DNA of 42,447 nucleotides from an uncultured Pseudomonadota bacterium (lineage in GTDB: Bacteria > Myxococcota_A > UBA796 > SXON01), in contig CAIMSU010000308.1 of assembly GCA_903844155.1 (NCBI GenBank), positions 1 through 42,447 of the forward strand, read 5' to 3'. Made by a program: the position numbers and the translations under genes. The notes under the pieces were generated by a model. The model was not told the origin of the DNA, searched no databases, and saw nothing but the letters and a program-made list of their open reading frames with translations. Shown here in pieces: positions 1-42,447 of this stretch. Within the stretch, counting starts at the first letter, position 1; every line of letters starts with the position of its first letter.

Positions 1-182
1 CTTCGACCGGCAGCCTGCTACCCGGCGCTTCGGCGCCTACCGGGATGGGACTTGCACCCACAAGGTAGATGCAGCCCGCCGCCGCGCTCGTCCCCGCCTG
101 CGCGGATTCGGGCTCGGAGGCTTCAGGACGCACCATGCCGCAACCTACCCCGGCGGCGCCCGTTCCTTGATACTGCCGCCCG
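1..182. other. Left-edge non-coding or gene-tail segment with UUCG hairpin
   Basis: No convincing gene is visible here. Positions 24-37 form a GGCGC stem closed by a TTCG tetraloop, and the flanking CCCGG and CCGGG (about 21-25 and 40-44) can pair as an alternative outer stem. On the minus strand, positions 44-60 read as a short stem around TGCAAGT, which recalls group II intron or T-arm-like elements, but too little is present to assign a family. One plus-strand frame ends at a TAG at 64-66 and another stays open to about 320 without a recognisable product, so a truncated upstream gene cannot be excluded. Confidence 0.3.
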
Positions 183-1166
183 ATGTCCGCGCCCGGAAGC
201 CTCGTCATCTCGCTCGACTTCGAGCTGCACTGGGGCATGCACGACAAGTGGACGGTCGAGGAGTACAAAGCGAACCTCGACGGCGCGCGCGCGGCGATCG
301 ACGGCACGCTGTCGCTGTTTGAGCGCTACCAGATCCGCGCTACCTGGGCGACCGTCGGCATCCTGTTCTGCGACGGGCGGGGCGACGCGCTCGCCCATGC
401 GCCAACGCAAAAACCAGCCTACGACCGTCCGAACCTAGACCCATATCCGCTGTTGGCGCGATGCGGGGACGATGAGGCCGCTGACCCGCTGCACTTCGCC
501 CCCTCCGTCGTCGCCCGGATCGCCTCCGCCGATGGCCAGGAGATCGGCACCCACACGTACTCGCACTACTACGCGCTGGAGCACGGCCAGACGTCCGACC
601 AGTTCGCCGCGGACATCGCCAGCGCGTGCATGGTCGCCGAGCGCGCCGGCGTGACACTCTCGTCGATCGTCTTCCCAAGAAACCAGGTCTGCCGCGAGTA
701 TCTCGACGTGTGCAGGAAGGCCGGCATCGTGGCCTACCGCCCGAACCGTGAGACCTGGATGCAGACCCCGAGGCCGAGCCGCGACGAGAGCCGGTTCCGC
801 CGCGCCCTGCGCCTCACGGACACCTACCTGCCGCTCGAGGGCGACGTCGTCCGCCCCTCCATCGACCCATCGGGCGTTGTCGCGGTCCCGTCCAGCCGAC
901 AGCTTCGACCGGTCGGCACCCGGCGTTCACCGCTCGAAGACCTGCTCCAACGCCGGATCCTCGCGGGCATGCGCCAGGCGGCGACCACCGGGGCCGTCTA
1001 CCACCTGTGGTGGCACCCGCACAATTTTGGCGCCGCGGTCGGGCGAAACCTGGAGCAGCTTGAGGTGATCCTCAAGCATCACGCGTCCTTGCGGGCGCGC
1101 CACGGCATGCGCTCGGAGTCGATGGGCGACGTTGGGCACCGCACGCTCGCGGAGGGCGCGCGGTGA
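183..1166 (+). CDS. NodB-like polysaccharide deacetylase family protein
   Basis: A 327-residue protein with the signatures of the NodB homology fold, which removes acyl groups from sugar residues using a metal ion. SLDFELHWG near the N terminus supplies the catalytic Asp region, GTHTYSHYY supplies the metal-binding HxxxH, and WWHPHNF near the C terminus fits the last conserved motif. There is no signal peptide, so a cytoplasmic role on a lipid-linked or nucleotide-linked sugar is likely. It starts at an ATG without a clear Shine-Dalgarno and heads a six-gene plus-strand operon, sharing GTGA with the formyltransferase gene downstream. The fold is clear; the substrate is unknown. Confidence 0.82.
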   Translation: MSAPGSLVISLDFELHWGMHDKWTVEEYKANLDGARAAIDGTLSLFERYQIRATWATVGILFCDGRGDALAHAPTQKPAYDRPNLDPYPLLARCGDDEAADPLHFAPSVVARIASADGQEIGTHTYSHYYALEHGQTSDQFAADIASACMVAERAGVTLSSIVFPRNQVCREYLDVCRKAGIVAYRPNRETWMQTPRPSRDESRFRRALRLTDTYLPLEGDVVRPSIDPSGVVAVPSSRQLRPVGTRRSPLEDLLQRRILAGMRQAATTGAVYHLWWHPHNFGAAVGRNLEQLEVILKHHASLRARHGMRSESMGDVGHRTLAEGAR

Positions 1167-1939
1167 CTGGAAAGCCCAGGATCGCCCTCCTCATGGGGAC
1201 GGGCGAGTCGTCCCGGATCATCTTCCACGCGATCGACGAGGCGCTGGGGATCTGCGGCGTTGTGCGCGAGCAGTCCCCGAGCCGACGGACCTTGACGAAG
1301 CGGCGCTACCAGAAGCTCGGCGCCGTGGAGGTCGGCGGTCAGCTCGCGTTCCAGCTCGCGGTACAGCCGCTCGTCGTGCGTCGCGGGCGGGCGCGCATCG
1401 CGCAGATCCTCGCCGAGACCGGCATGGACTGGAGCGACATCCCCGAGGATCGGGTTGTGGACGTCGCCTCCGTCAACACGCCCGAGGCCGTCGAGGCGCT
1501 CGCGGCGCTGAAGCCAGACGTCGTCCTGGTGAACGGCACGCGCATCATCGGCAAGAAGACGCTCGCGGCGCTCGGCGTCCCCTTCGTCAACACGCACTCC
1601 GGCATCACCCCGCGCTATCGCGGCGTTCACGGCGGCTATTGGGCCCTCGCGGAGGACCACCCAGAGTGGTGCGGCGTGACCGTGCACCTCGTCGACACCG
1701 GCATCGACACCGGCGGCGTGCTCGCCCAGGCCGTCATCCAGCCCAAGCCGGAGGACACGTTCGCCTCCTACCGCTTTCTCCAGCTTGCAGCGGCGATCCC
1801 CTGCCTCATCCGCGTGTTGCCGGAGGTTGCGGCTGGCAACGCGAAGCCCGCCACGCCGCTCGCGCCGACCGCGCCGCTCTACTACCACCCGACGATCTGG
1901 GGCTACCTGCGGACGTGGTGGATGCGCGGGGTCCGTTAG
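1163..1939 (+). CDS. Formyltransferase family protein (sugar N-formyltransferase candidate)
   Basis: A 258-residue protein with a formyl_trans_N-type domain. NTHSGITPRYRG matches the Asn-x-His...Gly segment that binds 10-formyltetrahydrofolate and the acceptor amine, and VHLVDTGIDTGG carries the catalytic Asp. It is shorter than methionyl-tRNA formyltransferase and lacks that enzyme's C-terminal tRNA-binding domain. Together with its place in a polysaccharide operon, this suggests formylation of an amino sugar. The start is GTG, overlapping the upstream stop as GTGA. No sugar aminotransferase is visible in the window, so the amino-sugar donor would have to be made elsewhere. Confidence 0.8.
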   Translation: MTGKPRIALLMGTGESSRIIFHAIDEALGICGVVREQSPSRRTLTKRRYQKLGAVEVGGQLAFQLAVQPLVVRRGRARIAQILAETGMDWSDIPEDRVVDVASVNTPEAVEALAALKPDVVLVNGTRIIGKKTLAALGVPFVNTHSGITPRYRGVHGGYWALAEDHPEWCGVTVHLVDTGIDTGGVLAQAVIQPKPEDTFASYRFLQLAAAIPCLIRVLPEVAAGNAKPATPLAPTAPLYYHPTIWGYLRTWWMRGVR

Positions 1940-2000
1940 CCGAGCGGCCCGCAGCGTCGGGCAGCCCGGCCCCCGCCGCGATATTCCCTCGCCAGACCTG

Positions 2001-2684
2001 ATGTTCACCGACCGCAAGTACGACCTGGCCCGGCAGTGGTCCAACAAGGTGCTTCGGGACCTCGCACCGGCGTTTTCCGGCGAGACCGTGAACGTCTCCG
2101 GCTGGGACGACCGCGACAAGCAGGGTGGTCGCTACCGGGACTACTTCTCCGGCGCGACGACCTACTTGCGCACGAACTACGGCGGTCACAACGGCCTTCA
2201 AGGCGACGACGGCGAGATCGCGTTGGACCTCTCGGCGGCATTGCCTCCGGAGCTGGCCGCCCGCTTCGACGTCGTCTACAACCACACCGTGCTTGAGCAT
2301 ATCTTCGAGGTGCGAACAGCGTTTGCGAACCTCTGCACGATGAGCCGGGACGTCGTCATCGTCGTCGTTCCGTTCTGCCAGGTCCAGCACGAGAGCGCCG
2401 ACTGGGGCGACTTCTGGCGGTTCACGCCAACCTGCCTGCGCAAGATGTTCGAGGTCAACGGCTTCACGCCCATCTTCGAGGCGGAGTCGCCCGACGAAAA
2501 CGCCGCGATCTACCTGCTGATGGTCGGGTCCCGGCACCCGGAGCGGCACGCCGGCAAGCTTCCCGCGCACGCTCCCGTCCCGATCGCCGGCGCGTGGATC
2601 GGGAGAAGAAGGCTGGTCACAGGGGTCCAGTTCGTCAAGCACCGCGTCCGCAGCGCGCTCGGGATGAAGAACCCGTATGAGTAG
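2001..2684 (+). CDS. SAM-dependent methyltransferase-like protein
   Basis: A 227-residue protein resembling class I methyltransferases of polysaccharide loci. The stretch FDVVYNHTVLEHIFEV matches the beta-4 'D-V-V-x-x-x-x-V-L-E-H' signature, followed by a strand rich in Val/Ile (VVIVVVPF) and FWRFTP, typical of the type 11/type 12 groups. The Gly-rich motif I is degenerate, so SAM binding is inferred from the later motifs. I chose the ATG at 2001 because the sequence upstream in the same frame is low-complexity and the protein then begins MFTDRKYDLARQW. The last 8 nt overlap the next gene. Confidence 0.7.
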   Translation: MFTDRKYDLARQWSNKVLRDLAPAFSGETVNVSGWDDRDKQGGRYRDYFSGATTYLRTNYGGHNGLQGDDGEIALDLSAALPPELAARFDVVYNHTVLEHIFEVRTAFANLCTMSRDVVIVVVPFCQVQHESADWGDFWRFTPTCLRKMFEVNGFTPIFEAESPDENAAIYLLMVGSRHPERHAGKLPAHAPVPIAGAWIGRRRLVTGVQFVKHRVRSALGMKNPYE

Positions 2685-3981
2685 CGGCGCGACGAGCCGA
2701 CCGGCGACGGGCCGATTGAGCCGGGAGGAGCGCGACATCCAGTCGTTCCTGCGCCTCGGGTACTTCATCCACTACGAGGCCGACCGTCGGCCGATCGACT
2801 TCGCGCGAATCGACCGGGCGGCCTGGGCCCACACGCCCCCTGCGGAGCTGCGCCGCATCGGCCTTGAGAAGGCACGGGAGACCTTCGCGGCGCTGTACCG
2901 ACCCGGCGGCCTGCACCTCATCCCGCTCTCGGGGGGCATGGACAGCCGGTTCATCCTCGCGTGTCTGCTGGAGCACACGGACGCCGGCAACCTCCACACG
3001 CTCACCTACGGCACGCCGGGCACCTACGATTTTGAGATCGGCTGCAAGCTCGCCAAGTTCGTCGGCACCCGGCACAGCGCCATCCCCATCAACAAGTACA
3101 GCTACCACCTGGATGAGCTGCTCGACACGGCGAAACGCACGCAGAATCAGGCGTTGCTCTTCCATCATCCCCCGCTCTGGGAGATGGACAGGCGCTTTGG
3201 CGGGGCGACGATCTGGTCCGGCTACGTCGGCGACGCCGTCGCGGGCAGCCACCTCCACGATCCGCCTGCCACCTCGCTCGACGCGGCACGTCGCGCGCAT
3301 CTGCACCACCGAACGTTCGTCCACTCCACGCGCCTCCACACCTGCGACGACGACGAATTCCTGCCGTACATGGGCGGTGGCGGCATGGACCCGCACGCGC
3401 TCACCTGGGACGAGCAGGTGCTGTTCGGCGAGGCGGTCGCGAAATTCACAGCACCACTGGTACTTTTTGACGGTTTTGACTGGCAGACCCCGCTCATCAA
3501 CACGCCGTGGATGGATCTCCTGTTCAGCGTGCCCGACCACGAGCGTCACGGGCAGAAGCTGATGTTCGACATCGGCCGGGAAGCCTTTCCCAAGCTGTTC
3601 AATTTCCCGTGCAAGAACCGGGTTGGGCACACGTTCGATACGCCGGACGCCATCGTGAAGGCGACGTTCTACCTCAACCGCGCGCGCCGGCTCGCGCACC
3701 GGTTCATCCCGGGGATCCAGTGGCCAAGCTCGCAATTCAACGACTTCAACGAGGAGCTTCGGCGGAGCCCGGACCTGCGGGAGATCGTCCGGGGCAGCGT
3801 TGCGGACCTGAAGGCTCGCGGGATCTGCGACTGGATCGACGTCGATGCCCTCTGGCGCCGACACGACCGAAGGACCCACGATCACGGCGACGCGCTGGTC
3901 ACGATGGCCTCGCTGGAGATCGTGCTGAAAAGCCGGGAGTTGGCCGAACGGTCTGCTTCGAGCGCTCGGGCCCAGCCGTGA
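2677..3981 (+). CDS. Asparagine-synthase-like amidotransferase lacking the glutaminase domain
   Basis: A 434-residue protein carrying the ATP-pyrophosphatase P-loop SGGMDS at residues 85-90, the adenylate-forming motif of the asparagine synthase/PP-loop superfamily. The N-terminal Cys and glutaminase domain of AsnB are absent, so it either uses ammonia or a partner glutaminase, or performs another adenylation-dependent ligation. In a polysaccharide locus such proteins are candidates for turning a sugar carboxylate into an amide, as proposed for WbpS-type proteins in O-antigen clusters. The gene overlaps its upstream neighbour by 8 nt and the downstream glycosyltransferase by GTGA. The exact substrate is not readable from sequence. 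Confidence 0.75.
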   Translation: MSSGATSRPATGRLSREERDIQSFLRLGYFIHYEADRRPIDFARIDRAAWAHTPPAELRRIGLEKARETFAALYRPGGLHLIPLSGGMDSRFILACLLEHTDAGNLHTLTYGTPGTYDFEIGCKLAKFVGTRHSAIPINKYSYHLDELLDTAKRTQNQALLFHHPPLWEMDRRFGGATIWSGYVGDAVAGSHLHDPPATSLDAARRAHLHHRTFVHSTRLHTCDDDEFLPYMGGGGMDPHALTWDEQVLFGEAVAKFTAPLVLFDGFDWQTPLINTPWMDLLFSVPDHERHGQKLMFDIGREAFPKLFNFPCKNRVGHTFDTPDAIVKATFYLNRARRLAHRFIPGIQWPSSQFNDFNEELRRSPDLREIVRGSVADLKARGICDWIDVDALWRRHDRRTHDHGDALVTMASLEIVLKSRELAERSASSARAQP

Positions 3982-5129
3982 GGATCGCCTATCTCTCCGG
4001 CGCCCACATCCCCTCGCGCGGCGCAAACGCAGTCCACGTGATGCGGATGTGCCAGGCCATGGCGCGGCTCGGCCACGAGGTGACCCTCCACGCCCGACCT
4101 GCCGGCGAAAACGCGAAGGGCACCGCCGGCTCACAGACGATCGCGGCCGACGACGATTTTGCATTTTACGGCGTCGAACGCTGCTTTCGTATCGAAAAGC
4201 AGCCGCGCCCGGACGTGCGGGTGTGGGGCGCGTTTGCGAGCGCGTGGCGCACGCGGCGGGCGGTGCTGGCAGGCCCACGCCCCGATCTCATCTACGTCCG
4301 CGAGGTCTGGTCGCTCGCGCTTGTCGCTGACCTCGGCATCCCCTACGTTTTTGAGTCGCACTGGGCGCCGAGCCACCTCCCCGCGTGGCAGCGTGCGATG
4401 GAGCGGGCCTTGCTCAAACGGGCCGACTGCGTGCGCGTGGTGCTGATCTCCGAGGCGTTACGGACGATCTACAGTCTGGACTTTCCGTGGCTGGAAGCGT
4501 CACGCACCGTGGTCTGCCACGACGGCGCCGATGCCGTCCCCGCAACGACGACGCCTCGTCCCGTTCTCGGCCGGCGCGGTGCGCTGCAGGTCGGCTACAT
4601 CGGGTCTTTCTGGCCCGGCTACGGCGTAGACGTGGTCGAGGCGCTCGCCCGGCGCATGCCGCACGTCGACTTCCACATCGTCGGCGGGGATCCGTCGCAG
4701 GTCGCGACCCATCAGACCTCGACCGCCGGCGTCCCAAACCTGCGCTACCACGGTTTTGTCGCCCCCTCAGCCCTCCCCGCCATCTACGCCGATCTCGACG
4801 TCGCCCTCGCCCCCTACCAGGCCGGCACCGCGCACATCGGCTGGATCTCCCCGATGAAGCTGTTTGAGTACATGGCCCACGGCAAGGCGATCGTCTGCTC
4901 CAACTTTCCCGTGATGGCCGAGATCGTGGAGGATGGGGCGACGGGCCTGCTCGTCGAACCGGCGAGCGTGGACGCCTGGGTCGGCGCGGTCGAGCGGCTC
5001 GCGGACGCGGACGTGCGCGCGCGCATGGGGACCGCTGCGCGAACACGGCTCGAGGACGAATTCACCTGGAACACCCGTGCGAGTCGGGCGCTGCGTGGCC
5101 TCGACGGCCCGCTGGAGAGGACCCCTTGA
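3978..5129 (+). CDS. Glycosyltransferase family 4 (GT-B fold)
   Basis: A 383-residue retaining glycosyltransferase of the GT4 type. The N-terminal Rossmann half opens with IAYLSGAHIPSRGANAVHV, and the C-terminal half carries the nucleotide-sugar site SPMKLFEYMAHGKAIV...PVMAEIV, with the spaced Glu residues characteristic of GT4. It would add a sugar to the growing lipid-linked repeat unit at the inner membrane's cytoplasmic face. The GTG start overlaps the upstream stop as GTGA, which fixes the start better than any Shine-Dalgarno. It is the only GT-B glycosyltransferase in the window, so most transferases of the pathway must lie outside. Confidence 0.85.
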   Translation: MRIAYLSGAHIPSRGANAVHVMRMCQAMARLGHEVTLHARPAGENAKGTAGSQTIAADDDFAFYGVERCFRIEKQPRPDVRVWGAFASAWRTRRAVLAGPRPDLIYVREVWSLALVADLGIPYVFESHWAPSHLPAWQRAMERALLKRADCVRVVLISEALRTIYSLDFPWLEASRTVVCHDGADAVPATTTPRPVLGRRGALQVGYIGSFWPGYGVDVVEALARRMPHVDFHIVGGDPSQVATHQTSTAGVPNLRYHGFVAPSALPAIYADLDVALAPYQAGTAHIGWISPMKLFEYMAHGKAIVCSNFPVMAEIVEDGATGLLVEPASVDAWVGAVERLADADVRARMGTAARTRLEDEFTWNTRASRALRGLDGPLERTP

Positions 5130-5818
5130 CGCACGCCCCAGCTTTGGCCCCCTCGCCCGCCCCATCCAAGCTGCTCGGCTACCTCTTGCGCCGCGAGACG
5201 GCCTGCCGACAGCTCCAGCACCAGGCAATTGCCCGCTATGGACCCATGCTCTCCGGCCGGATCGTCGAACTTGGGGCGTTGGGCGACGGGCGACGGGCGC
5301 TGGTTCCGGGCGCGACCGAGTACGTGACGTCCAACAAGGGCGAGGCCGGAGACGTGCGGTTGGACGCCGAGAATCTGGACCTGCCCGACGAGAGCTTTGA
5401 CGGCGTCGTTTGCGAGAGCATGTTCGAGCATGTGGAGCACCCCGAGCGCGTCGTCAGCGAGATTCGCCGGATCCTGCGCCCCGGCGGCCGGCTTTTGATG
5501 CTCAACCCCTGGATGTACCCCTACCACGCAGCGCCCGATGACTACCGGCGCTTCTCGGGCTCGGTATACGCCCACATCCTGACCGGCTTCTCGATCCTCG
5601 AGGTTGAGCCGCTCGGCAACTTCTGGACGACCATGGCGACCTACGCGCAGCTCAAGGTGCTGCCGTGGCGCGAGCTCTCGGTGCCCGACCGCTTGACACG
5701 TCAAGTGTTGGGCGCGCCGCTGCTCGCCGCCGGAATGGGCAGCTACCTGGTCGGGTGCGTGCTCCGCAAGCCCGACGACTTTGCGCTCATGTACGCGGTG
5801 GTTGCCCAGAAGGACTAG
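5126..5818 (+). CDS. Class I SAM-dependent methyltransferase
   Basis: A 230-residue Methyltransf_11-type protein. Residues near IVELGALGDG form a modified motif I. LDLPDESFDGVV and SMFEHVEHPERVV form the motif IV region, and EIRRILRPGGRLLMLNPW is the hallmark post-motif helix and strand. The start is TTG, overlapping the previous stop as TTGA. It probably O- or N-methylates a sugar in the polymer, as inferred from the operon. Its stop interlocks with that of the convergent asnB gene (shared CTAG), so this plus-strand operon ends exactly where the minus-strand one ends. Confidence 0.78.
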   Translation: MTHAPALAPSPAPSKLLGYLLRRETACRQLQHQAIARYGPMLSGRIVELGALGDGRRALVPGATEYVTSNKGEAGDVRLDAENLDLPDESFDGVVCESMFEHVEHPERVVSEIRRILRPGGRLLMLNPWMYPYHAAPDDYRRFSGSVYAHILTGFSILEVEPLGNFWTTMATYAQLKVLPWRELSVPDRLTRQVLGAPLLAAGMGSYLVGCVLRKPDDFALMYAVVAQKD

Positions 5819-7740
5819 CTGTACTCGGCGAGCCAGGCCTGGAACATCAGCACGTTCCAGAGCTGGTAGCCCCAGTCGCGGCGGCCGGAAAGGTGCTCCT
5901 CCCAGCGAAGCCGGATCGGACCCGGACGCAGGTAGCCCTCGCGCAGCAACCGCCCCTCGTCGAGCAACGCCTCCGCCCAGTCGCGCAGCGGCCCGCGTAG
6001 CCAGGCCCCGACGGGGATGGCAAACCCCATCTTCGGACGCTCGATCAGCGCGCGCGGGACGTGCTTGTAGAGCACCTCGCGGACGATCCACTTGCTCGTC
6101 CCGCCGCGGATCTTGAGGTGGAGGGGCAGGCGCCAGGCGAGCTCGATCACCCGCCGATCCAGGAACGGCACGCGGGTCTCCAGCGAGACCGCCATCGCCG
6201 CGCGATCGACCTTGCAAAGGATGTCGTCCGGCAGATAACTACAGGCGTCCATCGCCATCATCTGGTGTTCGATCCCGTCCAGATCCGCGACTGCCGACCA
6301 CCCGCTGGCCGTCGCAGCCTCGCCGCCGATCACGATGCTCGCCGGGTCGGCCCAGATGGAGACGAGCTGGTCGTAGAGGGCCGCGCCCGGACCCACGCGC
6401 AACGCTCCAGCCAACTTGTGCGCCTTGTACCCCGGCATTCGCAGGTGCGCCCTTCGGGGCAGCGCGGGTTGGAGCCGGTCGTAGGCGCGGTCCCATTGGT
6501 CGGGGCCGAGCACCAGCAGAGCGCGCGCGGCGGCGCGGCGCATGGGGGCTGGCACCCGCTCCAGCTTCCTCGCCCAACTGTACCGGTTGTAGCCACCGAA
6601 CAGCTCATCGCCGGCGTCACCCGAGAGGCTCACGGTCACCTTCGTCCGCGCGAGCTGGCTGACCAGGAAGGTTGGGACCTGCGAGGGGTCCGCGAACGGC
6701 TCGTCGTACATCGTCGGCAAGCACGGGATCACGGCCTGCGCCGCGGCGGACGTCACGACCAGCTCGGTGTGATCGGTGCCGAGATGGGCGGCAACGGCGC
6801 GCGCGTGGGGTGCCTCGCTGAACGCCGCCTCCTCAAAACCGATGGTGAACGTGTGGATCGGCCTGGCTGCGCGCGCCTGCATCAACGCCACAATCACAGA
6901 TGAATCAACGCCACCGGAGAGGAACGCTCCAATGGGCACATCGGACATCTGCTGGGAGGCGACGGCGTCGCCGAGGCAGGCCTCCAGCGCGGCGACCGCT
7001 TCGACATCCGAGCCGGCGAAGGGGTCGGCGAGGCCGCGTCGGGCCACGTCCACGAGCGACCAGTAGAGCCGGGGCTGGGCGGCCCTGGCCTCGTCGGCAG
7101 TGGCGGTCGGGATCGTGAGGATCGAGGCGGGGAGCAGCTTTCGCACGCCCTCCCAGATCGACAGGGGCGCCGGGATCTCGGAGTACCGCATGAACGCGGC
7201 GAGCGCGACGCGGTCGACCCTGCCGACGAAGGCGGGGTGGGCTTTCAGCGCCTTGAGCTCCGAGCCGAACAGCAGCGTGTCGCCGAACCAGCCGTAGTAG
7301 AGCGGCTTTTCGCCCATCCGGTCGCGCGAGAGCGTGAGCGTGCACGTGCGGCGATCCCACACGGCAAACGCGAACATTCCGATCGCGCTCCGGACGGTCT
7401 CCTCAACGCCCCAGGCCTCAAAGCCTGCCAGCAGCGTCTCGGTGTCCGAGTGGCCGCGGAAGGTCGGGGCCGCCGATCCAAGCTCACGGCGGAGGTCCAG
7501 GTGGTTGTAGATCTCCCCGTTGAACGCGATGACAAAACGCTCGCCCGCCGAGACCATCGGCTGGTGCCCTGCGGGCGAGAGGTCGACGATGGAGAGCCGA
7601 GCGTGCCCGAGGCCCACGGCACCCTCGCACCACACCCCCTCGTCGTCTGGCCCACGGTGTCGTAGCGCCCGCGCCATCGCGCGCACGTCACCGCCAGCGA
7701 CACCCCCAGCCAGATCCAACGCGCCGACGATTCCGCACAT
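5815..7740 (-). CDS. asnB: Asparagine synthase (glutamine-hydrolysing)
   Basis: A full-length 641-residue AsnB-family enzyme. Met is followed by Cys2 (MCGIVGALDL), the N-terminal nucleophile of the class II glutaminase domain, and the C-terminal half has the ATP-PPase P-loop SGGVDSS. It transfers glutamine-derived ammonia to a carboxylate activated as an adenylate. Members in polysaccharide loci are often not the housekeeping asparagine synthase and may amidate uronic acids. Here it lies last in the minus-strand wzc operon, 6 nt downstream of a methyltransferase gene. The domain call is secure; housekeeping versus sugar substrate is undecided. Confidence 0.9.
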   Translation of the reverse strand: MCGIVGALDLAGGVAGGDVRAMARALRHRGPDDEGVWCEGAVGLGHARLSIVDLSPAGHQPMVSAGERFVIAFNGEIYNHLDLRRELGSAAPTFRGHSDTETLLAGFEAWGVEETVRSAIGMFAFAVWDRRTCTLTLSRDRMGEKPLYYGWFGDTLLFGSELKALKAHPAFVGRVDRVALAAFMRYSEIPAPLSIWEGVRKLLPASILTIPTATADEARAAQPRLYWSLVDVARRGLADPFAGSDVEAVAALEACLGDAVASQQMSDVPIGAFLSGGVDSSVIVALMQARAARPIHTFTIGFEEAAFSEAPHARAVAAHLGTDHTELVVTSAAAQAVIPCLPTMYDEPFADPSQVPTFLVSQLARTKVTVSLSGDAGDELFGGYNRYSWARKLERVPAPMRRAAARALLVLGPDQWDRAYDRLQPALPRRAHLRMPGYKAHKLAGALRVGPGAALYDQLVSIWADPASIVIGGEAATASGWSAVADLDGIEHQMMAMDACSYLPDDILCKVDRAAMAVSLETRVPFLDRRVIELAWRLPLHLKIRGGTSKWIVREVLYKHVPRALIERPKMGFAIPVGAWLRGPLRDWAEALLDEGRLLREGYLRPGPIRLRWEEHLSGRRDWGYQLWNVLMFQAWLAEYS

Positions 7741-7746
7741 CGGCCG

Positions 7747-8607
7747 CTACTTCTTGTATCCGACGGCCGTCCAGTACGGGACCTTCTCGGAAAAGACGAT
7801 CCGCTCCAGCCCCGCCGCCTCCATCATCGCCAGCACCTCGGCCCGCGTGAACCGCTGCTCCAGCCGCGTGCCGAACCGATCGAGCGCGTCCGTCCGCATC
7901 GAATAGAACGACTTCTCCCGGTAATTGCTCAGGGGAACGCTGTGGATCGGCAGGCCGAGCCGGTCAAGGACGCGCGCGGTCCGGGCAAGGGGCCAGTAGA
8001 CCGTCGCCGCGATGAGCTGGCTGGCGGCGTACTTCGGCGCCTCCGGCAGCACCGAGATCCCGCGCCGAAACCCGTCGCTGAGCTGCCAGGCCGCCTTGTA
8101 CCAGAGGGGCTGGTTGTCGAAGCGGTAGTAGAGATAGATAAGGAACGGCGCGCCTTTCTTCAACTTTCGCACGCAAGCCGCGATGCCCGCCTGGGTATCC
8201 GGCACGTGGTGGAGCACGCCGAGCGAGTAGCCAAAATCCATCGACCCGTCGGGCAGCGGGATCGCGTCGACCGTTGCCTGGTGGAACGAGCAATTCGTGG
8301 CGTCGGACAGGTTGCGCCGGGCGACGTCGATGGCGGCGGATGGGTCGATGCAGTGGAGGTGGCCGACCCGACCGTGGACCTCCGCGGCCCACCGGCCAGA
8401 CCCGCAGCCAAGGTCAAAGCCGACAGCATCTTTCGGCAGGACCGACCACGGAAAGACGCCGAAGTACTCCTGAAAGACGGCAGCGCGCTCAGCGGCACCC
8501 ATGCCGGTCTGGTCGAAGCGCGACCACTCCGCGCCAAAATCGTCGACGACGTTCTGGTCGGCGTTCTGGGTGCCGCTGCGCGCGGCATCGTCCGAGGATT
8601 CAGGCAT
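7747..8607 (-). CDS. Class I SAM-dependent methyltransferase
   Basis: A 286-residue methyltransferase with a textbook motif I, VGFDLGCGSGRWAAEV. The acidic post-I residue follows (HCIDPSAAID), then a motif IV/V region with SLGVLHHVPDTQAG. The C-terminal third is rich in aromatic and basic residues and may bind the acceptor. Members of this kind occur in O-antigen and exopolysaccharide loci. It sits between the ligase/polymerase gene (68-nt gap) and asnB (6-nt gap) on the minus strand. A weak GGA lies 12 nt before the ATG. The acceptor cannot be told from sequence. Confidence 0.82.
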   Translation of the reverse strand: MPESSDDAARSGTQNADQNVVDDFGAEWSRFDQTGMGAAERAAVFQEYFGVFPWSVLPKDAVGFDLGCGSGRWAAEVHGRVGHLHCIDPSAAIDVARRNLSDATNCSFHQATVDAIPLPDGSMDFGYSLGVLHHVPDTQAGIAACVRKLKKGAPFLIYLYYRFDNQPLWYKAAWQLSDGFRRGISVLPEAPKYAASQLIAATVYWPLARTARVLDRLGLPIHSVPLSNYREKSFYSMRTDALDRFGTRLEQRFTRAEVLAMMEAAGLERIVFSEKVPYWTAVGYKK

Positions 8608-8675
8608 CGTCGTGGGGTTTCCTATGCTGGGTCCCAGGCCGTGGCAAGCGGCCAGTCAACCGCGCCGCCAGGCGG

Positions 8676-11033
8676 TCAGCGGGGCATGGCCCGGCAGGAC
8701 TCGAGCAGCGTCGCGGCGTTGGACGCAACGCTTCCGCTGAGCAGGTCCCACCGCTGGATCTCGTCGATACACCCCCGGGGATCCCCGGCGCGCTCGTGCG
8801 TGGCAGCGACCTGCAGCGCAAGATCGGGGTCCATCGTGCCGTCTACCTCAAACCGCCGGGAAAGCTCGAGCGCCGCCTTCGGCCCCCCACCGGACTCTGC
8901 ACTTTGTAGCGCCCGAATCCGCAGCGCGGGCGACGTCGTCGCTCCTTCCAGGAACGCGGCAGTCGCGTCGTCATGCCGACCGAGAGCGGTAAGGACGTCG
9001 CCGTAGGCCGCCAGCACCTTCGGGTCGCCGGGGCGGCGCACGAGCATGTCGCGAAGCCAATCCTCGGCCAGCGCCGGGCGGCCGACCTGGACGAGGATCG
9101 TGGAGCGGAGCAGATCGTCGCCGTCCGCGACCGGGTCGAGGCGAGCGGCCTGCTCGATCGCGAGCAACGCCGTCTCCAAATCACCCTTCCGGAACAGGAG
9201 GTAGGCGAGGGCCGCCGAGTATTGAGCGTCGACGGGCTCCAGCGCCTGCACCCAGTACACTCCGACCGGAAGCTCCGCGTAGGCCTCCTCCAGCCCGGGC
9301 CCCGACCGTCGGAACGCTTCTGTCCACCGCTGCGCCGCAAGGAGATTGTCGCCTTGCGCGTGCGCGACGTGCGCGAGCACGACCCAGGAGCGGTAGTCCG
9401 AGGGGTCGCGGGCCTCCGAGCGCTCCAGCAACGCGGTGGCCTCCTCATACCGATGTTCGTGGGCGAGAATGGTCGCGGCGCTGCGGAGCGCGTCCGGGTC
9501 ATCGGGGTAGCGATCCCGGATCGCCAGAGCCGTCGTGACCGCCCCCTCGCTGTCCTTCGCTGCCTGGGCCGCCCACGCCGCGTAGAGCTGCCCCTCGGCA
9601 CCGGTGTCCAAGAGCAGGGCCAGCGCGTGCGCCCCCTGCGCAGCAGCCGCCGGATCCCTGGCGAAGTCGCCGACAGCCGCCCGGCCCCATTCAATCCCGG
9701 CCTGGCGGAGCTGGATCAGCACGGCCGGAACTTCAAAGAGCGCAATCCCGATGAGCAGCCCGCGCACCCACCGTGTCTCCACGGACCGCGGCGGCCCGTA
9801 AGCGACGATGGCACACGCCAGCACGGCCAGCGCCGCCATGGCGATCGTCGGGATCTGAAGGGGGAAATCCACGAACGCGTAGAGCGCGAGGGCAAGAAGC
9901 CCGAACACCATGCCGTCCCGGCGTCGGGTCGGGGCGACGGGCAGAGGCCGGAGCACGATCACGGCCACCGCACCGCCGACGAGCCCGATCAGCCCCGTCG
10001 TCACCAGCCACTCCAGCGGATCGCTGTGCGCATGCGCGAACGAGGCGAACGCGAAATCGGACCGGTAGGCCCGGATCGCCTGTTTGAACGTGCCTCCTCC
10101 CGTCCCCGCCAGCCAGTACTGCGAAAGCATCCGTAGCGCGTCGCCCCACACGCCCGCCCGCGCCGCCACGGACCCGTGCACCCAGCCACCCCCGCGCGTC
10201 ACGAGGTGCACCAGCCCCGCGATACCCGCAACGCCGAGCGCGGCCAACGGGCGCACGGACGACCGACGCCACGCCCACATCACCGTGATCAGCACGGTCA
10301 CCACCATGCCCCCCACCGAGTCGACGAGCACCAGCAGGATGCCAGCGAGCGCCGCCACCACCCACGCCAGGCCCCGGTTCCACCGCGGCTGCTCGGTGTT
10401 GAGCGCCATGCCGACAGCCACCGGGCCCCCGAGCAGCATCGCCGCCCCGGCATGATCCGGGTTCACGAACGGCGCAAAGAACGGCGAGGGCGCTCCCTGC
10501 GGCGTAATCAACCCCAGAACGCTGGTCGCGCCCGCCGCACCGTGCAGGATGCCGCACACCGCAACCAGCGCCGTGACCGTGGTGATCGCCGCCTCGCCGC
10601 CATCCTTCGGAAAGCGCCCCGCGACCCAGACAGCAACCAGCGCGCCAAACCCCGTCAGCAGCGCGACTGTCGCCATCTGCTCCGGCACCTGCGAGGGGTC
10701 CGTCGCCAGGGTCCACCACGCCGCGTCAGGCCGCGCGAGCGCGAGGCCCGGGGCCACGATCCGCGCGATGCCCATCGGCACGGGAACCAGGCCGACCGAG
10801 AGCGTCAGCATCAGCACCAGCCCCGCCCCCGCGACCCGCAGCGCGACCCCCGCAGGTCGAAGTCCGTGGTTCGGAACCCGGTACGCGAGCGCGCACCCGA
10901 CGATCACGCCGAGGCCCAGCCCCGCCTGGGCAAGCGGGCGTACCGCCCCCAAAAACAAGCTCGAACCCAGGAAGGTGAGCAGGATCCAGACACCGAGCAC
11001 GAGGAGCGGTGGTTTGGCGGATCTCCCCGTCAT
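8676..11033 (-). CDS. O-antigen ligase/polymerase-like membrane protein with C-terminal TPRs
   Basis: A 785-residue polytopic inner-membrane protein. About the first 445 residues hold many hydrophobic helices in the pattern of the Wzy_C/O-antigen ligase superfamily, including a periplasmic loop segment with GTGGGTFKQAIRAY and FAHAHSDPLEW. In that segment the His and neighbouring residues resemble the ligase/polymerase active loop. The remaining ~335 residues are Ala/Leu-rich helical repeats of the TPR type, such as DPDALRSAATILAHEHRYEE. It probably joins repeat units or attaches polymer to an acceptor. It lies 12 nt downstream of the wzc-like gene, which favours the Wzy polymerase role, but ligase cannot be excluded. 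Confidence 0.8.
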   Translation of the reverse strand: MTGRSAKPPLLVLGVWILLTFLGSSLFLGAVRPLAQAGLGLGVIVGCALAYRVPNHGLRPAGVALRVAGAGLVLMLTLSVGLVPVPMGIARIVAPGLALARPDAAWWTLATDPSQVPEQMATVALLTGFGALVAVWVAGRFPKDGGEAAITTVTALVAVCGILHGAAGATSVLGLITPQGAPSPFFAPFVNPDHAGAAMLLGGPVAVGMALNTEQPRWNRGLAWVVAALAGILLVLVDSVGGMVVTVLITVMWAWRRSSVRPLAALGVAGIAGLVHLVTRGGGWVHGSVAARAGVWGDALRMLSQYWLAGTGGGTFKQAIRAYRSDFAFASFAHAHSDPLEWLVTTGLIGLVGGAVAVIVLRPLPVAPTRRRDGMVFGLLALALYAFVDFPLQIPTIAMAALAVLACAIVAYGPPRSVETRWVRGLLIGIALFEVPAVLIQLRQAGIEWGRAAVGDFARDPAAAAQGAHALALLLDTGAEGQLYAAWAAQAAKDSEGAVTTALAIRDRYPDDPDALRSAATILAHEHRYEEATALLERSEARDPSDYRSWVVLAHVAHAQGDNLLAAQRWTEAFRRSGPGLEEAYAELPVGVYWVQALEPVDAQYSAALAYLLFRKGDLETALLAIEQAARLDPVADGDDLLRSTILVQVGRPALAEDWLRDMLVRRPGDPKVLAAYGDVLTALGRHDDATAAFLEGATTSPALRIRALQSAESGGGPKAALELSRRFEVDGTMDPDLALQVAATHERAGDPRGCIDEIQRWDLLSGSVASNAATLLESCRAMPR

Positions 11034-11045
11034 GTCCCCGGGGCC

Positions 11046-13160
11046 TTACTTGGCGGCCCGAGCGGGCTTCTCGTATTCGTAGTACCGATAGCGATAGTTA
11101 TAGTGGTACTTGTACTTGGAGGTCGGCCCGGTCAGGTCGACGTTGTTGACGACCACGCCGATCACGATGGCGCCCACCTGTTGCAGGCGGAAGACGACGT
11201 CGCGAACGAGCCAACGGGAGACCGTCTTCTCCCGAACGACGAACACCACGCCGTCCACCAGCTTGGACAGGATGGCGGCGTCCGACAGGCTGCTCGCGGG
11301 GGGCGTGTCGATGAAGATCATGTCGTACTGCGTGTCGAGCAGGTCGAGCAGGTCGGACGTCGCGGTCGACGCCAGCAGCTCGTTCGGACGGTCCGTACCC
11401 GTCCCGGCAGGCAGCAGGTCGAGGCCCTCGACCCCGGTAGGCACGATCGCATCCGCAAGATCCCCGCCAGCCAGCACGGTGGAGAGCCCACTGGTCTTCG
11501 GGAGGCCGAACACGTGATGCAGGCGCGGACGACGCATGTCCGCGTCGATCATCAGCACCCGCCGGCCCAGGATCGCGAACGAGACCGCCAGGCTCACGAT
11601 CGTGTTCGTCTTCCCCTCGGACTTGAACGAGCTGGTCACGAGCACGCGCCGAAGCGACTTTCCGGCCGGATTCAACTCCAGCACGGTGCGGATGGACCGG
11701 ACGGCCTCAGCCGCGGCCGAGCTCTGGTGCTCCTGGGTGTACAGCGCCCGGCGGCGGTCGTCCGAAGCGTCGCCATCGGAGATCCGGGGAACCATGCCCA
11801 GAAAGGGCACGCGCAGGTACGTGGAGACGTCGAACGGCGTGCTGATCGTGTCGTCGAGGTATTCGATCAGGAAGCCGACCACGCAGCCGAGGCTGATGCC
11901 GACGAGGATGCCGAGCATGAGGTTGAACGGGATGTTCGGGCTCACCGCGACCGTGTTCGCCCGCGCCTTGTCGATGCGCCGGACGTTGGAGAGCTTGGTC
12001 TGGGCGGCGAGCTCCAGCTCCCCCTGACGCTGGCTAAGCGTCGCATAGAACGCCTTGTTCCGGTCAAGGTCCAGCTTGAGGCGCTCGTACTGCTCGTGCA
12101 GGCCCTGCCGGTCCAGCAAGCGCGACTTGGCCGCGTCGATCTCTGCGGAGAGGCTCTTCTCCTTGGCGCGAAGGATCTCGAGCTGCGCCTTCTCGGTCGC
12201 CAGCGTGCGCTCGACCTCCTTCTTGAACTCGGCCTCGATGCCGGCAAGGCGCGCATCGGAGTACTGGCGCTCCGGCATGCCCTCCAGGTAGCGCGCGCGG
12301 ATCTTGGCGTTCTCCGTCGCCGCGGCCGAGTATTCGTCCGTGAGGGAGCTCACGAGCGGCGTGTTCATGTCCTTGGCCAGCGCTTCGTACTGCTTCTGGG
12401 CAAGGAGCTGCTCATGGCCCTGCACGGTCGTCTCAAGGAGCACACGCTTGGTGTTCACCTCCCCAAACGCCGCGTTCAGCGCGTCCATCGAGGCTGAGAG
12501 CTGGGTGGTCTGCTGCTCCGCGTCCGCGAGATCGTGACCGGACTCGTAGGCCATCAGCGCGGTCGTACCGTCCACCACGCGCTTGTTGTACTCGGTGAGC
12601 TGGTCGGTCAGCCAACCCTCGGCGCTCAACGCCGACTCCTTGCGGCCGTCCAGGTTCTTGTCGTAGTAGGCGTCCGCCACCAGATTGGCGAGGCGCGCCG
12701 CGCGCTCAGGGTCCGTGTCGGTGATCGTGATGTCCACGAACTCCGAGTCCTTGCGCTGGTTGGCAGAGAGCATCTCGTTCAGCTTGCCGGCGCCGTTGCT
12801 GGCGAGGGTCAGGTCGTTGGTCCCGAACTTCTCGTAGCGCCGCACGACGTCTTCGAGCAGGTCGCGGCTCTCAAGGAGGTCGAGCTGCGTCTTGAGGTAG
12901 GTGTGCTCCTGGGACAGGTGGTCGTAGTCGACGACCTCACTCACCCGCGCCTCCTGACCGGCCTCCGGCGAGATCTGGATGACAGCGGTAGAACGGTAGA
13001 GACGGGTCGTCATCAGGCTGACGACGAGGGCGAGGGTGACGACGACGGCAGTGATCACGACGATCACCTTCCATTGCACCTGCAGGATGCCCCAGACCTC
13101 CGATGCGCTCAGCGCCGCCGGACCCGCCTCAGGGGGTGCAAATTGCTCCACTTCATCCAC
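11046..13160 (-). CDS. wzc: Polysaccharide copolymerase / tyrosine autokinase (Wzc/PCP-2a type)
   Basis: About 704 residues. An N-terminal Wzz domain is bounded by two membrane helices (VIVVITAVVVTLALVV and a second near FNLMLGILVGISLGCVV), enclosing a long coiled-coil periplasmic region. A cytoplasmic BY-kinase domain follows, with Walker A SFKSEGKT, Walker A' VLMIDADMRRPR and Walker B MIFIDTPP. The tail KYKYHYNYRYRYYEYE holds eight Tyr in sixteen residues, the usual autophosphorylation cluster. The protein controls chain length and export of a Wzy-type polymer. I prefer the GTG at 13160, which has GGAG at 13166-13169. A GTG at 13187 would add nine residues but has no Shine-Dalgarno. Confidence 0.92.
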   Translation of the reverse strand: MDEVEQFAPPEAGPAALSASEVWGILQVQWKVIVVITAVVVTLALVVSLMTTRLYRSTAVIQISPEAGQEARVSEVVDYDHLSQEHTYLKTQLDLLESRDLLEDVVRRYEKFGTNDLTLASNGAGKLNEMLSANQRKDSEFVDITITDTDPERAARLANLVADAYYDKNLDGRKESALSAEGWLTDQLTEYNKRVVDGTTALMAYESGHDLADAEQQTTQLSASMDALNAAFGEVNTKRVLLETTVQGHEQLLAQKQYEALAKDMNTPLVSSLTDEYSAAATENAKIRARYLEGMPERQYSDARLAGIEAEFKKEVERTLATEKAQLEILRAKEKSLSAEIDAAKSRLLDRQGLHEQYERLKLDLDRNKAFYATLSQRQGELELAAQTKLSNVRRIDKARANTVAVSPNIPFNLMLGILVGISLGCVVGFLIEYLDDTISTPFDVSTYLRVPFLGMVPRISDGDASDDRRRALYTQEHQSSAAAEAVRSIRTVLELNPAGKSLRRVLVTSSFKSEGKTNTIVSLAVSFAILGRRVLMIDADMRRPRLHHVFGLPKTSGLSTVLAGGDLADAIVPTGVEGLDLLPAGTGTDRPNELLASTATSDLLDLLDTQYDMIFIDTPPASSLSDAAILSKLVDGVVFVVREKTVSRWLVRDVVFRLQQVGAIVIGVVVNNVDLTGPTSKYKYHYNYRYRYYEYEKPARAAK

Positions 13161-13269
13161 GCGTGCTCCGAACGTATGCCGGGCCACCTTAGCACGGGGC
13201 GCGCCGAAAGCGACCCGAAACCGGTCGCCCCGGCGGCCATCGCCCGGAACGCTGCGTTACCGGTAGGGG
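13161..13269. promoter_or_regulatory. Divergent promoter region between wzc and rfbB
   Basis: About 110 bp separate the two divergent starts. On the minus strand a TGCTAAGGT at about 13188-13196 looks like an extended -10 element 24 nt ahead of the preferred wzc GTG, and GGAG at 13166-13169 is its Shine-Dalgarno. On the plus strand GGTAGGGGG directly precedes the rfbB GTG. A perfect octamer palindrome TACCGGTA lies at about 13259-13266. No confident -35 hexamer is visible. Confidence 0.35.
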
Positions 13270-14271
13270 GTGAGACTGCTCGTCACAGGTGGTGCGGGAT
13301 TCATCGGCTCCGCCGTCATCCGGCAGACGATCGCCGAGACCGACCACGTCGTCGTCAACGTGGACGCGCTGACGTACGCCGGCGACCTGCGCCGTCTGGG
13401 ATCTGCCGGTGCGAGTCCCCGTCACCACTTCGTGCACCTCGACATCTGCGACGGGCTCGGCCTCCACGCCGTCCTCGATGCGCACCGGCCGGACGCGGTG
13501 ATGCACCTCGCAGCCGAATCCCACGTCGACCGGTCAATCGCTGCGCCTGCAGCGTTCATCCAGACGAATGTCGTCGGGACGAGCGTGCTGCTGGATCAGG
13601 TCCTGGGCTACTGGCAGGCCCTCGCCCCCGTCGCCCGTGACCGGTTCCGCTTCCTCCACGTCTCGACCGACGAGGTCTACGGCTCCATCGACCCGCCCGC
13701 CCGTGCCAACGATGACTGTTCATACCAACCGAATTCCCCGTACGCGGCGAGCAAGGCGGCCTCCGACCACCTCGCGCGTGCGTGGCACCGCACGTGGGGG
13801 CTGCCTGTCGTCACCTCGCACGGGTCCAACACCTACGGCCCCCATCAGCACGTGGAGAAGCTGATCCCACGCATGATCGCACGCGCGGCGGCGGGTCAGC
13901 CCATGCCCGTGTACGGGTCGGGCGAGAACGTGCGGGAGTGGCTGCACGTCGAGGACCACGCCCGCGCCCTTCGCCTCCTCGTCGACCGGGGCGTGCCCGG
14001 GCGCAGCTACAACGTCGGAACCGGCGACGAGCGCGCCAACATCGACGTGGTCCGTCAGATCGCCGCCGTCCTCGACGAGCTTCGGCCGGCCGCTGCGCCA
14101 CATGCCCGCTTCATCACCTCGGTCGCCGACCGCCTCGGACACGATCGTCGCTACGCCATGGACGCCGATCGCATACGCACGGAGCTGGGGTGGACGCCAA
14201 ACGTCGCGTTCAACGAGGGTTTACGCGAGACCGTGCGGTTGACGTTGGCGCAACAGGCGGAGGCGCGATGA
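13270..14271 (+). CDS. rfbB: dTDP-glucose 4,6-dehydratase
   Basis: A 333-residue extended SDR enzyme that converts dTDP-glucose to dTDP-4-keto-6-deoxyglucose, the second step of dTDP-L-rhamnose synthesis. The NAD motif is TGGAGFIG at residues 6-13. The catalytic Thr-Asp-Glu triad lies in STDEVYG (133-135), and Tyr158/Lys162 form the YxxxK pair in [22 protein letters not shown] is the typical C terminus. The usual substrate-loop segment reads [12 protein letters not shown] rather than the common form with NNYGPYQ, a mild divergence. The GTG start follows a purine-rich run, and the stop overlaps rfbA as ATGA. Confidence 0.93.
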
Positions 14272-15143
14272 AGGGAATCGTGCTCGCGGGAGGTTCGGGC
14301 GCACGCCTCTACCCGGTCACCCGGGCAGTCTCCAAGCAGCTCCTGCCGATCTACGACAAGCCGATGATCTACTACCCGCTCTCGACGTTGATGCTCGCGG
14401 GCATCCGCGAGATGCTGATCATCACGACACCGCAGGATCAGGCGCAGTTCCGGGTGGCGCTCGGCGATGGAGAACAGTGGGGGATCCACCTTGATTACGC
14501 CGTGCAGCCACGTCCCGAGGGCCTGGCGCAGGCGCTCCTCATCGGCCGCGACTACCTTGCGGGGGGCCCGTGCGCGCTGATCCTCGGTGACAACCTGTAT
14601 TATGGTCAGGGCCTGGGCGAGCTGTTGCGTCGGGCGGCTGCAGCGACCGTTGGGGCGACGGTTTTCGGCTACCGCGTCCTCGACCCCGAGCGCTACGGGA
14701 TCATGACCATCGACAAGGCTGGAAAGGTGACCTCCATCGTGGAGAAGCCCGAGAAGCCCTCGTCAAGCTGGGCGGTGACCGGACTGTACTTCTACGACGG
14801 GCAGGCCTGCGACATCGCCGCGAGCGTCCGACCTTCGGCGCGCGGGGAGCTGGAGATCACCGACGTGAACCGGACGTATCTGGAGCGGGGCCAACTGCGC
14901 GTCGAGACCCTGAGCCGGGGCATCGCGTGGCTGGACACCGGGACGCACGAATCGCTGCTCGAAGCCGGGGAGTTTGTGCGCGTCGTCGAGCACCGGCAAG
15001 GCCTCAAGATCGCGTGCCTGGAGGAGGTGGCGTGGCGCATGGGGTACATCGACAGCGCCCAGGTCCTGCGCCTCGCGGAGGGCATGGCGCGCAGCGAGTA
15101 TGGGCAGTACCTGGTGCGGATGATCGGCATGGAGGCACGCTGA
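14268..15143 (+). CDS. rfbA: Glucose-1-phosphate thymidylyltransferase
   Basis: A 291-residue nucleotidyltransferase that makes dTDP-glucose from dTTP and glucose-1-phosphate. The nucleotide-binding signature [11 protein letters not shown] spans residues 8-18, with Ala where most homologues have Thr. [16 protein letters not shown] follows directly, and LGDNLYYG (Asp108) marks the metal site. [15 protein letters not shown] near residue 220 is the regulatory/substrate segment of the family. It is the middle gene of a three-gene block, with ATGA overlap upstream and a CTGA junction downstream, so translation of the rhamnose enzymes is probably coupled. Confidence 0.95.
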
Positions 15144-16012
15144 TCGCCGGGCAACGCCTGCTGGTGCTGGGGGCCTCCGGGCTGGTCGGCGGGGAGGTCG
15201 CACGACGGGCAACCGCACGGGGCTGGGCCGTGACAGGGGCCGCCAGGACGGCGCGTGGCGAGGCGACGGTGCTGGTCGACGCGACCGACACAGACGCGCT
15301 GATGGACCTGGTGCATCGCTACGAGCCCGATGCCATCGCGATCTGCGCGGCATGGCCGCACGTCGACGGATGCGAGCGCGAGCCCGCGCGCAGCCTGCGG
15401 GAGAACGTGGGCACGGTCGACAACGTCATCCGCGCGACCGCCGGATCCGCCTGCCGCATCCTCCACTACTCCAGCGACCTCGTGTTCGATGGCAGTAAGG
15501 CCGAGAGCGTCGAGAGCGACCCCGTCAGCCCCCTGAGCGTGTACGGTCACCACAAGCGGCTCGCGGAGGAGCTGCTGCTTGCACGCGGGCGGGCGCTCGT
15601 CGTCAGGACATCCTGGGTCTTTGGGGCGGAGATCCAGAGGAAGAACTTTGCGTGCCAGGTCGTGGACGCCGCTGGCACCGGCGCAGGGCTCGTCGTGACC
15701 GGACAGGTTGGCTGCCCGACCTGGAGCGGCTGGCTGGCCGACAGCGCGCTGGATCTGCTGCCGCGGCTCGACGGCATCGTCCATCTGGCCGGTTCGGACT
15801 GCCTTACCCGCTCGGCCTGGGCGACGATGCTGGTGCGCGCGCTCGGCCTTCCGGCGGTTGCCCTCCGGGAGGTTCCGATGGGGTCCGTCCCACAGTACGC
15901 TCCTCGTCCGTCCCGGATCACGCTCAAGACCGAGCGGCACGCCCTCGTTCAGCCGCCGCTGGACGGGATCCTCTCACGGGAAGGGGGCGGTCTGCGGGCG
16001 CAGGCGCGGTAG
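15140..16012 (+). CDS. rfbD: dTDP-4-dehydrorhamnose reductase
   Basis: About 290 residues with an SDR fold: [13 protein letters not shown] is the NAD(P) motif, SSDLVFDG the strand with the catalytic Ser region, and YGHHK the YxxxK pair. In this context it reduces the 4-keto sugar to dTDP-L-rhamnose. The start is unresolved. No ATG or GTG lies where the fold begins; the best placed codon is CTG at 15140, forming CTGA with the rfbA stop, the same geometry as the neighbouring ATGA and GTGA junctions. A GTG at 15164 would cut into the first beta strand. The stop directly abuts the convergent rfbC stop. Confidence 0.85.
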
Positions 16013-16564
16013 TCAGCTCTGGTTTTCTGGCAACTCCCGAAGCCGAGGCAGGTGCCGATCGCGCGCCGATTGGGTGACGGGTCCAACGTCGGGCCACGCG
16101 ATCGCGATGTCCGGGTCGTCCCACGCGATCCCGCGCTCGTGCGCGGGGGAGTAGGCGTGCGTGAGCGCGTAGATCACGTCCGTGTCGGGTTCGAGCGTGC
16201 AAAAGCCGTGGGCAAACCCCGCGGGAATCCAGAGCTGGCCCCCGTCGGCCGCGGAGAGGGTGGCGGTCACGTGGCGACGGTACGTCGCCGAGTCCGGTCG
16301 CAGGTCCACCGCAACGTCGAAGACGCTGCCGCGAACCACGAACACCAGCTTTCCCTGCGCGGCCGGCGCAGCCTGGAAATGCAGGCCCCGGACGGTCCCC
16401 CTCGCCGTCGACGACGACCAATTCTGCTGAACGAACCTCGCCGGGATGCCGGCTGCGGCAAGGTCGTCATCCCGCCACGCCTCCGCGAGCCAACCACGGC
16501 CGTCCCCATGACGCGTCGGCCACAGCCGCTTCACGTCGGGGATCTCGCTCGGCTCGATGCGCAC
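16013..16564 (-). CDS. rfbC: dTDP-4-dehydrorhamnose 3,5-epimerase
   Basis: A 183-residue cupin-fold epimerase acting between RfbB and RfbD. VRGLHFQ carries the catalytic His, GKLVFVVRGSVFDVAVDLR is the core jelly-roll strand pair, and QLWIPAGFAHGFCTL the conserved strand preceding the active-site Tyr. The length matches the family. The GTG start has a GATAAT element at 16573-16578 (read on the minus strand) only 8 nt upstream and no Shine-Dalgarno, which suggests a leaderless message. It is transcribed against rfbBAD, so the rhamnose genes form two convergent units rather than one operon. Confidence 0.93.
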   Translation of the reverse strand: MRIEPSEIPDVKRLWPTRHGDGRGWLAEAWRDDDLAAAGIPARFVQQNWSSSTARGTVRGLHFQAAPAAQGKLVFVVRGSVFDVAVDLRPDSATYRRHVTATLSAADGGQLWIPAGFAHGFCTLEPDTDVIYALTHAYSPAHERGIAWDDPDIAIAWPDVGPVTQSARDRHLPRLRELPENQS

Positions 16565-16662
16565 CGCTCGGGATTATCAAGAAACCACCAATCCAGGCAG
16601 CAACACAGGCTCAACTGAGCCCAACCGGTTAGCACCGCGCCCTCCTCCGCCGAGAACTGCCC
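16565..16662. promoter_or_regulatory. Divergent promoter region between rfbC and the export-protein gene
   Basis: This stretch looks more AT-rich than its surroundings. It contains GATAAT (minus strand, 16573-16578) close to the rfbC start. A perfect inverted repeat GGCTCA-AC-TGAGCC at 16608-16621 could be an operator shared by both genes. No -35 box is clear on either strand. Confidence 0.35.
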
Positions 16663-17442
16663 GTGCTGTACCGGATCTCCCTGCTGCTGGCCCTGGCCGC
16701 GACCGTCGTTGGTCCCGCCGCCGCGCAGGACTACCAGGTCGGCGCCGGCGACACGCTGAGCGTGCAGGTCTTCGACGAGCCGCAACTGAGCCACAGCGCC
16801 GTGGTCCCGTCGAGCTGCGATTTGAACCTCGATCTCATCGGCGCCGTGCACATCTGCGGGCGGACGACGACGGAGATCGCGGCGGACATCCAGGCCCGCT
16901 ACGCAAACGGCTTTCTGGTCTCCCCGCACATCATCGTCGAGGTGACCACCTACGGGAGCCAGAAGATCGAGGTCCGCGGCTCGATCAAGACCCCCGGCAT
17001 CCAGGTGCTGACCGGGCCGACGTCCCTCTCCCAGGCGATCACCGCCGCGGGCGGACCGGACGGGACGAACGTGGTGGACGTCGAGGTCGACAGCGCCGAC
17101 GGCAAACAGTCCACGTATCAACTCTCCACCTTGAACCTTACGGAACCACCAGTCCTCGTCAGCGGGGGCGATACGGTCATCCTCCGCCAGGGGCGCCAGG
17201 TGTATGTCGATGGGGAGGTCAAGAACCAGGGGTCGGTCGCCTACCGCGAGGGCATCACGGTCTCGCAGGTCGTCACGCTCGCTGGCGGGCCCACGGAGTA
17301 CGCCACGCTGAGGCGGGTCTTTGTGTTGCGCTCGACCGGGGCGAAGCTGGTGGTGAACCTCGTGCGGGTGCGAAACGGCAAGGATCAGGACGTCGTGCTC
17401 GGTCCGGACGACCGCGTGACCCTAAGGCGGTCGTATTTCTAG
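16663..17442 (+). CDS. Outer-membrane polysaccharide export (OPX/Wza-family) protein without C-terminal helix
   Basis: A 259-residue periplasmic protein. Residues 1-21 form a type I signal peptide ending VGPAAA; there is no lipobox Cys. DYQVGAGDTLSVQVFDEP opens the Poly_export (PES) domain, and two SLBB-type domains follow, about residues 95-175 (VRGSIKTPGIQVL) and 175-259 (VDGEVKNQGSVAYREG). The protein stops a few residues after the last SLBB domain, so the amphipathic helix with which E. coli Wza crosses the outer membrane is missing. This matches the short OPX class known from Myxococcus, which works with a separate beta-barrel. The next gene encodes such a barrel candidate. The start is GTG. 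Confidence 0.88.
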   Translation: MLYRISLLLALAATVVGPAAAQDYQVGAGDTLSVQVFDEPQLSHSAVVPSSCDLNLDLIGAVHICGRTTTEIAADIQARYANGFLVSPHIIVEVTTYGSQKIEVRGSIKTPGIQVLTGPTSLSQAITAAGGPDGTNVVDVEVDSADGKQSTYQLSTLNLTEPPVLVSGGDTVILRQGRQVYVDGEVKNQGSVAYREGITVSQVVTLAGGPTEYATLRRVFVLRSTGAKLVVNLVRVRNGKDQDVVLGPDDRVTLRRSYF

Positions 17443-17461
17443 CCGCCAACCGCGTGAAGGG

Positions 17462-17479
17462 GCGTGCGCGCATGCACGC
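17462..17479. other. Short inverted repeat between export-protein and barrel genes
   Basis: GCGTGC and GCACGC flank a 6-nt loop. The hairpin is in the 73-nt gap between two plus-strand genes and lacks a U-tract, so it might be an attenuator or RNA-stability element rather than a terminator. The effect is unknown. Confidence 0.3.
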
Positions 17480-17515
17480 TCCGGAATAGGCTTCGGGCGT
17501 GCAGAGGCTGAGCGC

Positions 17516-18805
17516 GTGAAATTGTTGTGTCCGAGGCGCTCCGGCTTCGCGCTCGCCGTGCTGTTTTCGGCGTCCGCGGCTCATGCCGACCCTGGCCAGC
17601 ACTTTGTGGTGGGCAGCACGACCATCTCACCGGGGGTCGCCGCGGGCGTCGAGTATTCGACGAACCCGTACCACGCGGTCGCGACGGTACCGGGGTCCGA
17701 CGCCGTCGACCTCACGGTCGCCCCCAAGCTCGACCTCAAGCTGCAGCGCGACGACCTCCAGCTCACGCTCGGCGGCGACTACACGCTGAAGAAGTACTTC
17801 GGGGCCGACGTTCCGCTCGACCAATACAACGCGTTCGACGCCCGCGCCGGGCTCGACGCGTTGACCAAGTCCGTCGTCGGCCTCCACCTCAGTGAAGATG
17901 CCGGCCTGCAGAACTCGCCCCTCGATCTGGCAACGTCGGCGTACCCGTTCACGACCGAGACCTCCAGCATCTCCGACGGCGCCCTCGCGGTCCGCCCCGG
18001 CTACTCGCTGCAGATCCTCGCTGGCGGGGAGTTCGGCATCAACGACTACGCGACCGCGGACCTGTCCTCCCTCCACGGCTGGTCCCATTACAACACCCGC
18101 GACTCGTACGGACCCACCGGGAACGTCGAGTGGCGCTTCCTGCCGCGCACCGCCGTCGTCCTCGACTTCTCCTATCTGCACAGCCACTACCTGACGCAGT
18201 CCGTGGCGATCTCCGCGCTGAGCACGACGCCGACGACGTTCCCCGACGCGAACACGATGAAGATCGACGGTGGGCTGCGCGGGCGGGTGACCAACCGCCT
18301 CGTGGTCACGCTCATGGCTGGGTACGGCTCGGACGTGTTCGTCGACACCACGGGAGATGCGGCCGCGTCCATCGACCTCGGCCGAAGTTCCACAGGCGGC
18401 ACGCCCACAGTCGGCGAGGCGTTGCAGCACCTGTTGTTCGACGGCTCGCTCCGCTACAACCTGACGCCAACGACCGCGCTCACCCTCGGCGTCGCCAAGA
18501 ACTTCCGGGATTCGTACTTCACGAATTACGTTTCCTTCCTCAAGGGCTACGGCTCGCTGGACGCGAAGTTCGGCGATCACATCGGGGTCCTGGGCGAGTT
18601 TGACGCGTCAGCCGAGCAGTTCCGCGGCGATGAGACGCGGGATGACGTCGTGCTCAGTGCCACCGGGGATCTCGACTACTACATCCGCCAATGGGTGTGG
18701 CTCGATCTCGGCGGAACGTGGGCGCAGCGCGCATCCGACCAGTCGCACACCAACGTGCAGTTCGACGAGTTCACGGGGCACCTCAAGGTCGTCCTTCAGT
18801 ACTGA
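17516..18805 (+). CDS. Predicted outer-membrane beta-barrel, putative polysaccharide secretion porin
   Basis: A 429-residue protein with a signal peptide ending SASAAHA (cleavage near residue 24). The rest is a long series of alternating polar/hydrophobic strands ending in LKVVLQY, a C-terminal aromatic as expected of a Bam substrate. No lipobox and no plug domain are seen. Its position 73 nt after an OPX protein lacking its own membrane helix makes it a strong candidate for the WzpX/S/B-like porin that completes the export channel in Myxococcus-type systems; that role is inferred from context. The GTG start has GAGG 8 nt upstream. The stop lies one base from the convergent epimerase stop. 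Confidence 0.72.
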   Translation: MKLLCPRRSGFALAVLFSASAAHADPGQHFVVGSTTISPGVAAGVEYSTNPYHAVATVPGSDAVDLTVAPKLDLKLQRDDLQLTLGGDYTLKKYFGADVPLDQYNAFDARAGLDALTKSVVGLHLSEDAGLQNSPLDLATSAYPFTTETSSISDGALAVRPGYSLQILAGGEFGINDYATADLSSLHGWSHYNTRDSYGPTGNVEWRFLPRTAVVLDFSYLHSHYLTQSVAISALSTTPTTFPDANTMKIDGGLRGRVTNRLVVTLMAGYGSDVFVDTTGDAAASIDLGRSSTGGTPTVGEALQHLLFDGSLRYNLTPTTALTLGVAKNFRDSYFTNYVSFLKGYGSLDAKFGDHIGVLGEFDASAEQFRGDETRDDVVLSATGDLDYYIRQWVWLDLGGTWAQRASDQSHTNVQFDEFTGHLKVVLQY

Positions 18806-18806
18806 C

Positions 18807-19828
18807 CTACGCCCCGTAGTAGTCGCGATACCAGGCTACGAATCGCTCGATGCCCACCTCGATCGGCGTGGCCGGTGTGAAGCCGGTCAGGGCGGCGAGG
18901 TCGTCGACGTCGGCCCAGGTCGCGGGCACGTCGCCCGGCTGCAACGGCATCAGGTTCTTGATCGCCGTCTTCCCGAGCGCGCTCTCAAGCACGCCGATCA
19001 TCTTGAGCAGCGGCTCGGGCCGGTGATTCCCGATGTTGTACACCCGGAATGGCGCGTTGGACATCGAGGGGTCGGCGTGCTTCGGGTCGAACGCGGGGCT
19101 CGGCTCGGCCGGCCGCGCGGCCACGCCAAGGACGCCGGTCACGATGTCGTCGACGTAGGTGAAGTCCCGCTCCATCCTGCCTTCGTTGTACACGTCGATG
19201 GGCTGGCCGGCCAGGATCGCGCGCGTGAACAGGAACAGCGCCATGTCCGGTCGTCCCCAGGGCCCGTACACGGTGAAGAACCGCAAACCCGTGGTTGGAA
19301 GCCGGAAGATGTGGCTGTAGGCATGCGCCATCAGCTCGTTGGACTTCTTGGTCGCCGCGTAGAGCGAGACCGGGTGGTCAACGCCGCGATGCTCGGTGAA
19401 CGGCATGTCGGTGTGGTTGCCGTACACGGACGACGAGCTTGCGTAGACGAGGTGGCCGACGCTGTTGTGGCGGCTCCCCTCGAGGATGTTCATGAACCCG
19501 ACGAGGTTTGCCTGCACGTAGGCGTGCGGGTTGGTGAGCGAGTAGCGAACGCCCGCCTGCGCCGCGAGATGGATGACGACCTCGGGCCGAACCTCCGCAA
19601 AAAGCTTCGCCATGCCCTCATTGTCGGCGAGATCGAGGCGGACGAACCGAAAGCCCGGCCGACCTTCGAGGCGAGCGAGCCGCGCCCACTTGAGCTTCGG
19701 GTCGTAGTAGTCGTTCACGTTGTCGAGGCCGACCACCTCGCGCCCGGCGTCCAGCAACCGCTCTGCGACGTGGAAACCGATGAACCCGGCAACGCCGGTG
19801 ACGAGGAAAGTACCAGACGCGGACGGGC

Positions 19829-19832
<4 letters not shown>
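18807..19832 (-). CDS. NAD-dependent epimerase, UDP-glucuronate 4-epimerase type
   Basis: A 341-residue extended [11 protein letters not shown] at residues 12-19 binds [11 protein letters not shown] (around 132-138) contains the catalytic Ser, and Tyr158/Lys162 in YAATK are the catalytic pair. [18 protein letters not shown] is very typical of UDP-glucuronate 4-epimerases of the CapI/LspL type, rather than of GalE or WbpP. With the adjacent dehydrogenase it would supply a UDP-uronic acid (glucuronate/galacturonate or N-acetylated form) to the polymer. Its ATG overlaps the dehydrogenase stop as ATGA, so the two proteins are translationally coupled. Confidence 0.88.
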
Positions 19833-21121
<1,289 letters not shown>

Positions 21122-21463
21122 CTTCACTCCGCTCGCGCGCGAGGCTAATCCGAAACGGGCGGAGGCGGTGCGCCGATGAGCCCGGATTCGCGCCCTGACC
21201 CTTGACATGTCGAGCGCCCGATCCGAGCAGCTCAGATCGGGCCCTTGACGTGTCGAGAGCCGGATCTGAGCAGCTCAGATCGGGCCCTTGACGTGTCGAG
21301 AGCCGGATCTGAGCAGCTCAGATCCGGCTGGAGGCCAGGGAAAAGGGCGCCCCCAAACTGCCCTGACGCCTCCGGCCTGAAGGCTCGGGCCTCTTTTGGG
21401 CGGCTCGCTGCCCTGGGGGCCCGTCCGCCCGGCAGCGGTAGAACGCCGCTTCAGCCCCACGCC
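21122..21463. other. 342-bp intergenic region with tandem repeats
   Basis: This is the only gene-free stretch above 300 bp in the window. It lies between the GT-C gene stop and the dehydrogenase start, both on the minus strand. It holds a three-copy 43-bp repeat (21199-21327), a GC-rich spacer (21328-21463) with no recognisable gene, and the dehydrogenase leader with its Shine-Dalgarno at 21127-21130. It is therefore both the trailer of one transcript and the likely promoter region of the next. Confidence 0.7.
21199..21327. repeat. Three tandem 43-bp repeats, each with a near-perfect hairpin
   Basis: Units begin with CCCTTGAC at 21199, 21242 and 21285, exactly 43 bp apart. Each has a spacer containing TTGACRTGTCGAG followed by a long inverted repeat centred on GAGCAGCTC. 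The third copy, 21301-21329, is a perfect 29-nt palindrome with a single central base; copies one and two carry one or two arm mismatches. On the minus strand the order is hairpin then CTCGACAYGTCAAGGG, three times, upstream of the sugar dehydrogenase. It could be a stacked terminator for the GT-C transcript or a helically phased operator array, 43 bp being about four turns. Confidence 0.9.
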
Positions 21464-24142
21464 CTACTCCGGTCGTCCGTCCGCGCCTGGGGCCGGGTCT
21501 TCGGGAGGGTCGGCCCCCAACGTCCGCCCCCGCTTCGCCGCCTTCACCGGCTCTACCGCCAACAATGTCGACCGCGCCTCCTCTGCAAAGCGGCGCGCCC
21601 ACGACCGGCGGGGATCCGCGGTCACGATCGCCTGGAACAACGCCAGCGCCTTCGCGTCGTCGCCCGCGTCCCGCGCCGCCATCGCAGCCGCCCAGGTGGC
21701 GTCCGCGATCGTCGCCCCGACGGCGTAGGCCTCCGGGGAGACCGCATCCCATTGCCGAGCGCGCCGAAGATCCGCGATCTGTGCCGAAAGTTCCTGTTCC
21801 TTCGCCGCCGCACCTGCCCAGCACGCCCCGAACGGGGCCTCGGCACGACGATGCATCGCCTGGTCCCACTTCGCGTTCAGTGGCAGGTCCTCCACGGCGT
21901 CCCACCACGCGGCCTCCGCGCCATCGCAATCGCCCGCTTGCGCCATCGCCACGGCACGGTCGGAGTCCTGCTGCGACCGCGTCACCGCCTCGGCATCCGC
22001 GACGACATGAACAACGTCGGCGAATCGCGCTTCGCCTGCGTCGACGCCCGCGTCGACCGCCTCGCCGCCCTTCACCTCTGTCGCGAGGAGCGGTCCGTTC
22101 GGCCCGTCCACCGCAAACGCGAGCGCGTAGTCGCCCGTCGGCAGGTCTTTCGGCAGCTTGAAGGCGTAACGTCCCATGTAGACCTCGTCGGGACGCCACT
22201 CGGCCGGCGGGAGCATGCCGTAGCCGAGGTCGGCGTCGAACGTGGCCTCGGCCGGGCCGTGGAGGCGGACGCGCAGCTTCAGGTCGGAGACGGTGCCTTC
22301 CGGGCGTCCAAGGCCGAATTCCACGTAGAGCCCCTCGCTGACCGAGGGCGAGCGCACGGTGAAGCCGACGAGCTGAGGCCCACCCTCAAACGCGGCCGAA
22401 CGCGACGTGTCGCCCGGCCAGGCTGGAGATGTGATGAGCGAGCGGTTCATCCAATCGTTCCAGGTCTTGCCCTTGGCCCTGGTGAGGGGGACGAATTGCC
22501 GCTTGAACAAGGCGTTCTTTGGGAGGTTGTCGTCGACGTGCGCGAAGTCAAAGGGGAACCCAGCGTCGGTGGTCGGGCCGCCCGTGTTGAGCACGTAGCG
22601 GACGTTGAAGTCCTTCACCGGACGGTGCAGTGCGAAGATGACGTCCGTCAGGCCGAAGAGATCGACGGCGCGGCCCTGCGGGGGCGCCCAGTACGTCTGG
22701 CCGCCCATCGCGTGGTCGAGCGTGACCCAGGGGCGCTCCAGGTGCACGGTCGCGGCGACCTCTTTGAGCGTGCGCACCCGCTTGTGGGTGCTCTCGGGCG
22801 TCATCGGCTCGGGGCTACGCACATAGCTGGCGAGGTACGCGAGGTTCCAGAGGACCGGCCCGGCGATGAGCAGCCCGTAGACGCCCGCGGCGAGGCCCGA
22901 ACGCCCGGAACGGTCGCCCTGGCTGACCCAGCCGGCCACTTCGCCAGCGCCGAGCGCCATCAGCAGCGAGAGCGGGACCACGAGCAGCGAGAACCAGCGG
23001 TACCCCGCCATCCAATCCCCGCGCGCCGACACCGAGAACGCCACGGTCAGCACGACAGACCCGGTGCACAGCAGGCGCACAGCACCGTCCGCGGGCTTTA
23101 CCGTCAGTCGGCTCCGCCACAGGGCGACCAGGCCAAACGTCGCCGCCAACCCTACCATCAGCCCGATCCGCACCTCCCCCACCGCGGGCGTGTAGCCCCT
23201 CGCCAACGCGACGCCGAGCGCCGCCGCCCACACGAAAACAGCGATCGCGCGCTTGCCCCTACCCGCCACGCCGATCCACAGGATCGGCAGGAACCAGGCC
23301 CATCCCAGCCCCGTCGCCCACTCCAGCAGGTAGGTCCATGACCGGGTCGTCCAGTCGTGCGTCCGGAACGACTCGTCCACGACCTTCGCGTAGTACGGCA
23401 TGGCGAACGGCAAGGCGAAATAGTCGTAGCGCACGGCGTGGTACACCGCGAAAGGCGCGACGAAGCTGACGATCCAGCGGGCGATGTACCCGAGCGATGG
23501 CCCGAGTGGGTCCCTGCCGACCCGCATCCAGGCAGTGACGCCCAACGCGAGCGCGCCGTAGCTCGCGCCCTCCGGACGCGTGATGGCCAGGCCGAAGAAC
23601 ACCACCGCGGACCAGGGAAACTGCGGTCGCTCAAGCTCGCGGACCAGGAGCAGCGCCCCGAGCCCGAGGAGGCATGAGAACAGCGCGTTTTCGAGGCCCG
23701 CCGAGGCCCAGATGGCATGTTGGGCGTTGAACGCCACGAGTGCGGCGACGGACAGGGGGATCAGCCTGCCCAGCCACGCCGGCCCGGGGACGTCCAGGCG
23801 CCGGCCGACAAAGTACGCCGTCGGCACACACGCCGCCGCGAAAAGACCGCCGAGGACCTTGGAGAAGCCGAACGGGTCCAGCTCGATCCAGCGCCCGGCC
23901 CCGAGCAGCGCAATCCACAGCGGGTCGCTGTACCCCTCGATCCGCTCGCCTCCCGGGAAGGCGACCAGGCCATCGCCCAGCGCGAGATTTCTGGCGTACG
24001 AGAAGGCGATCCCGGCGTCCTCGACCCACCAGTTGCGCAGCAGCACGCCCGGCACCACGAGCCACAGGCACAGCGCAGCGATGACGGCGAGATCCAGGCG
24101 CGATGGGGGCGCCGCCTCGGGCCCTACCGCGTCGAGCGACAA
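21464..24142 (-). CDS. GT-C type membrane glycosyltransferase with large C-terminal soluble region
   Basis: About 892 residues. The N-terminal part (~1-480) is polytopic, beginning with a helix at about residues 17-35 followed by WWVEDAGIAFSYARNL. The Glu41-Asp42 pair fits the first-loop acidic motif of GT-C enzymes that use polyprenyl-phosphate sugars. ERIEGYSDPLW (66-76) resembles the segment seen in AftB-like arabinosyltransferases. The C-terminal ~400 residues are soluble, with a beta-rich part (VSDLKLRVRLHGPAEATF) then Ala-rich TPR-like helices. No ATG is available; I use TTG at 24142, 19 nt inside the kinase gene. Acceptor and donor are unknown. Confidence 0.7.
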   Translation of the reverse strand: MSLDAVGPEAAPPSRLDLAVIAALCLWLVVPGVLLRNWWVEDAGIAFSYARNLALGDGLVAFPGGERIEGYSDPLWIALLGAGRWIELDPFGFSKVLGGLFAAACVPTAYFVGRRLDVPGPAWLGRLIPLSVAALVAFNAQHAIWASAGLENALFSCLLGLGALLLVRELERPQFPWSAVVFFGLAITRPEGASYGALALGVTAWMRVGRDPLGPSLGYIARWIVSFVAPFAVYHAVRYDYFALPFAMPYYAKVVDESFRTHDWTTRSWTYLLEWATGLGWAWFLPILWIGVAGRGKRAIAVFVWAAALGVALARGYTPAVGEVRIGLMVGLAATFGLVALWRSRLTVKPADGAVRLLCTGSVVLTVAFSVSARGDWMAGYRWFSLLVVPLSLLMALGAGEVAGWVSQGDRSGRSGLAAGVYGLLIAGPVLWNLAYLASYVRSPEPMTPESTHKRVRTLKEVAATVHLERPWVTLDHAMGGQTYWAPPQGRAVDLFGLTDVIFALHRPVKDFNVRYVLNTGGPTTDAGFPFDFAHVDDNLPKNALFKRQFVPLTRAKGKTWNDWMNRSLITSPAWPGDTSRSAAFEGGPQLVGFTVRSPSVSEGLYVEFGLGRPEGTVSDLKLRVRLHGPAEATFDADLGYGMLPPAEWRPDEVYMGRYAFKLPKDLPTGDYALAFAVDGPNGPLLATEVKGGEAVDAGVDAGEARFADVVHVVADAEAVTRSQQDSDRAVAMAQAGDCDGAEAAWWDAVEDLPLNAKWDQAMHRRAEAPFGACWAGAAAKEQELSAQIADLRRARQWDAVSPEAYAVGATIADATWAAAMAARDAGDDAKALALFQAIVTADPRRSWARRFAEEARSTLLAVEPVKAAKRGRTLGADPPEDPAPGADGRPE

Positions 24143-26544
24143 AGGCGCAGCCCGATGTGCCTGGCGCGCCCGTCTGGCGAATCCCCGAGGCGAAACGCCG
24201 CGCTCGCAGAACGACGATACGCCGTGAACGCGCCGCCTCGCAGGGACCGCGTGCTCCCGCCTTCGGTGTAGGGGATGAAGCGCCCGTCCAGCACGTTCGG
24301 CCCTTCCTGCCGGAACACGTCCAGGCACCAGTCGCGGACGTTGCCGGCCACGCCCCTCACGCCGTAAGGGCTCTCGTCGATCGGGAAGCTGTCCACGGCC
24401 GCGGGCGCCGGGCCGGTTCGGAAGCTCTCGCTGGTGTTCGCGAAGGTGGGGTCGAGGTGCTCGCCCCACGGGAACACGCGTCCGTCGACCCCGCGCGACG
24501 CCTTTTCACGCTCCAGCTCCCACGGCAGCCGCCACGGAAGTCCGGTGCGGGCAGCCTCCCAGGCAGCGAAGGCGGTCGCGCCGTGCCAATCGATGAGCGT
24601 GACCGGCATCTCGTGGCCGCCCTTGGAGGCAAGATCGTACGGCAGCCGGAACGTATTGTCGGCGTTTCGGGCGTAGATGAGGCGTGCGGGTGCACCGACG
24701 GTGGGTGGGCGATCACGGGGGGCGAACCGCAACGCGTCGCCCTCCTTTCCGCCGGCGATCAGCGCGTTCAGGTACTCCAGCCACTGCCGGTGCGTGACCG
24801 GGAAGCGCGCGATCGCGAATCCCTCCAGCCAGACGTTTCGCCGGGGCAGCCCGCCGGTGGCCTCCGGGTCGCCGCCCGAGATGAACCAGCCGGCCGGCAC
24901 GTAGCAGTCGTTGGGCCCAAGCTCCGAAGGACGCAGCAATTCGACAGGTCGAGGCTGGCTTTCACCCGGAGGAACGCCGTCCCAATGGCCCTGCCTCGAG
25001 ATGTGCACCGGGTAGCGGACGGGCGCGTACCCCTCTTTCTTGATCACCACGAGGTAGCTGCCCATCGACAGATGCCACCCGTGGAGCGGCGCGCGACCGG
25101 GATGCCGGATCGGTTGCAGCTCGATGCGTCGATCCCGCTCGATCGACCGGTAGATCTCGATGGACGCCCCCGGCGGCTCGGTCAGGATCGTCAGGGCACC
25201 GTCACCCCGCAGCCAGACGGCGTGCCGCCCGTCGTCGTGGGCCCGAAAATGCCGCTCCGCGCGACGCAACCCCATCATGTCGCCCGCCGCCTCCGCCGCG
25301 GCCATCCGTTGGCGGTAGTGCTCGGCCAGGCGGGTATGGGCTTCTGGCAGCTCCGGATCGAGTGAAAGCGCAGCTCGAAGCGTCTGGATCCGCTGCACGG
25401 ACTCCAACGCGGCCTGCTGCTCGAGCTCCTCCGCCTCGTCCTCCATGTCCCAAAACGTTCGCTTCTCCTCGACGGCGGCGTCCCCCGGAATCTGCCGTTG
25501 CAGGACCGTCGCCTGCTGACGGAGGAGCCGCGACTTGTCCACGAGCATCTGCCCGCGCGGCTCCATCGCGTCCGAGTCCCGAACGAGGAGCAGGGCGCGC
25601 TCGTGGTCCCGAGCACCATCCAGGAACGCCTGGATACCCCGGCCGAATTCACCGGCCTCAGGGAAGCGATCCGGGGGGGCCCGCATCATCGCCCGTTCGC
25701 ACAGGTCGACGAGGTCGGAGGGAGGAAGCGGCTTTTGCTGGCCGAGAGGGGTGATGAAGCGACGCGCCCGCGCGAGCTGGGGCGGCGGTCCCGTCCGGAC
25801 GGCCTGCAGCACGCTGTCGGCGTCGGGCCCGTCGTAGGGCGGCTCACCGCAGAGGATCTCGTAGAGGATGGCGCCGAGCGCGTAGACATCGGCGGTATAA
25901 CTTGTCTTTTCAGCGCGGGCTTGCTCCGGCGGCATGTAGCAGGGCGTGCCGACCACCCACCCACGGCCCTCGGGCGGGATCGGCGCGTCCGGGTCGGCCG
26001 GGTCGACGTCATCCTGGCCGGCCAGGACAGCGAGACCCCAGTCGAGCACGAGCACCTCGCCGAACGCGCCGAGCATGATGTTGTCCGGCTTCAGGTCGCG
26101 GTGGACGACACCGCGGGAGTGCGCGAAGCTGATGGCCTCGCAGACCCGGAGAAAAGCCTGCACCAACCGCTGCAGTGTCCACCCGGAGGGCGAGGCCAGC
26201 CAACGACCGTCCTTGCAGCTCGCGTGCACATCCGCGATCAGCGTCGTCAGGGTTTTCCCCTTGACCTCCTTCATCGCAAAGTACGGCCGACCGTCGTCCA
26301 ATTTCCCAAGCGCGTGCACGGGCACGATGCCGGGGTGCTCCAGCCGAGCCGTGGTCTGTGCCTCCTCGATGAACCGGGCCAGAAGCGACGGGTCCGCGGC
26401 GTATTCGGTACGGAGAAGCTTGACTGCTACGTCGCGACGCAAGCGATGATCGCGGGCGCGGTGCACGACGCCCATGGCGCCGGAGCCGATCTCGGCGAGC
26501 TGTTCGTAGGCGGGCTCCGCGGTCTCGGGACGGGTACGGATCAT
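24124..26544 (-). CDS. Ser/Thr protein kinase with PEGA and formylglycine-generating-enzyme-like domains
   Basis: An 806-residue three-part protein. The Hanks-type kinase (about 13-310) has the Gly loop GSGAMG, Lys42, HRDLKPDN with Asp150, DWG at 168-170 and MPPEQ. A charged coiled-coil-like section (330-430) leads to a PEGA domain (449-515; LTILTEPPGASIEIYR and GSYLVVIKKEGY). A SUMF1/FGE-like domain fills 549-806, with GVAGNVRDWCLDVF and RGGAFTAYRRSASAAFR. In many such fusions the FGE-like domain is not catalytic, so enzyme activity there is uncertain. No membrane helix is evident. I chose the ATG at 26544, with GATAGA 10 nt upstream; the gene is divergent from modB. Confidence 0.88.
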   Translation of the reverse strand: MIRTRPETAEPAYEQLAEIGSGAMGVVHRARDHRLRRDVAVKLLRTEYAADPSLLARFIEEAQTTARLEHPGIVPVHALGKLDDGRPYFAMKEVKGKTLTTLIADVHASCKDGRWLASPSGWTLQRLVQAFLRVCEAISFAHSRGVVHRDLKPDNIMLGAFGEVLVLDWGLAVLAGQDDVDPADPDAPIPPEGRGWVVGTPCYMPPEQARAEKTSYTADVYALGAILYEILCGEPPYDGPDADSVLQAVRTGPPPQLARARRFITPLGQQKPLPPSDLVDLCERAMMRAPPDRFPEAGEFGRGIQAFLDGARDHERALLLVRDSDAMEPRGQMLVDKSRLLRQQATVLQRQIPGDAAVEEKRTFWDMEDEAEELEQQAALESVQRIQTLRAALSLDPELPEAHTRLAEHYRQRMAAAEAAGDMMGLRRAERHFRAHDDGRHAVWLRGDGALTILTEPPGASIEIYRSIERDRRIELQPIRHPGRAPLHGWHLSMGSYLVVIKKEGYAPVRYPVHISRQGHWDGVPPGESQPRPVELLRPSELGPNDCYVPAGWFISGGDPEATGGLPRRNVWLEGFAIARFPVTHRQWLEYLNALIAGGKEGDALRFAPRDRPPTVGAPARLIYARNADNTFRLPYDLASKGGHEMPVTLIDWHGATAFAAWEAARTGLPWRLPWELEREKASRGVDGRVFPWGEHLDPTFANTSESFRTGPAPAAVDSFPIDESPYGVRGVAGNVRDWCLDVFRQEGPNVLDGRFIPYTEGGSTRSLRGGAFTAYRRSASAAFRLGDSPDGRARHIGLRLCRSTR

Positions 26545-26691
26545 GATGCGCGCGTCTATCAAGGTTCCCCCGCGCCTGCGCGGAAGTCCGCACAAGCACA
26601 ACCGCTGCTGGCAGCGTCGAAGGCACGCTTCGTGCGGGCCCCGAAGTCCCGCCTTCTCCTCGGGGAGCCAACCTGCTAGAAGCACGCCCCC
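26545..26691. promoter_or_regulatory. Divergent promoter region between kinase gene and modB
   Basis: 147 bp. A GATAGA (minus strand, 26555-26560) precedes the kinase ATG by 10 nt. On the plus strand TGCTAGAAG ends 9 nt before the modB GTG. I do not see a ModE-type operator. The regulatory assignment rests on gene orientation. Confidence 0.35.
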
Positions 26692-27378
26692 GTGATCGAT
26701 CCCCTCTCAGCCATCCGCCTGTCCCTCCTTGTGGCGACGTTCGCCACCCTCGCGGGCCTTCCCCCCGCCGTCGGCGTCGGCTGGCTCCTGGCCCGCAGGT
26801 CGTTCGCCGGGAAATCCCTGCTCTCAGCCCTGCTGATGGCGCCGCTGGTGCTGCCACCGGTCGTGACCGGCCTGTTGCTGCTTCGGGCGTTCGGACACGA
26901 CACCCTCGCCGGGAAAGCCCTGGCCGCCGTGGATCTGCCGGTACCGTTCACCCTTTTCGGCGCGATGATCGCCGCCTGGGTCGTCGGATTCCCGCTCATG
27001 GTCCTGAGCGCTCGCACGGCGTTTGAGTCGGTGGATCCTCGCTTTGAGAGCGTCTCGGCGGCGCTGGGAGTGCGCCCTCTGCGGACGTTCTGGCGTACCA
27101 CGCTGCCGCTCGCGGCCCCCGGGTTGTGCGCTGGGGCGGTGTTGACGTTCGCCCGGGCGCTTGGGGAGTTCGGTGCGACTGCGATCGTCGCGGGGAACAT
27201 GGAAGGAAGGACAAGGACAATCGCGCTGGCGGTGTACTCGCTCCTGGATGAGCCGAACGGGGAGCCACAGATCCGCGTTCTGCTCGTCGCCAGCCTGACG
27301 ATCTCGGTGGCGGCCTTGTACGGCTGGGAACGCCTGAATCGCTGGCAACGTCGCCGGCTGGACGTGGCCCATGGCTGA
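26692..27378 (+). CDS. modB: Molybdate ABC transporter permease
   Basis: A 228-residue inner-membrane permease with about five hydrophobic helices. The cytoplasmic EAA-like loop reads SAALGVRPLRTFWRTTLPLAAPG. ARALGEFGATAIVAGNMEGRTRTIALAVY is, across its length, the signature of ModB and distinguishes it from sulfate permeases. It forms the channel for molybdate, or tungstate, with the ATPase encoded next. The GTG start follows a likely promoter, and its end overlaps modC by 8 nt. The periplasmic binding protein ModA is not encoded in the window. Confidence 0.9.
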   Translation: MIDPLSAIRLSLLVATFATLAGLPPAVGVGWLLARRSFAGKSLLSALLMAPLVLPPVVTGLLLLRAFGHDTLAGKALAAVDLPVPFTLFGAMIAAWVVGFPLMVLSARTAFESVDPRFESVSAALGVRPLRTFWRTTLPLAAPGLCAGAVLTFARALGEFGATAIVAGNMEGRTRTIALAVYSLLDEPNGEPQIRVLLVASLTISVAALYGWERLNRWQRRRLDVAHG

Positions 27379-27997
27379 GGACGGCATCCTCGTCGACGTG
27401 CGCGTGCACGACGGGCGACACCACCTGAAGCTGGCGACGACGGCAGCGTGCGTGGGCGTGTGCGGGCCGTCGGGCGCGGGAAAAAGCACGTTGTTGCGGG
27501 TGCTTGCGGGGGTGGAGCCGGGAGTGACGGGGACGGTGCGGGCGCTCGGCGAAACCTGGCTGGGACCCGCGCTCGTCGTGCCGGCGTGGCGGCGGGGAGT
27601 GGGCTGGGTGCCGCAGGACGCCCTGCTCTTTCCGCACCTGAACGTGCGACAGAACCTCGACTATTCGCGGCGATCCGGGGCCGAGGAGTGCCTGGGGATC
27701 GCCCGGTTGTTGGGCGTGAGTGCCCTCCTCGACCGGGCGCCGCGCAACCTCTCGGGTGGAGAGCGACAACGGGTCGCGCTCGGGCGCGCCCTCCTCGCCC
27801 GGCCCAGGCTCCTGCTCCTCGATGAGCCGTTTTCCGCGTTGGACCGAAACCTTCGCGCCCGCCTGGCCGCCGATGTCGCGGCGTACTGCAAGGACCGGGC
27901 CCTCCCCGTTGTCCTCGCCTCGCACGATGACCCCGACCTCACCGCGTTCAACGCCGAACGATGGGAATTCGTCGACGGAGTCCTGTCGCGGGGGTGA
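27371..27997 (+). CDS. modC: Molybdate ABC transporter ATPase, short form
   Basis: A 208-residue ABC ATPase. Walker A is GPSGAGKST (32-40), the Q-loop lies in WVPQDALLFPHL, the signature is LSGGERQ (127-133), and Walker B is LLLLDEP (147-153), followed by SALD and the H-switch ASHD. E. coli ModC is about 350 residues, with a C-terminal TOBE/MOP regulatory domain. That domain is absent here, so molybdate feedback at the ATPase should be missing. It overlaps modB by 8 nt and is followed 19 nt later by the first VVDPMP protein gene. Confidence 0.88.
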   Translation: MAEDGILVDVRVHDGRHHLKLATTAACVGVCGPSGAGKSTLLRVLAGVEPGVTGTVRALGETWLGPALVVPAWRRGVGWVPQDALLFPHLNVRQNLDYSRRSGAEECLGIARLLGVSALLDRAPRNLSGGERQRVALGRALLARPRLLLLDEPFSALDRNLRARLAADVAAYCKDRALPVVLASHDDPDLTAFNAERWEFVDGVLSRG

Positions 27998-28000
27998 GGG

Positions 28001-28016
28001 TGGATAAGCGCCTTGC
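28001..28016 (+). promoter_or_regulatory. Possible -10 box for the VVDPMP/radical SAM operon
   Basis: GATAAG at 28003-28008 lies 8 nt before the ATG at 28017, the same spacing as GATAAT to GTG at rfbC. No Shine-Dalgarno is present in the 19-nt gap after modC. If used, it would give a leaderless transcript for the three downstream genes, independent of modBC. Confidence 0.35.
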
Positions 28017-28634
28017 ATGGCCCAACGCGTCCGCTCCCGCACCCTCGCGCACCTCGACACCCTCCTCGCGCTCACGGCGCTGGCGACCGCCTGCCACCCG
28101 CGCGAACCCGGGTACGGCGTCGTCGACCCGATGCCAACTCCCGCGCAGGGTGATCCGCCAATAACGCCAGCAAGCACCATCCCCGAGGCGTCAGGAACGA
28201 CACCGCCCCCAACCGTCGCCACCCCGCCGACGACCACTCCGATCACGGCGCCGCCAGACGTCGGCTACGGCGTCGTCGACCCGATGCCCCCACCGGCCGA
28301 TTGCACCACCTTTCCGGAGGCGGTCTACGCCTACGCAAGTTGGGAGGACGGGGCGATCAACCTGACGGTATCTGCGCAGATGCGATATCGGGGCCACGCT
28401 TCGCTCGGAACGTCGCTGCCGACGATCGCGCACGCGACCGTGACCGCGCCAAGCATCACGTCATCCGCCTGGATGATGAAGCTGACGCCGGACGGCTCCG
28501 TACACACGCTCAGCTTTGAGTTGACCGGGACCTGCGAGAACGCTCCGGCGACGGCAAGAGTTCGCCTGAATTGGGAGGGCACGCTGACGAAAGATTCGCG
28601 CATCGAGGCGCTCGTCGTCGCGGACGGCAAGTAG
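28017..28634 (+). CDS. Exported protein with two GYGVVDPMP motifs (candidate radical SAM substrate)
   Basis: A 205-residue protein I do not recognise as a named family. Residues 13-26 form a hydrophobic segment ending LATAC, a plausible though imperfect lipobox at Cys26. GYGVVDPMP occurs at residues 32-40 and again at 83-91, separated by a Pro/Thr-rich linker. The second copy runs into PPPADCTTF, and a ~110-residue beta-rich domain follows, with Cys96 and Cys173 conserved in the next gene's product. The protein is therefore probably anchored outside the cytoplasmic membrane. It is followed without gap by its paralogue and then by a B12-binding radical SAM gene, which suggests that the motif is the modification site. 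Confidence 0.7.
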   Translation: MAQRVRSRTLAHLDTLLALTALATACHPREPGYGVVDPMPTPAQGDPPITPASTIPEASGTTPPPTVATPPTTTPITAPPDVGYGVVDPMPPPADCTTFPEAVYAYASWEDGAINLTVSAQMRYRGHASLGTSLPTIAHATVTAPSITSSAWMMKLTPDGSVHTLSFELTGTCENAPATARVRLNWEGTLTKDSRIEALVVADGK

Positions 28635-29234
28635 ATGGCGACGCAAGGGACCGCGCGGGGCTCGACGCTTCGGCACCCGGACGCGCTGTTGGCCCTGGCG
28701 GCGCTGGCGACGGCTGCGCATGCGGGAGACGCGGACGCTGCGGACAAATCAGCGCCGAAGGCTGCGAAACCGCCCAAGGCGCCGAAGGTCGACGATTGCG
28801 GCTATTGCGTGGTGGACATGATGCCGGAGCCTGCGACGTGCACTTCGTTCGCGGACGGGATCGAGGCGCAGGCGAGCATCGCGGCGGACGGCTCGATCAA
28901 CTTCCGGGTCACCCCGCGCGGGCAGGACTACGGCGAGGGGGACGGCGCCACGCTGGATCCGGCCGCCCGGCCCGCCGTGATTCACGGAACCCTGGCCAGC
29001 GCCAGTCCTGCCGCCACGGCGCCCCCATGGATCTTCCTGGTTCAGCCGGAGCCAAAGACCCAGGTCGTCGGCCTTGTTCTGGCGGGCACCTGCAACGGGG
29101 CGCACGGCGGCGCCCAACTTGAGGCGCACTGGCAGGGCAATCTCCAGACCGAAGGCAACCTCAACGTGGTGGTACTCCCTTCTGCCGCCCCAGCGCCCGT
29201 CACCCCACCCTCCCCCGCCGGAGCCAAGCCATGA
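28635..29234 (+). CDS. Exported paralogue with one GYCVVDMMP motif (candidate radical SAM substrate)
   Basis: A 199-residue protein related along its length to the preceding one. Both share an N-terminal pattern of R-x3-L-x-H-x-D-x-LLAL-x-ALATA, then a low-complexity linker (here Lys/Pro/Ala). The motif is GYCVVDMMP at residues 56-64, followed by PEPATCTSF and a C-terminal domain with Cys69 and Cys153 matching the partner's Cys pair. It has Ala rather than Cys at the lipobox position, so it should be a soluble periplasmic protein cleaved near AAHA. Its ATG follows the upstream TAG directly, and its stop overlaps the radical SAM start as ATGA. Function unknown. Confidence 0.7.
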   Translation: MATQGTARGSTLRHPDALLALAALATAAHAGDADAADKSAPKAAKPPKAPKVDDCGYCVVDMMPEPATCTSFADGIEAQASIAADGSINFRVTPRGQDYGEGDGATLDPAARPAVIHGTLASASPAATAPPWIFLVQPEPKTQVVGLVLAGTCNGAHGGAQLEAHWQGNLQTEGNLNVVVLPSAAPAPVTPPSPAGAKP

Positions 29235-30916
29235 AGATCACCCTCGTCGGCCCCGAAATCGAAGAAAACCTCTCGCTCCGCTACCTCGCCGCGTCGCTGT
29301 CCGCGGCCGGATATTCGGCGGAGATCGTGCCCCTGAACCGGACCGCGGACTTCGGGGTTGTGCTCGAATACCTCGTGGCGTCGGCGCCCGACCTGATCGG
29401 CCTCTCGCTCGCGTTCCAGTGGCGTGCGAAGGACTTTTTCGCCCTCGCGGTCGCGCTGCGTCAGCGCGGCTGGACCGGGCATCTGACCGCCGGCGGGCAC
29501 TTTGGGACGTTCGCCTGCAAGGACATCCTCGAAGAATTCCCGGAGATCGACACGATCTGCCGACAGGAGTCTGAGGAGACGCTGGTCAAACTTGTGCACG
29601 CCGTCGACGCGGGTGAGAATTATCAGTCCATCGCCGGCCTCGCCTTCCACGACCGCGACGGCAACGTGCAGCTCACCTGCCTGCCCGAGCTGCCGGACGT
29701 CTCACGCCTCCCCTTCCCCGACCGTCGCGGTGCTCCCGCGGCCTGCTTTGACCACCGGATCTCCCCGCTCGTCGGAAGCCGGGGTTGCTACGCGAATTGC
29801 TCGTTCTGCTGCATCGCCGCCTGGCACGAACAGACCCTCCCCGGCAAGCGCTACCGCGTGCGCGAGCCCGACGACATCGCCGCCGAGATGGTCGCGATGC
29901 AGAAGGAGCGTGGCATCGAGATCTTCGTGTTTCACGACGACAATTTCTTCCTGCCCGGGCACCCGAAAAACCTCGCGCGCTTCAACGCCCTCGCAGACGC
30001 GCTCGAGCGGCGAGGAATCGGCAAGTACGCCACGGTCGTCAAGGCGCGGCCGACGGACGTTGATCGTGGGGTTTTTGAGGTGCTCGTCGACCGGCTGCAC
30101 TGCATCCGCTGCTACGTCGGCATCGAGACGGACGCGGACGCCGGCCTGAAGACGCTGCAGCGGTGGGCCCAGAGCAAGCACAACCACGAGGCGATCCGCA
30201 TCGTCCGGGAGCTTGGCCTGTACGTCTGCTTCAACCTGCTGATGTTCGATCCCGACACCACGCTCGACGACCTGGAGCGCAACATCGCGTTCATCGCCTC
30301 GGCAGGTGACTATCCGCATAACTTTGGACGGGTCGAGCTCTACGCGGGCACGCCCTTGCTCGCGCGCATGCAGAAGGAAGGGCGCGTGCGCGGGGACTGG
30401 CTACAATGGGACTACGATCTCGGTTCGCCCGAAGTCGAGCGCGTTTTTCGCATGGCGATGCGCGCCTTTCACGCCCGAAACTTTGGGCCCGACGCGCTCA
30501 ACAACCGCATCATGGGCACCCGGTTTGACCTTGAGGTCGCGCGCAAGTTTCACGACGACGTCTACGACCCCGCCTGGAGCGACGAGGGCCGCAGGCTGAC
30601 CCAGGCCCTCGCGGACGACACTGCCGCCGCCCTCACCGCGATCGTCCAGCGCGTGCGCACCACCGCGCTGCCGGCCAACAATACTGACGACGACGCCTTC
30701 GCCGACGACCTTGCCTCCACCCGTAGAGCCGTCGAGGACCACATCCGGGCAGGTGCGATCCGCCTCGCCCGGACCATGCGCGAGGCGATCGGCCAGGGGC
30801 AACCGCTCACCGACATCGGGGACCGCGTCGCCACCCCCCTGCAAACGCAACGCCCTTCGCCAGCAGAGGCCGGCCGTTCCCTGGCGACGGGGGAGGCGTT
30901 TCTGCCTGCACGGTGA
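29231..30916 (+). CDS. Cobalamin-binding-domain radical SAM enzyme
   Basis: A 561-residue protein. Residues 1-140 form a Rossmann-like B12-binding domain (ITLVGPEIEENLSLRYLAASL and IGLSLAFQ). The canonical DxHxxG lower-ligand motif is not evident, as in many class B radical SAM methylases. The [4Fe-4S] cluster motif CxxxCxxC is Cys186, Cys190, Cys193 in SRGCYANCSFC. An SAM-barrel follows with FVFHDDNFF, YVGIETDADAGL and NLLMFDPDTTLDD. The last ~150 residues are helical and of unknown role. Such enzymes often C-methylate unreactive carbons. ATGA overlap with the VVDPMP gene argues for a functional link. Confidence 0.9.
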   Translation: MKITLVGPEIEENLSLRYLAASLSAAGYSAEIVPLNRTADFGVVLEYLVASAPDLIGLSLAFQWRAKDFFALAVALRQRGWTGHLTAGGHFGTFACKDILEEFPEIDTICRQESEETLVKLVHAVDAGENYQSIAGLAFHDRDGNVQLTCLPELPDVSRLPFPDRRGAPAACFDHRISPLVGSRGCYANCSFCCIAAWHEQTLPGKRYRVREPDDIAAEMVAMQKERGIEIFVFHDDNFFLPGHPKNLARFNALADALERRGIGKYATVVKARPTDVDRGVFEVLVDRLHCIRCYVGIETDADAGLKTLQRWAQSKHNHEAIRIVRELGLYVCFNLLMFDPDTTLDDLERNIAFIASAGDYPHNFGRVELYAGTPLLARMQKEGRVRGDWLQWDYDLGSPEVERVFRMAMRAFHARNFGPDALNNRIMGTRFDLEVARKFHDDVYDPAWSDEGRRLTQALADDTAAALTAIVQRVRTTALPANNTDDDAFADDLASTRRAVEDHIRAGAIRLARTMREAIGQGQPLTDIGDRVATPLQTQRPSPAEAGRSLATGEAFLPAR

Positions 30917-30947
30917 CGAAGCCCACCACGTCGTCCTCGTAGAGGCG

Positions 30948-30973
30948 TATACTGGGGAATCTGGAGAGCCACC
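30948..30973 (+). promoter_or_regulatory. Promoter -10 and ribosome binding site of the MopE-like lipoprotein gene
   Basis: TATACT at 30948-30953 is the best sigma-70-like -10 hexamer I see in the window. It is followed by GGAGA about 6 nt before the GTG at 30974. No matching -35 hexamer is clear. This separates the lipoprotein gene from the radical SAM operon. Confidence 0.45.
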
Positions 30974-32446
30974 GTGTCCCGATCGCCCCTGCTCATCACC
31001 CTCCTCGGCGCCGCCCTTCCGCTCTACTCCGGCTGCGCGCTTGGTATCGAAGACAACATCAAGCACACCGACACCGCCGGGACCTCCGACTGCGGCCCCA
31101 GCGAGATCCCGTACGACGGCGTCGACAATGACTGCGACCCATCAACGCCCGACGACGATCTCGACGGCGACGGCCACAACGCGCTGGTCACCGGCGGCGA
31201 CGACTGCGATGACACAAACCCCGACGTGTCGCCTGGTGTCGCCGAGATCCCGTACGATGGCCTCGACAACGACTGTGACCCGGGTACTCCGGACGACGAC
31301 CTGGACGGCGACGGGACGAACTCGACGGTCACAGGCGGCACCGACTGTGATGACAGCAACCCCGATGTGTACCCGGGCGCCGCCGAGATCTGCAACGGCC
31401 TCGATGACAACTGTGACGGCTCCATCGATGGACCCGACTCAGTGGACGCGCCGATCTGGTACGCCGACCTCGACGCTGATGGCTACGGCGACCCAAACGG
31501 CACGATCACCGCCTGCAACCCGCCTCCGGGCTTCGTGAGCGACGCCACCGACTGCGACGACACGAGCGACGCCGTGAATCCGGCCGCTACCGAGATCTGC
31601 AACGGGATCGACGACAATTGCGATGGTACAACGGACGACGTGGCCTGTGGTGGCGGGTATGGGGGGCACCGCATCGACAAGGGCGGGGACTACTACTACG
31701 CGCTCTACAACGACAAGGGGTTCGGCATCCTTGGCGCCTCGGACTGGTACGGCTCGTCCGACGCCGCCAGCGCGCCGGAGGGCGTGACATGGAACGAGGA
31801 TCAAAGCACGTTCTACTACAACGACCTGGTGGGCGATGTGTTCATGCAGATGGAGCCCTTTGGGGCGTCGTCCACGAAAGTCGGGACCTTCAGCCTCGGG
31901 CAGATCGGCGGCGGAGTCACGCTGGAGGGGAAATACTACGTCGGCGACTACAACGGCGGGAACATCTACCAGATGGACCTGACGACGGGCGCCACCAGCC
32001 TCTACGCGAGCCTGGGATCAACCGCCTGCAAGCCGTACTTTGGCAACAACTCGATGTCCATCGACAGCGATGGCACGGTGTACGCGGCCTCCAGCTGTGG
32101 CATCGTCGTCTACACGCCGACCGCCGAGGCCACCATGCTGAACAGCGTGTCCGGGCTGATGTCCATCACGGCGATGGACGCCGACAACGAGCTGTACAGC
32201 CTCGACAGCGCGGGGAACATCGTCCACTTCGACAAAGCGAGCGGGGCGGCCCTTGGCCACGTGACGATCGGCACCGCCCCATCTACAACCTGGACGATGG
32301 CGGTGGACGAGAACGGAGATTTCATCGTCAACTACTGGGGTGAACAGCGGATCTTCTCGCACGTCAACGGGGCGACGCTCAAGACCTGGGAGGCGTCCAC
32401 GTACTACCCGGCGACCTCGGGGTATTACTGGTACGTCACGTTCTGA
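30974..32446 (+). CDS. Lipoprotein with MopE-like Asp/Cys repeats and a beta-propeller-like domain
   Basis: A 490-residue exported lipoprotein. The signal peptide ends LYSGC with the lipidated Cys at 21. Residues 40-225 contain four repeats of the MopE/putative metal-binding type, for example DGVDNDCDPSTPDDDLDGDG, TDCDDSNPDVYPGAAEIC and NGLDDNCDG; the regular Asp and Cys are expected to bind Ca2+ or copper and form disulfides. Residues about 231-490 repeat beta-rich blades with Tyr/Gly/Asp (YYVGDYNGGNIYQMD, FIVNYWGEQRIFSH), resembling an NHL/SMP-30-like propeller. Such proteins are abundant on myxobacterial surfaces. The ligand is unknown. The start is GTG with a good Shine-Dalgarno. Confidence 0.82.
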   Translation: MSRSPLLITLLGAALPLYSGCALGIEDNIKHTDTAGTSDCGPSEIPYDGVDNDCDPSTPDDDLDGDGHNALVTGGDDCDDTNPDVSPGVAEIPYDGLDNDCDPGTPDDDLDGDGTNSTVTGGTDCDDSNPDVYPGAAEICNGLDDNCDGSIDGPDSVDAPIWYADLDADGYGDPNGTITACNPPPGFVSDATDCDDTSDAVNPAATEICNGIDDNCDGTTDDVACGGGYGGHRIDKGGDYYYALYNDKGFGILGASDWYGSSDAASAPEGVTWNEDQSTFYYNDLVGDVFMQMEPFGASSTKVGTFSLGQIGGGVTLEGKYYVGDYNGGNIYQMDLTTGATSLYASLGSTACKPYFGNNSMSIDSDGTVYAASSCGIVVYTPTAEATMLNSVSGLMSITAMDADNELYSLDSAGNIVHFDKASGAALGHVTIGTAPSTTWTMAVDENGDFIVNYWGEQRIFSHVNGATLKTWEASTYYPATSGYYWYVTF

Positions 32447-32447
32447 G

Positions 32448-33425
32448 CTACAGGGGCAACCACCCGAGATCAGCGGGAGACCCATCCGGGTCGGCGCCCG
32501 TGCCCGCGTCCACGCACGGCGAGTTGGGCCCAAGGGAATAGTTCACCGTCTCCGCGAACATCGGGTCCGCCGAAAAACTTCCCGTGCTGAGGACCTGCGG
32601 ACTGCCGAAGGCATCGGTGTAGAGCAGCTCAGCGACAGTAGGCCCAAAGGCGCCATCCAGGATGCTGTTGGTCAGCGTGCCCCCCGAGGCGACATCGCCG
32701 GCCGGGTCGCTTGTGCCTGACTGCACCAGAGTCAGGTTCGAGCCGGCCACCGAGCCGGAGTTGAAATCGCCGCTTCCAACCCAGAGATCACCCGCGGCAT
32801 CGAGAGCCGTGACGTCAAACCCGGGGCCAAGAATGACATCGTCGTCCGCCGTGGCCATCTCTGCCCGAACAGCCACGTCGCGATTGTCGTGAAAGTGAGT
32901 CCCGGTCAGGGTGACGGTCGGGGCGATCACTCCGGCACCCTCGTTGTCATAGACCCAGGAATTTGCCAGGACGACGCTCATGTTCGTCGCCAGGATCGCG
33001 CCGCCGTCGCCGTTCATCAGGCTTACGCCGTTCAGGGTCAGGGTCTCGGTGCCAGTGCCAGAAACCGTGAAGACGGGGCCGTTGCGCTCACCGTCCAGCC
33101 AGGTCGTGTCGCCACCCGCGATCGACTGGATGGTGACGGATCGATCGTTGTAGACCACGTTCTCGTAGTAGTGCTCATTGCAGATGCTCAAGCCGATGTC
33201 GCCCGTGGTCGCGTCGAGCGCCGCCTGGATCGAGGGATAATCCCCCCCCATTGGGCATACCGTGGCGTCATATTCAAATCCGCCAGTATCCCCAGTGTCA
33301 CCGCCAGAGGAGTCCGTAGAGACGCTGTCACCGGCCGAGGAGTCGTGAGTAAAAACACCGCTGTCTGCGCTGTTCGCGACGGAGTCGCCTTGGGGTCCCA
33401 CGCACCCGAGGAGCAATGCGATCAC
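32448..33425 (-). CDS. Right-handed beta-helix surface lipoprotein (choice-of-anchor Q-like)
   Basis: About 325 residues. The GTG at 33425 overlaps the upstream isomerase stop as GTGA. The protein then begins MIALLLGC, an unusually short hydrophobic stretch with a lipobox-like LLLGC at residues 4-8. A Ser/Asp/Gly-rich linker follows. The body has parallel beta-helix repeats (YPSIQAALDATTGDIGL, GGAILATNMSVVLANSWVYDNEGAG) of the pectate-lyase-like fold. The C terminus, SPCVDAGTGADPDGSPADLG, is the typical end of choice-of-anchor Q proteins in Deltaproteobacteria. No catalytic residues can be assigned. An upstream start with a longer Arg-rich signal region remains possible. Confidence 0.72.
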   Translation of the reverse strand: MIALLLGCVGPQGDSVANSADSGVFTHDSSAGDSVSTDSSGGDTGDTGGFEYDATVCPMGGDYPSIQAALDATTGDIGLSICNEHYYENVVYNDRSVTIQSIAGGDTTWLDGERNGPVFTVSGTGTETLTLNGVSLMNGDGGAILATNMSVVLANSWVYDNEGAGVIAPTVTLTGTHFHDNRDVAVRAEMATADDDVILGPGFDVTALDAAGDLWVGSGDFNSGSVAGSNLTLVQSGTSDPAGDVASGGTLTNSILDGAFGPTVAELLYTDAFGSPQVLSTGSFSADPMFAETVNYSLGPNSPCVDAGTGADPDGSPADLGWLPL

Positions 33426-34237
33426 GGCCCGACCCCGGCAACGAGGCCTCGCCCGTCCCCTCGAAAAACGACCGCGCCGGGGCCAACCATCACCGTGTCG
33501 CCCGCCGACAACCGCTCGCCGTCCACCAGTAGTTCCCCCGCAACGCACGTGACCGCTCGCCACCCGGCGGCCGTCGATGGACCCGGCACGAGCTCGTCGA
33601 CGACGAAAAGTGGGTGGCTGATCAATCGCCCCGAAGCCCGCCGGGGAGCCGAGGCCGGGACCGTGATCGCGACGTCGAGCGCGTCCTCCAGGTGGAGCTC
33701 ACGCCCGCGCCCCCAGTCGTAGAGGCGCCAGGTGATGTCCGTCGGCTGCTGGATCTCATACATGGTCACCCCTCCCCCAATCGCGTGGATCGTCCCCGGC
33801 GGCACGTCGATGACGTCGCCAGCACCCACGTCAAACCATCTCAAGTGCGCCTCGAGGCCGCCGGAGAGCGCCAGCTCGCGCAATTCCTCGCGACCAACCG
33901 GGGCGCTCAGGCCCAGGGCAACTCGCGCGCCAGGCTCCGCCTCGACCACGACCCAGGCCTCAGCCTTGCCGGACGTCGCCCCTCTCCGCCGCGCTGTTGC
34001 GTCGTCAGGATGCACCTGCACCGAGAGGACGTCCCGCGTCGACAGGAGCTTGATGAGCACAGGAAAGTCCGCCTGCTCCCCAAGCGTGCGCCCATCGGCC
34101 GAGCGGTTCTCATGCCATACCTCCCAACTCTCACCGACGTGGGGTTCGCCGGCGGGCTTCCCGTACCGCAGGGAGAGCGCCGGACCGGCCCATACCGGGC
34201 GTGTGAGGCGTGGAGCGGTCCGCACGATCCGGGCCAT
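33422..34237 (-). CDS. manA: Mannose-6-phosphate isomerase, class I
   Basis: A 271-residue cupin-type zinc enzyme that interconverts mannose-6-phosphate and fructose-6-phosphate. VQVHPDD (His76), GKAEAW (Glu93) and VPPGTIHAIG (His151) supply the zinc ligands and the core of the active site; YEIQQPTDITWRLYDWGR is also family-typical. It is shorter than E. coli ManA, as is common for the Bacillus-like form. Its ATG overlaps the stop of the TonB-dependent receptor gene as TGATG, and its stop overlaps the lipoprotein GTG. It could feed mannose into GDP-sugar synthesis, though no other GDP-mannose gene is visible here. Confidence 0.9.
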   Translation of the reverse strand: MARIVRTAPRLTRPVWAGPALSLRYGKPAGEPHVGESWEVWHENRSADGRTLGEQADFPVLIKLLSTRDVLSVQVHPDDATARRRGATSGKAEAWVVVEAEPGARVALGLSAPVGREELRELALSGGLEAHLRWFDVGAGDVIDVPPGTIHAIGGGVTMYEIQQPTDITWRLYDWGRGRELHLEDALDVAITVPASAPRRASGRLISHPLFVVDELVPGPSTAAGWRAVTCVAGELLVDGERLSAGDTVMVGPGAVVFRGDGRGLVAGVGP

Positions 34238-36888
34238 CAGAATTCCCCTCGAATGCCGAGGAACGGGCGGGTTGGGAGATGGTAGAACATCGACTGGGTG
34301 AGTTGGTAGTTCTGGACGGTGGCGATCAGCAGAAAGTCACTCTTCCAGGCCGCATAGGCGACGCTGAGGACCTCCAGGTAGACCGACAGCCGCAGCCGCG
34401 GGAGCGCGTTGCGCCATTCGACGCGGAGGTCCAATTGGTGAAAGTCTGAGAGCCGCGCTGTGTTGAGGTTTATCTGCTGGACTGTCGAGTCGCTTGCAAC
34501 GGCGACGTCGGACATCGGGCGACCCGAGTGGTAGTCGTAGCGGGCGCTGATGCGCCATTTGGGCGTGGCCTGCAGCTCCCCCGAGGCCCCGAACGTCCAG
34601 GTCTGGGCCTGTGCGGGAACGTAGTCCTGGGGAAAGACGGTGTTCATCGGATTGTGAACCCTGGCGTCCAGAAAACTTCCGTTGAAGGCCAAGGTCACCC
34701 GATCAGAGGACGTCGCGACCATGGCGTCGACGCCAATGTTTCGGCCAGAGCCCTCGTTCGTATAGGTTTCACCGCTCGCCACCGCCCCCTCACTGTCCGG
34801 GTTGACGACAAGGTTGGACAGGGACGCATAGTACCCCTCAACCCGGATCAACCCGCCGTGCCAACCAGCGAAGGTCGGGAACGCCTGATCCACACCGCCC
34901 ACGATCTGGCTCGATCGCTCCGCGTGGATGCCGGGATTCCCATACTCCGCGCTGATCACGAGCGGGTCCTCCACCACGTGGTGGTAGATGCCAACCGTGA
35001 TCTTTGGGATCGTGCCGGTGGGCAACGGCACCGAGATCCCGGCAGACGGGGACACAAGGATTTCGCCGTCGCGGGTCACATCCGTCACCCGCACACCGAG
35101 GCGACTCGCCAGGCCGAAGTCCTTGCCGCCACCGAAAAGTGGCTTCGTCTGCCCCTCAGCATACCCCGAGAGCTGCGTTTGCGCGGCGCCGCCGTCGAGG
35201 GTGATGAGCGGGAGTCCCCGATCGCAGATAGGGAGCGCATCCCAGGTGGGCGTCCATCGCTCATCCTGCACGGGCCCGGAGAATTGGTATTGGCGGGCCT
35301 GAACGCTCGCGCCCGTTCGCAGGTCGAGCCGACTCCCAAGTGGCATGGTCAGATCCGAACGGCCGTAGATCTGGTCCCGGGTCGTGGTCCGGTTGACATT
35401 CCCGGCGATTGACTTGTCGATGACGCTGGCGTCCGTGGTGTAGGCGAGCGTCGATTCAAGGTTGCCCTTTCCAAGATCGACGCGGTGGTCCAGTGACGTG
35501 AGATATACAGTGTCGTCCAGCTTGAACGTGCCATTGATGGTGATCGTGCTCGCGTCCGAGGAGTCCAGGAGTGCCAGGTGATCGCTCGTACGCATGCCCG
35601 TTAACAGAATGCGCTGCTTGCCAAATCGCCACGCGAGGCGCGCTGACAGCTCATCATATTCGGGAGCGGCGATTGCGGTGTCGAGCAGATTCAACGCCTT
35701 CATCGCGCCGAAGTAGGCCTCGAGGTAGCTTCGCCGGGCGGCGACCGCGAAGGTGAGCTTGCTGGCCTCTTTGTCGCCAGGCTTGGGGCTCGGGCCAATC
35801 GGACCCATCACGAAGGCCCGCGCGGTGCTCATGGAGACGTCGATGGCCCCGTCAAGATCACGGCGATCGTCCTTTGGTTGACCGTCCCAGCTCTGCACAC
35901 TCATCACAGCACTGGAGCTATCCGGCATCCGCGAGGGCGGTGCGCCCGCGTAGAAGTCGACGTTCTCGATCATGTCCGGGTTGAAGATTGAATTGAACCC
36001 GGCCAGATGGAACGGGTTGTCCAGCGGCACGCGGTCGAGCAAAAAAACAACGTCCGACGCGTCCATTCCGCGCACGGCGAACGTGCCGAGGAGGTCGCTG
36101 TCGCTCGCTACGCCCGGCAGCTTGTGGACCGCCCTGGCGACGTCCTCGAGCGCCCCCGGAGTGCTCTCCACGTCGCGACGGGTGAGGGCATAAACCCCAG
36201 TCTCCGGCTGTGGATCCGGCTTTCGCTCCGCGCGAGCCACGTCGTGCCAACGTTGCCTCAGCCCGATCACGACGACGTCCCGGGCGGGTCCATCGGCGGT
36301 GAGACGTATCGTTGTCTCACGGGTCTCCCCCGCGTGCACGTCAACCTCGCCGGATGCGCTTGAGAAGCCGACCAGATCACACACAAAGTCATACCCACCG
36401 GGCGGCAGAAACGGGGCCACGACCCGCCCGCTGGTGTTCGCGACGTAACTCCACGCTGGCGACCCATCCCTCGGCTGGAGCGTGAACCGGACACCCGGCA
36501 CGTCAAGCCCGTCGTGATCCAGGAAATGGACCGAGAGCGTGCCCGCGACCGGATTCCCCTGCTCATCCGCGACATTCAGCGCAAAACTGAACGCGTAGTC
36601 GACGGCGCCGGGCACGGGGACACCCGCATCACCTGTCGCGGGCGTGAACCTCATGCCACGGGCGGCGGCGACCGCGGCAGCGTCGACGTCTGCGCGGACC
36701 GACTGGAGCACGCTTGCGTCCGTCACTGCCCCAGCAACGTCGACCAGGAGGTGCAGGATCACGGTCCCACCCACATGATCGTGAAGCGCCGCCTCGGGGT
36801 ACACCGGCTGTGGTGCGTCGAGCGGCACAGGCAATGACGCCGCCCGGGCCGCTGCCGCCCAGGAACAGAGGATTGCCAGGGCGATCAC
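34237..36888 (-). CDS. TonB-dependent receptor with N-terminal TonB-type domain
   Basis: An 883-residue outer-membrane protein. The GTG at 36888 overlaps the upstream stop as GTGA and gives a signal peptide of about 17 residues ending AAAARA. Residues 25-102 form a TonB C-terminal-like domain (PVYPEAALHDHVGGTVILHLLV). A carboxypeptidase-regulatory-like domain lies at about 115-195 (PPGGYDFVCDLVGF), and the plug at about 230-340 (VAARAVHKLPGV-like region with AVRGMDASDVVFLLDRVPL). A beta barrel completes the protein, ending RPFLGIRGEF with the C-terminal Phe. The substrate is unknown. The in-cis TonB-type domain is uncommon in Proteobacteria and common in Myxococcota. Confidence 0.85.
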   Translation of the reverse strand: MIALAILCSWAAAARAASLPVPLDAPQPVYPEAALHDHVGGTVILHLLVDVAGAVTDASVLQSVRADVDAAAVAAARGMRFTPATGDAGVPVPGAVDYAFSFALNVADEQGNPVAGTLSVHFLDHDGLDVPGVRFTLQPRDGSPAWSYVANTSGRVVAPFLPPGGYDFVCDLVGFSSASGEVDVHAGETRETTIRLTADGPARDVVVIGLRQRWHDVARAERKPDPQPETGVYALTRRDVESTPGALEDVARAVHKLPGVASDSDLLGTFAVRGMDASDVVFLLDRVPLDNPFHLAGFNSIFNPDMIENVDFYAGAPPSRMPDSSSAVMSVQSWDGQPKDDRRDLDGAIDVSMSTARAFVMGPIGPSPKPGDKEASKLTFAVAARRSYLEAYFGAMKALNLLDTAIAAPEYDELSARLAWRFGKQRILLTGMRTSDHLALLDSSDASTITINGTFKLDDTVYLTSLDHRVDLGKGNLESTLAYTTDASVIDKSIAGNVNRTTTRDQIYGRSDLTMPLGSRLDLRTGASVQARQYQFSGPVQDERWTPTWDALPICDRGLPLITLDGGAAQTQLSGYAEGQTKPLFGGGKDFGLASRLGVRVTDVTRDGEILVSPSAGISVPLPTGTIPKITVGIYHHVVEDPLVISAEYGNPGIHAERSSQIVGGVDQAFPTFAGWHGGLIRVEGYYASLSNLVVNPDSEGAVASGETYTNEGSGRNIGVDAMVATSSDRVTLAFNGSFLDARVHNPMNTVFPQDYVPAQAQTWTFGASGELQATPKWRISARYDYHSGRPMSDVAVASDSTVQQINLNTARLSDFHQLDLRVEWRNALPRLRLSVYLEVLSVAYAAWKSDFLLIATVQNYQLTQSMFYHLPTRPFLGIRGEF

Positions 36889-37697
36889 CGCGGCAACCGG
36901 ACGAGCAGCGCCGCGCCTGGGGCACCCGGAAACCCCAGGTCGAGCCGGAACCGATGCCGAAAGGCCTGGGCCAGGATCTGCGCCTCCACCGTGCAAAACG
37001 CACCAAACGGGTCCGCGTCCATCGATCGCCGCAAATCGAGGATCGGCCGGAACGTGAGGTGCGCGTGCGCCGACCTTGACACGTCGGCCAGCTCAATCGT
37101 CAGGGGCGCCAGCCCTGGAAACAGGCTCTCGGTGCCCCTCGCGGTGGGGCGCGGTCCGATGAGAAACGCAGCTGCACCCTCACCAAGTGGCGCATGCACA
37201 CCGCCATGCCGCCACCCCGCAGCAGCGTCCGCGCCAACGTCGTCGGCCAATACGACCAGGGCGGGAAGGCCCGACGCGGCCACGCAAGCGATCGCGCGCT
37301 CAAAGGTGCGCAGCGTTGTGAGATCGCCCGCGCAGAGCGTCTCTGACGGCCCCCGCAGCCCGAACGCGATGGAGAGGTTGCCCGCCGCCGCGTTATGAAC
37401 GCTGTTCTGGAAGGCCAACGGACTTGCGCCGTCCGGGCCCCGAAGCGCCAGCGACCGCAGGAATTGGACGGTTGAGGAGTATTCTCCGAGGCCAGTCCCA
37501 AAGAACAACGGAATCTCATTGGTGTCCACGCTGGGGCCGCTCGCCAGAACCGGCGCAAGGGCGAGCGCCGACAGGCGTGCGAGGCGCGAAAACCGTCTCC
37601 AGACCCCGGCATCAACAGCGATCGGTCGGGGAAGCTCGGCGGGCGCCTGACCCTCGAGCCATGCCACCGAGGAAGAGGCGAACACGGCAACCTTCAC
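36885..37697 (-). CDS. Ketosynthase-like protein (chain length factor-type, N-terminal half)
   Basis: A 270-residue protein of the beta-ketoacyl synthase N-terminal-like group found next to FabF-type enzymes in aryl polyene-type clusters. FQNSVHNAAAGNLSIAFG is typical. Cys122 in ETLCAGD falls at the position of the ketosynthase nucleophile, but the second half of the fold with both catalytic His residues is absent. It should therefore need a partner, and the ketosynthase encoded directly upstream (ATGA overlap) is the obvious one. No acyl carrier protein, ketoreductase or dehydratase gene is visible, so the product is undetermined. Confidence 0.78.
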   Translation of the reverse strand: MKVAVFASSSVAWLEGQAPAELPRPIAVDAGVWRRFSRLARLSALALAPVLASGPSVDTNEIPLFFGTGLGEYSSTVQFLRSLALRGPDGASPLAFQNSVHNAAAGNLSIAFGLRGPSETLCAGDLTTLRTFERAIACVAASGLPALVVLADDVGADAAAGWRHGGVHAPLGEGAAAFLIGPRPTARGTESLFPGLAPLTIELADVSRSAHAHLTFRPILDLRRSMDADPFGAFCTVEAQILAQAFRHRFRLDLGFPGAPGAALLVRLPR

Positions 37698-38845
37698 AGC
37701 CGACCCATGGAGACCGGGCCGGCGTTGCTCCGCAGGACAATCGCCGCATTATGCCCTCCAAACGCCATGTTCACTGAAACGCCGATCCGTTGGCTACGGG
37801 GCCGGGAGACCTCCGCGACCGCGACTCCACCCACCGGGCGCTCACACCCCACCGACGCCGGCACGACGCCCCGCCGCATCGACTCCGCCAGGATGACCGC
37901 TTCCAGAACGCCGGCGGCGCCAAGGGTGTGACCGGTTGCCCCCTTGGTGGCAGAGACCCAGGCAGCCGGGGCAGCCTCCGCGAGCGCGCCGGCCTCCACG
38001 CCGTCGTTCGTAACGGTTCCGGTAGCATGCGCGTTCACGTGGTCGATGGCGCCCCGGTCCACGTTGCCCAGCGCTGCGAGCATGGCGCGCACGAGTCCCC
38101 TGCCCTGCGGATCAGGCGCGGTGAGGTGGTGCGCGTCGGTCCGCGACGCACAGCCGAGGAGCTCGATGGCACCCTCCCCAGGTTCGAGGAGCGCGAACGC
38201 AGCCCCCTCGCCGATCATCATCCCGTCCCGAGCTTCGTCGAAGGGCCGACACCGGGCCGGCGAGCATGCGCCGAGAGACCGGAACCCGTACACCGTCGTC
38301 CGACAAAGGGCGTCCGCGCCGATGACCAACGCCCGGCGGCACCGACCTGCCCGGAGCAGGTCCATCGCCACGCCGAATGCCACGGTGCCGGACGTGCAGG
38401 CTGTGGACACCGTCAGCCAGGGGCCTGTCGCCACGAGCGCGGTTGCGACGGCTTCCGCGGGGCGGTGCGCGAGGTGACACATCAACACATCATCCGGCAC
38501 ATCGGGCGATTTCCCGCGTACGTGCTGCTCGATCGCAACCTCGCCCAGCAACATGCCGGACGTGGTGGTGGCAAAGATGACGGCAAGCCCGTCCGGGTCG
38601 ATGTCGGTGCCCTCACCGGCTGCGCGGCGGAGCAGGGCGAGCGCCAGACCGAAGGTGCGGTGCCTGGAATAGTCGCTGACGTCCTCCTTGACCATCGCGA
38701 ACCGCAGGTCGCCAGGCGCCCATTCCGGTCCCGGCCGGATGCCCGCAGTCGCGTCCGATGCCCCGGTGAGGGCGGCCATCGTCGCGTCAAGGTCGCCGAG
38801 TGCGGTCAGGCACCCGGTGGCGGCGAAATGGACAGGGACGGGCAT
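37694..38845 (-). CDS. Beta-ketoacyl-ACP synthase (FabF-like)
   Basis: A 383-residue ketosynthase with a complete catalytic set: Cys150 in VSTACTSG, His273 in NAHATGTVTND, and Lys301/His306 in SATKGATGHTLGAAG, ending with VNMAFGGHN. It condenses malonyl-ACP with an acyl chain. It is first in a five-gene minus-strand operon, with its ketosynthase-like partner next. A GATAAT box (minus strand, 38857-38862) lies 11 nt ahead of the ATG and no Shine-Dalgarno is seen, so the transcript may be nearly leaderless. It is more divergent than a housekeeping FabF, consistent with specialised lipid or polyene synthesis. Confidence 0.88.
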   Translation of the reverse strand: MPVPVHFAATGCLTALGDLDATMAALTGASDATAGIRPGPEWAPGDLRFAMVKEDVSDYSRHRTFGLALALLRRAAGEGTDIDPDGLAVIFATTTSGMLLGEVAIEQHVRGKSPDVPDDVLMCHLAHRPAEAVATALVATGPWLTVSTACTSGTVAFGVAMDLLRAGRCRRALVIGADALCRTTVYGFRSLGACSPARCRPFDEARDGMMIGEGAAFALLEPGEGAIELLGCASRTDAHHLTAPDPQGRGLVRAMLAALGNVDRGAIDHVNAHATGTVTNDGVEAGALAEAAPAAWVSATKGATGHTLGAAGVLEAVILAESMRRGVVPASVGCERPVGGVAVAEVSRPRSQRIGVSVNMAFGGHNAAIVLRSNAGPVSMGRL

Positions 38846-38884
38846 GGACGAGCAGGATTATCACCGCGACGCGGCGGCAGCGCT
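38846..38884. promoter_or_regulatory. Short divergent promoter region between ketosynthase and SH3-like protein genes
   Basis: Only 39 bp separate the two divergent starts. GATAAT (minus strand, 38857-38862) is the single recognisable -10-like element; nothing clear is seen for the plus strand, whose promoter may lie inside the ketosynthase gene. Confidence 0.35.
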
Positions 38885-39955
38885 ATGTTCGGCGGAATGA
38901 CGCCCTCCCTGGAACCCAGCGCCGTCGTCGCACCGGCGCCCTGCCCGGCCTTGCCCGACCGACTCGAGGGCGATGCCCGGGCCGTCGCCCTGACCACGCC
39001 CGCGACGAGCTGGCGTGCGTACTACGTTGGGAACGGCCTGCTCCGCCGAGGCGACCGGGACGACGACGTGTTCGCCGGGGGGTGGACAGACGCGCCGGTG
39101 CTGGCGGAGGTACTGGCGATCGACGGGACGCGGGCCTGGCTCCGCGCCAGTGGGCCTGACCCGGCGCACCCGTTGACGGCAGCCGTGGTCAGCGTGCCGG
39201 TCGGCGACCTCACCCTGGTGCCGACCACCGATATGGACCTCACGCAGGGCCCCGACGGCGCGCCGACGGGTGTACGGCTTCGGGCCGGCGCCCTTCTGCG
39301 TGTGCGGGCGACCGCACCGGAAATGGGGACGTGGGCGGCCGTCACCGTGCACACCGCGGCATTTGAGGCCGAGGGCTGGCTGCCGACGGGGGCGCTGGGC
39401 CCAGCCTGGTGCGAGGCCAGGTCGCCGCTACCCCCGGTGAACGCCGCATTGGCGACCGCTTCGTCGGCACTACCGCCCGTTGCCGTGCTGGTGTACGACC
39501 GCATGCCGACCGGAGCCAGCCATGGGCGGGCGGTCGCGACTCTCAGCCCGGCGGAGGGCGAGTCGATCAATGCCGGCCCGGCCACCGCCGGGTGGCGAAG
39601 CATCCTCGTCCAAACGCGGGAAGCGACGATCGTTGGGGTCGTCGCTGCCAGCGCGCTGACGGGTCCGCCGAAGGCCCGGTACGTCGCGATCAGCTCCTAC
39701 AGCGACCTGCCGGGGAGCCACTCGTCGGAGAAGCTGGAGCTGCCCATGACGACGGGAATCGTCACCCACGCGGGCGGCCCCGCGTTCGCCCGGACGCTCG
39801 CGCCGCAGTCCGTAGGCCGGCTGCCCGGCGACTGGCTGAATGTCGAGATTACGGGGGTGCCAACCGCGTTCGGGCTGCTGGACGGTGTGGTCATCTGCTC
39901 CCGCCTCGACCCCACGAGCCTCACCTCCGATGCAAGTGAGACGTGTCAACCATGA
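38885..39955 (+). CDS. Unrecognised protein with SH3-like domains, paralogue of the next gene
   Basis: A 356-residue protein with no assignable function. It is rich in short beta strands and carries a segment ending EGWLPTGALGPAWCE (about residues 160-175), like the exit of bacterial SH3-like domains. The neighbouring protein has GWLPTNTLGEIWQPC at a comparable place. A second block, VLVYDRMPTGASHGRAVATL, begins near residue 200. The N terminus has no obvious signal peptide, although a Pro/Ala stretch with one Cys follows. The start is uncertain between ATG 38885 and ATG 38897. The stop overlaps the next gene as ATGA. Confidence 0.6.
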   Translation: MFGGMTPSLEPSAVVAPAPCPALPDRLEGDARAVALTTPATSWRAYYVGNGLLRRGDRDDDVFAGGWTDAPVLAEVLAIDGTRAWLRASGPDPAHPLTAAVVSVPVGDLTLVPTTDMDLTQGPDGAPTGVRLRAGALLRVRATAPEMGTWAAVTVHTAAFEAEGWLPTGALGPAWCEARSPLPPVNAALATASSALPPVAVLVYDRMPTGASHGRAVATLSPAEGESINAGPATAGWRSILVQTREATIVGVVAASALTGPPKARYVAISSYSDLPGSHSSEKLELPMTTGIVTHAGGPAFARTLAPQSVGRLPGDWLNVEITGVPTAFGLLDGVVICSRLDPTSLTSDASETCQP

Positions 39956-41205
39956 GGCTACGGGGCACGATCGCAAGCCTGATGCTCTTCTCGACAGGAT
40001 GTCCGCATCCCGTCGGGCCGTCCGGGCCGGCCACCATGCTGCCCCACCCGCCCGAGGCGCCAGGCGCGCCCCCGTGGACCCGTGGGACGCCGCCGTCCTC
40101 TGTCTCCACCTGCCCGTCCTCCGTCCCTGTGCCTCCCCCGCTCGGCGCCGCGGCGCTCGGTGCCTCGCTGCTCGCAGCGGACGACCTGACGGCCCCCCGC
40201 GCTCGCCTCGCCACGCCCGGCACATTCCGTATCGGCAGCTCGATTTTTTCCCCCACCGCCTCCGGCGAGCGTGCGGGCTTCATCGTCCGCGTCCTTGGCG
40301 CCGACGCCGCCTGGCTCGACATCCTGCGCGACGAGGGCGAGATCCGTATGGTGATCGGGGTCGCGCGGGCGGACGTCGCCGCGGCGCCGGTCGCGCGCGT
40401 CGTGCTCAATCGGGGCGCGGACGGGCTGACGGTCGAGCCCGGGACAGACGAAGCGCGCGTCGAGCTGGCACCCGGCGCGGCGATCCGGACCGTGGGCACC
40501 GCCGAAGTCATGAACGGCGGTACCAACGCCGGACGCGCGGAGGTCGCCTTGACCGGCGAGGATGGCGACGGCATCGACGTCATCGGTTGGCTCCCGACGA
40601 ACACGCTGGGCGAGATCTGGCAGCCCTGTCCGTTTCCACTGGACGGCGGACCCCGGCCAGCCGAGCAATCCCCAGCGGTGCCGCTCACAACCGGCTTCCG
40701 ACCAAGTGATGTTGTCGACGATGTCGCTGAACTCGACCCACTGGCGGTCGTCGCGGAAAACACGCCGAGTCAAGCCGTCGGAGCGCCCACCCCGGCCGGG
40801 TGGCAGGAGATCGTGATCGCGCGGCCGGATGTCTGGGTCGACGGCTGGACCCGTGACGTCTACCCGCACCACCCGCTCGGCAGCAGCCCGGCAGTGGCGC
40901 CCCGAGCCGGTGACAGCCAGCCCTGGGACCCCAACACACGGCATGTGTTGCTCCGCGCCGGCACGTTGCTCTACCCCTACGCCCCACCGCCGGCTCGCTC
41001 GCGAACCCCGGTCGCACCGGCCACCCCTGCTGCCCCCTTCGCACTCGTCCGCGCCCCCGTCGCCCTCTCCCTCCTCGACGGTGCACCCGGCCAGGACGCC
41101 ACCCACAAGACCGTTCGCATCTACACGGCCTGGGGCCCGGTCCCCGCGACGGTCACCTGCGCCTCGACCCCCGTGGAGAAGGACGGCACCATGGACTGCA
41201 TTTGA
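39952..41205 (+). CDS. Unrecognised lipoprotein with SH3-like domains
   Basis: A 417-residue protein. The ATG at 39952 forms ATGA with the upstream stop and gives a signal peptide ending FSTGC, a good lipobox at about residue 17. A Pro-rich linker follows. Beta-rich domains include FRIGSSIFSPTASGERAGF and VIGWLPTNTLGEIWQP, the latter matching the preceding gene product. The C terminus is again Pro/Ala-rich and ends in a small Cys pair (VTCAST and MDCI). I know no function for the family; a cell-envelope structural or binding role is a guess from the lipobox and domain type. Confidence 0.65.
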   Translation: MRLRGTIASLMLFSTGCPHPVGPSGPATMLPHPPEAPGAPPWTRGTPPSSVSTCPSSVPVPPPLGAAALGASLLAADDLTAPRARLATPGTFRIGSSIFSPTASGERAGFIVRVLGADAAWLDILRDEGEIRMVIGVARADVAAAPVARVVLNRGADGLTVEPGTDEARVELAPGAAIRTVGTAEVMNGGTNAGRAEVALTGEDGDGIDVIGWLPTNTLGEIWQPCPFPLDGGPRPAEQSPAVPLTTGFRPSDVVDDVAELDPLAVVAENTPSQAVGAPTPAGWQEIVIARPDVWVDGWTRDVYPHHPLGSSPAVAPRAGDSQPWDPNTRHVLLRAGTLLYPYAPPPARSRTPVAPATPAAPFALVRAPVALSLLDGAPGQDATHKTVRIYTAWGPVPATVTCASTPVEKDGTMDCI

Positions 41206-41211
41206 CAGGTG

Positions 41212-42321
41212 CTAAGTCGATTTCTTGTGAACCGGCGCCCAGTCAAGGCCAACGCGGGCCATGAACGTGAACGCGTCGAGGCCGGGCTGCCCGGCCAGCA
41301 GCCCGTAGCCGCCCTCAACCTGCGCCCAGGTGCGGCGCACGCGGAGACCGCCGTTCAGACCAACGCCAGCGTCTACCTGCGTCGCGCCGGTTGCATAGGC
41401 GGTCCAGCTCACCGCATCGCCAACCGCGCCGAAACGCAGGCGAGGCTTTCCGTCCGCCGGGCGGTTGACCCCCTCGTCGCCAACCCCGCTGCCAGGCGCG
41501 GCGTCCGGACTTCCGACGTAGACGCCCACACGGCCAGCCTCGTAGTCCTTCGCCCACAATCGCGCCCAGCCATACCCGACGATCGGGACGCCGTACGGCA
41601 TCCCCCCGCCGATCCGAAACGCCGTCGCAGCGCCCTTGCCTTGCGACTCGCCAATCCGCAACTCAAGGCGTGGCGACACGAACCAGCGCGGGTGCCACTT
41701 CGCCTCGAGTGTCAGCCACGGCTGCACCGGCGCGCCGACAGCGCCAGCAGCACCCCAGGCGGGGTCGGTGACCTCGGGCCCGAGCGCGTCGACGAGGTCG
41801 GCACCCCCGCTCGCCAACACTGCCCCTGCGGGGGTCCACCAACCTACGTAAGCAGCAGGTCCGGCGATCAGGTGGGGCGACGGCACCGGCACGCTCGTCG
41901 TCGGCGTGGCGCCAAACAGCCAGATGCGCGCAGACGCCTGGGTGCCAACATAGAAGCCCCCGGGGAGGTAGCGAACCAGACCGGCATCTGGGCCGATCGC
42001 GGAGGCGAGCAGCGCATTCCCGGGGGCAGGCGCATCGCCCGACCAGGGTGTCAGCATCAACCCGGCGACGGCGCCCTCGGCGCGCACATCGACCCACCCC
42101 CGACCGCACTCGAAGTCCGGCGACCAGTGGAGATCGAGGGTGTCCGTGTACAGTTCGGCGGACCACGGGCCGCGGCGAACGCCGAAATCAGCCTCCCCGT
42201 GTGTCTGTACCTCCACGAGCGCGCCTGCGAGGGCACGAATCTCGATCGGCCTGGCATCGGCCGGGGCGGCGACGGTCTCGGCAGCAGCGTAGGCGACGAG
42301 CAGATCGGCGAGCAGCAGCAT
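41212..42321 (-). CDS. Exported beta-rich protein of unknown function
   Basis: A 369-residue protein. I place the start at ATG 42321 because GGAG at 42327-42330 lies 5 nt upstream and the protein then begins with a short hydrophobic signal (MLLLADLLVAYAAA). An upstream in-frame start at 42426 would give an implausible leader. The remainder alternates Trp, Tyr and Gly with charged residues (WHPRWFVSPRLELRIGES, GGMPYGVPIVGYGWARLW), suggesting amphipathic strands of an outer-membrane barrel. It ends ARVGLDWAPVHKKST, without a C-terminal aromatic. Family not recognised. It converges on the lipoprotein gene, with 6 nt between stops. Confidence 0.6.
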   Translation of the reverse strand: MLLLADLLVAYAAAETVAAPADARPIEIRALAGALVEVQTHGEADFGVRRGPWSAELYTDTLDLHWSPDFECGRGWVDVRAEGAVAGLMLTPWSGDAPAPGNALLASAIGPDAGLVRYLPGGFYVGTQASARIWLFGATPTTSVPVPSPHLIAGPAAYVGWWTPAGAVLASGGADLVDALGPEVTDPAWGAAGAVGAPVQPWLTLEAKWHPRWFVSPRLELRIGESQGKGAATAFRIGGGMPYGVPIVGYGWARLWAKDYEAGRVGVYVGSPDAAPGSGVGDEGVNRPADGKPRLRFGAVGDAVSWTAYATGATQVDAGVGLNGGLRVRRTWAQVEGGYGLLAGQPGLDAFTFMARVGLDWAPVHKKST

Positions 42322-42447
42322 GGGGACTCCGTTTCCACGATTAGTCAACCACCGGGCGGCGCGCCCGTCCCAGGGCCACGAAACCGGGAGGAGTCCGGAA
42401 GCGCCGCTCGGTGGCTTGGAATTCATCGAATTCGTCAGCGGGGGGTA
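42322..42447. other. Right-edge leader region
   Basis: 126 bp upstream of the last minus-strand gene. Apart from the GGAG Shine-Dalgarno at 42327-42330, I see only a small palindromic stretch GAATTCATCGAATTC (about 42419-42433) near the edge, which may be chance. No further gene is supported. Confidence 0.4.

Follow-up and report, generated by a model that had tools for sequence, protein, structure and literature searches.

The window, a stretch of 42,447 nucleotides, carries three adjoining forward-strand genes that encode two small, precursor-like proteins sharing a short conserved motif and a cobalamin-binding radical SAM enzyme (Table 1). The coordinates of the three genes given in an earlier, sequence-only reading were confirmed, as was their tight spacing, with 0 nt between the two motif genes and an ATGA overlap of the second motif gene with the enzyme gene. 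Neither motif protein has a Pfam or NCBIfam match.

Table 1. Genes and sequence features of the motif protein and radical SAM enzyme locus (positions are those of the window).
Feature	Position	Strand	Description or basis
Motif protein 1, precursor-like, 205 aa	28017..28634	+	Leader RSRTLAHLDTLL, hydrophobic region ending ATAC (lipobox-like), motif copy 1, low-complexity linker, motif copy 2, Ig-like domain
Leader element R-x-R-T/V-x-x-H-L-x-x-L-L, protein 1	28032..28067	+	19-protein alignment
Signal-peptide-like hydrophobic stretch with terminal Ala-Cys (lipobox-like), protein 1	28062..28094	+	Sequence
Motif copy 1, GYGVVDPMP	28110..28136	+	Protein 1
Motif copy 2, GYGVVDPMP, then PPADC	28263..28289	+	Protein 1
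Motif protein 2, precursor-like, 199 aa	28635..29234	+	AxA-type signal-like N-terminus
Motif copy 3, GYCVVDMMP, then EPATC	28800..28826	+	Protein 2
Ig-like beta-sandwich domain, protein 2	28842..29189	+	AlphaFold2 model
Cobalamin-binding radical SAM enzyme, 561 aa, candidate modifying enzyme	29231..30916	+	PF02310 and PF04055
B12-binding domain of the enzyme	29261..29593	+	PF02310, residues 11-121
CxxxCxxC (CYANCSFC), [4Fe-4S] cluster site	29786..29809	+	Sequence; cysteines invariant in alignments

The enzyme combines a B12-binding domain (PF02310, 48.6 bits against a cut-off of 32.1) with a radical SAM domain (PF04055, 43.9 bits against 29.5) and an intact CxxxCxxC motif (CYANCSFC) whose cysteines are invariant in alignments A1 and A4, features that together place it among the class B (cobalamin-dependent) radical SAM enzymes, as had been proposed. 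It belongs to no characterized family, every NCBIfam equivalog score being far below its cut-off, with the best scores going to BchE (98 bits, cut-off 481), HpnR (86, cut-off 650), and ApyD (NF050148; 75.2, cut-off 750). The enzyme is neither a TIGR03975 (rSAM_ocin_1) protein (45 bits against a cut-off of 281.85) nor a member of the CUAEP/CCAEP-tail radical SAM family NF040546 (42 bits against 500, with a different tail), a model whose scores here ranged over 36–56 bits. Because these equivalog scores fall so far short, no reaction can be transferred to the enzyme from a named family. Its profile match to OxsB reached 1.4e-19, and an AlphaFold2 model of a relative with a fused tail (L079, pLDDT 86) matched OxsB (Z 25.3), MgmA (23.4), CysS (23.1), and TsrM (22.7). 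The substrate of MgmA, annotated as methyl-coenzyme M reductase glutamine methylase, is a protein.

Searching GTDB genomes for relatives of the enzyme yielded 80 loci, and 35 of 379 genomes of the phylum encode a relative (E<=1e-60). In a maximum-likelihood tree, the window enzyme groups with other stand-alone (split) enzymes in a clade of 30 (support 98/95). The 45 enzymes surrounding this clade are extended at the C-terminus by a long segment, and two rows labeled as split within the extended-enzyme clades are sequences cut by contig ends. The sample consists mostly of metagenome bins; Hyalangium versicolor (L045) is a named isolate, as is Geomonas oryzae (L089), in which no motif was seen. 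Of 32 split loci whose surroundings we read, among them the window and another copy on contig C355 of its genome (L029), 30 have a small exported motif protein adjoining the enzyme. The co-occurrence of motif protein and enzyme first noticed at a single locus proved specific and recurrent. The motif gene mostly overlaps the enzyme gene or starts at its stop codon or within ~50 nt of it, as at L045 with the enzyme at 6001–7629 and the motif protein at 7629–8165; in the window and a close relative (L037), the motif genes lie upstream of the enzyme. No motif gene was found near the split enzyme at L059 or beside the enzyme at L043, where the contig stops 184 nt past the gene and a leader fragment is still visible, and no motif partner was found for the distant members L089, L181, and L183. 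A selenocysteine reading of TGA in three homologs was rejected, the TGA being an ordinary stop near the end of the match.

The motif proteins usually follow one order, in which a leader and a hydrophobic stretch precede the motif and an Ig-like domain mostly follows it. Among 19 aligned proteins, the N-terminal leader reads R-x-R-[T/V]-x-x-H-[L/M]-x-x-L-L, with an invariant first arginine and a common H-L-x-x-L-L. Signal peptides were judged by pattern and by eye; the hydrophobic stretch ends in a small residue followed by cysteine in ~31 of 37 motif proteins and in AxA in a few, including motif protein 2 of the window, in which the lipobox-like cysteine is absent. The original description of these partners as exported proteins is revised in that most are lipoprotein-like, with conserved leaders and an Ig-like domain. 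The Ig-like domain of protein 2 was modeled with pLDDT mostly above 80 (AlphaFold2), and its nearest solved fold is the DsbD alpha domain (Z 8.7, rmsd 2.6, 99 aligned), a middling match to a common fold. The attached domain varies, with a PEGA domain in place of the Ig-like one at L040, and the leader and motif mostly stay.

The conserved positions of 42 motif copies, which follow the signal-peptide-like segment, define a core of x-V-[V/C]-D-[P/M]-[L/M]-P-x-P. The aspartate and the second conserved proline (position 9) are kept in all 42 copies, the first valine is kept in 37, and the second position is valine or cysteine in 39, compared with a mean column identity of 20% over the whole alignment of the motif proteins. 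The core originally given as GYGVVDPMP is thereby replaced by V-[V/C]-D-[P/M]-[L/M]-P-x-P, the GY being confined to one subclade. Two subtypes, one with GY in front and the other with PxVC, track two enzyme subclades: 10 of the 11 loci in one subclade have a cysteine before the aspartate, against 0 of 14 in the other (Fisher p 3e-6, an overstated value because the motif and enzyme genes are linked, so that the covariation partly reflects shared ancestry). At L063–L065 the motif reads AVDPxPPP or similar, the precursor at L050 carries VVCDPLPPP three times head to tail, proteins at L052 and L054 consist of a leader and two motif copies with no other domain, and L055 has a tandem run of up to five precursor-like motif genes. 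A cysteine after the motif was considered as part of the chemistry and set aside, being absent from L052 and L054, which have no Ig-like domain, and from the DPLP-type tails described below. Since the domain-less proteins lack this cysteine and a second cysteine of the domain is co-conserved, a structural disulfide is likelier.

Several searches addressed the specificity of the motif. In 30 split loci, the precursor-like ORFs linked to the enzyme contain 35 copies, and the six-frame ORFs of these loci, ~514,000 aa in all, contain a single further one; the initial tally was 33 and three, and two of the three were assigned to further precursor-like genes by sequence. This imbalance argues against chance. 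The concern that motif proteins might be widespread without the enzyme is answered by a leader-plus-motif profile run over the 379 genomes of the phylum, which gave eight matches at E<1e-6 in six genomes, every one at an enzyme locus. The DNA-level pattern YGVVDP[M/L/I]P produced 11 matches in the same 379 genomes, against 0 for a reversed control, of which seven fall at enzyme loci, three in unrelated ORFs, and one in a motif gene in genome G285. All three unrelated matches were dismissed as chance: two are YGVVDPIP in ORFs that read as pyridoxal-enzyme-like from sequence, and the third lies in an ORF without a coding signature. The G285 motif gene looks genuine and is cut by a contig end, and no enzyme was found elsewhere in that genome.

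The pairing of enzyme and motif extends beyond neighboring genes, and on this point the original picture is revised: in the larger half of the family, the enzyme and a motif tail form one protein. In sister clades from Myxococcota, Planctomycetota, Verrucomicrobiota, and others, the reading frame of the enzyme continues into a signal-peptide-like segment and then a tail bearing 1–10 copies of related motifs of DPLP or EMAP type, in the order enzyme, basic residue, Ala-rich hydrophobic stretch, often a cysteine, and repeated-motif tail. Codon composition is coding-like through the fused tail. A DPxP or EMAP-type motif is present in 39 of 48 distinct tails, and the motif counts exceed those of residue shuffles (101 vs 14.0 for DPxP and 39 vs 2.2 for EMAP-type). 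The tail motif classes follow the tree and comprise PPPDPLPPP, VVDPLPPD arrays, EMAPxP/EMVAPPP, HMCEMAPxP, and ICDPMAIPPD-like variants; tandem VVDPLPPD arrays occur in L165, L169, and L172–L175, with up to 10 DPxP copies in L175. An acidic residue with a proline a few positions later is the feature common to all motif classes. The leader-plus-motif profile of the split proteins also finds a weak match within the fused frame of G089 (E 6.6e-4). In the L079 model, the motif tail is disordered and undocked (pLDDT 27–39) and is uninformative on docking. Separate substrates bearing HMCEM were sought in ten fused-type genomes and set aside; the search found five sites in three genomes, at positions that seem compatible with enzyme tails.

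Of the features that mark a RiPP system, the sequences show a precursor-like gene paired with the enzyme gene, a conserved leader, and repeats of a core-like motif whose modification is predicted; the comparisons strongly suggest that the motif is a substrate of the enzyme. We consider it probable that the family constitutes a RiPP-like system. Modification of the motif by the enzyme would come ahead of export and would take place either in trans (as in the window) or in cis (as in the fused proteins). The enzyme would recognize the motif proteins in the cytoplasm, probably via the RxR-T/V-xx-HL-xx-LL leader, and would alter the V-[V/C]-D-[P/M]-[L/M]-P-x-P motif ahead of entry into the signal-peptide pathway. 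The motif protein would then be exported and usually lipidated at the cysteine just upstream of the motif, so that a lipoprotein of the cell envelope, bearing an Ig-like domain, would display the edited motif. In the sister clades, where a single polypeptide comprises the enzyme, the signal-like segment, and the motif array, the same steps would proceed in cis. We more tentatively propose, as a scheme that falls somewhat short of probable, that the fused members are self-modifying, such that the enzyme edits the acidic-Pro motifs of its own tail, an internal lipoprotein-type signal exports the tail, and signal peptidase II releases it, with the window representing a split descendant. If this is true, borosins would have a radical-SAM counterpart, one tied to the export of lipoproteins. 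The repeated motif arrays invite speculation about a multivalent surface role, for example in metal binding or adhesion.

The modification would most likely be a C-methylation, either of the conserved acidic residue or next to it, because cobalamin radical SAM enzymes are mostly C-methyltransferases and no other residue persists in every motif class. Since it is kept across these classes, the acidic residue (Asp/Glu) is also a better candidate site than the valine or proline residues put forward by the sequence-only reading. A modification of the motif other than methylation, such as a crosslink, an epimerization, an Asp-Pro ring, or tyrosine chemistry in the Y-x-V-V-D subtype, is possible but doubtful. 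OxsB, which performs an oxidative ring contraction, is the best match in both fold and profile, the RiPP cobalamin radical SAM enzyme ApyD is among the distant profile matches, and the two motif subtypes swap tyrosine for cysteine near the aspartate. However, the low equivalog scores permit no reaction to be carried over from such matches, and a common reaction centered on tyrosine or cysteine is disfavored by the retention of only the acidic residue and a nearby proline in all classes.

It is unlikely that the motif instead acts as a docking or recruitment tag, with the enzyme binding the motif protein, or its own tail, to be positioned at the membrane and modifying a different target, for example a lipid or polysaccharide of the envelope or some other residue in the partner. 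Tails with as many as 10 motif copies and the proteins composed of a leader and two motifs resemble arrays of substrates, although a short, Pro-rich conserved tag is also what typical docking peptides look like, and the position of the fused tail behind a membrane-targeting segment would suit recruitment. The related cobalamin radical SAM families HpnR, HpnJ, and BchE do act on lipids or small molecules; against a target of this kind, no conserved third gene was recognized by eye in the listed neighborhoods, and the sequence of the motif shifts with the enzyme clade. It is very improbable that the motif is simply part of a low-complexity or structural element, a Pro-rich linker before the Ig-like domain that is carried along with a neighboring gene by shared ancestry: the linkers are Pro-rich and the conserved cysteine after the motif is probably part of the Ig-like domain, but the motif is near-invariant between unalignable flanks, repeats within proteins, recurs as the same motif type in fused tails that lack an Ig-like domain and exceed shuffles several-fold, and is nearly absent elsewhere in the loci, with no copy at E<1e-6 away from the enzyme in the 379 genomes.

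The preferred reading, RiPP-like modification by a cobalamin radical SAM enzyme, is already known in kind, and the cis (fused) form is its most novel part; to our knowledge, no fused motif tails have been described for cobalamin radical SAM C-methyltransferases of RiPPs or proteins. TIGR03975, ApyD, MgmA, and TsrM have the same B12-binding and radical SAM domains and the same fold, and differ in their substrates as well as in family scores that place the enzyme far below their cut-offs. Members of NF040546, named for a short Cys/Sec and Pro tail motif, are likewise radical SAM proteins with a motif tail, whereas the tails described here are long, repeated, and located behind a hydrophobic segment. 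In Bacteroidetes, a radical SAM gene lies beside a lipoprotein with a short YG motif after the lipobox; the motif and phylum here are different, and none of the NCBIfam models for these pairs matched the enzyme or the motif proteins (E<=1).

In DAG-RiPPs, an MNIO (DUF692) enzyme modifies a short motif before the lipoprotein pathway and large attached domains are tolerated, in an account that does not mention radical SAM systems (PMC12636315). The motif proteins similarly place a short conserved motif in an exported lipoprotein-like protein whose attached domain varies, but their partner is a cobalamin radical SAM enzyme rather than an MNIO. Borosins occur in fused (OphMA-type, whose core lies C-terminally) and split (SonM/SonA-type) enzyme/substrate forms (PMC11285071). 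The present family resembles them in architecture only, with a substrate-like segment that is C-terminally fused in some members and encoded by a separate neighboring gene in others. Unlike borosins, which rely on an alpha-N-methyltransferase and no radical chemistry, it uses a cobalamin radical SAM enzyme and has short repeated motifs, with the core preceded by a signal-peptide-like segment; in Pfam scans of the fused and split enzymes, only the B12-binding and Radical_SAM domains scored above cut-off, with no alpha-N-methyltransferase domain. No database family describing the enzyme/motif system was found, and a literature search, in which subscription journals were thinly covered, returned no description of the motif or of fusions between a radical SAM enzyme and a motif array.

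These results define an uncharacterized cobalamin radical SAM family whose partner motif is evident from sequence and whose members occur in Myxococcota, Acidobacteriota, Planctomycetota, Verrucomicrobiota, and others. Class B radical SAM enzymes form C-C bonds on unactivated carbons, and a known substrate is needed to study each such enzyme; here the genome itself proposes a substrate, in trans as well as in cis. If the system is confirmed, lipidated surface peptides would gain a radical-SAM route, and peptide engineering would gain a natural enzyme-substrate fusion that it could use.

The genome from which the window comes encodes a second copy of the enzyme, the cobalamin-binding radical SAM protein, on another contig (C355; locus L029, 7813-10516), where it is 64-65% identical to the window enzyme and is followed by two motif-type proteins, one carrying CIYGTVDMMPEPVQC and the other a degenerate LYGCDHAPAP. 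The same 8.1-Mb genome contains 64 radical-SAM matches, a count that seems high. Within the window, the cassette is flanked by secreted-protein and transporter genes (see table), and neither the MopE-motif protein nor the molybdate permease/ATPase genes were observed at the related loci that were read.

Genes directly flanking the cassette
Feature	Window position	Placement
Secreted protein, four MopE-type metal-binding motifs (PF11617)	30974-32446	directly downstream
Genes for the permease and ATPase of a molybdate ABC transporter	26692-27997	directly upstream

Beyond the motif genes initially listed, further ones were observed at two loci with enzyme relatives, L067 (near 7974; TYAVVDPMPPPAQC) and L055 (near 2134; GYMVVDPIPPPA), and tandem precursor sets are thus more frequent than counted.

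In some fused proteins, in which the enzyme bears a C-terminal motif tail, a domain adjoins or lies between copies of the MCEMAP-type motif (tails of L033, L070, L074, L082, and L085). By eye this domain looks like TonB-C/AgmX, an identity that a Pfam scan of L085 did not confirm.

Many motif proteins (L038, L039, L041, L045, L046, L047, and L055) also carry an extra N-terminal element resembling L-M/L-P-E-I/V-L-P-x-P, while in L063-L065 a similar TE-R/L-LPxP is found at the enzyme C-terminus instead. Such an element may represent a second recognition site.
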